DNA of 64,000 bases, taken from NCBI RefSeq assembly GCF_037392515.1, contig NC_090288.1, positions 59,753,673 to 59,817,672 of the forward strand, given 5' to 3'. This document shows positions 1 through 64,000 of the stretch, in pieces (position 1 is the first letter of the stretch; each line of letters begins with the position of its first letter). The notes under the pieces were generated by a model, which was given only the letters and a program-made list of their open reading frames with translations, was not told the origin of the DNA and searched no databases. This DNA comes from Haliotis asinina. Taxonomy: Eukaryota; Mollusca; Gastropoda; Lepetellida; Haliotidae. The position numbers were made by a program, and so were the translations under genes.

Positions 1-58
1 TGAGCATTGTTCATACCCAGGTGTCACAGCCTATGGTACGACATTGAACCTTGGGGTG

Positions 59-1253
59 TAGCTGATGTGATATATAAGTTTTGGTATCCAACTCTCAGAA
101 GTTATTGAACAGCTCACATTGACAGAAAGAGGTCCACCTCACGGCAGTGAAAATGAAAATAATTGAGTATAGAGCAGTAATTAAGTTTTAAGTTCTTGAA
201 GGAAACTCGGCGAAGAACATTGAAGAAAGGCTTTCAGCAGTTTATGGGAAGTCTTCCCCTTCATCTGCTACCATCAAACGATGGGTCAGTGAATTTAAGC
301 ATGGTAGAGAGAGTCTTGAAGATGACCCCCGTCCAGGTCGCCCAACAACAAGCACTAGTCAGGAAAACATTGACAGAGTGCATAGACTTGTGCTGGAAAA
401 TCGTCGAATCACACTCCATGAGTTAGAGGAGACCACGGGCATTTCACACGGATCCATTGAGACAATTCTTCATGAACATCTCGTCATGTCTAAGGTGTGC
501 GCAAGATGGGTGCCAAGAATGCTTACAGATGAAATAAAGCAAACAAGGGTCACCATAAGCAACTCCATGCTAACCAGATACAACAAGAATCCAGAAGATT
601 TTCACTTTAGGCTAATAACCTGTGACGAAACCTGGATCCACCACTATGACCCTGAGAGCAAACAAGAATCCATGGAATGGAAACGTATCACTTCTCCCAG
701 GACCGAAAAGTTCAAAGCCTCCAGATCAGTGGAGAAGGTAATGGCGACAGTCTTCTGGGATAGCAAAGGATTACTTACCAAAAGGAAGAACAATGAATGG
801 GGAATATTACGCTAACTTGTTGAGGCAAGTGCGACTGTCAATCAAGGAGAAGCGCCGGGGCAAGATCAGACGTGATATTCTACTACATCAAGACAATGAT
901 GTACACACCTCTCGCGTTGCAGCCGCTGCTGTCCAGGAATGCGGGTACGAAGTCTTGACGCATCCTCCCTACTCTCCAGACCTGGCACCAAGTGATTACC
1001 ATCTGTTCCCAAATCTCAAGAAACACTTGCGTGGTCGTAGATTTCAGGATGATAATGAGCTTATTGCTGCTACTGAGGCTTGGTTTGAGGACCAAAATGG
1101 CGCCTTCTACAGAGATGGCATCAGCGCCTGGCAGAAAAGATGGAACAAGTGTCTTGAGTCACAAAGGGACTATGTTGAAAAATAAATGTGGTTCATACTA
1201 ATATTTTGTGTTTTTCTATGCAAGGCTCAAAACTTATTGACATCCCCTCGTAT
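59..1253 (+). mobile_element. Decayed mariner-family DNA transposon
   Basis: A nearly full-length mariner copy. The right end reads cgaggggatgtcaataag in reverse complement; the left end (about 61-90) carries a diverged match sharing gatgt...ataagttttg. TA dinucleotides sit at both ends, as expected for mariner target duplication. The interior encodes a recognisable but broken mariner transposase. The divergence of the terminal repeats and the coding damage indicate an old, immobile copy. Confidence 0.85.
153..1185 (+). pseudogene. mariner transposase pseudogene
   Basis: The transposase would cut and paste the element through a DDD catalytic triad. The reading starts at ATG 153 (MKIIEYRAVIKF), meets an in-frame TAA at codon 13 (189-191), then stays open to about 790 through the helix-turn-helix (ATIKRWVSEF) and the first catalytic Asp (CDETWIHHYDPE). 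Around 770-790 a short deletion removes the residues before YLPKGRTMNGEYY and shifts the frame. The second half (793-1185) holds the second Asp (LLHQDN) and the third (YSPDLAPSDYHLF), spaced as in D,D34D mariners, and ends at YVEK with a TAA. One codon is also missing after HQDN. It is broken in at least three places, so not functional. Confidence 0.88.
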
Positions 1254-1499
1254 TTCATCGTTCACATTTGGAGGCAACAAACTTCACATGAATCATATTT
1301 CTACCTAATCCGACATGATTCGTTTCATAAACACCTGCCTTAAAATATATATGTACCTTACTTCACCTTCAAAAGTAAGACCGTTTGGTTAAATGCTCCA
1401 GCTTTCAACTGGGAAAGAAGATGTAATTTGCTTCACTAAACAGAAGTAGTCATTGAGAGTGTTTGAGGATGAATCATGTGTCGTTTGACCACATGTTCT

Positions 1500-1645
1500 A
1501 CCTGCGCCCGGTGGGGTATCCCAGTAGTTAAAGTGCTTGGTCGTCACGCCGAAGATCCAGGTTCGAATCCCCACATATTGTGAAGCCCATTTCTGTTGAT
1601 ATTGCTGAAATATTGCTAAAGAGGTGTAACACCACTTACTTACTC
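1500..1645 (+). mobile_element. tRNA-headed SINE, family A
   Basis: The head contains a Pol III box A-like segment (ggggtatcccagtagttaaa) and box B (ggttcgaatcc), followed by ccacat, then the family body gaagcccatttctg and gatattgctgaaatattgct. The tail is diverged. Other copies in this window share the same order of blocks. Confidence 0.75.
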
Positions 1646-1654
1646 TAGCTGTCA

Positions 1655-1734
1655 TGGTATACTGGGGCAGTGGTATACTGGGGCAGTGGTATACAGGGAC
1701 AGTGGTATACAGGGACAGTGGTATACAGGGACAG
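1655..1734. repeat. 16-bp minisatellite, 5 units
   Basis: Five tandem units of tggtatac(t/a)ggg(g/a)cag directly follow the SINE tail. The first two units carry tggggcag and the last three agggacag, so the array grew from two unit types. Confidence 0.85.
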
Positions 1735-2418
1735 AGCGGCCAGGTGTGTACGTGTATACAGTATGTGGAAATGATGAAGAATCTCCCCGCATACTCTAGT
1801 TGGCAAAAGTAGCAAGTAATCAATATCTGCTCATAACCCTTATAATAGAGAATTATCAGTCATACGCATTTAATACAATTTATTTGTTCATAATCATAGG
1901 ATTACACATCCCAATCATGTGTATTACACTTCATAATCATTAGCTTCTATTCATACACATGTACTGGCTTTGAATACATAAGAGACTGACATATCGAGTC
2001 AAATTAAGCCAAACTCGGGCGAGCAGGTTACATAATATGGCATGGCATTGCAATGTGGCCTGATATGTATGTAGATTAGATCAACACAAACTTTGGGAAT
2101 TCTAAACGACGGAGTCAGAGGCCACATAGATTTGATGAATGCTTTGCTGATGCCAGATTGGTGTGAACAGTGCAGCACATTGCTAAGATCCAAATAGATG
2201 TTCTAAGTCACATAGTGGGCACTCTACACTGAGACATCTTATATTGATACAATTTGTTTCTTTCAACTTTTCGTCGCCTTATGTACTTGGACGACGTATC
2301 TACGGCCTATCTCAATGTCCCCCTATTTCCTTTTACGTACGCTTCCAGATTTTTTTATCGACGGACGGGATATGATTTATTTTTCTTAAACCGAGCTTAT
2401 CAGAGTATAGTCGTAACC

Positions 2419-2888
2419 ATCCTCGACATCTCCAGGGTATGACGTTCCGATAAGTCTCCACTATATCCTGGACGCATCTACGGCTCTGCCCGATAAATTT
2501 ATTACCTCCCTTTATTGGCTCCGCCTTCTCACAGTAGCCAATCAGCTAGCCCGCCGTTATAACCGAGCTTGCCAGTGTCAACAAAGGTAGCGGTTTGCTC
2601 GCAGTGCGACTCAGATTTTAGGGAAATCATACAAACAAACTGACAGGTTTAAAACTTTAAAACAACATATGCAAGAACGCCTTCTACCTCTGTTGCCAAG
2701 TATAATCGGTTAGATAATTCAAAAAACGAAAGTGAGTTACGATTGGTTCGCTCAACTTCCCAGCGTAGACACCTGATTGGATCAAAAGACAGTCAAGGGA
2801 GGTAATAAATTTATTTGGCAGAGCCGTAGATGCGTCCAAGGTATAGTGGAGACTTCTCGGAACGTCATACCCTGGAGATGTCGAGGAT
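2419..2888. mobile_element. Foldback / MITE-like element with 94-bp inverted arms
   Basis: The segment 2419-2512 (starting atcctcgacatctccagggt) is repeated in inverse orientation at 2795-2888 with only a few mismatches. The 280-bp centre has CCAAT-type motifs facing each other (gccaatcagc near 2540; gattgg near 2775) and no coding sequence. I could not find a clear target-site duplication. The structure suits a non-autonomous foldback transposon. A structured RNA or bidirectional promoter duplication cannot be excluded. Confidence 0.65.
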
Positions 2889-3298
2889 GAGCCGCAACAT
2901 GCTGTCGCAACTCCTCAAAAGTGTAACCAAGACGTAAGGGAATCCTGCATTCTGAGTGGTTATTTACGTGAGACAAATGAATGACTCAGTCGAGACTATT
3001 GTTTATGTATTTGTTTGTTGTTTACCACCTGAGTGAGCACTATTCGAGCTATGCGACAGTGGTTGGTACCTGTTTATCCGGACACTTGTATTTTTTCCAA
3101 GTTTCTGGATATCTGAACCACGGACCATATGTAAAAAGACATACAAAAACATACCGAACACAAGAGGCCTCTGACGGAATCTTTATTGATAAAACAAGAA
3201 CTAACAATACATGCATAAAATCACATCTTGTCAAATGCAGTAGTCAAGTCAATACACTCGCAAACATACCTGCTCGCTTGAGGAAGTGTGTCAACAAT

Positions 3299-3366
3299 CG
3301 TCAATATTTTGTAGTAAGACCTTCATTCAACTTCCTTGTGTGTAACAATTCAGTTAACAATGTCAG
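3299..3366. repeat. Direct repeat, left copy (partner at 4045-4119)
   Basis: The text atattttgtagtaagacct followed by ccttgtgtgtaacaattcag and ttaacaatgtcag occurs here and again at 4045-4119, where about 10 extra bases sit in the middle. The two copies flank about 680 bp that includes the isolated cadherin-tail exon. A GA microsatellite (3366-3389) follows the left copy. Confidence 0.8.
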
Positions 3367-3833
3367 AGAGAGAGAGAGAGAGAGAGAGTATATTTTAAAG
3401 GTCTCACAAGTATCATGCACCTTTGTCCATATTGCCGCTGTTTGTAGGGGGGCTATACACATGCTTTCTTTTGGGGTGCGTTTTGTTGGTGTTTATTAAA
3501 TCGCCAAAGACCAAGTTGCTGTGCCGGAAGTACACAATAATAGGACTTTTGACATCTATTCAGGAGCTATTGACCCACACATAAACTATAGGTCTGTTTT
3601 GTAAAATCCCTTCCTGATGATCCCTACCATACACATAACACACTTTTAGTCTGGTCTTACAAGAGAGAAGAAGGTTAGATATTCCCCTTGTCTTGCAGGT
3701 CTGAGTGGTACATGCATGTTATAGTGCAGCATAGAATCCATATACCCGTCTTAAGTCCAGTCTCAAGCACATGCTTAATGTTGAACGCAGCGTTCATCCC
3801 CGTTTTACCTGACCCTACTCTTTGTAACCGCAG

Positions 3834-3954
3834 ACCTACACGGTGAAGCCCCTGCCTATGAAGACTGGTGAAGACGGCATCACCAGCATCGACTACACCA
3901 ACAAAGGTGGAAGGGTGATCAACAGGGACTTCCGTGGCACAGCCGTGGATGAAT
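3834..3954 (+). CDS. Isolated exon of a cadherin-like gene: cytoplasmic tail segment
   Basis: A 121-bp open segment lies between a 3' splice site (tttgtaaccgcag) and a GT donor (gaat|gtaaat). It encodes 40 residues including KPLPMKTGEDG, INRDF and GTAVDE. This matches exon 18 of the cadherin gene in this window (59454-59571; KPRPMKAGEDG, SNRDF, GRAVDP) in sequence, start phase (0) and end phase (1). It is therefore the penultimate coding exon of a paralogue on the plus strand whose upstream exons lie off the left edge. I found no convincing terminal exon (expected TGRVY-type, about 95 bp) before the RPTP gene, so it may be a fragment left by duplication. The identity of the exon is firm; whether the gene is live is unclear. 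Confidence 0.7.
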
Positions 3955-4044
3955 GTAAATCTCGTCACTCGAACATAAAGATGATAATGACGATAATGAT
4001 GTAATTGTGAAAATAGCTACATAACATTTTGTCATACGTCTCAT

Positions 4045-4119
4045 CAATATTTTGTAGTAAGACCTGTTGGGGGAGATATAGCAACACATCCTTGTGTGTA
4101 ACAATTCAGTTAACAATGT
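4045..4119. repeat. Direct repeat, right copy (partner at 3299-3366)
   Basis: This copy has the same blocks as the left one (tttgtagtaagacct, then ccttgtgtgtaacaattcag, then ttaacaatgtcag) with a short insertion between the first and second. Confidence 0.8.
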
Positions 4120-5041
4120 CAGCGCTATGTGCATATACAGGCACCGAACACACCAATGGATTGTAAAACGTCTGTGGGGAGAGAGGGGGTGGTGGTTTAT
4201 AGGTCGTACGGGGGCAAGCAATGGGCATTGGTCATTTCACCAAAATTTAGCCAATTTTGGGTGACAGTCTATTGTTACGAGGCTGTTGTCCATATTCTAT
4301 CTCACCGTTTCCCTGCAACCAACGTGTTGTACTGCTGACCATGGTAGTGGACAGAAACCAGCATGCGGACATGGTATATATGCACGGGAGAAAACAAACA
4401 CTATTCTCGCATTCTCGTTAATAACAACATGTTTCCAGAGACAGTGGGTGTCACCATAGACACGGAAGAATAACGACGCCTCCTTTGTTGCCTAAGATAT
4501 CCTTTATAATGGAACTGTCGCATTGTTCCGACAATTTCCTCGTTGTCTGAATTAATGTCTTGACAGTTTCAGGCATGGTTAAAGCTTCCTTCAAAGAGCA
4601 AAAAGCATACGAGCATATTCGCTATCCATATCAACACTGTGGACGGTATACAATTCATTACACACAGGGGAAGTGGGCAGAAGCAATTTATGTACAGGTA
4701 ACGTACATCTGTATATAACAATATATGTACAGGTAACATACCAGCAATATACGCTCATCCTTTCTGCCGCTTCTCTCAGGTGTCACTTGCACAATTAACA
4801 CTGCACCACAATCACGTGCTAAAGAATCATTATCAACTAATGGCTGTAGACTGTTAAACACAGAAAGTGGGAAGTCACAATGGAACAAGTTACACCAGTA
4901 ATAATCATGTGGTTTACCATGAAATGAGACATAATGAATCCTGCACGAAGATTATCAAGTGTCACCACTGTTGATGATGTCTGTATAAAAAGTACCACAG
5001 CGGTGGTGTAACCAGCGTCGACGTTGTTGTAGTGACTGGCG
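4120..5041. other. Region beyond the 3' end of the RPTP gene
   Basis: It should contain the RPTP 3' UTR on the minus strand. No clear canonical poly(A) signal was seen close to the stop. A short stretch at 4688-4745 has about 1.6 units of a 36-bp motif (tgtacaggtaacgtacatct) related to the minisatellite at 5797-6352. Nothing else was recognised. Confidence 0.5.
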
Positions 5042-8000
5042 CTATACGTAAGCGTTGGCGTAGATGCTGGTGGAGGTAACATACTCAGAGGCGAGCTTGT
5101 AGAGGAACCTGTAGTCATCCTGAAATAAGAAGTATACATTGTGGTAGAAGGTGTACGAGAGTATCACGTGTACCAATAATGCATGCGTTAGACAAACAAC
5201 TGAACGCAACACCGCGGACCTCTTTCCTACCTGTGAGATGTGATATGACGGTATGACAGTTTGTATCTCCCTCGCGGCGAGGAATATGGCCACGCCCGAC
5301 TGTCGTTGAAGTCGCTGGATGATGTTCCAGATGGTGCAAAACAACACGGCAGAGTGGCTGTCTGGACTGAAGGCAGAGAGGAAACATCAACTTGCTTGAT
5401 GTGGTAAAACCCTACAGCAGTAGGGGGGTTTTGGTTCCGTTGCTGTTTAAAGCACTCAGCAATATTCCATCTATATGGACTTTCTCCATAAATATTAGAT
5501 TCTGGACCAGACATTCCTGTGATCAACAGCATGAGCATCGATCTACCCAATTTACATACGATGTGTCATCCACGTCAGAGACATGACGACCCTCCATGTT
5601 AGTCGCCTCTTGAAAGCATGTGTTGCTGAAGGTTGACTCGAACCCGCATCTCCACGGGTTAAGTTTCAATATAGCCCTGCATTAACAGTACTGATCACAT
5701 TCTACGGCTGCGCACTGGCTGTATATAACAATGCTTATCTAGCCTCGTGTAAGAATTTCGAGTTTTGATTGGTCCACGTGACCCTGATAAAATACCGTGT
5801 ACATTAAAGTACCTGTTCAATATCACAAAAAACTCGTACGCGTAACGTGCCTATTGCATATCACAATGTATGTACAAGTAACGTGCCTATTGTATATAAC
5901 AATGTACGTGCAAGTAAGGTACCTGATGTGTATAACAATGTACATACGAGTAACATACGTGTTGTATATGAGAATGTACATACAAATAACGTAACAATGT
6001 AAATACAAGTAACGTACCTGTTGTATATAGCAATGTGTGTACAAGTAACGTACCTGTTGTATATAGCAATGTGTGTACAAGTAACGTACCTGTTGTATAT
6101 AGCAATGTGTGTACAAGTAACGCTCATCTGTATATAACAATGCTTGTGCAGGTAGACTACCAGCTGTATATAACAATGCTTGTGCAGGTAGACTACCAGC
6201 TGTATATAACAATGCTTGTGCAGGTAGACTACCAGCTGTATACGATAATACTGTCTGCAGCCAGTATCCTACCAGCTGTCTACAATAATACTTTCTGTAA
6301 TCATTAACCTACCAGCTGTATACAATAATACTTTCTGTAATCATTAACCTACCAGCTGTATACAATAATACTGTCAGCAGACAGGTTTCGCGAGGTCTCC
6401 AGCCTCTCCACCAACGTGAGCACGTCGCTGATTGAGTCCGTCACTGATGGAGTGGAATACAACGTCACCGTCCACGGTTTGTCTTCTTCATCGGACTGCT
6501 GTGTAAAAAACTCAGTTGCGTGGCATTAATTGTTTTAACAATTCTTTTGGTCACTTGAGACATAATAGAGAGGTGAGGTATGGTTTTTATGTAGGATTCA
6601 GTTTGGTAAAAGAACAGACTGTCTTTCGCATATTTACGCAACGGTAGCGGCAAGGGAATATAAACAGTTAGAGGAAAACATCCATCTCATGCGACACACA
6701 AGTACAACCACTTGGGAAATATCCACATATGTTGTAAAATGAGGTATAAAAATCCTGCCTATCTGCACATCAAACTGTGCTGATATGAACAAACCTGGAA
6801 AGAGAACACCTAGTCTATCAAGAAATTAAGCTGTGATGGTGGGAACTTGTTCTACCTGGGAGAAACCTAGGATGATATGAACCTATTCTACCTGGGAGAA
6901 ACCTAGGATGATATGAACCTGTTCTACCTGGGAGAAACCTAGGATGATATGAACCTGTTCTACCTGGGAGAAACCTAGGATGATATGAACCTGTTCTACC
7001 TGGGAGAAACCTAGGATGATGTGAACCTGTTCTACCTGGGAGAAACCTAGGATGATATGAACCTGTCCTACCTGGGAGAAACCTAGGATGATGTGAACCT
7101 GTTCTGCCTGGGAGAAACCTAGGATGATATGAACCTGTTCTACCTGGGAGAAACCTAGGATGATATGAACCTGTTCTACCTGAGAGAAAAATAGGATGAT
7201 ATGAACCTGTTCTACCTGGGAGAAATGTGGGAACTTGTTCTGTCTGGGAGAAACCTAGAATGGCGGGAACCTGTTTTATGGGAGAAGCCTCTGGTGACAG
7301 AACTTATTCGAAGCTGTTCGGTATGGGACAGACCCAGGGTGGTGGGAGGCTGTTCGGTATGGGACAGACCCAGGGTGGTGGGAAGCTGTTCGGTATGGGA
7401 CAGACCCAGGGTGGTGGGAAGCTGTTCGGTATGGGACAGACCCAGGGTGGTGGGAAGCTGTTCGGTATGGGACAGACCCAGGGTGGTGGGAGGCTGTTAT
7501 GCCTGGAAGAAACCCAGAATGACGGGAACCAGGTGAATGGGAGAAACCTCGGGTTGTGGGACCTTGTTCTGTATGGGAGAAAGCTAGGGTAGTGGGAACC
7601 TGTTCTGTCTTGGAGAAATCTAGGATGATTGGAACTAGTTCTGTCAGGGAGAAACCTCTGGTGACAGAACCTATTCTGTCAGGGACAAGGCTTGGGTGGT
7701 GGGAACCTGTTCTGTAAGGGACAAGGCTTGGGTGGTGGGAACCTGTTCTGTCAGGGACAAGGCTTGGGTGGTGGGAACCTGTTTCGTCGCAGTCCAGGCT
7801 ATGTATATTGTAAGGAGTGGTCAAACTGGGAATAATCAGTTACAGCGCATGCAGCGTGCAGCGTGCAGCGCATAATTACGTGCACGGGTGTTCCGGTATT
7901 TGTGTATTTTGATTAGTAGTCAAACAGGGAGGCGTCATCAAAATCCTGTGTCGGTCTTGCGTAATGCGAACCCATTCTGTCGAATTCCAACTTAGACAAA

Positions 8001-9925
8001 CCGACCTAGAATGCTGGGGACTGGTTTTATTGGGAAGATAAGTGAAGTCGTTGGAACGTGTCATCCCAATTGGATTAACGTATATACAAACACTGACCGA
8101 GTCATCGACCTCCGCGATTATCTCTGTTTCTAGCACCTGAGCTGAAATGGAGCTGGTGGATTTTAACGTCAGCATCAGGGTGTCATCCAACATCATCTCG
8201 CCTATAGGGCTGGGAATGACTCCGGTAACGATCTGCAACAGAAGACGTGATGGAGGACCAGGATACACGTGATGCAGTCTTTAATGTGGAGATAGATGTT
8301 GTAGTAGTGCTAAACGTAGCAGTAGATGTTGTAGTAGTGGCTGAAACGGCAGTAGATGGTGTCGTCGCGGTAAAAGTAGTGGCTTACGTTGTATTTTTTT
8401 TCAAAGTTCCACTCAGCAATATTCCAGCCAAGTCTGGGACAGAGAGTCCAGGTGCTGACATTTCTGCAACTTTCCACGGGACTGGCGTGGGATGACTCGC
8501 AATCAACGAAGCTATCGATCCTGACCATCGATCCACAAACTAGTGTATCGGGGTGTGAACTGCATGGTTTTTTTGGCGTCGTCAACACGGAATGAAACGG
8601 AGAACCTACAGCATGTTCCAGTTACTTAATGTACACTTACGTCGTCACAAATAGCTATTACGAGCGTAGCCTTGTATTCATCCACCACTGACCACAAATG
8701 GGTAGCTGCGTCGCCAGGTAGTGATGACGTCACGAGGAACTCAACGTCACTGGCATATGACTAAAACACACAATCAGTGGTTAAATAGGCCTTCACATTT
8801 TTGTGTTTGTTTTTGTTGGGTTTATCTGGGTTGTTTCGTTGTTTAGTTTAATTATTTATTTACCGTTTTAACAAGTTTAATTCACGGTTGTTTGCTTAAT
8901 TGGTTTGCTAACGCACCATATCAAGACAAAACATAATTGCTAACAAGTTGTTCTTATCAATGATGATAATTCAGACGGACTTACCGGGACATAGGAGACC
9001 CCGCCAGCATCAGCCTCTGAAACATTGGTACCAAAACGTCATGTTTTGCGAGCTGTCCAATTCAAAACCTAATTCGTTTTAGGTTTTGTGACATACTTCA
9101 AACCCATATATGTTGGGTTTTTTATTTTTTCAATTTTCAGAAAGGAAAACAACGAAAACATTATCAAAGCATAACATGGTAAAGAAACAACACAACCAAA
9201 CACCAAAGCATAAACCATATTTCTGACTGTGTCTGTATATATTGCCGTTTTAATCTCGAAAGAGATAATGTTCATATTAACATGAAATCATAACGATAAT
9301 AGGCTATGAAACATTAAATACATTAGGCCTTGAAAGCTTTCAAAACATTCCCCACATACAGACATGGTTTGTATCATCTGTGACAGTTATTGTTGTATTG
9401 TGTCACTGAATGATAGTCCATAAAATGTTTATCTCATCAAATGACTTCACAAACAGGATCTTTAGGGCATGTAAATAGAAGAGTCATTTGTTATTGGAAG
9501 CGCACTTTATCTTCAGTCGGAAATCATGGAAGCAGTGGCGGAGAGATAATACAGGGAGATAACTCTATCAGAAACTACGTGTATGGTGATTTGAGGGGAT
9601 ATGAAATTGGATTTGGACAAGTTCGGACTGAGACCGGTTCAAATGTGTTAACCAGCTGAGATACCATTTAAAACTTTCAGAACGAGACCCCTAGTCAACC
9701 AATCCTTGTTTTAGTTAGGGCAGGCGTGGTATCAATGAATTTATAATGTGTTTTGTTATGAGGCTCTGGCATGAAATCTACTAAACAACGGAGGCTACTA
9801 TTTCATATTTCTATAATAACATATCTTGATAAAGGATAAAGTACAGTGTCATTAATGATGAAGTGTGGTTTACCTCCATCTTCTTCAGCTGGATTCCTGT
9901 TGAGCTCTGCGAGTTCTTGTATACG
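5042..9925 (-). CDS. RPTP exons 16-22: linker and degenerate D2 pseudophosphatase domain
   Basis: After the linker (RIQELAELNRNPAEEDG) comes a short D2 that lacks the KNRY region and most of the N-terminal lobe. Recognisable parts are EFLVTSSLP...HLWSVVDEYKATLVIAICDD (split here; equivalent to YIASQGP...W..IVMLT), a strand block in exon 19, the WPD-equivalent exon 20 (6353-6495), the signature-equivalent exon 21 (5231-5366) and the C-terminal helix YRFLYKLASEYV ending at TAG 5042. By exon alignment, WPD becomes TPS, HC becomes YS (Ser1148) and the signature Arg becomes Ser1154. D2 should therefore be inactive and may regulate D1 or bind partners, as known for inactive RPTP D2 domains. Confidence 0.87.
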
Positions 9926-12900
9926 CTGCAGCAGACAAATCACAGACCAGTGATATATAGACAGGTGATTTTACTGTCATATCAAGGCGTTTCACCTTGG
10001 TGTGAGGTGAAGCCCAATTGATGCAAGTATCATAAATTGGCAGCTCATCCGACACCCACGTTAGCGATACTAACAAGCCTGAAAATCACATAATCCGAGG
10101 CGCCGTGGAATTGTTTCTAGCTCGCCCAAGAGAGGCAACTCAAAACTGTGAATTCGTGCAATGTGGTTTGTACTTTGTATGTGTTCAAAATGTTCCAAAA
10201 GCAACTAATTCCCTAAATGACGGAATTGGGTAGATAGACCTGGACATTATTATTCTACTTGAATTCTGAAATGTCACAGCAGTGAATAAAATCACGCCAC
10301 CAGCATGTCTCAAGAAGGAACTGTGGATTCGTCATTCGACGCCACCCGCTTGCTTCCGTAACCCACGTATGCGGTTTGCCACGGAATGAGACGAGTGGGT
10401 CACGAATGCTGACATTCAAGCCGGATGGCGACTCGTACCATTCTAGTGATTATGTTCACGACAGGGCCTCGTCTAAGCGCACATTGGCACGTAGACGAAA
10501 ATAATCTAGGACTATTTCTCATGTATTCCGAAACATGGCTACTCCTATAAAATCTATAATACATCATGTAAGTCACTCAAGTTTCTTTTGTCGTTAACAA
10601 ATATCAGCAACAAAATAAATTTACAATCACGGAAGTAATAATGAAATTCGAAGAGAACAAAGCAACTATTTGATTCATTTCATATTTTACTACGCTCAGT
10701 TTGCCTGGTTTGCGATGATCTTGGCAGGTACTAAACAGGTACGAGTTTCTTGTAGCTCACGGAAAGAGGCGAATAGTTACGACTGAAATGCAGTCGTGTC
10801 ACGGCCGGAATGTTTGTCTTGGCCTCGATAATCAATAATCAGTTAAATACCATACCTGAAATTCCTCATGAATATGTTCCTCTTCACAGCGTATTCGTCC
10901 AACAAGCTCGTCACTGAGCCGATGTGTACCTTCGCTGTAGAGAGCTTCAAGTAACGCCAGATGGAGGAAGGTGTACTGTTGCTGTCGACAGCACATTATT
11001 GTGACATAATGTTAACAGTTAGTAGATTCAGTGCATGTTATTACAAGTTTACCCATGTTGGATTCGAACCCGGTATTGAAATGTTACTTTAGAATTTAAC
11101 AAAAGTGGTGCAACCACAAACTAGCATTAGATACAAACTGTTCCACTCGGTGACATATTCAACAGAATATAAAGACAAGAGTTTTTATGGATGACAACTT
11201 CGTTATTGTGAAGAGTCACGGCGTTTCGAAGTATGTTCTTACTTCAGGTGAAATCAACATAGAACACACTTCGGAACGTCGTGACTCTTCACAATAAAGA
11301 AGTTGTCATCCATACAAACTCTTGTCTTTATGTGTATCACTTCTAAATGCCCTTCAAAGATTTCAACAGAAGATGTCTAACATCTTAATCTACCCGTCAG
11401 GACACACTGGCCCCAAAAAGTATCAGATTTGGTTGAGGAAATCAATCAAGGTTATGTACAGTCACAACTTGCATTTACATCACATGCAGCCAAGTTGTGC
11501 ATGGAATTCACGTGCAGCATGTCTTATCATAGCGTACAAGTGACAAGTGGGTTGACGGGACATGCGCGAGGTAATTACCCGGGTCTGCACGGTGCACATC
11601 CTCTCGCCTCTCATGGAGCTGACGAAGCTGAAGATGTTGACGGTGCTCTCCTCCTTGCATCTCTCCATCAGAGCGTCAAGGCCGATAAATGTCCCTGTTC
11701 TGCCCACCCCGGCGCTGTAAAGAACTCATATATGTGTACATAGCGGTACTGACACAATGAACGTTTTTGGACCTCCTCGCCTATAAACCGACTGCTTGTG
11801 TACACGTCATTATTTGTGCGCTGTTACTACCCGGTGCTCTGACAGATACTTCTATACTCCTTTGTTGTATCTTTAATAAATGGATGCTTTTAAAAGTGAC
11901 ACACCCGTGAAGGTCCTGGGTAAGATAGGCCTTCGTCAACCCATGCTTGTCATAGAAGGCGACTATGCTGGTCGTAAGGGGCAAGTAACAGGATCGGGTA
12001 GTCAGTCTCGCTGACTTGGTTGACACATTTAATCCTTTCCAAATTGCGCAGGTCGATGTTCCTGTTGTTGATCACTGGATTTTCCAGACTCGATTGTTAA
12101 CAGACCGCCATATAGCTGGAATATTGCTGAGTCTAGCGTCAACTCAAACTCACTCACTCACTTAAAAATTGACATATATAGAACAGTGCTTTGTGAATGC
12201 TCATTACATTGCTCCTAACGCAGAATGTAACATTTATACACGTACTTTATCCTATAATGTTAATCCTACCTGCAGTGTACCAGCAGCGGCTCGTTGGGGG
12301 ACGTCTCCTCCTTCACCTGTTGCCAGAATTCGACGATAGAGGGTGCTGACGGCACTCCATGGTCCGGCCATGTTGTAAAATGATACTGGACGATTCGACG
12401 AGTCTCTTTGGTCTTTCAAAAGAGTACATGAAAAAATACTGAGTTCTTAAAAAGAATTATTAACTTGATGGCTTGTTCCACAAAACGTTTTGAGGCTATA
12501 GTCTGTTTGCATGGAAAACGTACAGCTGAATTGCACTTTAAACAAAAACAGCAAGCAGACTGTACCTACGACTATCCTTATTTGTATACGAGCTCTGTAT
12601 GACTGTGAATCACAGTATCCTGATAACCTGGTCATTGCTCACTCTATCAGTAATTTGCCACGTTACGATGGTAACGAACCAGCGATGTAGTGGGAGCGTG
12701 ACTTATAACCATAACACGCTTTTACTCACTGATCCAGATTCATATGAGTAAAGGTATGTATGTTTGATCAGTGTCATTCAGGAAGTGATCAAGATGTAAC
12801 ACATGTTATCACTGGGATCACACTTTGTGACTTTGTGCAACCCCCCGACAGGTGAAGATTGGTGCCTGACTCCGAGAGGTGGGTTAGAACCCGGATGAGA

Positions 12901-15900
12901 ATCACACCATTAAAAATACATATTACCATATGTAGATTACCGAGATAATGTCATCCCAGTGTAACAAACGTTACAAATGGATGCCGGTTACCGTATGGAG
13001 ACTTGTCTGAAGCAGTCTGACCACATACGTGGACATGACGTCCTCGCAGGAGCAGGACACGTCGACGTCGCCGTACCTCTCACGTGATCCCTCATCAGGC
13101 CAATACTTTTCACACTTCCTCTGACAATAGAGTACAACATATGTTTGCGACATGTACAACTGAACCGTGGCAACGTCTTACCTGTACCGGGGCTGTGGCG
13201 TAACTTAGTGGATAGAGTGTTGGTTCGTCACGCAGAAGACCCGCGTTTGATTCCCAACATGGATACAATTCCCGAAGTCCATTTCTGGTGTTCACCGCCG
13301 TGATATTGCTTGAATATTGCTACAAGCGGTGTAAAGCCACACTCATTCATACCCACCTGCACCCCATATACCAGTAGAACACAAAACGAACTAAATGAAC
13401 CATTCTGTTTCCCGACGACTCCGAAGGTAATGGAATCTAAGTGCGTCTTTGAGGACAGACGTTCAATAACAACAATAATCTATGTACGCTCAAAGCGCTT
13501 TAGCAAAGAGAGTCTAAAGTCAGAAAGAGTTGTTGAACAGATGCGTCAAGATAAATTAGAGATATAATCAATTTAATTTCGAGTGTTAATGTTAGAGTTA
13601 AGTGCGCTTCTAGATGAAGTACATCATGTGATATACACGTGAACTATTGATGTTAGTACATCCGGTTCCAATACTGGTTTCTCCAGATTGGCGGATCTTA
13701 CCAACGGGAATGAAGCAAGCCAATTGCGAAAACGCTTTAGTGAAAGGCATCACGATGACCAAAGAAAGAATAAGCTTGTATAGCAGACAAACAGTCTGAT
13801 TGGAAAGTCACGATCACATTATTAGGTAACACTGTTCATGTCCTGCCTTTTCAGTCATTTGGTTGACAATCAGGGCCAGACATCATAGCTGTCATCGATG
13901 CTGAAGTCATTGTCTCGTACCATTCAACGATTTGGCTACCCACAATCCTCGGTGCGAACATAGTACTTGTGCCACGTGTCGATTCCTGACACCTTACACA
14001 GTCCCATTAGATACTGCATATGTTTTCGTCTTTTAATTATTCACGAGTTTAGACATCTAGACAAGGGAGCTGGCAATAGAGTCACTTATAAATGTGGATT
14101 GTCACACTCGTTTCTAATTTTAAATTATCTTCACGCTAATGCGCATACATCGGAATGCTCAAAGTCCGTCACTCCGCAACCTCTTTCATAAACTGGTTTC
14201 GGTTCACCAATACAAAATGCCCACAATACAATAAATATCACATCACACTCATTTTCTTTAAATGTCAAGTGAATCTTCGTTTTTAGCAGTATTCCAGCAA
14301 CATGACAGCAGTGGACATCAGAAATGGGCTTCAAACATTGAACCCATGCGGAGAATCGAACCCGGGATTTCGGCGTGACATGCGAACGCTTTAACCACTA
14401 GGCTACCTCACCGAGCGTACGAAGAAGTTGAGTTTGACACGAAAGACTCCGTAAATAGTGATAACCTCTGCTCCAGTCAGATTGTAGCTCTGTTATGGAG
14501 AACCAGTTCAGAATGTGATGAAGGGTTGTGCATGTGTGCTTCCATGTAAACTATACACATGGGCATTAGTTAAGCACCACTCATTTTCATGCTATAAGAT
14601 TGTGTTTAAAACAACACACTGGTCATTCATGATATGGAAACCAAACACATGGTTATAATTTCGTTAACTGAATCCATCAACTACCAACACTGCTGTTACT
14701 TTCCGCTGTAATTTATTGACGGTCATATGGGGGCACTGAAAACGTTATCAATAATCATGACTTGTCCAAAACTATGGTCACACAGACAATGTCTGTCAAC
14801 GTACACAAATTTCTCAAAACGTTCACAGTTCAATCCTAAGCCAACAGTAAGTAAGCTATCAGTATTTGGATATCCTGTCCTCGCACGGATAACTGCTGCA
14901 GCCCTCCTTCTCATACTGGAAATCAAACGCCGAATGCGCATCATTGGAATCCTCTGCCATTCCGCATGAAGAGTCTGGGCTAATTCCTGTAGATTTTGAA
15001 CAGGTGGATCCCTTACTTGAACTTAACGCCCCAGATGTCCCATAAATGCTCATTTGGGTTGAGGTCAGGGCTTCTCGCAGACAAAGGTAATCAGTCAACT
15101 GCGTTGTTCTGCAAGTATCCGATTACAGCTCTGGAACGATGGGGCCTAGCATTATCGTCCATAAATAATGGGCAACTGGCGAGAGGTTGGTTATCAAAAT
15201 GCGGGACAACAGCGGCTTCCAGTACTTCCTGTGGGTTCTCTGACCATTGAGTGTCCCTGGAATGGTGATAAGATTCAGCTTACAGTCATAGGAGATACAC
15301 ACCCACACCATTCATCACCAAAGCGTTCAGCTGCTGATAAGCCTCATTACTCCTCATTACGGCCATCAGTAACACGAAGAAGAAAAAGGCTTTCATCCGA
15401 CCAATGTATCCTGCGCCATGTCCTCAGATTGTGGTTTTGGCGTTGATTATACCACACCAAACGTTGAGCCTTGTGTCTATCAGTGAGTAAGGGACGCCTG
15501 CTTGGACGACGAGCGCGGAGTCCAGTGGAGTCCACCCATGGGATGATGCTGGTTGAGAAACGAACACCCACTCTCCATTGTTCTCTGAGATCTTTGGCAA
15601 CGGTCATGCGTCTTACTAGGCGAACTAGGGCACGGTCATCAAGGCAAATGGTCTTTCTCGGCTTCCTGATCGTGGACGATCCTTGACGTAACCAGTGGCC
15701 GCATGTTTCCTTACAAGGCGACTCATGACAGTGTGATTGATATTCACTCTGGACCCAATCCTGCTACAGGACAAACCAGCTTCATGCATACCAATAATTT
15801 GCCATCTGGTATTTTCTGAAAGTCTACGCCTCGGCATGTCCAAAAGAGTTCAATTTCAGCATTGTTCACTTATTAATGCGTCGATAAGAAAGCAATGAGA

Positions 15901-18900
15901 ATAGTTCATTTCACCTTTTTATACCACTCAGTCGATTGTACCATGACAGATTGTACCTGCATGTGTATTTTGATATAACTGGTTGACTTCTCTGTTTTGA
16001 TCCCTTTTTGTTCAAATCGACACTTATTTTTGGCGGTGCTTAATCAATGCTCATGTGTGTAGATTAAACGAACATCGTTGAGGAAGTAAATATTACAAAA
16101 TGTTCAAGTCAGAAGAAGACAGCGGTACGTGCAGATGTTGGCTTCAGCTCACCTTGTTGTTTTCTCGAAGGTTGGTCAACATGACAATGCAGCGGACATC
16201 TTCCTGCCAGATCATCAACCAAAAGTCGGCCAGAGTCTGGGCATTTGGACCTGGACATTGCCAGATCAAATACACTTTAAAAACACATTCACATCCTTAA
16301 TCTTCTTCTAATTTGAAATGTTAAGATCCAAAGGTTTTCGACCTAAATGGTGACAAGACCAGAATAATGCTGTAAAGTAATTTTCAGCATGATGTAAATG
16401 CGGGTGTCTATCTTCTGAAAATATTATGGGTTCTTGAATAAACAAGCTAATTTTAGGGGCATTCGTACCTTGTGCCGCTATGTAAGCTCTCTTCTTGTGA
16501 TTGTAGCCCTGTTCAAATAAACGAATGATTAGCAACCTGGAGAAGATGTCATGAAACATGTAAATGACACAACATATCGACTGCTGAGACTAAGGTAACA
16601 CCCATCCTTGTGTGACTAAGGAAGGATGTTGCGTCACCTGACATCATCACTGCGGGGTCAGCTGATGCCTCAGAATATACTTGCTACTCAAAACTCATTA
16701 CCAAACAGCAGGATTTGGAGAACTGTATGTTACAATGACAACCAAATCTGACATACCACGTACTGTCAAAAAGTCGGTCTGTTCTTTATATAGACACATT
16801 TGTAAAATAATCAGATAAATAAGAATGTGAATCATTAGCAATGTATTTTAGACATATTAACAGAAGCTACATACTATTTCTGTAGATTCATTTCTATATT
16901 TCATAGTCTATAATTGGTGAAAGTCTACAAGGTTTCTAATTCCCTGTATGGATTCCTTTCTGTTCAAAAGAATTCATGTTCGGACAAATTTGTTTTAAGG
17001 AATTGAAGTGTAACATTTGCTTATAGTTAATAACTGTTGACAGTGCAATGCATGCAGTTCCCTTGAGAGTGAAACCCACAATTTTGAAAATAGCAGTGAT
17101 GCACCTACAGTTATAAAACTGGCATTGATGTAGTCTGTGTCGGATGAATCGCCTCGTTGTAACACAACTCGGGAACAGTCGTCTGGAATGAAAACATTGT
17201 ATGGAAGCTGCTTCAAAAAAGGTCCCTGGGAAAAATACGGAGATCAGGATAAACGTAAGATAATAATAAACGTATATCTACTGGACGGAGAAATGATGGG
17301 CTATGTGTACCACGCGCAGCTGTAGTTATGGCTCTATCTGTTGTAAAGATGACGTTGGGATTATGACTAGATGCATACATGCAGTTACAAAGAGGACAGT
17401 GGGATTATACTTCAACGCAGTTGTAAGGAGGACTGTAGGATTATGGCTATATGCAGTTGTAAAGACTACTGTAGGATTATGGCTATAGGCAGTTGTAAAG
17501 ACTACTGTAGGATTATGGCTATAGGCAGTTGCAAAGAGGACTGTAGGATTATGCCTATAGGCAGTTGTAAGGAGGACTGTAGGATTATGGCTATAGGCAG
17601 TTGTAAAGAGATGTGTGGTATTGCAGTTGCAAAGAGAACTGTAGGATTATGGCTATATGCAGTTGTAAGGACTACTGTAGGATTATGGCTATATGCAGTT
17701 GTAAAGACTACTGTAGGATTATGGCTATAGGCAGTTGCAAAGAGGACTGTAGGATTATGGCTATAGGCAGTTGTAAAGAGATATGTGGTATTGCAGTTGT
17801 ATATATCTTTAAAGTAGAATATTGTGTTGTGGCTATATACAACTGAGCCTGATTGCCTACATGCAAATATGTCGACGAATCTGTTCTTCTTCTTGTTACA
17901 GGGAAGCTGTCCTGCATGCTCAGACATATGGTCATGGGGGCGTGAGGGTAAAACCTGGAAATAATGTCAAGTGTTTATCACATCAGGACCTCATTGCAAG
18001 ACATACAACACACTAAACACAAGATGTTACCATTACAAGCCATGCAACACATTACACACAAGGAGTCAACATTACAAGCCATGCAACACATTACACACAG
18101 GGTGTCAACATTACAAGCCAAGCAACACATTACACAAGGTGTTACCATTACAAGCCATGCAACACATTACACACAAGGTGTCAACATTACAAGCCATGCA
18201 ACACATTACACAAGGTGTCAACATTACAAGCCATGCACCACATTACACACAGGGTGTCAACATTACAAGTCATCCAACACATTACACACAAGGTGTCAAC
18301 ATTACAAGCCATGCAACACATTACACACAAGGTGTCAACATTACAAGTCATCCAACACATTACACACAGGGTGTCAACATTACAAGTCATCCAACACATT
18401 ACACACAAGGTGTCAACATTACAAGCCATGCAACACATTACACACAAGGAGTCAACATTACAAGCCATGCAACACATTACACACAAGGAGTCAACATTAC
18501 AAGCCATGCAACACATTACACACAAGGTGTCAACATTACAAGCCATGCAACACATTACACACAAGGAGTCAACATTACAGGCCATGCACCACATTACACA
18601 CAGGGTGTCAACATTACAAGCCAAGCAACACATTACACAAGGTGTTACCATTACAAGCCATGCAACACATTACACACAAGGTGTCAACATTACAAGCCAT
18701 GCAACACATTACACACAAGGTGTCAACATTACAGGCCATGCACCACATTACACACAGGGTGTCAACATTACAAGTCATCCAACACATTACACACAAGGTG
18801 TCAACATTACAAGCCATGCAACACATTACACACAAGGAGTCAACATTACAAGCCATGCAACACATTACACACAAGGAGTCAACATTACAAGCCATGCAAC

Positions 18901-21900
18901 ACATTACACACAAGGTGTCAACATTACAAGCCATGCAACACATTACACACAAGGAGACAACATTACAAGCCATGCAACATATTACACACAAGGTGTCAAC
19001 ATTACAAGCCATCCAACACATTACACACAAGGAGTCAACATTACAAGCCATGCAACACATTACACACAGGGTGTCAACATTACAAGTCATCCAACACATT
19101 ACACACAAGGTGTCAACATTACAAGTCATCCAACACATTACACACAAGGTGTCAACATTACAAGCCATGCAACACATTACACACAGGGTGTCAACATTAC
19201 AAGTCATCCAACACATTACACACAAGGTGTCAACATTACAAGCCATGCAACACATTACACACAGGGTGTCAACATTACAAGTCATCCAACACATTACACA
19301 CAAGGTGTCAACATTACAAGATTTCTCCTGTCTCTGATTTTTTTGCAGGAATATTGACAACAGTAGCGTAATAATTCCACACACTCACACTTGCAAGTAA
19401 TACGAGTAATTATGTTAGGAATTGCCTTATACTCTTCATCCAACGCTCTATTCTTCAGTTTGCTTGCGATGTACTTTCCCAGTTCACATATGTCGATATC
19501 TCTATGTTCAGCTGCAGACTCCACCAAGGTCATTTCGATAGTTGTGTTAGAGGACCCACGTCTTCTCTTGGTACCTGCAGACAGAGGTTCCTTGACAATG
19601 TCAGACTTTCAGCAAATACACAACAGGACAGTAAAGATAAACATACCCTGTATGTAGGTTAATTTCTCTGAAAATATATACTAGTATCCAATACTGGTTT
19701 GATCAATGGTCAAGTCACAAGCACAAACATACAGCTGAAAAGAACAGCTGAACAAACATGTTGACGGACATATAAGGAAAAAGGAAATTATACAACCAAA
19801 GCTAAAACTGCAACATAGCCTAAATTGTTATTCGATGGCCATGCATTTTATACCTTTTAAACACGTATCATATCCAATTCGCAAGTAGACTGTCTTTTGC
19901 CAATATTCCCAAGCCAATCTGAGTGTAATAAAGGATACAAACATTACAATGTTCGGATGGTGGTGCTACAATAGGTTCTGGGACATATTCTTTTCCTCGC
20001 AATGACACGAGGGCCTGGGACAAAGATGCCTGTGTGAAACTATCTGTATGTAGTTAGGCCTACTGCCATTATATTAATTTTACTAGCGCTTCAGTTACTG
20101 TTATGTAGCATCAGTACATGATCATCTAATTATCAATCATTTGCGGTTTATATGCATAATAAAGCACTCCCCCGGTTGTGGTCGGGAAATTAGCCCGCGA
20201 CCATCAGGTGGAGAGACGTCACACCTCGAGCACTCTCGGGTCTTACCTTCCCAACCATAATCTCGGAGTCGTGCTTTATCTTACACACACTACTCACCCA
20301 CATAGTCAAATTTAAGGCACTTTACTTACATACCTTCACAGTAACACACTCACTCATCCAGTCAAATGTATCCAATCTGTACCTTACTTACATGCCTTCA
20401 CAGCAACACACTCACTCATCCAGTCAAATGTATCCAATCTGTACCTTACTTACATGCCTTCACAGTAACACACTCACTCACCCAGTCAAATGTATCCAAT
20501 CTGTACCTTACTTACATGCCTTCACAGTAACACACTCACTCATCCAGTCAAATGTATCCAATCTGTACCTTACTTACATACCTTCACAGTAACACACTCA
20601 CTCATCCAGTCAAATGTATCCAATCTGTACCTTACTTACATGCCTTCACAGTAACACACTCACTCACCCAGTCAAATGTATCCAATCTGTACCTTACTTA
20701 CATGCCTTCACAGTAACACACTCACTCAAATGTATCCAATCTGTACTTAACTTACATACGTTCACAGTAACACACTCACCCATCCGGTCGTATAACGGTC
20801 TCTTGTTGATCACCCTGCGAGAGAAACAAATAGAAGGTGCTCAAGTATTTATCTTGCAAGCTATGTAAATCCACTGGCTAGTCATACTTGGTGTCATACG
20901 TCTTGCATGATCACTAACGACAGAGTTACCACAAGTAGGAACAAAAGTGGGCCCTTATTTTCGAAACGTTCGTAGGCCAAAGAATTCGTAACTTTGATCG
21001 TAGCCAATGTGTGAAGAATGAGCTTAAGAACTTCGCAGGGCTACGAACGTTGCGAGAATAGCTACCCTGATGCTTAACCGAGGATTGTTGGGTTTGTGTC
21101 CGTGTTCATGTCAGACACCCATGTAGATGTCGTTCTAGGGCGGTCAGAACTGCTGACTCTGTCACATCTCATATCCTTGGATCAATGCTAATGATGATCA
21201 CTAGATCACTGCTCAATTATTTACAGACCATCGCCATATCGAGTGGGGTCTCCTCGTACGTTTCTGTGTGAAGGAAGTATGAAAGATGATGAAAAGACGA
21301 GAACTGAATAAGATGCATGTAGCAAATGTTTCACTTTTCGAACCTGAAAGCCTGAAAAGGTAAATGTCGCCTTTAAAATGTTATGGAAGAAATGGTATTT
21401 TATGTAAAAGCCTGAAAAAGGTAAATGTCGCCTTAAAAATGCTAAGGAAGGGATGGTATTTTATGTCATTTCTGCACTACTGATTTTATTAAACCACCTA
21501 GTCAAACCCGGATGAGAAAAGCTAGAAATGGCTGTGATATGGCTCTGTTCTGATGAATTTCGTGATAGGGAGTGGTTTGTTGTTCTGCCCTCAGTCTCTG
21601 ATCTGCCTTTCCAGTTAACATGATCTCCGTGAACAAAGTGGTAATACGGTCCACTGCTCTAGCAACATATCTCTCTTGTGTAATGACGAAAATGTGTTAT
21701 GCCAGGTAAGCCTGCACATAGTGTAAGACATGACGAAAATGTGTTATGCCAGGTAAGCCTGCAAACATTGTAAGACATGACGAAAATGTGTTATGCCAGG
21801 TAATCCTGTACACATTGTAAGGCATGACGAAACTGTGTTATGCCAGGTAATCCTGCACACATTGTAAGACATGACGAAACTGTGTTATGCCAGGTAATCC

Positions 21901-24900
21901 TGCACACATTGTAAGACATGACGAAAATGTGTTATGCCAGGTAATCCTGCACACATTGTAAGGCATGACGAAAATGTGTTATGTCAGGTAATCCTGCACA
22001 CATTGCAAGGTATGTTCTAGTGACAAACCCGTTGCTTTAAATGTTGCTTGGGACTAGACAACCTAAACCACAACCCCACACCTCTGACTTCAGTGCCACC
22101 AAGAAACGCCATGATGAATGTCTCAGCCATGGTTTACACAATGAGTATTAATCGAATGGTGGTGCAGCTTTCTCACCGGCCTCTGGTATACATAACCTGA
22201 GACCATAACGCTACCTGAGTTTGATGACGACAAGAATAGTCACCACGACAGCAAGCAGAATGGCGACTCCGATCGACACACCGACGATGACTTTAGTATC
22301 TCCCGACCCTGAAAGGTACATCGGCAGCAATGACTATTCACGATGTCGTTACTGACCCTGGTGGTTGCTTGTGAACAACTACAGGATTTCGTTAAAAAAA
22401 ACCATTGGTTTGATAGTGATGTATCAAACAAACTCTCCCTCAAAAATACAAATTCCAGAAATTCGCTTTGTATAATTGGTATGCCCAGTATATGTTTATA
22501 TTCGTGATTCTGGAAGTCAGTGGACATGTCAGCGTTTTCAGTCAAGGGATGAAGTAAAGCTTGTTAAAATCATCAACAAGTCCAGACCTATTAACATCGA
22601 ATATCCTAGTCGGATTCATGGAAATTAATTTTGCTGCATTGATACCTCTTTTGAAGACCATAGTGACATTAAGGCCGCTTGTAAGCAGTGAACTATCAAT
22701 TTCATAATATCATAATTATCAATGCAGTTATTTCTACTCCAGTAGGAACATATATTGAGGTCTTGCTTAATCATCTGGTCTCACCTGTCTGTTCTGAAGG
22801 CGATGTTGGTAGAATTGTTGGTGATGTCTGTGTTGACAATGGCGGAGTCGTGGTGGAAGCAGTTGGTATTGTTGTGACTGTTGTAACAGATGTTGACCCG
22901 GACGGTAACATTGTTCCGGTTGATGATGGTATGGATTTTGATGGTGGAAATGTTGACGCTGTTGTGCCTGTTGTAACAGATTTTGACCCGGACGGTAACA
23001 TTGTACCGGTTGATGATGGTAAGGATTTTGATGGTGGAAATGTTGACGCTGATGAAGATGTTGATGTTGATGTTGGAACCAGTGATGACAATGCAGATGC
23101 TGTTTGAGTAAATGTTGAAGTCGTGTGTGAAACTGATATTGTCGGTAACATTAAACTAAATGTTGACACGATGTCGGGTAACGTCAAAGATCCTGATGTC
23201 GCCAAAGGCACCTGTGACAACGATGTTGGTAATGGCATCAGTGATGAAAATGTTGCAGACGATCTAAGTGACGTCTTTTCTGCTGTAGAAGCCAATGACG
23301 ATGACATTCCTGATGGCATCAGTGTTGGGGATGATGCTGCAGACGCCAGCGACGATGACTTTTCAGATGCTGCTTGTGACGTCAATGGCTCTATAGACGC
23401 CTGTGAGGACGTTTCTGATGGCAACATTGATAACGGTGATGGTACAGACGCCATGGATGTTGGGGATGATGCTGTAGACGCCAGCGACGATGACTTTTCA
23501 GATGCTGCTTGTGACGTCAATGCCTCTATAGACGCCTGTGAGGACGTTTCTGATGGCAACATTGATAACGGTGATGGTACAGACGCCATGGATGTTGGGG
23601 ATGATGCTGTAGACGCCAGCGACGATGACATTTCAGATGCTGCTTGTGACGTCGATGCCTCTATAGACGCCTGTGAGGACGTTTCTGATGGCAACATTGA
23701 TAACGGTGATGGTACAGACGCCATGGATGATGACGATGACGATGATGATGACGATGACGATGATGATGAGGATGAGGAGAAGGATACTAGTGACGCCGAT
23801 GTTGCTGTAGATGCCAATGAGGCGGTTTCTGATGGCAACAGTGATGACGATGATGCTACAGACACCAGTGACGACGGTGTTCTTGCTGTTACCAGTGGCG
23901 ACGATGTTGCTGATGTTCCAAGTGATGACAATGTTGTCCGTTGTAAACTGTCTGGTGATATTGTCAGAGAATGCGTTTGTTCTGAGAGGATAACAGTGGT
24001 TGTTGCAGTTTCCGCTGATGACGCTACTGCAGTCGCTGGCAAATGTGTATCATCAATGGATCCTTCCTTAGAATCTTTTAAAAAATATTTAAGAGCATTT
24101 TACTATGTAGACAATAAATGCTGAAACATGCTTGGACCAACACATAGCTAAATGGTTTAAAGAAAATGTAATTTAACAATATAATAACTTGTTTTTAAAA
24201 GGTACAAAGTCAACGTTTTGACAAAATTTCAAAATCGAACAAATTTAGGTGACAACATAACCGTCAGTTAATAGTTAGTCACGCAACAGTAATATTATCA
24301 TTTCAAGTATATATTCATGTTAAACCCTGTACAAGTTTCAAGCTGTGAGGTGTTTCGCAAACATGCAGATCGTACTTTTTGAAATGGAAAGGCGCTGAAC
24401 CCCGCTTTAACGACCATTGCTCTTACATAGCGACGTGCAGGAGGAGCGCATGTGTGATTGCTGGCACCAGCCAAGACCAAAGCCTGGGTTATTGTGCTCA
24501 CAGACAGCGATACCATGTAGTAGGTAAACATTGATATTCCGCTCATACACATTCTGCTCCCGAGAAAACCATTCCTTGTTTTAACTCTTTAATCATCATA
24601 AGATGGCCACCTTTTCATGAGACAACTAGGTATCAAAACCAAACCTTCCTCCCGTTGCGACTTATACACTGTACTCACCAAACACCGGCTTCCATTACAG
24701 GCAGCATTTGTTGATGGTCTGTGCGTATCCAGGACGTGCTGTAATGGGAACTGAAGCATCCACACACCTGAGAGTGTTTCGTGTTACTGATCACAGGAGC
24801 AGCTACACACCTGAGCCTCATTGTGTTACTGATTACAGGAGCAGCTACCCACCTGAGTGTTCTTCCGTTACTGACTACCGTGACATGTAGCTACCCACCT

Positions 24901-27900
24901 GAATGTGTTTTGTGTCACTGATCACAGAAGCGGCTACCCTTCCTGTGTGTTCTTTTGTTACTATTTACTGAAATATCTATCCAAATGAGTCTCCTTGTGT
25001 CACTGATCACAGAGACATCTACCGACCAATATGAACCACATTGTGTTACTGTTTTGCTAAAGCAGGTAGCTATCTGAACGTGTTATATATTACTGATCAC
25101 TGAAGCATCTATCTGTCTGGAACTTGACGCGTTTCTGAACACTGAGGCATCTACCCACCTGAGCCATCTACCTTGATGCTCATGTGTAGCTGATTACATA
25201 GCCACCTACCTGTCAAATGTTTGTCATTACCTGATTGCAGAGCTGTCTACCTACCCTGTGGTTCTTGTAATACGGGCTGTGATATCATGAAAGTAGATAT
25301 CGTGAAGGTGCTTGATGATCCCACTGTTATGATTGCTGTTGGTGGTGATGGCGATGAGATTGATGATAGTGTTCCTGCTTGAGATGGTACCATTAGCCAT
25401 GTTGATATGTATGTTTTTGATTCAGGAGTTAATACTTCTGAGAAAGTGAGCGTTGCTCGTACTGCCCGTGATGCTATCGTGAAAGTTGAGACGTTTTCTG
25501 ATGGAACTACCGTTGACAGTACAGATGGCTGAAGCCGTATTGTTGATGTCAGTGGTGCTGCAGATGTCAGTATTGCTTGTGTTGAATTTGTCATAACATC
25601 TAATGACAAACTTAGTGAATCTTCGACAGTTTGCTCTGGCGGTTTGTCTGAGGCCGATGACGTTAACCATGCATATGTTTCCACAGATGGTTCAGGTAGT
25701 GAATTATCTGTGGATGTCACCAATAGTTGCTCAGCCAGTGGTGTTTCATCTGAAATGGATTCTTCTGTTGTAAGAAAGAAATTCCTCACGGCCCCATTAC
25801 ACAAATAGTTTCACATAAAAGAAACATGTCTTTTTTGTAAGGGGATACCTACGCTAGAATGATCTGCAAATCTACACCTGAGCTATAAATTAAGCATTAT
25901 CTGAATAAAGAGGCATATTTACACAGGTCATTATACCCTGGTTTACTGCAATACACAAATGCAACAAATGCTTGAAACTTTATCGTAAATGCTATGTTTC
26001 GCATGTCAGTTAGTTGTGAAGGTGCCAGACACGTTGGTCTGGTTATGGAGACGTCATAACAAGGCAAATCATCAAGATGGTGATCGGTGATTGCGAGGGG
26101 TTACTCTGGAATCCTAGATGGGACATTGTCGCGCTGTCCCGCCCTCTCAGAAATATACCAAAACAGGCAGAATTAACCAAAGCGCGACTATGCGACAACG
26201 CCACGTTTCGGCCACTTTTGACATTGTTGCTGCGCTGCATTGTCGCGTTTGTAGTCAATACATTATGATACATAGCATACTCAGTAAGTCTCATGAAAAT
26301 GTCTGGTTATCGCAGTTTCGCAGGGGCGCGTTTTCATTAGTTACTGTTGAATTTCAATATGTTAGCAAACATGATCAATTGTTTTCTGTGTTTTGGCAGG
26401 ACGGAGATACCGGGGATAATAAACACGTATATATGCATGGGCGATGAAGAATTAGCAAAGTCCCTATGCTCAGAGTCGTTGGTAATTGGTTAGACTACGA
26501 TACCAAAATCTGCAGATACCTACCTACCTGTTATTGTGATGAATTTTAATATGAATGTATACGCTTTTTTTAAAATGAAACGGGAACAGAATATTAATCG
26601 ACATATAGGTACATGCATATCGCTTATCGAATCGTCTGGAAATATTGTTGTCGATGTGTTGTGAATCATGGCATGTGTACAATGAGATATACATGATTCA
26701 AACAGATGTGAACAATACACTTCACAATACGTTACTGTGATGAAATATCTCGCTAATTTACCAAGTTCCCTTAGCTGAGAGTGAGTGAGTGAGTGGGTGG
26801 GTGATTGGGTGGATGAGTGAGTGAGTAAGTGGGTGAGTGGGAGAGTTAGTGAGTGAATGAGTGAGTGAGTGAGTGAGTTTAGGTTTCATGGCGCTCGAAG
26901 GGTACGCCACTCTGTCAAGCGTATTCGTACATATCATCACCGACAATTCTCACTTCCAATGGGAGAATGCGACCTGTTTCTGATTTGCTGATTGGTATCA
27001 ACAAGTCATATCAACATCTCATTCCAAATGGTATCCATCCACTGCTGATTGAACACAGGCACATTTCGGACAAATTAATCTCTAGAAACCCTCAAACACG
27101 GTCAGCCATTCTGATTCAACTGATGTTTATACCGATGAGGCCTTAATTTTAACGCCGCCTTGAACAATATTTCCGCTTTTCGCAAACTGATATTCGAGAA
27201 ATGTCCAAGGTGATGAATGTTTACGGTGCTGGGATTGTAACCTATGATGAAAGTTTTTTGGTGCATCCCTGCACTGTGTGCCGTCTTTACAATGAATGGA
27301 TGCGGAAATATTCTGCCTTGCTGGTAAAACACGTTTGACTAGCTAAATACATCGACATGCATGGAATTATTTTCAAAGCAACAATGAAAGATTTAGTTTA
27401 GAAAATGCACGCTCAACTGCCATTACGAGTACTACTTTAGTTTTAAAATCAGTGGCGGTAACAAAAGACCACTAAGGTCTGAAATAGAGCATATCTTTTC
27501 CTACGCATGAGTGTACTAATTGACTTTATACATGGACACAGGTAATCGAAAACGTCGCGCATTTTGGGGCTTTTTAACACATCCTAGATGGGGCGACAAT
27601 GCTCAACGTGCCATATTCTGACCTTGAAAATTGTCGCCATGTCGCATTGTGACCCTCTGGAAGATTCGAAAATATTATTTCAAAACGACATAGCGACGAT
27701 GCAACAAATGGCCGATATGTCGCGTTGTCGCATTGTAGCCGTTTGGTTAATTTTACCTCTTTGTGATTATTTTAGTGAGGGCGACAAGGCGACAATGTCC
27801 ATTCTAGGATTCCATAGGTTACGTTACATATGACTCCAACATGGACCTCATTACTGTACCGAGGACACTCAATATTATCAACATGAAGTACTGGAAACTG

Positions 27901-30795
27901 GATCTTGTATGCTTGTCCCCATGCCATGCACGAATGACGACGTTTGGCCTCGTCTTTCTCGAGACCCCAACTCTCTTTGCAAAACATCGAACATCACCAC
28001 CCTCCGTATGGACCCGGATGCGAAACCATAGAAACCTTTCGGACTATCTTGGACTCAAGAGAGTCAGAGAACCCCTAGATACAAATCTGCGTAAAGAATA
28101 GTAGAGATTCGCATGTTGAGAATTCGACGCTTGTCAGTATGAGGAGAAGTTCACAGTATGAAAGCTATAACACAAACTGATTATTCCCTGGTCCGTGTCC
28201 GTTATCACATCAACAAGTATGTCAAGTGCAAAGGGGCACTGTCCTTTTGTCTGTCCTTCGCTATTTCTTCGTCTGTCCATTATTGTCGGTGACCTTAGCT
28301 ATGTTTACAGCTCTGATCTTAGGCCTTTTTTAAATTCCTGATTGTACTTGTGTACACGGCCATTGTATTTATGGGATACATCTGCTTGTCTAAACTGCTC
28401 GTCTTACTTTTCTGAGCAAGTTATATTTGCCTTAGTTTGGACAGTGTTGAGCCAGCTATATCAAAATACACAAGAAAGTGATTCTGATCCGGCCAGTGTA
28501 ACATGAATACCTCGCTCAGACACACTATACTGATGCCCAGCCGACCGGAATTTCTGCCATGCAAAGCAGTGATTGATAACATGAGCAACAATGGACAGAT
28601 TGCCAGTGTTTGCGGCTTCAACTCCCTCATTCATCCAGTACAGTCAACAATGTTAACGTGCATACGCCAAGGATAGTTGTTTGTTAGAATGATTAATTAT
28701 TGAATATAAATTTTTAATTTCTTCATGACGAAATGCTAATACAATTATCTTAAATATACATCGATATTCTATTCCATTGTTTTCTCTCAGACAGTTCTAA
28801 AATGCATAAGATATACCCCTGTCTTTTGAAATACCATATCCATATCTAACGAAGAAACACCTGACATACTGCCGGGTACCCCTGATACAACGCGATCGTG
28901 ATGTATGCTACGTATGTTGCCACATGTTACACACTTGCCAATATGTCAAAGAACAGGTAAGTTTATACTCTACACAACTTTTGACTATGATAAAGGCACA
29001 GTTTGAAGTCTGTTTATTTAAATCAAAGTCACGACAAAAGCTTCCTCGTTTGGTATACCTGATGTAGTACAAACAATTAGAGTCATTAATAAAGATTATT
29101 TTACAATGTTTTCCGACAATATGACAGGGAATCAATGACTGGTGTTGTCCCCAACCATAAAACACATGCGACACGGAACTACTTTCTCAATGTAGGTTAT
29201 CGTGACCTGTCGTCTAAGCAGCAACCTAAAACAAAATTATACAATAGTGCCGACAACACGCATGTATCGTAGAGCGAAAATATTGTCAAACCCTGTTAAC
29301 AATCAATAAATTAATCTAAAAACTCTTGAGAGTCAAAGTTTATTTTGGGAAGAGCTTGCAGTCCCACAAGTGAGCTACTTCTTTGCAGTAATGACATCCT
29401 CCAAAACACAATATACATACATCAGACAGTCTTTGATAGACAGTGTAATGCTATCGTACTGTACGTGAGATAAATTGTCATGACTCATCAGCCCAAGGTG
29501 GTTGCTTTCCATTCAGCTACCTGATTCGGGAAAGAAAGACCCACCGCATGTGGTGTTGATTGCCAGCGTAGCAAGCGCTCCGTAACAATGTCACGTGGTG
29601 TCATTCAGCCTATCAACGAAGCGTGCAAGTCTCAGTTGAGAAACAGTTTCAGATCATCTTTCCTGACTCAGATCGTTTCTTCTGTGCCAGGAAATATTTA
29701 GGAGCATTGCTAAAATACTCAACTGATTGTTTTATTAGTCCGGGATTTGGTTATGGTCCCCGTGGAGTAACTTGGCGCAAACTGACAGTGAAACTTCATA
29801 TATCATGCCTCTATGCACACGACCCTAACAGGTGTTTTACTGAATCAAGTGAGTGAGTGAGTTTAGTTTTACGACGCTTTTAGCAATATTCCAGCAATAT
29901 CACTGCGGGGGACACCAGAAAATGGGCTTCACACATTGTACCTATGTGGGGAATCGAACACGGGTCTCCGGCGTGACGAGCGAACGCTTTAACCATTAGG
30001 CTACCCCACCGCCCCTACTGAATCAGAACGATGCTTGTAAATATTATGAAAAACTAGAAGATCACATTTGATTTGTGAGTATTATTCTCATAAAATGACC
30101 CCCAAAATCCTGGCACACAGTGACGTTTCTAGTCAGGGTCTGGGCACTGAGCTAATTAGATAGTATGAGATTTTCTTAGTCTGAAAATTAGGCGGTCCGG
30201 GTATACTCATGGACAACTGCAACTATGCTACCGAAGAACATGCAGTAGGAACCAGGTATTTGAAAGTCAGTGCCTCATTACACAAGAGGTGATTGTCAGG
30301 TCAGATAAATTATGTCAATTTATATGGATTCGTGAGTATGAGTACGTACATGTTTCTGCGTACGTGAGTGTGTGCGATTCAACACATACATACTCATTGG
30401 GTTGCACTTATTCAGATTTGATTATCTGCAAACAGCCGCCACATAGTATAAATATATTGGTGAGGGCGGCGTTAAACAACAAACAAAATAACATGGGTAA
30501 TACACGCATGTCGTGTCCTCGTGTCTGTGTACCTGTAGTAACGTTAGACTTACCCGATAGCATCATCGATGACGTCACTGATGACGTCACCGCGGCGATA
30601 CTGGAAGTGATGGCAATACCTGAAAAAAGTAGTAGCAACATGACTAGACGTTATAGCAAAATATAACTCAGTGCAGTTGTGAAACAGTTTAGTATAAACT
30701 TCCGCAGTGCAGTATATAGACATGCAGCTTTGTGTGAAGTGATGAAATTCTGTGTGAAGCGATGTATCTTTGTATAAAGTATATAGTGCAATATC

Positions 30796-30847
<52 letters not shown>

Positions 30848-33800
30848 TATCAATAAAATGAAATGTGCGTAACATATACTTTAGTTTTAGTAGCAGTGCT
30901 AGTTGTGACAACCATTATTTGTATGAGTATATTTGAATATAAAGAACTTCTCTCCGATACCCAGGACCCGGTGTCTGGGGTTTCAGTGGTTGCATGTGAT
31001 GTCCAATGGTACTATCCATGCTCATGTTATCCACCACTGGTTTGTTTCTGCACCACTTTACGACAAACACGTACAGCGACGGCCACTCGGTGTTAAACCA
31101 CATGCACGTTTGCAGAGCACAGAAGTGAATATTTGCCACATAATGCCACTTAAACACATAATGAAATCAACCCATCCATATACATTTATGCTCAAAACGT
31201 CCATATAGTCACTTCAGTGTTTTATTTCCTGATACAATATTCAAAAGTAAACTAGGTTATTCACTCAAATTCATGTGTAGAATTTCATGTTGTGTTTCGT
31301 AATGCTTCTGAGAAAGCTCGCAAATTTGTGTTTTGCAACATTTTATTTACTACATTTAGCAACGGTCGATCTAGATTTTTACACCGTTAGAAAAACTGAA
31401 GGTCAACAAATGTAAGGCATTGCCGTATTGACATGAATTGTGCTACGTAAAGATTATTTGCAACTTTTACTGGAAACTTTTGGAATTGGTCTTCCATGAC
31501 ATATGCCTGTCACAAGATCGGGCGGCCAGACCCTCTGAACGGTTAAATAATAGTTGATCATGATCTGAGTAGTCCATACTCGATTATGCGCATACCGCCG
31601 CCAAACGTTTGCCGAATTAAGCTCACACTGCTCATTTATACCATCGGATGTAAAATGTGATATTCTACATTTCTGTATAGTTTCATGGCCGTACGTAAAG
31701 CCAGGATCACGCGAGGAGAACACAAATCTCGCACAACATTTGCTCTTCAACCTCATGAAACAATGCGTCAGAAAAAATGCCCTTTCCATCGAGGGGATTA
31801 AACAACAACCGGACAACTGAAATAACGCTATCACTGTGGACCAATATTTACCTAATGTCCATATCACATTTGTCTTCACAACATTCCGCTCACCAAAAAC
31901 TTTCATCAGGACGGTAAACAGGGTGTGGTACACTGATATTGGGTGAGGTAAACCTGTTGTACTTCCTGAACTCATGATTACTAAAAAGAAATAGGTGTTT
32001 GCAGTCACTAGTCCACACTGCAGCCGCTTTAAAAGATTGAGGTAGCATATGCCACCGTAGCATACTCAATCCCATCCGCCCACTGTAACATGTGTACCCT
32101 ACTCAGACACAGCATATTGACTCCCAGCCGGCCACTGTAGCATGGATGCCCCACTAAGACACAGCATACTGAATCCCATCCGCCCAGTGTAACATGTGTA
32201 CTCTCCTCACACACAGCATACTGAATCCCATCCGCTAGTGTAACATGTGTACCCTACTCAGACACAGCATACGCAATCCCATCCGTCCAGTGTAACATGT
32301 GCACCCTGCTCAGACACAGCATATTGAATTCCATCCGGCCAGTGTAACAAGTGTACCCTACTCAGACACAGCATACTCAATCCCATCCGCCCACTGTAAC
32401 ATGTCTACCCTACTCAGACACAGCATATAGATTACCATCCGACCACTGTAACATGTGCACCCTACTCAGACACAGAATATTGAATCCGATCCACTCACTT
32501 TTACATGTGTACACTATTCAGACACAGAATATTGACTACCATCCGACCAGTGTACCATGCGTACCTTCCTCAGACACAGCATATTGAATCCCATTACCCT
32601 ACAGTAACATGTGTACCCTACTCAGACACAGGATATAGATTACCATCCGCCTAGTGTGACATATGTACCCTACTCAGACACAGCATATTGAATCCCATTC
32701 GCCCACTGTAACATGTGTACTCTACTCAGACACAGCATATTGAATCCCAACCGCCCACTGTAACATGTGTACTCTACTCACACACAGCATACTCAATTCC
32801 ATCCGCCCAGTGTAACATGTGTACCATACTCAGACACAGCATATAGATTACCATCCGACCAGTGTAACATATGTAGTCTACTCACACACAACTTATTCAA
32901 TCCCATTCGCCCAGAGTAACATGTGTACCTTTACTCAGACAGAGGATATTGAATCCCATCCGCCCACTGTTACATGTGTACCCTACTCAGAAACAGAGTA
33001 TTGAATTCCATCCGCCTACTGTTACATGTGTACCCTATTCAAACACAGCATATTCACTCCCATCCGCCCACTGCAACATGTGTACCCTACTCACACACAG
33101 CATATTGAATCCCATCTGCCCAGTGTAAGCTGTGTACCCTACTCAGACACAGCATACTCAATCCCATCCGCCAAGTGTAACATGTGTACCCTACTCAGAC
33201 ACAGCATATTGATTACCGTCCGCCATGTGTAACATGTGTACCCTACTCAGACACAGAGTATTGAATCCCATCCGCCTACTGTTACATGTGTACCCTATTC
33301 AAACACAGCATATTCACTCCCATCCGCCCACTGCAACATGTGTATCCTACTCACACACAGCATACTGAATCCCATCTGCCCAGTGTAAGCTGTGTACCCT
33401 ACTCAGACACAGCATATTCAATCCCAGTCGCCCAGTGTAAGATGTGTACCCTACTCAGACACAGCACATTGACTCCCCGCCTGCCACTGTAGCATGGATG
33501 CCACACTAAGACACAGCATACTCAATCCCATCCGCCTAGTGTAATATGTGTACCCTACTCAGACACAGCATACTCAATCCCATCTGCCCAGTGTAACATT
33601 TGTACCCTTCTAAGACACAGCATACTCAATCCGGGCCGGCAAGTGTAGCATGTGTACCCTACTCAGACACAGCATATTGATTACCATCCGACCAGTGTAA
33701 CATGTGTACCCTACTCACACACAGCCTATTGAATCCCATCCGCCTAGTGTAACATATGTATCCTACTCAGACACAGCATATTGAATCCCATCCGCCCACT

Positions 33801-34420
33801 CTAATATGTGTACCCTGCTCAGACACAGAATATTGATTACCATCCGCCCACTCTAACATGTGCACCCTACTCAGACACGGCATATTGAATCCCATCCGCC
33901 CACTCTAACATGTGTACCCTACTCAGACACAGCATACTGACTTCTAGTCTGACAGTGTAGCGTGGATGCCCACCTAAGGGAAAGTATACCCTTTAGTTGT
34001 CAACCAGTGTAACACGGATGCCCAACGCAGACACAGTATGTCCATTCCTTGCCAACCAGTGTAACATGAATGCCCCCTTCCCCATGGAGCCAGTTACCAG
34101 ACAGAACGTGTGTACCCGTGTATTATGGAACCAGTCATCAGGGAGAACATGTGTTCCAGTTGGCTGAGTTCGCCCAGTTGTTAAATCGTTCGGTACGCCT
34201 AAGCCACGGGGGTTAGAGAGTATACCCGTTCAGATGTTCATCAAAGCTAGATTTCGGAGATACAGTTATAGATATCAAGTTCGCACCTTTGTTTTGCATT
34301 GTAGTATCTTTTGCAATAATCATACAGTATAAATAAGATTTAACTGACAAAAATAGAACCATTGAAACTGTGATACTTACACGCTAAGCCAATATGTAAT
34401 ATGAAGAAAGGTGTCTTCAT
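5042..34420 (-). CDS. Receptor-type protein tyrosine phosphatase, 22 coding exons, 1219 aa
   Basis: This single-pass receptor would remove phosphate from phosphotyrosine in target proteins at the plasma membrane. Exons from 5' to 3', as plus-strand coordinates read in reverse: 34381-34420, 30554-30619, 25255-25764, 22785-24035, 22215-22308, 20780-20814, 19404-19574, 17861-17911, 17109-17182, 16469-16508, 16153-16250, 12992-13120, 12270-12412, 11579-11714, 10856-10981, 9874-9925, 8985-9016, 8641-8760, 8098-8232, 6353-6495, 5231-5366, 5042-5119. All joins keep phase and the total is 3660 nt, with one TAG at the end. Order: signal peptide, mucin-like ectodomain to about residue 622, membrane span about 628-652, D1 about 690-985, degenerate D2 about 1005-1215. 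No fibronectin or Ig domain was seen, so the layout resembles CD45-type or short-ectodomain RPTPs. Exons 7/8 (weak donor gtatta) and 19 (donor gtcagt) are the least certain joins; an extra small ectodomain exon could have been missed. Confidence 0.92.
5440..5670 (-). mobile_element. SINE family B copy
   Basis: It contains cactcagcaatattccatct, then gagcatcgatct and gttagtcgcctctt, in the order of the family B copies at 62085 and 11905. It lies in the RPTP intron between exons 20 and 21 and is diverged. Confidence 0.7.
5797..6352. repeat. 36- to 40-bp minisatellite abutting the RPTP exon 20 donor
   Basis: From left to right, 36-bp units (gtgtgtacaagtaacgtacc...) grade into 36-bp units with gcaggtagactaccagctgt. 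Next to exon 20 come about three 40-bp units with accagctgtatacaataata. The last unit runs into exon 20 itself: read on the minus strand, each nearby unit repeats the exon end gtatacagctg plus the donor gtag. Confidence 0.85.
6838..7800. repeat. 36-bp minisatellite with several unit subtypes
   Basis: A continuous 36-bp period changes along its length: aacctgttctacctgggaga... (6838-7230), ctgttcggtatgggacagac... (7310-7500), then ctgtcagggacaaggcttgg... (7670-7790). It lies in the RPTP intron between exons 19 and 20. Because 36 is divisible by 3, spurious repeat ORFs arise on both strands. Confidence 0.9.
8395..8595 (-). mobile_element. SINE family B copy
   Basis: The copy begins ccactcagcaatattccagc and continues with matches to the family (gactcgcaatcaacgaagct, atcgatcctgaccatcgatc). 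It lies between RPTP exons 18 and 19. The segment just before it (8280-8390) repeats a gtagtagt...gcagtagatg motif loosely. Confidence 0.6.
10856..17911 (-). CDS. RPTP exons 8-15: D1 catalytic phosphatase domain
   Basis: All canonical tyrosine phosphatase motifs are present in order: KNRF (exon 8, substrate loop), DYINASF (exon 9), YIAAQGPN (exons 10-11), IVMLTNL (exon 11), KCEKYWP (exon 12), the WPDHGVP loop with general acid Asp870 (exon 13), HCSAGVGRTG with nucleophile Cys900 and Arg906 (split across exons 13/14), and the Q-loop VQTRQQQYTF (exons 14/15). No key residue is missing, so D1 is predicted to be active. The exon 8-9 join makes KNRFVDIFAYDCSRV, matching the family, and uses the acceptor ttttcattccag rather than one further upstream. 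Confidence 0.93.
11169..11333. mobile_element. MITE: near-perfect hairpin with about 70-bp arms
   Basis: The arm 11169-11238 (aaagacaagagtttttatgg...) is matched in reverse complement at about 11262-11333, with a loop of about 20 bp (cttcaggtgaaatcaac). The few mismatches suggest a fairly recent insertion. It lies in the intron between RPTP exons 14 and 15. Confidence 0.8.
11900..12170 (+). mobile_element. SINE family B copy, near full length
   Basis: It runs from ccgtgaaggtcctgggtaag through gttgatcactgg and agaccgccatatagctggaa to a tail caaactcactcactcac. The tail block tagctggaatattgctgag is shared with family A, so the two families use a common 3' end. Confidence 0.75.
13186..13350 (+). 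mobile_element. SINE family A copy
   Basis: Head ggggctgtggcgtaacttag with box B-like gtttgattcc, body gaagtccatttctggtgttc, and tail gatattgcttgaatattgct, then a diverged cactcattcat. It lies between RPTP exons 11 and 12. Confidence 0.75.
14275..14420 (-). mobile_element. SINE family A copy
   Basis: The reverse complement of the family: agcagtattccagcaacatg, atgggcttcaaacattgaac, then box B complement aatcgaacccggg and gctttaaccactaggctacc. It is truncated at its tail. Confidence 0.75.
14551..16062 (-). mobile_element. Decayed Tc1-family DNA transposon
   Basis: Terminal inverted repeats of about 30 bp are visible: 14551-14580 (ctatacacatgggcattagt...) against the complement of 16033-16062 (ctacacacatgagcattgat...), both continuing into taagcacc. 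TA sits at each end. The length of about 1.5 kb is normal for Tc1. It lies in the RPTP intron between exons 11 and 12 and is inserted opposite to the plus strand, the same direction as the host gene. Confidence 0.88.
14859..15843 (-). pseudogene. Tc1-type transposase pseudogene
   Basis: The reading begins MPRRRLSENTRWQIIGMHEA (a paired-like DNA-binding domain) at about 15837. It passes the first catalytic Asp in IHWSDESLF, the second in FMDDNARPHRSRAV (about 15120-15170) and the Glu in SPDLNPNEHLWD (about 15040-15080), as in DD34E Tc1 elements. These blocks lie in different frames, so at least two or three frameshifts separate them, and stops occur near the C-terminus. Not functional. Confidence 0.85.
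17340..17850. repeat. 36-bp minisatellite in the intron after RPTP exon 8
   Basis: About 12 units of gactgtaggattatggctat plus aggcagttgtaaagag, some slightly altered. The array begins about 10-15 bp inside the intron that follows exon 8 (donor at 17860): the first intron bases, agttgtatatagccacaac in minus sense, resemble a diverged unit. Confidence 0.88.
18000..19322. repeat. 39-bp minisatellite, about 33 units
   Basis: Units of acacaaggtgtcaacattac plus aagccatgcaacacattac fill most of the intron between RPTP exons 7 and 8. Variant blocks (agtcatcc for agccatgc; ggagtc for ggtgtc; shorter units near 18130 and 18640) recur together, which points to duplication of multi-unit blocks. Stop-free reading in several frames yields false ORFs of more than 450 codons. 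Confidence 0.95.
19404..22308 (-). CDS. RPTP exons 5-7: membrane span and juxtamembrane segment
   Basis: Exon 5 (22215-22308) encodes the membrane span, VGVSIGVAILLAVVVTILVV, followed by IKLR. Exon 6 (20780-20814) is only 35 bp and encodes INKRPLYDRM, a basic stop-transfer and juxtamembrane piece. Exon 7 (19404-19574) continues with TKRRRGSS and the wedge-type helices found before D1 of RPTPs (ICELGKYIASKLKN, then LDEEYKAIP). Exon 6 was found because the phases of exons 5 and 7 cannot be joined without it. Confidence 0.85.
20275..20790. repeat. 62-bp minisatellite including the RPTP exon 6 donor
   Basis: About eight units of cttacttacatgccttcaca, gtaacacactcactcatcca and gtcaaatgtatccaatctgt plus ac. 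The right-most unit overlaps the last 10 or so bases of exon 6 and its 5' splice site. In minus sense, exon 6 ends gaccggatgg|gtgagtgtg while repeat units read gactggatgagtgagtgtg. Confidence 0.92.
20940..21065. mobile_element. Short hairpin element (MITE-like)
   Basis: The segment ttttcgaaacgttcgtaggc is mirrored by gctacgaacgttgcgagaat about 100 bp later. The terminal ttttcgaa motif recurs in the hairpin at 56665-56775, suggesting one family. It lies in the RPTP intron between exons 5 and 6. Confidence 0.5.
21165..21245 (+). mobile_element. SINE family B fragment
   Basis: The fragment gatcactagatcactgctca, then atttacagaccatcgccata matches the distal part of family B. The tail is missing. 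Confidence 0.5.
21350..21475. repeat. Tandem duplication of about 62 bp
   Basis: The segment gcctgaaaaggtaaatgtcg ... ggtattttatgt occurs twice in a row with a few substitutions. Confidence 0.85.
21684..22016. repeat. 47-bp minisatellite, about 7 units
   Basis: Units of acgaaaatgtgttatgccag, gtaatcctgcacacattgta and agacatg. It starts about 200 bp into the intron after the RPTP membrane-span exon (donor at 22214). Confidence 0.92.
22785..30619 (-). CDS. RPTP exons 2-4: Ser/Thr-rich mucin-like ectodomain
   Basis: Exons 30554-30619, 25255-25764 and 22785-24035 are all class 1-1 (start and end in phase 1), so each can be added or skipped without a frame change. They encode about 600 residues dominated by Ser, Thr, Ala and Pro, as expected for a heavily O-glycosylated stalk. 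Exon 4 is 1251 bp. It contains about three 45-residue repeats built on ASVPSPLSMLPSETSSQ and a run of about 20 Ser at about 23715-23777. No cysteine-based fold is visible. Class 1-1 mucin exons are also how CD45 varies its ectodomain by splicing; that use here is inference. Confidence 0.82.
24690..25254. repeat. Degenerate 55- to 60-bp minisatellite starting at the RPTP exon 3 donor
   Basis: Diverged units share tgttactgatcacaggagca and gctac(c/a)cacctgag. The array runs up to the exon 3 donor (25254). In minus sense the donor region cagggtaggtagac...aatcaggtaatgacaaa matches unit sequence caggtgggtagctgc...aatcagtaacacaa. Confidence 0.75.
26107..26260. mobile_element. MITE-like element, copy 1
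   Basis: It begins atcctagatgggacattgtc and is rich in cgac and gtcgcg steps (gcgcgactatgcgacaacgc; gcgctgcattgtcgcg). It shares the left end and base composition with the copy at 27581-27816. The right end is not clear. Confidence 0.5.
26770..26880. repeat. (GTGAGTGA)n-type microsatellite
   Basis: Degenerate repeats of gagt, gggt and gagtgggt. This probably expanded from a SINE tail, whose complement is gtgagtgagtgag, because the following tttaggtttcatggcgct resembles the SINE 3' block. Confidence 0.75.
27581..27816. mobile_element. MITE-like element, copy 2, with terminal inverted repeats
   Basis: The left end atcctagatggggcgacaat and the right end, complement aatcctagaatggacattgt, form inverted repeats of about 25 bp. 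The interior repeats gcgacaat and tgtcgc steps. No coding capacity. It lies in the RPTP intron between exons 2 and 3. Confidence 0.65.
27820..29845. other. RPTP intron 2 sequence without recognised features
   Basis: Part of the 4.8-kb intron between RPTP exons 2 and 3. No conserved coding segment, RNA gene or clear repeat was recognised here. Confidence 0.5.
29846..30016 (-). mobile_element. SINE family A copy, near full length
   Basis: The complement of the family in full order: gtgagtgagtgagtttagtt, acgacgcttttagcaatatt, ccagcaatatcactgcgggg, aatgggcttcacacattgta, box B complement gaatcgaac, then gaacgctttaaccattaggc and taccccaccgcccc. The coherent ends suggest a fairly young copy. Confidence 0.88.
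30799..30843. repeat. (GA)n microsatellite
   Basis: About 22 uninterrupted ga units in the intron upstream of RPTP exon 2 in plus coordinates. Confidence 0.95.
32045..34060. repeat. 52-bp minisatellite, about 38 units, 2 kb
   Basis: Units of tgtaacatgtgtaccctact, cagacacagcatattgaatc and ccatccgcccac, with higher-order blocks: segments near 33020-33120 and 33280-33390 are almost identical to each other over more than two units. It lies in RPTP intron 1, about 320 bp from the exon 1 donor. Confidence 0.93.
34381..34420 (-). CDS. RPTP exon 1: start codon and signal peptide
   Basis: The ATG at 34420 opens MKTPFFILHIGLA, a short basic then hydrophobic segment typical of a secretory signal. It ends in phase 1 at a strong donor (gcgt|gtaagt). 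Joined to exon 2 the next residue is Cys, then IAITSS. The start is supported by signal-peptide character and by phase agreement with every downstream exon. Confidence 0.8.
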
Positions 34421-37400
34421 AATGTCTGGGTGACTTGGTGGTGTGACCACAATAGAGTAGAGGAACTGTGTAATGATTTAACCGCCAACCTGCTACTATG
34501 CTCAAGAGGAAAGTAGTACACAGGGAAGAGTTGCGCCTATCACAGCGATACTGACATGATTTTGTGTGTACTTTGACGTGATCGTGAACAAAAGGACAAA
34601 GGCTGCACTTCCGTGTTTCTTGCCATCAAGCTAAATACGAGTGTGTTTAATATCGACGTATTATACTCTTGGAAACTGAAAAATGACGTTATTTTTGTCC
34701 TATGATAATGCGTTTGTTGTTGTTTATTGCTTCCTTGTGACATAGACCTTGTATAAGCCAGGTCATCAATTTGTATTATTTGTTTAGAGTTATTAAATGA
34801 CTGAGTGCATTAGTTCACGTTGCCCCAACCCAGTCTTAAGAGCCAAGGGTGGAACCAAGACCCCCACCCCCACCCCCACCCCCACCACCTCCCCTTTTCT
34901 CTGAGGAGCATTTCTAGCTAATCTCTGAACTTTATGATTCAAGCGCGCGCGCGCGCACGCATGCCCGCGCGCACACACACCTAAAAAATACAGGATTGGA
35001 ATAAACAACCATTGTACAAACTTATAAATTATGTGGCTACGACCCTCTCACACTCTCATTAACTTAGTGTACGTGTAATTTCAGGTTTTTGTTTTTAATA
35101 TTTGTTATCAATAAGAACAGACGTCCATTTGTTTAACGCGGATAACACGATCCCGTGCACTTATGTTACAAGCAGGAGATGTCAGTGTCCGATCATGTGG
35201 CATAGACGCCTGTCACTCAGTACCGTGCCGTTAGTTTTAGACCCCTGTAGTCCGAAACATTTGTTTCGTTCTGATGTCTGTGGAAAGATGTTTACAGATC
35301 GTATCCCGTCACAAATTATCTGAAGTATTGACTAAGGTACTCCACATACCGATGGCCTTCCGGGTTATAATGTCCTTCCTGTATTGGTTACACTCCCTGC
35401 TTATGTCCTATTACCAAATGGTCCCTTTCACACCCGAACGATCCTCGTACATCAACAGTTATAGGGTGGATACCAAACGTAAAATCCAAATCCCCCTGAA
35501 AATACTGTTGTAACAATATCCCATTAGCAATATCGTATTTACGGGTTTTGTCCCTGTACACAACGAATGAAAGGACATAATCCCGAATCCGTTTCTAACT
35601 TCATGTTGTCAGGACATTATCAGGTCAAACGCTAGAAACGTTCTCTGTTTCTGTTGTGGACAAATAATTGCATTTCGTCTTCACAGAAAACTGAAGACGC
35701 CCAACAAGAATGATAAGGTTTAAACGTCTTTCAGTAAGCCAAGGTGTGTTTTCTTTCATACATTACTCTTATATTTTAAGGATGCTTCGGCAAACGTTGA
35801 TGTCAATTAAGTACTCACTGAATTACTCACTCTAACGTTCCCACGGCGTTACTAGTGACTTTCTTCAACAAATTATTAGCTCTTTCAGAGCAATTATCTT
35901 CTATTTTCAGAAGTAACCTGAATTCAAATTAAATATTTAGGAGTTGTGCTTTTCTTAATTCAAAATGCTTTCATTGTATCTACATCTGTGGAGTAAGATA
36001 TTTTGTATTTGAAGTTAGGCTTCTGTACATACAGGCTATTGGCTGCCGGTCTTACAGACGATTGCGCCGGTTATTGGTCTGTTGCAATAAGCAAGTGGTC
36101 CGTAAACTGATTTCGCTTTGAAGTGATAATATTGGGAGCGTGTGGTATTTACAACTGGGTATAAATCAGCAGGGTTAAGTGTCGTAAGAAATATTGTCAC
36201 CTGCATGATTTTAGAGATGTGCGTTTGTCAACTTGTGTGAAAAGTATTGTACACGTTTGATGTTGATGGACATGTTATCCTTGATAAAATTGCTCCAGAG
36301 GACCACGCTCTGTCGTCACTTCCCAATCACATGGACCTTGACTAGAGGCCACTTGATTCGGTCCTAAACAAACGTAAAGGTTGACTTCTGAAGATTGAAG
36401 AGTTTGGGCAGGTTTTATAGTGAATCTCTGTTCTTGTAAAATCACACTTTTTTTACTTTTCACGTAAATTTCATTTTGTAATCTATGACGGATTAATATT
36501 TCATTAGGGGTGAGGGTTTTTTTTCATCTCTTGAAAATGGCTCTTCGGCATATATTAATTCCTAGGTGTAATCAACATTACAAACTGCTGCACTTGTAGT
36601 TAAGGGTACCTCACAGTCAACGTTCAGTTGGGATTAACAGTAGACAATCATGATTCAGTTAATAGCAGTAAAGTTCTTGCAAACAAATCGTTGTCATGAC
36701 TACAGGTCACAAGTTTAAGTCCCTGGAATGTCCAGAAAAATCTTTGTCCTGAATACATCTCTACGTATTCCTACAATATCCAGTTGACAGTATTGGCAAA
36801 GTTGCGTGCATAGGGCATGCCAAGAAACCAGAATGCCGTCATGTTTGTATTTAATCTAATTCCCCATACCGTACACGAAGGAAGCACCCGTCTTCTTTTT
36901 AAGAAGAGGAGAGAAAGAAATAAAAGAAGAAAATATCGCAGTAAATTATCGAACCGTTTTGTTGACATTCCCGAGACCGGTCAGTGAATTAGAAAACAGG
37001 GGCTTTATTGACAAACTTCAGGTATATTTCTCACAACGACTTTATGATATTGATTCTCTCACTTGTACCGTGTCACCCTGGATAACGGTGTGATTAAATA
37101 CAAGATAAGCAAACAGAGTGTATTTTGAAGCGAAAAGACCATTACCGTGAGCTTTTCGAGAAGAACTAAATGAAAATAGCAAGAGGCACATCACCGGAAC
37201 GTTTGACAAGATCAAGTCTCTCCTCTATGAACAAAAACATAACTGTTTGATTTGCTGGGTGTTCTTAACAAGGGGACGTAACTCTACAGAATGGTATAGG
37301 ACATAAGTTTTGCAATCCGGACTTCTTTATGATCCGGACAAAAAGTGACGGTCCCATTCATGTCCGTAATAGACAGATTCCACTGTATATCGAAACTCTA

Positions 37401-39168
37401 TTTGCATTAAACCAGAAGTTGTTATCCATAAAGCTGAGTGTGCTTTTTTAATGTGAACCCGTGCACGACACTGCTGGACTTATCAAAGGTAAACTCCGTA
37501 TCAGGTTGATAAGACATCATGGATTATAGTCGTACAGCTCATGAACCATGAAGTGGTCATATGCAGGGAGCGAAGGAATGTTTGTTTGGGTTCTCTTTTT
37601 TCTTTTCTTTTTTGTCTGCTGTGTGTGTGTGTTGTTTTTGTTGTTTTGATGTTGTTGTTGGTGGTGGTGGTGGTTTTGGTTTTGTTTCGTTTTTTGTTTT
37701 CTTTTTAATCTTTTTTTTTTTACCTTTGCTACCTAAATACTAGCGGTCAGGTACTACGGAGTATGTGATGGATGCATATATAAACTTATTTTTCCTAAAG
37801 CATTACACATCGAGGGTAACACAACTGCCTGTTTTAGGAATATAGTTCTTGTATATCCCGAAAGCTTTGTAATGTGCTGATAGTGATATTTCATCTAGAT
37901 CCTATGTAGTTGGTCATACAATTTCCCAATTTAATTCCGTTTTCGCGAATGAACGTTTCGTAATTAACATAATAATAGACCGGTGTCACAAACCAGGTGT
38001 TATCATACACGATCAATATTCCCAGATCAATTCTGACGGACACACCATAAACCATACGAGATTATTGACGAATGTACACACTATTTACTTTGATGAAATA
38101 TGAAAATGATTTTGTAATGAGCCGCAAAGCGTGACAGTACACTGAAGATTGGATCGCTGATTAAGTCAAGTGGTTCGTGTTTGCCGTGGACTGCGACTCT
38201 CTAGTATAGGAGTTCTCTATGAAAAGACCCACTCGAGAAATACCATTCATCGCCTTGTGTTGGTGGTTTAAATATCTGCCTTTGAGCCGGTAAGTTAACG
38301 ATGAGAGTGGATTATGGGTCTTGCTTAGTTCGTGTTGTCTTGGTGTAGGTAAACACACAGATATGTAGTCCTCAGGTTTCTCCTCAATTGTGTAATGACT
38401 TGGTGGATAGGAAAGGACTAGTACCGAGGATACTACAGAAGCCTTACTCAACAAACTAGCCCGGTGAGAAAAATCTTCAAATGTACTTATATTTCATGTA
38501 TATATATATTATACAGTTTCAAACGTTATTTGATAAAATTACACACCGTACATATAACTAAAACAAAATTCGTGGAGACGTTTATACATGATTTGTAACA
38601 AATTCCTCAAACTTAACTCGAGTCATTAAACATTTGAAAATCACAACAGGCGATGTTATATGTATGTATCTATCCGTGACGTCTATGTAACCGAGTCTTT
38701 TGATGTAAAAAATAAAGAAGTACACATTCAAATTGTTGAGGTCCAAGTCTATCAATGTTACAATATGTTTTTATCTTTCTGTGACAGAATATGAAAGTTC
38801 ACAAATTTTCGCGACCAGTGGAAATTGGAAATTGTTCAGTAAGGGGATATTTTTTAAATATTGGTATAAAAATATCAGACATGTGCATTGTTACGAGTTT
38901 GTATTTTCTGTACATTTTGTTATTAATTGAGTAATAATTATTATTGGGTCACAACATTTAGTGTTTTGAATAATAATAATGATAATAGATGATATAATAG
39001 ATGGTCAGAATTTTTAAGTTTTGGTAGCAGGCTGAAATTATCTGCCCTTGGTTTTAAATTTGTTACTTCCGGGAGGCTGCTAGAGCATTTTACAGTGTTG
39101 GCGATAGTCGTATGTGCTCGAACTTTCGGAAAATGACTGAATATATATAAAGGCTAGTTGCCGTGTTC
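34421..39168. other. Intergenic region between the divergent RPTP and cadherin genes
   Basis: The two genes are transcribed away from each other, so the RPTP promoter (minus strand, just right of 34420) and the cadherin promoter (near 39140) lie here. No TATA box was evident for the RPTP gene. Simple sequence includes (cccccac)n at 34859-34890, a gcgcgcgc tract at 34943-34975, and a T-rich, gt-rich stretch at 37590-37735. No conserved coding exon was seen. Confidence 0.6.
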
Positions 39169-39172
39169 AGAT
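39142..39172 (+). promoter_or_regulatory. Candidate TATA-box promoter of the cadherin gene
   Basis: A TATATATAAAG motif (39142-39152) lies about 27 bp before an initiator-like ttcagatt (A at 39169). A spliceable non-coding exon follows immediately. The spacing suits a Pol II core promoter. The start site is inferred. Confidence 0.45.
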
Positions 39173-39282
39173 TCATATTACCGGAGTAATATCTTTCCGC
39201 ATCTGTCAACGCCCGAAACTGCTGTCAGACGCTCGCCGTGTTACAATCTGCATAACTGTTTCTCTCTCGCACTAAGACTTTG
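39169..39282 (+). other. Candidate non-coding first exon of the cadherin gene
   Basis: About 114 bp between the TATA-linked start and a consensus donor (gactttg|gtgagt). It would splice to the acceptor atttcttacag at 41511, giving 41 more bases of leader before the start codon. There is no in-frame coding content. Confidence 0.45.
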
Positions 39283-39624
39283 GTGAGTTTGTTATATTAT
39301 ATTTTGTGACCCATAGCCTTACATTTTGTCTCACTTGTATTGTATTTGAAATCCGTATTGTGAAATTGATTTGTGACTTTGTATAACTTGCTTTCTGCTT
39401 ATTAATAATACAACATTTAAATGGTTTAGTCTGTCTTTGTTCTGTTTTGATGGTTCACGGTGGGTTTCTTACATCGTTTGTCACGGCAAATTCTTAACCG
39501 TAAAAGCATGTGGTGTCATTTAACCATTTTTCTCCCGTATATGTGAAGTGTGGAGTTTCGAATTATAAATTCAAAATGTCTGTGAGCCTGTTAGATTTGT
39601 TTACTGTATGTCAGCACTACCAGT

Positions 39625-39805
39625 GAAGATACGGGTTAGAACTGGTCTTCAGTAACCTAAGCTTATCGTAGGGGGCAACTAACGGGATTGGGTGGTCAGG
39701 CTCGCCGACTTGGAAATACGATCGTATCCCAAGTGTGTAGATCCATCTAATGTTGTTTATCACTAGATTGTCTGGTCCAGACTGGGTTAATTACAGACCG
39801 CCGCC
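39625..39805 (+). mobile_element. SINE family B fragment
   Basis: It shares ggcaactaacgggattgggt, ggtcaggctcgccgacttgg and tagattgtctggtccagact with the family. It is joined directly to the hairpin at 39811. Confidence 0.7.
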
Positions 39806-39810
39806 ATATA

Positions 39811-39957
39811 AACTAACGGCAAAAGAAAATATACCAAGTCGAAATATATGATATTACAAAACGACAAACCACCAAATGGTAATGAATTTCAAGTAATGTC
39901 GTTTTGCAATAACAGTGATTTCGGCTTGGTGTCGTTTCTTTTGCTAGTTACGTTTAC
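39811..39957. mobile_element. Hairpin MITE
   Basis: Left arm actaacggcaaaagaaaata...attacaaaacgaca is matched in reverse complement by tgtcgttttgcaataa...ttcttttgctagttacg, with arms of about 55 bp and a short loop (ccaccaaatggtaatg). It lies in the cadherin leader intron. Confidence 0.7.
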
Positions 39958-40244
39958 CTTAAATGCAGCTGTGAAAACAAGTCTTGCTCAGATTTAGATA
40001 TTTACAACAGATTATTTAAAACAACGGAGATCATGCGGTTCCGTTTTATCTGCACGTTTGCTAAGTTCTATGTCTCTAAGGAAAAAATATCATAATATTT
40101 TTATACGTTATATCTACATGTATATGACACACGAGATGTCATTATATCATTACAAATTATCGTAGTACATTTCAGAAGACATGCCACATGTACATTTGTC
40201 ACTGTTCCACAACATGTGATGTACATGTGATCACAATAAAGCCG

Positions 40245-40510
40245 TAAATATACCGTGACAGACACTGTCCTCAATACACAATGTTTGTGTGTCCGTGGAT
40301 ATACCGGAGCATACGCTGTCCGCAGTACACGATTTGTGTGTTTTCGTGAATATACGTGACATAAACTATCCTCAGTACACAATGTGTGTCCGTAGATATA
40401 CCGGGACAGACACTGTCCTCAGTGTGTCTATGGATACATGTGTACGGACTCCTTGCCCTCAGTATGTACTTTGTGTCTATACAAAGATATCGGCACAGAC
40501 GGTGTCCGTG
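40245..40510. repeat. Degenerate minisatellite, unit about 57-60 bp
   Basis: Four to five diverged units share gacactgtcctcagtacaca and gtgtgtccgt(g/a)gatataccg. A separate run of about three 24-bp units (ggataaataggggaaccttg) lies at 40625-40690. Confidence 0.7.
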
Positions 40511-41523
40511 GGTATTTTGAGGATTAACAAAAAGCAAGACAAACAATATTTTGTCCCAATTTCTAAACACAAACAACAACTCTGGCCCTATCCCACATCT
40601 GCACATGATTCACCATATTAAATTAGGGGTACCTTGAGGATAAATAGGGGAACCTTGACGATAAATAGGAGTGCCTTGACGAAGGAGAGACCTTGTATCC
40701 ACTCTCTTTGTCCTGTTTTAACGACTGATAGTTGATCACTTAAGGCAGATGTTCTTTGATCTAATGTAACTCTTGCGACCTCATGGACGTCATCTGCACA
40801 TAGTTCGTATACAACAACGATGTGAGTATATGCTGATCACACGTTGGTTTTAATTAGATGTTTATGATTCAAGTTTTCAATAACATTCTGTAAGTCATCA
40901 ACTACTAATTGACTGGTGTCTCAATGGTTCCCATCCAGTAAGTAAAATGTGACATGTAGGTGTCCCACCAAACACCAGCTCGTCAATACGAGAACACCGC
41001 TTCGTGGAAGCCTACCCTCTATAGCAATATTAACTGTTCAATAACGCGGTTCTCAATGTTGTCCCGTGCAATATTGAAGGGGAAAAGAAGCAATAAGTTA
41101 GAGGGCCCTAGAATCAAGTTAATATCACTTAATCATAATCCATACTGACTTCATTAACTGCAAAGGGGACAGTGCATAGAAGGACTGATTGACGTCAACA
41201 ATCGCTCTGAAAACACTTTCACTTATCCGCACAACCCTGGGACTTCTTATATAGGAGTTTATTGACTCTGGCGAATGGCAGTCAGCGTTCAGCGGAGGGG
41301 CTGAGGTGATACCATTCAGACTGGAGTCAACGTTAACTGCTCGCCCATCAGCTTTATTGACATACACTTTCATATATTTACCCTTTCTTGCCGTTGTACT
41401 CACTGTTTGTTATTGTCCGGGGTAGGCGAGAGTCGCATTTCATTTCATAAACATATTAGGGATTCTGTTCGTCACAGTTACCATCACTTCATGTATTTAC
41501 ATTTCTTACAGATCAACCGTGTG

Positions 41524-41556
41524 ATGCGTTTTAACTTGGAGAAGCGGAGACGATGA
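41524..41556 (+). promoter_or_regulatory. Upstream ORF overlapping the cadherin start codon
   Basis: In the leader exon an ATG at 41524 opens a 10-codon ORF (MRFNLEKRRR) whose TGA overlaps the cadherin ATG in the arrangement ATGA (41553-41556). If the leader is as predicted, ribosomes would have to scan past or re-initiate, which could lower translation. Whether it is used is unknown. Confidence 0.5.
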
Positions 41557-41604
41557 AAGCAGTATGTCTTTGTCTGTGGCTGTTACTGGTATGGGAGACC
41601 TCGG
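41553..41604 (+). CDS. Cadherin gene exon 1: signal peptide
   Basis: The ATG opens MKAVCLCLWLLLVWETS, a strongly hydrophobic secretory signal, ending in phase 1 at donor tcgg|gtaaga. The next exon (42514) resumes in phase with GSPVVTSP and then the first cadherin repeat. Confidence 0.85.
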
Positions 41605-44600
41605 GTAAGACTATACCACGCAGTTATAATTTCTTTTGTAAACATCGTCTTAAACATCCGTCGTAATGGTATTTAGTTAAGGAAATAATAATAACATTGA
41701 CATAGCTTTATTTACCCACAAGGTGCAATTGTTCTGTAAATTGTTTTGTATTATATACATCATCCTTGTAATGACAATTATTTCATGAGTTTTACGCTCA
41801 GTATATTTTAGCACAATTTTAATGTACAGTCGCGTCTCATAGGCTTGAAGAGGCCGGATATTTTCTACAACATACCGATGAAATGTACTTACTCACGTTA
41901 AAAAATATGTGACTCGGAATAAACTAGTCTTCTTCTTCTTCTTCTTCTTCTTCTTCTTCTTCTTCTTCTTCTTCTTCTTCTTCTGTTCCTTCTCTTTCGG
42001 TTCCTTATGGGTTTGTAATTGAAATGCTCATTGAGTTAATGAGTGGGGTTCAACACATATTTCGTATTTTAATCGTATTTTAATCGTATTTTAATCGTAT
42101 TGAGTCGTATTTTAATCAGGACAAGTTTTGGAATGACTTTCCACAGAGATGCAAAATACTCAATTTTAAAACCCCCATTGTGTCGACAACCCACGATCAC
42201 AACATCCCGGGATGGGGACTGGACGTAAGGTTGGGCTGAGAAAATGCTAGAATGCTTGTGTAACCAACATAATCAGTTAGATTAAATCATTCAGTATTCA
42301 CTCAATGTTTGAAGTTATGACTCAAGAAGTATGGAGCATCGATGTGCGCAGTTGGGAACCGATGACATGTGTCAACGAAGTTAGCAAGCTTGACCACCCG
42401 ATCCCCTTGGTGGCCTCTAATAACAAGCATTGTCTCCTTTTATGGAGCCGGTCCCTAATCAGAATGATCCTAACTAAATCAGGCAGTTTAATTACACGTG
42501 TTTTCATCCCTAGGGTCCCCCGTGGTAACATCGCCTCTAGCTGACGGCAGCAGCACCGTCAATGTACCGGAGAACACGGCGACGGGGACAGTCATCTTCA
42601 CCGTCCTACCGACGACAGCTACGTGGACGTACTCATTGGCCCCTGTGGGGAGTCCCTTCAGCATTAACGGTGGTGGGTCGGTGCAGGTTGCCTCTGCTCT
42701 GGACTTTGAAACGGCTCCAGGACCACATATACTGACCATCACGTGAGTAGATCACCTTGTGGGGTCGACACTACACCTCTCAGCGCATGAAGATATACTT
42801 TGTCCGGGATACCTGGGTATGGTGAGGTCCTACAGGAGATGCAACCATCTGGTGTTGCAGCCGCGTAAGGTGGAGTCGCGTACTTGTATCTAATCTATCT
42901 GACGCCTGCAATCTTCCATGTGTCCCATCTTGGACAGAGTATGATCGTCATGGCTACTACTTTATAAATGACATGTCGCCAGATCTGAATATAGCAATAC
43001 TAATCTGAGAAACACTGAGGGCCGATAGTAAGGATGTCGTGATACAAACCTGGAGCGAGACATTGGTTGATGTACACTCGATGTTGGTGTATGTTCCCTG
43101 AGCCCGTAATGATCTTATCAAATACCTCCATGTTAAAGCACGGGAACAAAACGTTTTGTAGCCATTGTCGACAGACAAGAAAAACAAATTTAGAGTTTTC
43201 TTCCTTCCATCGATTTGCATTCTCAAAACATCGCGATTCAATGTTATTCGAGATAAAGAATTACGTCCAAGTGTGTTCGGCATTCCCAGTTGGATACATT
43301 GAAATATTAGTGGCTTGCAAGCGAGGTACATTGAAAATAACAGAAGAATAATAGCCGATCAGAAAACGACATTATGTATGAGATAATAGATATCAGATAG
43401 CTGTGAAGAGCTGTGAATCCCATTCACTAGGGTTACTGACGCCGCCGACCCTCCGCCAACGGACGCCACACTAACAGTCATCGTCACCAACGTGTACGAT
43501 GAGGCCCCTACCATCACAGGGACTTTCACCGCCACGACAAACGAGGAGGTGGCAGTGGGAACGACACTGACGGTGGGATATACCGTCAGCGACGTAGAAA
43601 CGACTAACGGCGATGTCCTCACCTACAGCCTGCTGGGTGAGTTAATATTCGGGACCCGTTTCACAAGGCTTGCGTGTAGTGACGTACTGTTAAATTCTAG
43701 TAGGTAAGGTGAAGTGTAACGTACTTAAGAAATCGCTCATAAGATGGAGTGCATGCGTGCGTCTGTGTGACTGCTTATAGTAGCCCTGGCTTAAGCTGGT
43801 TTTATGCTGCTAGAGTACATGAGTACCCCACTCAGACACATTATACAGTCACCGAGCTAGCCAGTCCATGATGTATCCATTAATGCCAAGAGCTAGATAG
43901 GGACAAACAAGTACCATATGTTACTGTCTATTGCTATGACGCGGCCGTGGATCCTACCCACGACCGTCCGCACTCCGAGTGGACACTAGACCACTACATC
44001 AGAGACGTGTTCGTTAAATACCAATAATATACAAACCCTACGTCAAATGAAGCTAGGAACTATACCTTGGGTCAGCGGGGTTTTTTTTCGTTTTTTTTTT
44101 CGGTTTTTTTTTGTTTTGTTTTTGTTTTTGTTTTTTTGGTTTATTTTTTAACGAAATTTAGACAACATTGGAAGATATCGAATTTCCTTTATTGAACTGT
44201 TTTCAATTTTGAGTTTATCGGACTCATATACTTATTATGGAAATGTTGAAGAGGACATGGTAAGTAAGAGAGCAGCAACCTCATGGTACTCCCTCTCGTA
44301 CAGGTCCCGACACGGCATATTTCCAAATCGACGCCAACACCGGTGTCATCAGCATCAGGGACCGTATCGACCATGATGCTGCAGGGATCACCAGCCTCTC
44401 CATCACCGTGCAGGTGACTGACAGCGGGGGCAACACTGCGTCACAGGCGATCTCCATAACCGTCAACGACATCAACGACAACACACCTGTCTGCTCACCC
44501 AGTACAATCTTTCCAACTGTGGCAGAGAACAGCGGCACAGGTCATACGCTCTTCCAGACACTGTGCATCATTGACCCGTGGCATCATTCTTGACCGTATC

Positions 44601-47600
44601 GTTATATCAGTCCTCGTTATATCGTCATATCATTTTTTATTTTATCTTAATATTATTCTGGACTATATCGCAATATTAATCTCTACGATATCGTCACATT
44701 ATTCTTAACTGTGTATTCATATCTCTCTTGATTATAGTGTGGTATTTTCTTTGATTACATTGTCACATTCCTCTTGGCTATGTTGTCACATCATTATTCA
44801 CTGTGTATAGTTTTGTCATCCCATACTATGCCGTGACATCATTCTTGAGTATATCATCATATCATTCTTGACTTCCCCGTGACATTATTTTTTACATATG
44901 TAATTCATCATTCATATCTTATTTACCCCAAAACCGTTCTGTATTAACCCATCTTAATGTGATTGTTCTATGTCATCATTCTTCATTAGTCGTGCTGTTG
45001 GGGTAGCCCAGTGGGTAAAGCGTTCGTTAGTCACGCCGAAGACCCGGGTTCGATTCCCCAAAAGTGTACAATGTGTGAATATCAGTAATTTCAGGAATAT
45101 CGCTAACAGCCGAGTAAAACCATACTGACTCACGGACTCTTCATTTGTCCATTCAGTCGTGTTGTCTATTTGATACAGTTATTGGTCTGGCTGTTGAACG
45201 GTTGTTTTTCTTTTTGTTTTGTAAAAGTTTCGTTGGATATTTTTTTGAGGGGGTAGGGGATGGAGGTGGTGGTGATTGTGTTATAAGGAGTGTTCTCTGT
45301 ATTTCGCTGTTTCATTGTCCTGGTTCAGCGTTTAGCTGTAACACGGTGTTCTTCCTTGATTTACCAGCTGCACTGCCGTACATTCTTCACCCCTTACATC
45401 TTATACAGTTTGGTCCGTCATGTTCTGCTTGCAGGGACCAATGTTGCTAGTGTCGCATGCACAGACATTGATACTTCACCCAACAGTGACATCACATACT
45501 CAATCTTCAGCGGTGACGACGCCAACCCCAACCAGAAGTTCGCTCTGACTGGTACCGCTATTCAGACGACAGCCACGGCCTTAGACTTTGAGACCAAGTC
45601 AACGTACACGTTGATCGTTCACGCAGTCGACACACCTGCTACCGGTACGCCTAAGACGGGAACGATCACAGTCACCGTGCAGGTGCGTATGTAACACCTA
45701 GAGACACCATGGCAACTGCAACACTTGTATCACTGCAACATGGCTTTCCTCCTACGTGACGCTTAGAGGCCGAATATCACTGGAATACTGTTCAGTGTAT
45801 TCACTAACTGCATCCGCGACCAAGACGACCATAACACCTCATGCTTGTTAACACATCTACAAGTGCACTTCTGACACTAAGGGTGCCGTATTGGTCTGAA
45901 GAGACACGCTTGGTTGTGTAGTATTGCGTAACACTACAAACGTATAACGTTTGTAACAACAACGTTAGAACGACACTAGCCTTCAACAGCTCAACACTAG
46001 TGGTGGTGTGTGGTCTTGTGCATAGAACCCAGGCCACATGTAGCTGAAGCAAAGCAACGCTGGCTGTCGAAAGTTCTTGGATGGGTGACCGTGTTTAGCA
46101 CCTTTACTCCTCGCCCCCTTTGTCTTTTACAGTACAAGACTTCGCTTCGAGACTACCTTTCGATAGAACATTCCTGGTCTATTTCTCCCTCATAGCAACA
46201 TCATGACACTACCCTTCCACAACACAATCCTATTAAGACGCTTCCTTCTACAACAAAACATCAGTGCGACGCTACCGTTCGACAACACAATAGTAGTGCG
46301 ACACTACCCTTCTACAGCACAGCAATAGCACGACACTACCCTTCTACAACACAGCAATAGTACGACACTACCCTTCTACAACACAATCCTAGTACGACAC
46401 TACCCTTCTACAACGCAATCCTAGTAGGACACTACCCTTCTTCAACACAATCCTAGTACGACACTACCCTTCCACAACGCAATCCTAGTAGGACACTACC
46501 CTTCTTCAACACAATCCTAGTACGACACTACCCTTCCACAACACAGCAATCGTACGACACTACCCTTCTACAGCACAGCAATAGTACGACACTACCCTTC
46601 TACAACACAGCAATAGTACGACACTACCCTTCTACAACACAATCCTAGTACGACACTACCCTTCTACAACACAATCCTAGCACGACACTACCCTTCTACA
46701 ACACAATCCTAGTAGGACACTACCCTTCTACAACACAATCCTAGTACGACACTACCCTTCTTCAACACAATCCTAGTACGACACTACTCTTCCACAACAC
46801 AGCAATAGTACGACACTACCCTTCTACAGCACAGCAATAGTACGACACTACCCTTCTACAACACAGCAATAGTACGACACTACCCTTCTACAACACAATC
46901 CTAGTACGACACTACCCTTCTACAACACAATTCTAGTACGACACTACCCTTCTACAACACAATCCTAGTACGACACTACCCTTCCACAACACAGCAATAG
47001 TACGACACTACCCTTCTACAGCACAGCAATAGTACGACACTACCCTTCTACAACACAGCAATAGTGCGACACTACCCTTCTACAACACAATCCTAGTACG
47101 ACACTACCCTTCTACAACACAATCCTAGTACGACACTACCTTCTACAACACAATCCTAGTACGACACTACCCTTCTTCAACACAATCCTACTACGACACT
47201 ACCCTTCTACAACACAATCCTAGTAGGACACTACCCTTCTTCAACACAATCCTAGTACGACACTACCTTTCTACAACACAATCCTAGTACGACACTACCC
47301 TTCTACAGTACAGCAATAGTACGACACTACCGTTCTGCAACCCAATAGTACGACGCTACTGTACAAAAATAGCTCGACACTACTCTTCTACAAGTCATTA
47401 GTTCAACACTACCCTTCTGCAGCACAATAGTACGACACTACCCTTCTACAACACAACAGTGGTAAGACACAACATAACGTTATTACGCCCATAATCTATA
47501 CTAAGCTCTGTGCAGGTACTTCCTGTGAATGAGGCTGACCCAGTCTGGGGAACAAATGTGCCGGCTGGTACCACGTTCGATGTGTCAGAGTCGTCTCCCC

Positions 47601-50600
47601 CTGGTACTTCCATCGTTACCATAGCAGCAACTGACACTGACGGCGGCGTTGACGGAGCCATAACGTACCAACTCGTCTCAACTACAACGAGTAAGTCGTG
47701 TACGAGTATTTAAGTAGTTGATAGAAAATAAGTTAATAAAAAGGCATTCGGTTAGGATATACAACTGATGCATGTAGGTTTGCAAATACAATTAATTATG
47801 ATGATATTATACAGGTGATGCTTAATCTAAACTATTTGACGTTGATGTCACTGAACAGATGGAGGAACAGCTGTAGCCGGCATTTTTACATTAAATGCGG
47901 CAACCGGAGAGCTGACGACAGCATCGATTCTTGACAGAGAGAGCGTCCCATCTTACAGTGTGGTTGTCAGGGCAACAGATGGTGGGACACCAGCAAGATC
48001 AGCTGACGCCACGCTCACCATCACTATCACAGACGTCAACGACAACGCTCCTGTCTTCACCGCAGCCAGCGTCCTCACAGGATCAATGCCTGAAAGTTCC
48101 CCAGCGGGGACTTCTATTTTAACACTTGTAGCCTCCGACGCCGACGCAACATCAACGCTGACGTTTTCAGTCGCCAGCGGCGACGTCGTTCCGCCAAAGT
48201 TTGAGTTCAGCAGCACGACGGCAGGACAACTTCAGCTTGCCAGTGTTATCGACCTGGACCAACCAACGAACGACGCCAGTTCCTACACTCTGACCGTCAT
48301 TGTGACAGATGGAGGGGCATCTCAGTTGACGGGAACGACGTACGTCACTGTCACCGTCACTGCCGTCAACCAACATACGCCCGTTATGAACACGCCGTCT
48401 CCTGCTTCCACCGTCACGGTAAGTTCGCCACAAATGTCAAATATCGCTTTCAGAGAAGTCATAAGGGATAAGTGCATTAGTGCATCAATAGGAAGTTAAA
48501 AGGAGTGCATATGCCCCAATATATATAGTACAGGCCAAACGTTTGTCCATAGAAGTATGCGTGAACCCAGCAAACAACAAAGAAAATACTAGAACCAACA
48601 AGTGTATGCACAGACCAGTACAGATTACGAGTAAGAATTGACATAACGCAGCGGTTATAAAAGTAATAGCAATGATAGGATATTCACCTCTCAGTGACAG
48701 TGGCAACTTGGCTTGGCATTGTATACCGACCATCACACACAATGCTGGTCTTCTTTGTGGCTAACATGTAACTCGAGATGAGATTTGTTCCCCTTATACA
48801 CCAAACAAAAGTCCCGAGAATTCAACAATGCATTCGAAGAAAGTTGGTCGAAATATAGCACGCCTCTGTCCCCCTTCTGACACTACATTTATAGCAAGAA
48901 GTAATAGAACGTACTTGAATATAGCTCGAATATCGCACCTTTACAATACCGTTGCGTTGCATCTGGGCGCATCATCAAATTATAATGATATTTCACATCA
49001 TACAGATATATCATGTAATGCACGTGCACACATAAGACATGTATGTTTCCACCTTTGAGGGACTGCAATGGAGTCAAATGAAATGCATCCCAATGAACAC
49101 ACAAAGTGCTAGTCGATTGTCTGGTACATATGTAAGTTTCTTTTCCCTCTGTAAGTAAGTGCCTTCATGACAGGGCTGGAGTAAAACGAGAGCGTCGCAG
49201 AGCTAGTGAAGCAACACCCACACGTGATCGTTTTACTTTATCACTTGCACTCCACAGTTGATTCGCCCCTGTTATCAACTAGCGGAGTGGTTAAGGCAGG
49301 GTTTGTCAAACTAGTACGCTGTGGGTAAAAGCACCGCTCTTGGCACACTTACGCATGGAGCAATGCCAAACAGTCCTGGATATAGATCCGGCAATGCTGC
49401 GAAATCCAAGATGGCTGCCAATTTAGATGAAATCTCCAATTATGTTAGTCTGTGCTCAGTGCGCTTTTCAGCACCTATGCTTGTTGTGACAGGCGACTGA
49501 CAGGATCGAGACACATGTCTGGCACATGGTTGACACATGTCATCGTATCCTAGAGGTCCATGATGGCACTCACCGAATTGTCTGATTAAGACTCGAAAGC
49601 TGTTTTATAGCTGGACTATTGCAGAGTAAACAACAAACAAACAGTGCTTCCACATATATACGCAAGAAAACTCTTTATTTGAAATCTGATATTTGTTTAT
49701 CAACGAGGAAATATTTATTTTTCAGCAACCCGAAAATGTTGGTGTTGGGACGTCTGTTGCAACTGTAACGGCGACGGACAACGACGTCGGCAGTGATGGA
49801 ACGCTGACATACGCCATATCAAGTAAATCAAAGCTGCTCATTTACAAAGTGCTACTTAATATCAATCAGATTTATAGAGCTACGCTGGTAATTAAAGATC
49901 CACCAGCTCAAAGACATCTTAGCACGACTGCGCCTGTAACTCCCATAACAAGGCTAACGATCGTCATCAGCACTAATATCGTTTTGTGCAACTAGTCCCA
50001 GGTGAGTGCATGTTGTGAGGGTGTCCTGCTGACTCTATTTTAATCACTCATTCCAAGCCCCTCATTTCCAGCAAAGGACCTCCTTGTCCATTAACACCTA
50101 TACTGTCCATTTTCTTCCCCAGATGGAAATACCGGTTCAGCCTTTTTCATTGATCCTACACTGGGCGTGATTCGAACCCAGGCCAATTTGGACTTTGATG
50201 CGGGAACTCAGCAGTACCTTCTTGAGGTGACAGCAACAGACGGAGGTGCGACGCCATTGGTCGGGACGACGACCGTAACTGTTGACATCACCAACGTCAA
50301 CGACAATACTCCAGCGTGCCCCTCTAATTTCATCACGCGGTCAATGGCAGAAGCCCTCCCAGCGAACACTGCGGTAATGTTCCAAACAGAGCACGTGTGT
50401 TTACCATGATTGCACACTTTAGTACATCTTATACATATAAATGGGTGTAAACGAATTTCCTCTCATCCTTCATCGGGTTATATGGGACAATGGTGTAATG
50501 CTAACATTCATGGGAGAACATCAATCGCTGGGATAAATAATTTGGGTCTTAGATCTACCTCTGAAATGTAAGTCATTAAAGGCTAAATCATTCGAAACTA

Positions 50601-53600
50601 GTTATCATTTTTATTTAACTATATACTTTAGATTTCACGCAGTCTGACACACAAACTGGTCATTTCGTGATCATTTACTTATATTGGAAAAGTGGAATTT
50701 TGTATCCCTGATATATTTCTTTTGTTAAACATGTTAAGACAAGATGTCGACAATGCTTCATAACATTATATCTGTGTATTTATTGATTCTTGAACATAAT
50801 TTTGGTACATTTGGTACGTCATCATACATTTGGTAGCGTGATGTGTAATAGCGTTTGTTTTCGTAGTCTGCCGTTTCAAGCGTGTTCCACTTGCAAAAAA
50901 ATCGTCTGAAATTCAGAAATTCGTAACTTGTCGGCACTGTTCTTTAAGAATATCTCCTTACCAAACATCTTTAAAGAAAAGGGCATCACTCAGCTAAATG
51001 ATCCCAGCCCTGCTAAATCTGACGGTATCCTCATCATCGTGTGTTGTAGGTCACGACTGTAACGTGTACAGACGCGGACACCCCCGACACCCTCACCTAC
51101 TCCATCACTGGCGGAAACACACCTGTCTTCTTCGCCATCAACGCTGCAACAGGGGCGATAACCACCACACAACGTAAGAAATATCATTTGTGTACAGTAT
51201 GCACTGAGTAATAGGTTTGTTGGGGTAGCCCAGTGGTTAATGCGTTCGTTCGTCACGTCGAAGACGAGGGTTTGATTCCCCACATGGGTGCAATGTGTGA
51301 AACCCATTTCTAGTGTTCCTACCATCATATTGTTGTAATAATTCTCTCACTCACAGATGTATAGTTATTGTGACAGTTGAGTTAATTTGTAAATCATCAA
51401 ACCATTACTGTTTTGGTTTATAAATATTGGATAAAATATCGAAGAATTGGTAACGCTAAAGTCATTTATCTCTCAATTTTTTCAACGCTAGTTTTCACTT
51501 CTGACTTCTACTTAAAGAGCATTTAATGTACATGTTACAAGTCACAGATGAGTGTACCATTTTTTATAGCTTTAAATTATGAAGGCACGACTGAGTTTAC
51601 ACTAACCGTAAACGTGACCGACAACGGCGTCCCGTCCCGCTCAGTAGATGTTACAGTCAAGGTGTTCGTCAGTCCAGTGAATGAGTTCGACCCTGTGTTT
51701 TCCCCGGCTTCCTATACGTCTACTGTTATTGAAAGTTCAGCCATAGGTGCCAGCGTCGTGCAGGTGACGGCGACGGACAACGACGCTGGTGCTTCAGACG
51801 GCACAGTAAGATACAGCATCACCAACGGGGATGCACAAGGCAGGTTTGCCATAGACGAGAATACTGGACAGATAACCGTCGCCAAACAGTTGAACAGGGA
51901 ACTGGTGGACAATTATAACCTTACTGTCACCGCTGCTGATGATGTTGCTGGGTCTGCGACGTCAAGGGCGGTGACGACGTTAGTGATTGTGACAGTTGGA
52001 GATGCCAATGACAACAATCCTGTATTTAACCCTAGTTTCTATACGTCAAGCCCCATTGAAACGTCGGCTGCGCTGTCGACCATCTTGACGGTAACAGCCA
52101 GTGACGACGACCTTGCCGGTGACCCCAATTCTGCACTGAGCTATTCGGTGATTTCCGGAGACCCCACAGGTGTGTTCGACTTTTCTGGAGCAGATTTGAG
52201 AATAGCAGCAGGGATGAGCCTCAACTACGCCACAACCCCTGCCTTCGACCTCACCATTCAAGTATCAGACGCTGGCGCCGGGCCCCTGACGGACACTGCT
52301 CGTGTGGTCATTAATGTCCAGCCAGCCAATCAGAACTCTCCTGTCTTCACCAACCCCAACCAAATTATCACAGTTAACGAGTCTGTTGCTATTGGGACTA
52401 CAATTCTAACAGCCTCGGCAAGTGATACCGATTCTGGTGTATTCGGAACTGTGAATTACACCATCATCAGCGGGAACGTCCCGGTTGGCAGCTTCGTGAT
52501 TGACAGCACGACGGGAGACATCTTGGTGTGGTCGCAGCTAGATTACGACATCCCCCCAACCTTCTTCAATCTGACCCTGGAAGCGACAGATGGAGGTGGA
52601 ATGACAAACACCACATGGCTCTACATAGGTCTCATCGACGTCAACGACAACTACCCACAGTTTGCCCAAAACGTTTACAATATCGCCATTGATGAGAATT
52701 TGGCAACTACAACGTCAGTTGCTCGGGTCGTTGCTACAGATGCTGATACTGGCACCAATGGTCAACTGGACTATTCCATCACTTCCGGTGACGGACAAAC
52801 GACATTTGCTATTGACTCGGCAACTGGCGACATCACTACAACTGCGGCTTTGGACTATGAAACCAAAACCACATATAACCTGGTCATTCAGGCCACTGAC
52901 AGAGGAACGCCTACGGCTAACAGTGCCACGGCTTTGGTAGTCATAACCCTCAACGATCTGAACGATAACACGCCTATCTTCACACCATCCAATTTCACCG
53001 TTGATCTTAATGAAAACGTTGCCATAGGAACGTCAGTGGCTACCATGGTAGCATCAGACGCTGACTCTATCGCCAACAGTAACGGCATATTTACATACAG
53101 TCTCAACAGCACGTTTTTCGCCATTAACTCAACAACAGGGGAGATAACCACGCTGGTTGCCATTGATAGAGAAACTGTCGCCAGGTAAGGACAGTTTCAA
53201 ATTCCAATGAGTAGTGTTTTACAAAAGAGTAATTTGTTCACTGAGCGTTCTGAAGGCGTTGCAAGAGATTGTTTAGGAAAACGTTTTCTTCGCTTCCATT
53301 CAAACCAAGAAAATTGCATGTTTGTAAGTCCTCGATAAAAGATAGTCTATTAAATCCGTCATGGAATCCTTTGCTAGAATTGTAGGCAGCGCCACGTTTG
53401 TAAGAGGTTAGCACGTTTAATGTCGTGGCGTTGAATTTCAGCCACGTTCTGACAGTGACCGCTACAGACCAGAACGGTGTAGGACCCAACACCGGCAACG
53501 GGACGCTTAACATCAACGTAGTGGACCTGAACGACAACGCACCTGTGATCACCGGGACCTATACCAAGACTCTACCCGAGAACACTGCACTTGGGACTAT

Positions 53601-56600
53601 TATATTCACCATAGCAGCAACAGATGCCGACGTTGGTCGAAACGGAGAGATCTCCTTCGCTATCACCGCCGGTGACCCAACCAACGACTTCACTATCGAG
53701 TCAAAGTCTGGAATCTTGCAGCTCAGTAAAACATTGAACAGGGAGGTCACTCCAAGTTACACATTGACTGTCACCGTTACAGACAACGGAATCAGTCCTC
53801 TGAGCAACGCCGTCACGGTATCTTTAACGATATCCGACGTCAATGACAATGATCCCGTGTTCCAGAATCTTCCTTACGCTTTTAGTATTGCAGAAAACGT
53901 CCCGGCGGGCTCTACAGTAAACTATGTGACAGCCACTGATATTGATACCGGCACGAATGGAGCAGTGGGATATGACTTCGTCATCTTCTGGCAAGGAAAC
54001 AACACTCACTTCAGTGTAAATGGTGCATCAGGGGAGATAACTACGAACGGTGGCCTTGACCGAGAAACACGGGACACATACATCATATGGTTAAGGGCGT
54101 CTGATAATGGCGTTCCCGTCAGATCATCAAGTACGAATGTAACGATAACTATCACGGACCTCAATGACAATGATCCCGTGTTTGACGCAACGTCGTACAC
54201 AGGCTCAGTGAGCGAGAATGCTACCGTCGGTACAAGTATCCTCAAAATATCTACTACTGACAACGACCTAGGTGTGAACGCCGCTGTGACGTTGTCAATA
54301 GATACTACGACTACAGCAGGTGCGAGAGCTGCACTTTTCTTCAACTTCACCACAACTACGGGAGATCTCTCTACCATAGCAGTTGTTGACAGGGAAACTG
54401 ACCCAAGTTTTACCTTCAACGTCCTTGCTGTTGATGGTGGTGCTACGCCACGAACGGCCACTACCACGGTAACAATAACTGTGACTGACATCAACGACAA
54501 CAGACCGGTAATGTCTACAAGCTTCTACAACACAGAGATTGCTTACAGTGGAATCTGTGACAGCTCCATCACCACCATTAGCGCCACCGATGCAGACAGC
54601 GGGGTCAATGGACAAGTTATTTACTACCTGATACAAAGCACATACAACTACCTCTTCCAAATTGACTCAAACTCAGGTACGCATACCCACTAACTGATGT
54701 TTTTAGCTCAGCCATGAGTATGAATTACAGATCATCATAAAGCTTTAAAATGTCATCTTACACTGAAAACCTGTTCAAAGTATTGCTAATTCAACATAAT
54801 TTGATATGTCTATGGTTGTTGATTAAAACTGACGTACAGGATAGTATTTTAATCCGTCTGATATAAAGATTATTCCAGTGACATCCCGTGAACAACACAT
54901 ATAGGCAGGGCTCATTTTACTTCTGTAGAGAATCGATGTATGGCCATGTGCCATATCAGCTGACGCATACATCGCTGCTTCAACAAACATAGTAGAAGTT
55001 CAACATTTCAGGTGCCTTTTCACTACAATCCCAAGCCGCCAACAACTTCCGGTACGTCATAGAGGCATCTGCACGTGACGCGGGAAGCCCCGTTCTCACT
55101 GCCGCTACACCAGCCACTATCCGCATCGACACCTTTGACCCCAACGCCGTCGCCGTCACCTTCAGACTAAGTATCAACCAGGCCACCTTCCTAGCTCAAC
55201 AAGCCACCTTCATCGCAGAACTACAAGCCCTCATCCGGGTTACATACCCCTCCGCCATATTCAGAGTTTGGTGTGTTGAGGTCAGAAGCGGAACTTCCGG
55301 TATCCCTTCAACTGGCAGGAGAAAACTGCTTCAGACGACAAGGTATGCGTACACTTCATTATCAGAGATCAAGGCGGAGCGTGATGTACATGTTTCAGAC
55401 GCCAATACATGCTCAGAGAGTGTTATGGATATCGTCATCCTTCTAGAGCACCTTCGAAATACCTTTCACAAAACAAGACCATATTTCCAGTCAAGGTGTG
55501 AGTGTTGCAGTTGGGAACAATTGTAAATCTGTTTTTTCTTTGTAGTGGAATCCTAATAATCCCTGAAAGCATAATTGTTATTTATGCTTTTGTGATATCC
55601 AGATTGAAACGGATTTAAAATACTATAATATTCACACTAGATGAATTAGCAATAAATAGTATTGAAAAACGCGATTTTAGGTTTACATACACAACTGCAG
55701 TTGATGTGGAAATAGTTACAGGCCACAGAATTGCTTCACGTTACGAATGTTGAGATCTTAGTTGGTGGTCAAACAGTTTGAAAGAATATGGCTCTTGAAT
55801 AGTTTTGGGAGCTGGCAAGGATTGAGTGTCGCTCAATTTTGTTGACCTACTGTTTTTGTATTGAATGGGTATCTCATGTTTCAGTGATTAAGTAACAAAG
55901 GTTTTTATCCGAAACATGAAGCAGAGATTATTAGTATGTCTTTTCTATTTCCCCATCTTTAATTTTATATGTATACATGTATCCAAATGAATGTTAATGT
56001 TTCTCCCGTCTCCCGTCATCAAAACGACACTTTTTGTTTTGGCGATATAATATCTGATATGGTATATGGTAAGTTAAGTCAATGTGTTGGGTGCAAGGAG
56101 GCCTGTTATTGGCTCACGTCCCCTTATAACTGTAGGGGTGGTGGGGTAGCCTAGTGGTTAAAGCGTTCGCTCGTCACGCCGAAGACCCGGGTTCGATTCC
56201 ACACATGGGTACAATGTGTGAAGCACAGTTTCTGGTGCCCCCGCCGTGATATTGCTGGAATATTGCTAAAAGCGGCGTAAAACCAAACTCACTCACTCAC
56301 TATAACTGTAACAGCTGCACATTGTCACCGATAATAACTGGATAACATTTTACTGGATCTTCAATCACTTGTTGACATCCTAAAGAACTCCAGTTGCCAT
56401 TTCTTTTGCACTATAACAAACCCATTTCAGCACGTTGGTAAATACAGTGAATCGCAATTAATCGGATAGACTTTCGATAGTCTACGTTCGATCTGCAAGA
56501 TTCCAATGTTTACTATTCTTTGTACACGCTTTCTTTACGAGGTGTAGCATCGTAACCGGATTGTATGTTATCATGATACATTAGGCTATGTGTTTCATAG

Positions 56601-59600
56601 CAAGCATTATGTTCTTTTGTGTGTCCTTCGTCAAATGAAAGGAGCCACAGGAGCTTGTATTGCTGGGCCTAATTTTTCGAAGCTCACTTAGCGCTAAGAT
56701 TGTTGTAAGGTAACGTTAATGAATGGTACTTACGACTATCTTAGCGCTATGAGAGCTTCGAAAATATAGGCCCTGGACCCTACACTACTTCTTTTGTACG
56801 TAGATGGCTGTCAGTGAACAAATGTAGCACCCAGAACGTAATATTTTCAGCAATACAAGCCCCTGTAAATGGAGCGCAATACCTGTACCGACTCAGCTTA
56901 ATCTTGTTTTAAATTGATGTCAATAAAATGGCAAGAATGATATCAATAAAAGTCTCTGTGTGATGCAATGTTAAATAAAGGCATTACCTCACTAACACTG
57001 TGAATGTGTGTATATCACAGCAGCCCCATCAACGTGCACGCCTTCACAGTAGCAGACAGCTCGACGGAATCCATTGGCAACATCAACCAAGACAAGACGT
57101 TCTTGACGTCGTCACAGACGCTGCAGTTCTTCTCTACGGATCCCCAGGGCTCCCCCTCGGCTGCTGTCACAGGTTAGAAGTCACCCTCCCTTCCGCTTAC
57201 CTTGTATCTTGAAACACATTAACCTGGACTAATCAAACACAAAGGAAGCTGTGGTGGTGGCTGAGCGGGTTAGACGGCCGACTTTGTAAGCTGACAATTA
57301 GGTGCCTCACTCTGAGGGTTTGGGTTCAAATTCTGGTCGGGACTCAACGCAAGAAAAAGTACTAGAATCTGCACTTTACCAAGAAAGTGTAATGCCAAAT
57401 ATAGCTTTAGCATATGTTAATTTTCATCACTTTCGAAATGGAATTGTGTATTCAAAGAATAGAAGAGTTTATGGTTTTGACACCACCCCCATGTTCTTGG
57501 TTGCCACAGGAGTGTAGAACGTCTGATACCGGGGTCTTTCTTTCCATATTAAGCTGACATAACTTGATGTAAATAAAACACAATCCCTCACTCAATTGAA
57601 GACTTGATAGCGACACAGAGTGTCACTTCTGTTAGGTTCCCGTGTTTCATGCTTTGACAAATTGGTCTGGTACTTGTCTCCCTCATGGACTCACAACATA
57701 CCCCCCTCTCACTTGAAGACTCGGTAGAGGCATGGAGTGTTACTTCAGATAGGCTCCTATGTTTTAGCTTTTTCATACGTCGGGTACATGTATTCCAGGA
57801 GGTAATCTGAACGCATTCGGCATCTCCTCCGTGATCCCATACTACCAGGTCAACACTCCCTGGGCACAGACGCCCGAAGGCATCGCCGTCCTCACATTCA
57901 TCTCCTTCGTCATCCTCGCCCTCATCATCACCAGCATCGTTGTAACCATCGTCGCGTGTCGGAAGAGACAGAGGTAAGCTCAAATCACATCGCTGGTCTG
58001 TAGTCTGGGGTAGGTCTTCGCGGTCACGTGACAGTGGTAAGTCTAGGGTGTACGAGGTCACATGGCATGCCAGTGGTAAGTCTAGGGTGTACGTGATCAG
58101 ATGACATGGCAGCAGTATGTCTGGGGTGTACCCGGTCAGATGACATGGCAGCAGTATGTGTGGGGTGTACGCGGTCAGATGACATGGCAGCAGTATGTGT
58201 GGGGTGTACGCGGTCAGATGACATGGCAGCAGTATGTGTGGGGTGTACGCGGTCAGATGACATGGCAGCAGTATGCCTGGGGTGTACGCGGTCAGATGAC
58301 ATGGCAGCAGTATGTCTGGGGTGTACGCGGTCAGATGACATGGCAACAGTATGCCTGGGGTGTACGCGGTCAGATGACATGGCAGCAGTATGTCTGGGGT
58401 GTACGCGGTCAGATGACATGGCAGCAGTATGTCTGCGATGTACGCGGTCAGATGACATGGCAGCAGTATGTCTGGGGTGTACGCGGTCAGATGAAATGGC
58501 AGCAGTATGTCTGGGGTGTACGCGGTCACACGCCATTACAACAGCGAGCCTCTGGTGTATGCCAACACATGAAAAAGTAAATGGTATGTTGTGTCTACAT
58601 ATGCGTGGCATGACATTGCTTATATAGAGTTCTCCCTTTATACTTCCTAACATTTCACATTGTAGTGTTTCTGGGATTACACGTCATTTCACATTGCAGG
58701 CCAATAACACCCGTCCGCGCAGCGAAGCGAGCCAAACCTCAGCCCACTGAAAAGTTCTCTTACAGAGGTAAAGCCCACCAACCACATTTATAACATTATT
58801 TACATACCATGGTTCACATGTCACGACAGATAACTCGTGATTACAAGGCGGGTGTATCTTGTTCTGTTCTGCTTCCATGTGGTATCAGTTACATCTCATT
58901 ATCTCACTGAAACTGTGATCATGTTGTGGAGAATTTATGAAAAGGGGAAACAGTATCAGGACCACCAAGTGCTACTTCAAATGTAATACCGTTTTCCGTA
59001 CTTGATAGTTCTGTTCCATGTACATATAATCTGCACTGTGGCACAATATGAGGCAGATAAGCGATCAGTAAATGTCTCTACACATTTCCATCTGTGTATC
59101 TTATTTGTTCCAGATGATGATGAGATCTACAGATCAAAGACCCCGCCCCCTGTGAGTAGTGTTTCATTGTAATATCATGATGTAAGTGTACCTTTTCATC
59201 CAAGTGAGGGGGGTTGTGGGGTAGCGTAGTGATTAAAGCGTCCTTTCGTCACGCCGACGACCCGGGTTCGATTCCCCACATGGGTACGATGTGTGAAGCC
59301 CATTTCTAGTGCCCCCCTAGCCATGATATTGCTGGACTATTGCTAAGTGCTGCGTAAAACCTGTCTAACTTACTCATTCATCCAAGACAGATACGAACAT
59401 AACATCATCCTTGTCCTGTACATAACATGGTCGTATCCCACGCTCTTTGTCAGGCGTATTCCGAGAAGCCACGCCCGATGAAAGCCGGCGAAGATGGCGT
59501 GGCAAGCATGTACAATTCATCAAGGTCAAGGTTGTCCAACAGAGACTTCGACGGTCGTGCTGTGGATCCGGGTAACGGTTGAATGTTATTCACATCTCCT

Positions 59601-60207
59601 GCATGGAAAACCGTTCATTCATATTTTTCATTTTTAGTCCGGAAGAGTCCATGTCAAGTAGTCTTGAGTTTTAACTGGGATGGTTCGGGTTGTATGTGTA
59701 ACGGGCTGCACAGTTCCACCGATATACTGAAGTCCTTCTGCGTCAATGATTAAAACAGAGGGCCAACATGCAAATCGTGCTATCGACTGAAATCTTCACG
59801 TCACCCTTTGTGTCGTGTCGATATTTATTGTTACGCTATTTTGATTTGACTATGAACATACTCGTCCAAAATCCAGCCAGAATATAACTCCATACTTCCA
59901 GGCTAGCTCAGTAATGGTAGAAACTGGATGTTGACATCACGGGAAGATGAGATACGTGTACTCTATTGTTAGAATATGTGTTAATTGCATGTGTTAATTT
60001 TGTTTACAGTAAATGTGAACGTGCTTGTATACTTTCTGTGCATATTTTGTTTGTGGCATCTCACTATAAACATATGTTTGAATACTTGACACATCGCACA
60101 CTTTCTTTGCAGCTACAGGTCGAGTGTATGGCTTCAACTCAAAAACCAATGAAAGGGACTGGTTAACGACACATGGTGGCCACTCGGTGAAGGTCACCCA
60201 CCATTAA
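41553..60207 (+). CDS. Transmembrane cadherin-repeat protein, 19 coding exons, 2001 aa
   Basis: A large single-pass adhesion receptor expected at the cell surface, where calcium-bound cadherin repeats mediate contact. Exons: 41553-41604, 42514-42742, 43431-43636, 44304-44540, 45435-45682, 47516-47690, 47859-48418, 49726-49822, 50123-50373, 51050-51173, 51570-53184, 53442-54676, 55012-55342, 57021-57172, 57799-57973, 58700-58767, 59114-59151, 59454-59571, 60113-60207. All joins keep phase and total 6006 nt with one TAA. Order: signal peptide, 16 cadherin repeats (residues about 30-1700), membrane-proximal region (about 1700-1865), membrane span (about 1866-1890), and a cytoplasmic tail of about 110 residues without catenin-binding sequence that I can recognise. 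It resembles protocadherin/Fat-type non-classical cadherins, but I cannot assign an orthologue. The tail matches the exons at 3834 and 63154. Confidence 0.93.
41930..41985. repeat. (CTT)n microsatellite
   Basis: About 17 uninterrupted ctt units in cadherin intron 1. A further short run of 12-bp units (ttttaatcgtat) lies at 42066-42118. Confidence 0.95.
42320..42470 (-). mobile_element. SINE family B fragment
   Basis: It matches gagcatcgatgtgcgcagtt, gggaaccgatgacatgtgtc and gaccacccgatccccttggt of family B. The tail-proximal part is missing. Confidence 0.65.
42514..45682 (+). CDS. Cadherin gene exons 2-5: repeats EC1 to about EC3
   Basis: Exon 2 carries VPENTATGTVIF and ALDFE, the core of a cadherin repeat. 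Exon 3 has the weak linker NVYDEAP. Exon 4 has the canonical calcium linker NDINDNTP and VAENSGTG. Exon 5 has TDIDTSPNSDITYSI and LDFETKSTYTL. EC1 lacks the usual DxD motif, so calcium binding at the tip may be incomplete. Confidence 0.85.
44080..44150. repeat. T-rich low-complexity tract
   Basis: Runs of 8-10 t broken by g and c, between cadherin exons 3 and 4. It could act as an extended pyrimidine tract, but the true acceptor (ctctcgtacag) is 150 bp further on. Confidence 0.9.
44990..45130 (+). mobile_element. SINE family A copy
   Basis: Head ttggggtagcccagtgggta, box B gggttcgattcc, body acaatgtgtgaatatc, tail cgagtaaaaccatactgact. It lies between cadherin exons 4 and 5. Confidence 0.8.
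46010..46105 (+). mobile_element. 5S rRNA-derived retroposon fragment
   Basis: The segment agctgaagcaaagcaacgct...cttggatgggtgaccgtgtt aligns with the internal promoter half of 5S rRNA (gaagccaagca... and cttggatgggagaccg). The rest of the gene is diverged. This is best read as a 5S pseudogene or a SINE3-type head. It is not a functional 5S gene. Confidence 0.6.
46205..47465. repeat. 31- to 32-bp minisatellite, about 39 units
   Basis: Units of acgacactacccttctacaa plus cacaatcctagt, alternating with a subtype cacagcaatagt. The order of subtypes repeats in blocks (for example about 46520-46740 against 46780-46960), showing multi-unit duplication. It fills the intron between cadherin exons 5 and 6. 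Confidence 0.93.
47516..51173 (+). CDS. Cadherin gene exons 6-10: repeats EC4 to EC7 (first half)
   Basis: Linkers are PVNEADP, TDVNDNAP, TAVNQHTP and TNVNDNTP, the third being degenerate. Introns recur at two fixed places: phase 0 shortly before the PEN-type start of a repeat (exons 5/6, 7/8 and 9/10) and phase 1 in the middle of a repeat (exons 6/7, 8/9 and 10/11). The N-terminal repeats thus keep a two-exon module. Several are bounded by large introns full of repeats. Confidence 0.88.
49535..49645 (+). mobile_element. SINE family B fragment (diverged)
   Basis: It loosely matches the distal part of family B (ttgtctgattaagactcgaa, tttatagctggactattgca). Old and partial. Confidence 0.4.
51215..51360 (+). 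mobile_element. SINE family A copy
   Basis: Head gttggggtagcccagtggtt, box B gggtttgattcc, body caatgtgtgaaacccatttc, tail aattctctcactcac. It lies between cadherin exons 10 and 11. Confidence 0.8.
51570..54676 (+). CDS. Cadherin gene exons 11-12: repeats EC7 to EC16 in two giant exons
   Basis: Exon 11 (1615 bp) and exon 12 (1235 bp) hold about nine repeats with no internal intron. Linkers: SPVNEFDP, GDANDNNP, QPANQNSP, IDVNDNYP, NDLNDNTP, VDLNDNAP, SDVNDND, TDLNDNDP and TDINDNRP. DAD/DND and LD(R/Y)E motifs recur in most repeats, consistent with calcium binding. The contrast with the finely split N-terminal repeats suggests intron loss or growth by duplication of intronless repeats. Confidence 0.93.
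55012..57172 (+). CDS. Cadherin gene exons 13-14: end of EC16 and membrane-proximal region
   Basis: Exon 13 finishes the last repeat (FRYVIEASARDAGSP, then ATIRIDTFDPN) and enters a non-cadherin segment, VTFRLSINQATFLAQQ followed by FIAELQALIRVTYP. Its alternating pattern resembles SEA-like or membrane-adjacent domains of other long cadherins, but I cannot name it. Exon 13 ends STGRRKLLQTTR, a dibasic stretch that could be a protease site. Exon 14 continues with INVHAFTVADSS and TFLTSSQTLQFFS. Confidence 0.82.
56139..56302 (+). mobile_element. SINE family A copy, full length
   Basis: The best preserved plus-strand copy: ggtggggtagcctagtggtt, aaagcgttcgctcgtcacgc, cgaagacccgggttcgattc, acatgggtacaatgtgtgaa, ttgctggaatattgctaaaa, gcggcgtaaaaccaaactca and ctcactcac. 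Box A and box B are clear. Confidence 0.9.
56665..56775. mobile_element. Hairpin MITE with ttttcgaag ends
   Basis: Left arm cctaatttttcgaagctcac, ttagcgctaagattgttgta is mirrored by the complement of tcttagcgctatgagagctt, cgaaaatatagg. Arms are about 45 bp. Confidence 0.7.
57250..57345 (+). mobile_element. tRNA-like SINE head or tRNA pseudogene, not family A
   Basis: It contains gtggctgagcgggttagacg (box A-like, as in Leu/Ser-type tRNAs) and gggttcaaattctggtcg (box B) at tRNA-like spacing. No complete cloverleaf with matched acceptor stem could be drawn, so it is not a functional tRNA gene. Confidence 0.55.
57799..60207 (+). CDS. Cadherin gene exons 15-19: membrane span and cytoplasmic tail
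   Basis: Exon 15 has the membrane span, IAVLTFISFVILALIITSIV, followed by CRKRQR. Exon 16 is basic and proline-rich (VRAAKRAKPQP). Exon 17 (38 bp) encodes DDDEIYRSKTPPP. Exon 18 begins AYSEKPRPMKAGEDG, so the splice creates PPPAYSE, a PPxY motif that in known proteins binds WW domains. Exon 19 encodes ATGRVYGFNSKTNERDW, then VKVTHH and TAA. The tail is shared with two other genes or exons in the window, so it is under constraint. Confidence 0.9.
58000..58545. repeat. 39-bp minisatellite, about 14 units, near the cadherin exon 15 donor
   Basis: Units of tatgtctggggtgtacgcgg, tcagatgacatggcagcag. The first, most diverged units (58000-58090) contain gacagtggtaagtctagg, which resembles the exon 15 end and donor gacagag|gtaagctc at 57973. 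Confidence 0.92.
59213..59380 (+). mobile_element. SINE family A copy
   Basis: Head gttgtggggtagcgtagtga, box B gggttcgattcc, body gaagcccatttctagtgccc, tail tgctgcgtaaaacc. It lies between cadherin exons 17 and 18. Confidence 0.85.
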
Positions 60208-62084
60208 TTTCACAATGTCTCGCGAGGCACCAGGAGACAGCATTTCATGATCTCACCTACTATACACGTTGATGCTCAGGATTGGTGCCCGTTTGTTGAA
60301 AAACAAATATAAATAATTTTTAAACAGTCAACGCAAAACAATGAAATGAAACAAAGAAGCAGTCTATATTTGGTTATGATGGGATTGATACAGGATCATA
60401 GTTGTTTTTGGACCCTACGTTTACTTGTCATGAGGCGATTCTGTGATTCAGCCATGTAGCGTTTTGAAATCATCCTTGGTCAAATCCTGATATCTTTCGC
60501 AGTTTAGATCTGTTACAAACCCACAACTGCAAACCTGTGCGTAATGATGCCGTAAGATTCTGCCATTTTTATTAGCCATGTCATGTATATTAATATTATT
60601 TATTACTTTTGTACATTACGTTATTATGTGTGTCCATCTCAAGCGACAAGAGCGCCTGGCGTGCTCGAACATGTTTTCCTTGGTTATGTTGTTAAGCACA
60701 TGTGGCGAGACCTCGTTTGTCTGAGACCAGGGCTCCCTGCTGTTGGAAAGTAAGGAACTAAACATCGTTAGTACATTTTCCTTGGAGTGATCATGTCCGG
60801 ATTAACCAGGGTTCAGTTTACACTGTAAGCCCTAGCTCAGGGAAAAGGCAAGTGTTGGTTATGTGCTCCCATGACGTTTCCATGCTGTTTTTCATGAGGA
60901 GATATGTTGTCTTTTTTAAAACACAAGCTTTCTGTGATATGAATGTTTTTATCTGTTGTATCTGCATTTGTAACAAACTTTTGTAAGTAAACTGTCCGTG
61001 TTGCGTTAGTGTACACAGCTCATTTAAACGAAGTATCACACAACGGCTGGCTTGTCATACACAGACAAGTTTTTAGTCTTGTTTGGAAACATTCAGGTTA
61101 CAGCGCTTCAAAGGGCTACCTTCTCAAAGCGATCCTTATTCTAAAAATTCCTCCGAGTCATGACATTATCATTATCAAGACGCATCATCCTAAAGCTATG
61201 AGGTTTGATATAGTTATAGGCCGTGAATAGGTAATACGGTCCGCTTACAGTGAGTTAGTGAGTTGACTTTAACACTGCCTTAAACGAAATGTCGGTTTGA
61301 TCAGGTCATGTCAGCCTGTTGTCACACGAAAACCTATTTTCTGTACAACTTTAGTAATATGAATCTGACAAACCAAGAATCAACATTAGATCGAGTTATG
61401 GATTCGAACCCAATACGTGGGAGCTGGGAAAAACATATAGATAAATGGTAACGAAATCCACGATCTTAGTTTGGGTATAGATAGATTAAACCTTTCGTCA
61501 AATATTTGCCTTCTCATACCGCGGATGCAGACCCATTGAAACAATAGCGCATATAAATTTACACGAATTCCCGTTTTTAGGAACCTGGGGGTTCCATCCA
61601 ACTCACCGACCAATTTATAGCTGTTCACTTTAACATTTGGTGACTCATGAACAATGGTTTACATTTGTCATAGACGTCATTTGAAATAATAAGCGGACAC
61701 AGCAAATTTAAATACACGATATACAGATACTTTCCGTGAAGATAAGTGAAACACTTACATCCCAGTTACATCCATCTATATCATCTGTCCACCTCTAGTT
61801 GATTAACTGTGTCGAACAGAACATATATAAAACTGACATATATAATATGCACATCAAGTACACGTCTGAGTGAGTGAGGGTGTGAGTAGGTAGGAGAATG
61901 TCTGTCAAAGCAGCATCCTGCAACATGGTTGGGAGACATTCCACTTCGCAAGAGCCCCGATACAACACCAAGGAAACCTCAAACCATAAGGGTAACCTTT
62001 CAGTTATAAACATATTAGGAAGCCAACACAATAAATAAATACACTGGTCTAATAATGTTAAAGTTTAGAATTACCAGCTGAGTG

Positions 62085-62240
62085 GGTGTGTGAGTTTAGT
62101 TTTATGCCGCACTCAGCAATATTGCAGCTATATGGCAGCGGTCTGTAAATAATCAAGTCTGGACAAGACAATCCAGTGATCAACATCATGAGCATCGATG
62201 TGCGCAATTGGGAGCCAACGACATGTGCCAATCATGTGCC
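62085..62240 (-). mobile_element. SINE family B copy
   Basis: It begins gtgtgagtttagttttatgc, cgcactcagcaatattgcag, then ggcagcggtctgtaaataat, aatccagtgatcaacatcat and gagcatcgatgtgcgcaatt. The first block is the complement of the shared SINE tail. Confidence 0.8.
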
Positions 62241-62869
62241 TCTAATGGCAAGCAATTACCAGTTGAAGGCTCAAGAGACGAGTTATCTGCTGAAGAGCTG
62301 ACGACTGTACCTCTAATGTACAACAAAGCTGTTGATAAGGCGTTAGATTCCGTGTTGTGTGTCTTAACGTCATACATTGTTTGGTCTACATATCTATATC
62401 CTTTGCATAACGTGCAAACACCTGTTTAGTGAGACACATTCAATGATGGGAAACTCTTATTCTTCCGTCGTCAAGGAAATACACCCGTCCGATTCAAAGA
62501 AACGTTCACAATAGAACGAATGGTGACATCTTTAGTACCCAGGACTGAGCTGAACGACAGTGTGCCACCATTAGGACAGTCTGATAGGATAAATGCCTCA
62601 GACACTTTGGTCACAGGAATGGTGCTGACAATTCTAGAAACAAAGGGAATGTAACAATTAGCATCAAGAGGAGAACAATGGGGAAATTTCAACAGGCGAG
62701 AGAGCCTGGTATTGTTGTTTCCATCCATATCATAACAAAAACATTTGTTTTCTACATCCACGATAAGGTCCTCAAACGCTAATGCCATCCTGCACAAGCG
62801 GGAAAAATCACTGAGATAATCCTCACGGGTATTCCAACACCAGATCCGTGAAGATCCGGTTCAAAATTT

Positions 62870-63075
62870 GTCTTGTCATAACAGTCGACTAACGGGATTA
62901 GGTGATTAGGCTGGCTGACTTCGTTGACGCATATCATTGTCACCCAGTTGCGTATATCGATGCTCAGGATCAGTGGATTGTTTGTTCCAGACTCGAGTGT
63001 TTTACAGTCCGCAGCCATGTAGTTGGAATATTGCCAAATGCAAAGTAAAACGAAACCTACTCACTCACAACTTCA
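62870..63075 (+). mobile_element. SINE family B copy
   Basis: It contains gactaacgggattaggtgat, atcgatgctcaggatcagtg, tttacagtccgcagccatgt and the tail acgaaacctactcactcac. Confidence 0.78.
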
Positions 63076-63153
63076 ACACCTGTATTTCGTATCAATCGGA
63101 AAGTAAACACTATCAATGCTTGCTGACTTGATACGGACATCCTCATAGCAATG

Positions 63154-63248
63154 TCAGTGATGAGTAACTCGGACGGGTTTCCCTTCGGGTGTCGTCATCC
63201 AGCGTCTCTGGTTCGTCCTAGCGTCATAGTCGTATACCCGTCCTGTAG
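63154..63248 (-). CDS. Terminal coding exon of a second cadherin-like gene (partial)
   Basis: A 95-bp minus-strand exon follows the acceptor gttatttcag and ends in TGA (63154-63156). It encodes TGRVYDYDARTNQRRWMTTP, then RVTHH. The last exon of the cadherin gene at 60113-60207 is also 95 bp, has the same start phase, and encodes TGRVYGFNSKTNERDWLTTH, then KVTHH. The gene runs leftward, convergent with its paralogue, and its other exons lie beyond 64000. The conserved end TGRVY...T..(R)W(L/M)TT...V.VTHH marks this tail family. Confidence 0.86.
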
Positions 63249-63374
63249 CTGAAATAACATCATAGCTTGCGGTCTTTGAATGCGGGTAACACACAAATTG
63301 TTATCTGAAATAGACAACACTTCACACGAACTCCAGGTCAAGAACTGAACCTCCCACAAGTTCCGAGCAATGAA

Positions 63375-63505
63375 GACATGTTTAAGATTCTCGTTGACTG
63401 TTCCACATTTCATTAGTGGAAACTGTGTATCACAATGGGGACATGTTTAAGATTCTCGTTGACTGTTCCACATTTCATCAGTGGAAACTGTGTGTCATAA
63501 TGGGG
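63375..63505. repeat. 65-bp tandem duplication
   Basis: Two copies of gacatgtttaagattctcgt...tcagtggaaactgtgtgtca with a few changes, plus the start of a third. It lies in the last intron of the right-edge cadherin-like gene. Confidence 0.9.
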
Positions 63506-64000
63506 ACATGGATACCAAGGTGTTCCAGGGCTCCTTCCAGCAATGCACTGATGAACACCAGATTCCTGGACCAGCTCCCAGAAAGAGTTGGACATTTTGT
63601 GACCATAGCTTCTGGCCAAACTTTACATCATTTTTCATTTATTTACGATCGAATTACGAATTGTTTAAAGTTATTCGTAAATCTGGTGCTTATGAACAAG
63701 CACTTAGATCGTTGCTTGTACGTATCTTTATGTAGTTAAATGAAAATACATTTACGCTGAAAATTAAGAGTGTATCTCTCAATCTAAATTCATAAACACA
63801 TCCCTTCTGTATTGAAATTGTTAATCACAATTTGAACACGTTAATGCACAGTGCACAATTCGAACATGTTGATTGAATGCGTTCTGATAAGAGCACGATA
63901 CTCACACACTCTGTTTGAGGACACTGTGATAGTTTAGAAGCACTTTGCTTAACCGTACGTACCGTTAACACAAGTTGTTAACACGGTTTGCTAAGTCTTT
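63506..64000. other. Right-edge sequence, probably an intron
   Basis: This is upstream (in minus sense) of the terminal exon of the right-edge gene. I searched for the penultimate tail exon (GEDG/NRDF type) and did not find it. Nothing recognisable. Confidence 0.4.

Follow-up and report, generated by a model that had tools for sequence, protein, structure and literature searches.

Poison exons and alternative donors are familiar splicing switches coupled to nonsense-mediated decay (NMD), in which splicing at the alternative site introduces a premature stop ahead of later junctions. Repeated donors adjoining an exon are known from the human gene IFI6 (G1P3), whose minisatellite was reportedly studied by Turri in 1995 and presumably consists of about 26 copies of a 12 bp unit at an exon boundary. 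Two downstream repeat units of this minisatellite are described as being used as donors, which results in three mRNA species (PMC4526556). More broadly, tandem genomic (or internal gene) duplication is presented as a recognised source of splice sites and as a route of intron gain in a review that cites Gao & Lynch 2009 and Hellsten 2011 on duplication-derived splice sites (PMC3443670).

Here we describe a minisatellite that repeats the end of an exon together with its splice donor, located in a 64,000-nucleotide stretch of DNA (hereafter the window; contig C9:59753673–59817672) within a genome of 1.143 Gb in 159 contigs. We consider it very probable that a tandem duplication of the exon tail and donor was expanded within the intron, with the exon copy staying the donor and the other copies being tolerated as decoys.

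Host gene

On the minus strand, the region carries the final exons of a gene for a receptor-type protein tyrosine phosphatase. Exon numbers 20 and 21 are those of an earlier, sequence-only reading of this DNA, and "exon 20" here denotes the third-last coding exon:

Within 11725–11480, minus strand: D1 catalytic exon, matching PF00102 with an E value of 9e-11
6353..6498, minus strand: third-last coding exon (exon 20), in D2, with a phase-2 end and its acceptor at 6498 or 6495
6352–5367, minus strand: intron after exon 20, 986 bp, GT…AG
5231..5366, minus strand: next exon (exon 21), which completes TG|T (Cys) and continues PDSHSAVLFC...
5042..5119, minus strand: last coding exon, ending ...YANAYV-stop

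When joined, the three D2 exons (6498–6353, 5366–5231 and 5119–5042) yield one open frame through to the terminal YANAYV-stop, and this product of exons 20-22 matches PF00102 positions 145–232 with an E value of 3e-4 and 20.8 bits, just under the curated cut-off of 20.9. The order of D1 and D2 is, we assume, that of receptor-type phosphatases. The D2 sequence in exon 20 extends as far as the catalytic-Cys position, which is occupied by Ser here (IIVYS, compared by eye with IIIHC in paralogue L034), so that D2 is probably a pseudophosphatase. The same genome holds at least 160 tyrosine-phosphatase exon matches (150 of 465 candidates were scored), many of those listed being on contigs C7 and C9.

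Structure of the array

Exon 20 ends in phase 2 at TG| (...GACAGTATTATTGTATACAGCTG|GTAGGTTAA, minus strand, 6353|6352), and the first bases of the intron are the start of a 571-bp array (6352-5782, minus) made up of 14 junction-aligned units and a remnant of 31 bp. The array and its outlying pieces, with units numbered from the exon, are as follows:

6347..6352, minus strand: true donor, CTG|GTAGGT, with a U1 snRNA duplex energy of -8.8 kcal/mol
6233..6352, minus strand: units U1-U3, three 40-bp units of exon tail and donor
6125..6232, minus strand: units U4-U6, 36-bp units with CTG|GTAGTC (weak, -4.8)
5813..6124, minus strand: units U7-U14, diverged, 35–59 bp
5782..5812, minus strand: unit U15, the last partial unit, a 31-bp remnant
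5718..5736, minus strand: detached piece of a U4-type unit beyond the array, 19/19 identical
4682..4751, minus strand: 70-bp fragment with 80% identity to about two units, lying ~290 bp beyond this gene's stop codon

The tandem repeat starts at the exon–intron boundary itself and repeats the donor, each unit being built on contiguous exon tail (the last ~32 nt of exon 20) and intron head. Three units of 40 bp are followed by units of mostly 36 bp, with U7 at 35 bp, U8-U9 at 36 bp, U11-U14 at 36-38 bp and a fused unit, U10, at 59 bp. U1 and U2 differ by a single base. U3 matches the last 32 nt of the exon at 29 positions and the preceding 8 nt at only 2/8, which indicates that the original 40-bp unit consisted of ~32 exon nt and ~8 intron nt, donor included. 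Farther from the exon, the junctions of U7-U14 include three CAG|GTACGT (-7.9 kcal/mol), one CAG|GTACCT and one CAG|GTACTT (both -7.1), and two with GC; U8-U9 carry ACAACAG|GTACGTT.

Identity to the last 20 nt of the exon falls along the array from U1 to U14 (20, 19, 19, 17, 17, 16, 12, 12, 12, 11, 12, 12, 10 and 10 nt; Spearman -0.95 against distance, the P value of which overstates the case as neighbouring units are not independent). Cutting the array at the junction register bears out what the sequence-only reading had described, in sequence as in coordinates: the end of exon 20 and its donor repeated on the minus strand, first as three 40-bp units, then as 36-bp units, with a distal drift to CAG|GTACGT-type junctions and a dozen or more donor-like copies in the same direction (here 14 after the true donor, 11 of them with GT).

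Origin of the array

Paralogues encoded in the same genome provide a view of the exon 20 junction without the array. A motif scan of nine paralogue stretches listed nine sites, five of which (L030, L031, L032, L033 and L034) were taken as exon-20 homologues, defined by the form ...HC + 2 nt | GT at 254-855 bp before exon 21. The other four sites (L027 9141, L030 6480, L031 6721 and L032 6875) did not fit …HC| and were left out, and the scan found no exon-20 junction of the defined form in four of the nine stretches. At all five homologous junctions, which represent about three lineages since L030-L032 are near copies of each other, the intron has the same position and phase 2 as here, and none (0/5) shows an exon-derived repeat. 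The absence of the array from these five homologous introns is consistent with a derived state.

The unit was also sought across the 1.14-Gb genome. A DNA search with the whole array returned no match beyond the array itself and the 4682-4751 fragment; this search leaves out very common words, and the absence elsewhere is therefore not absolute. A 24-mer unit pattern allowing up to three mismatches occurred at five places, all inside the array, compared with one for a backwards control. A 23-mer junction pattern was found at the exon junction and in three units here, and at three places elsewhere with three mismatches, compared with 20 for its control. As far as the genome was searched, the array unit is private to this gene, and a dispersed-repeat origin is rejected, as no copies were seen elsewhere above control.

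Taken together, the paralogue junctions without the repeat, the identity gradient and the confinement of the unit to this gene place the exon first, with copying from exon to array, and the end of exon 20 is likely the seed of the array and older than it. The exon boundary had been proposed as the apparent seed from the sequence alone, and both the U3 match pattern and the lack of an exon-derived repeat at the five paralogous junctions support that proposal. We consider the reverse course, by which a satellite that was already present or dispersed came to lie next to the exon and then overwrote its end, to be very unlikely. It would account for the unit fragments that this gene carries apart from the array (4682-4751 and 5718-5736), and for distal units that are donor-like in their own right. 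The exon 20 tail, however, codes for the strand before the catalytic loop and aligns by eye without a gap to the same phosphatase strand in the paralogues (IIVYS vs IIIHC, L034), the intron interrupting the same codon in the same phase, while the joined exons match PF00102 and the unit does not occur elsewhere in the genome above control.

Under an expansion from the exon end, a simple age order of units is imperfect, because the U4-type 19-nt piece at 5718-5736 sits beyond the oldest-looking units. The distal CAG|GTACGT form is closer to the usual donor consensus than CTG|GTAGGT; it may be an older junction or a product of exchange between copies and, given that closeness, the exon end could itself have been converted by array units.

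Decoy donors and their predicted consequences

Among the 15 junctions, the true donor alone keeps the frame, and this outermost (upstream) copy would for that reason remain the working donor. Scored unit by unit, the 14 copies that follow fit their earlier description as donor-like, with 11 keeping GT (two have GC and one AG) and half pairing well with U1 snRNA. Duplex energies, computed with the 5' end of U1, were −8.8 and −7.7 kcal/mol for the first and second decoys; three distal decoys had −7.9, two more −7.1, and the other seven were weaker (−1.5 to −4.8), the true donor of exon 21 reaching −10.7. The first decoy, at +40, is the same as the true donor from -3 to +8 and over 20 nt upstream, and the second, at +80, reads GTAGGA. 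Seven of the 14 decoys lie at or below -7.1, a level reached by 3.4% of the 9266 GT sites in the window; seven such sites fall in the 571-bp array and none in the remaining 415 bp of intron, whereas the two strands of the window (128 kb) have 317.

In computed translations, every decoy (14/14), if used, gives ...DSIIVYSW-stop, because TG|GTAG reads Trp-stop (TGG TAG), and the stop is located 172-672 nt before the last exon junction. The NMD distance rule applies to transcripts whose premature stop precedes the last junction by more than ~50 nt, and this distance is exceeded throughout. Decoy use, or retention of the intron, would thus bring in the immediate TGG TAG and remove the last ~70 residues, and NMD of the mRNAs made with a decoy would be expected. 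The sequence-only reading had foreseen either in-frame or stop-containing additions from decoy use: the stop-containing outcome holds for all 14 decoys, whereas the in-frame one fails, since decoys with this uniform outcome cannot add in-frame sequence, and no in-frame isoform of the IFI6 type is predicted for any of them (0/14).

An alternative reading is a functional decoy array, whose copies would bind U1 snRNP and siphon splicing to a poison product, with copy number tuning the receptor via NMD. The shared early stop of all 14 decoys ahead of the last junction agrees with this idea, as does the presence of seven decoys at or below -7.1 in an intron that has no such site elsewhere, yet the density of decoys follows from donor copying itself. 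Three of the 14 decoy junctions are, moreover, no longer GT. The GT columns of the junction register (G kept in 13/14 units, T in 11/14) are not conserved above the level of the unit's other columns, the last 20 columns having a median of 11.5 and five columns being kept in 14/14, and selection for donors hence gets no support. We regard a functional decoy array as very unlikely. Recursive-splice ratchet points, another candidate raised by the CAG|GT of distal units, were set aside after inspection revealed no pyrimidine tract. Overall, the array is most likely a tolerated by-product, with some leaky, NMD-prone use of decoys predicted, and we make no claim of a function for it from the present data.

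Exon-tail repeats here and in paralogues

The last 40 nt of exon 20 aligned to the intron with a score of 49, compared with a mean of 18.4 and a maximum of 29 in 1000 dinucleotide-preserving shuffles, and the similarity between exon end and units on which the sequence-only reading depended is therefore present. Ten exon windows ending at least 25 nt upstream of the exon end scored 14-17, and those ending 15 and 5 nt upstream scored 24 and 39; with high scores found near the exon end alone, the repeated part of the exon is its tail only. That a short AT-rich motif matches by chance, to which the 10-12 of 20 nt shared between distal units and exon tail might point, is refuted by the shuffles and by units that begin at the exon end with zero gap, and can be dismissed.

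Three paralogues, located on this contig at a distance of ~1.0–1.2 Mb, carry an array in which the tail of exon 21 and its donor form the unit of a 55-bp repeat in the following intron (intron 21):

L027, 8089-8342: 55-bp minisatellite, 4.6 copies
L028, 8743-9098: 55-bp minisatellite, 6.5 copies
L029, 8154-9275: 55-bp minisatellite, 20.4 copies

The exon 21 tail scored 32, 43 and 37 against the intron in L027, L028 and L029, where the highest of 300 single-letter shuffles reached 25, 26 and 25. GTGAGT is kept by 17 of 19 junctions in L029 among those pattern-listed from +223 on; most units among the matches listed for L028 are without GTGAGT and have weaker forms such as GTAAAT. Since exon and unit both differ from those in the window, this array represents a separate event, common to the three paralogues.

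A survey of 50 phosphatase exons with flanks of up to 1.5 kb, in which likeness meant a score reached by 0 of 500 shuffles, found exon-tail likeness in 4/12 downstream arrays and exon-head likeness in 0/17 upstream ones (Fisher 0.02). The four positives correspond to two independent events, one being the ascertained case of the window, and if L027–L029 are taken as one case and the window hit is removed, the counts become 1/9 vs 0/17 (P 0.35), which does not establish a donor bias. These counts include some exon limits that are ends of profile matches instead of splice sites (the L064 match contains an intron), several exons that are near-identical paralogues, and some arrays counted for two neighbouring exons. 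TRF also divides the window array in two, the second part failing to score against the exon tail (its score was reached by 89/500 shuffles). A BLAST self-match of 30 loci cut for PF00102 gave a single hit, located where the L064 match runs through intron. In the 64-kb window, TRF reported 52 rows, some overlapping, and minisatellites this dense will span some junctions by chance.

A donor-spanning duplication leaves an intact upstream copy and may, we infer, be easily tolerated. That exon tails and donors are recurrent minisatellite seeds in this genome, producing rows of poison decoys whose copy number sets NMD loss, is a broader idea that we hold to be unlikely; if recurrent seeding were true, introns would grow by copying their own 5' junction.

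Other repeats in the window

Several further repeats were noted in the window. The intron preceding exon 20 holds two look-alike 36-bp arrays (6843-7225 and 7310-7783), the first with 10 donor-like CAG|GTAGRAYA sites on the minus strand and no link to an exon seen. On the plus strand, a 47-bp array at 21683-22009 has seven donor-like sites (CAG|GTAAGCC or CAG|GTAATCC), and tandem repeats of 90, 135 and 27 bp at 22870-23935 look protein-coding and acidic by inspection. A 39-bp array at 58022-58528 (plus strand) starts ~50 bp past a transmembrane-like exon (end 57973), and its first units, CAGTG|GTAAGT, are weakly like the exon end CAGAG|GTAAGC. Its alignment to the exon tail is weak (P 0.019 from 2000 shuffles, without multiple-test correction), and we do not claim it as a third exon-seeded case. 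Overlapping open frames at 181-1185 (plus strand) presumably resemble a mariner-type transposase, and a SINE-like stretch near 1490–1660 is, we assume, of an abalone type.

Proposed course and comparison with known systems

In the course that we favour, a tandem duplication of ~40 bp would have spanned the junction, copying ~32 nt of exon end and ~8 nt of intron start, including the donor, and repeated unequal exchange or slippage would have grown the array within the intron, so that the units closest to the exon are the younger ones and those farther off are older and diverged. Selection on the exon would hold the upstream copy, and the remaining copies would drift as decoy donors. This gene illustrates how a minisatellite can be seeded by an exon–intron junction; a like event occurred separately in paralogues. 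The +40 decoy provides a natural test of donor choice, in which any preference for the first donor must come from position or from sequence farther away. If array copy number varies, it would also be a measurable source of splicing noise.

Several known systems share features with this locus. As in NMD-coupled switches, use of a decoy is predicted to place a premature stop before later junctions. As in tandem genomic duplication, splice-site sequence is copied along when a short segment is duplicated; unlike there, no new intron results, and the copies pile up in an old intron, repeated into an array. In both IFI6 and the gene described here, a minisatellite with donor-bearing units adjoins an exon, the likeness here being one of anatomy alone. 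The extra donors of IFI6 lead to protein isoforms, whereas every decoy here is predicted to lead to a stop. By analogy of structure, human IFI6/G1P3 is the closest known case, and the array described here appears to be of a kind that is already known.
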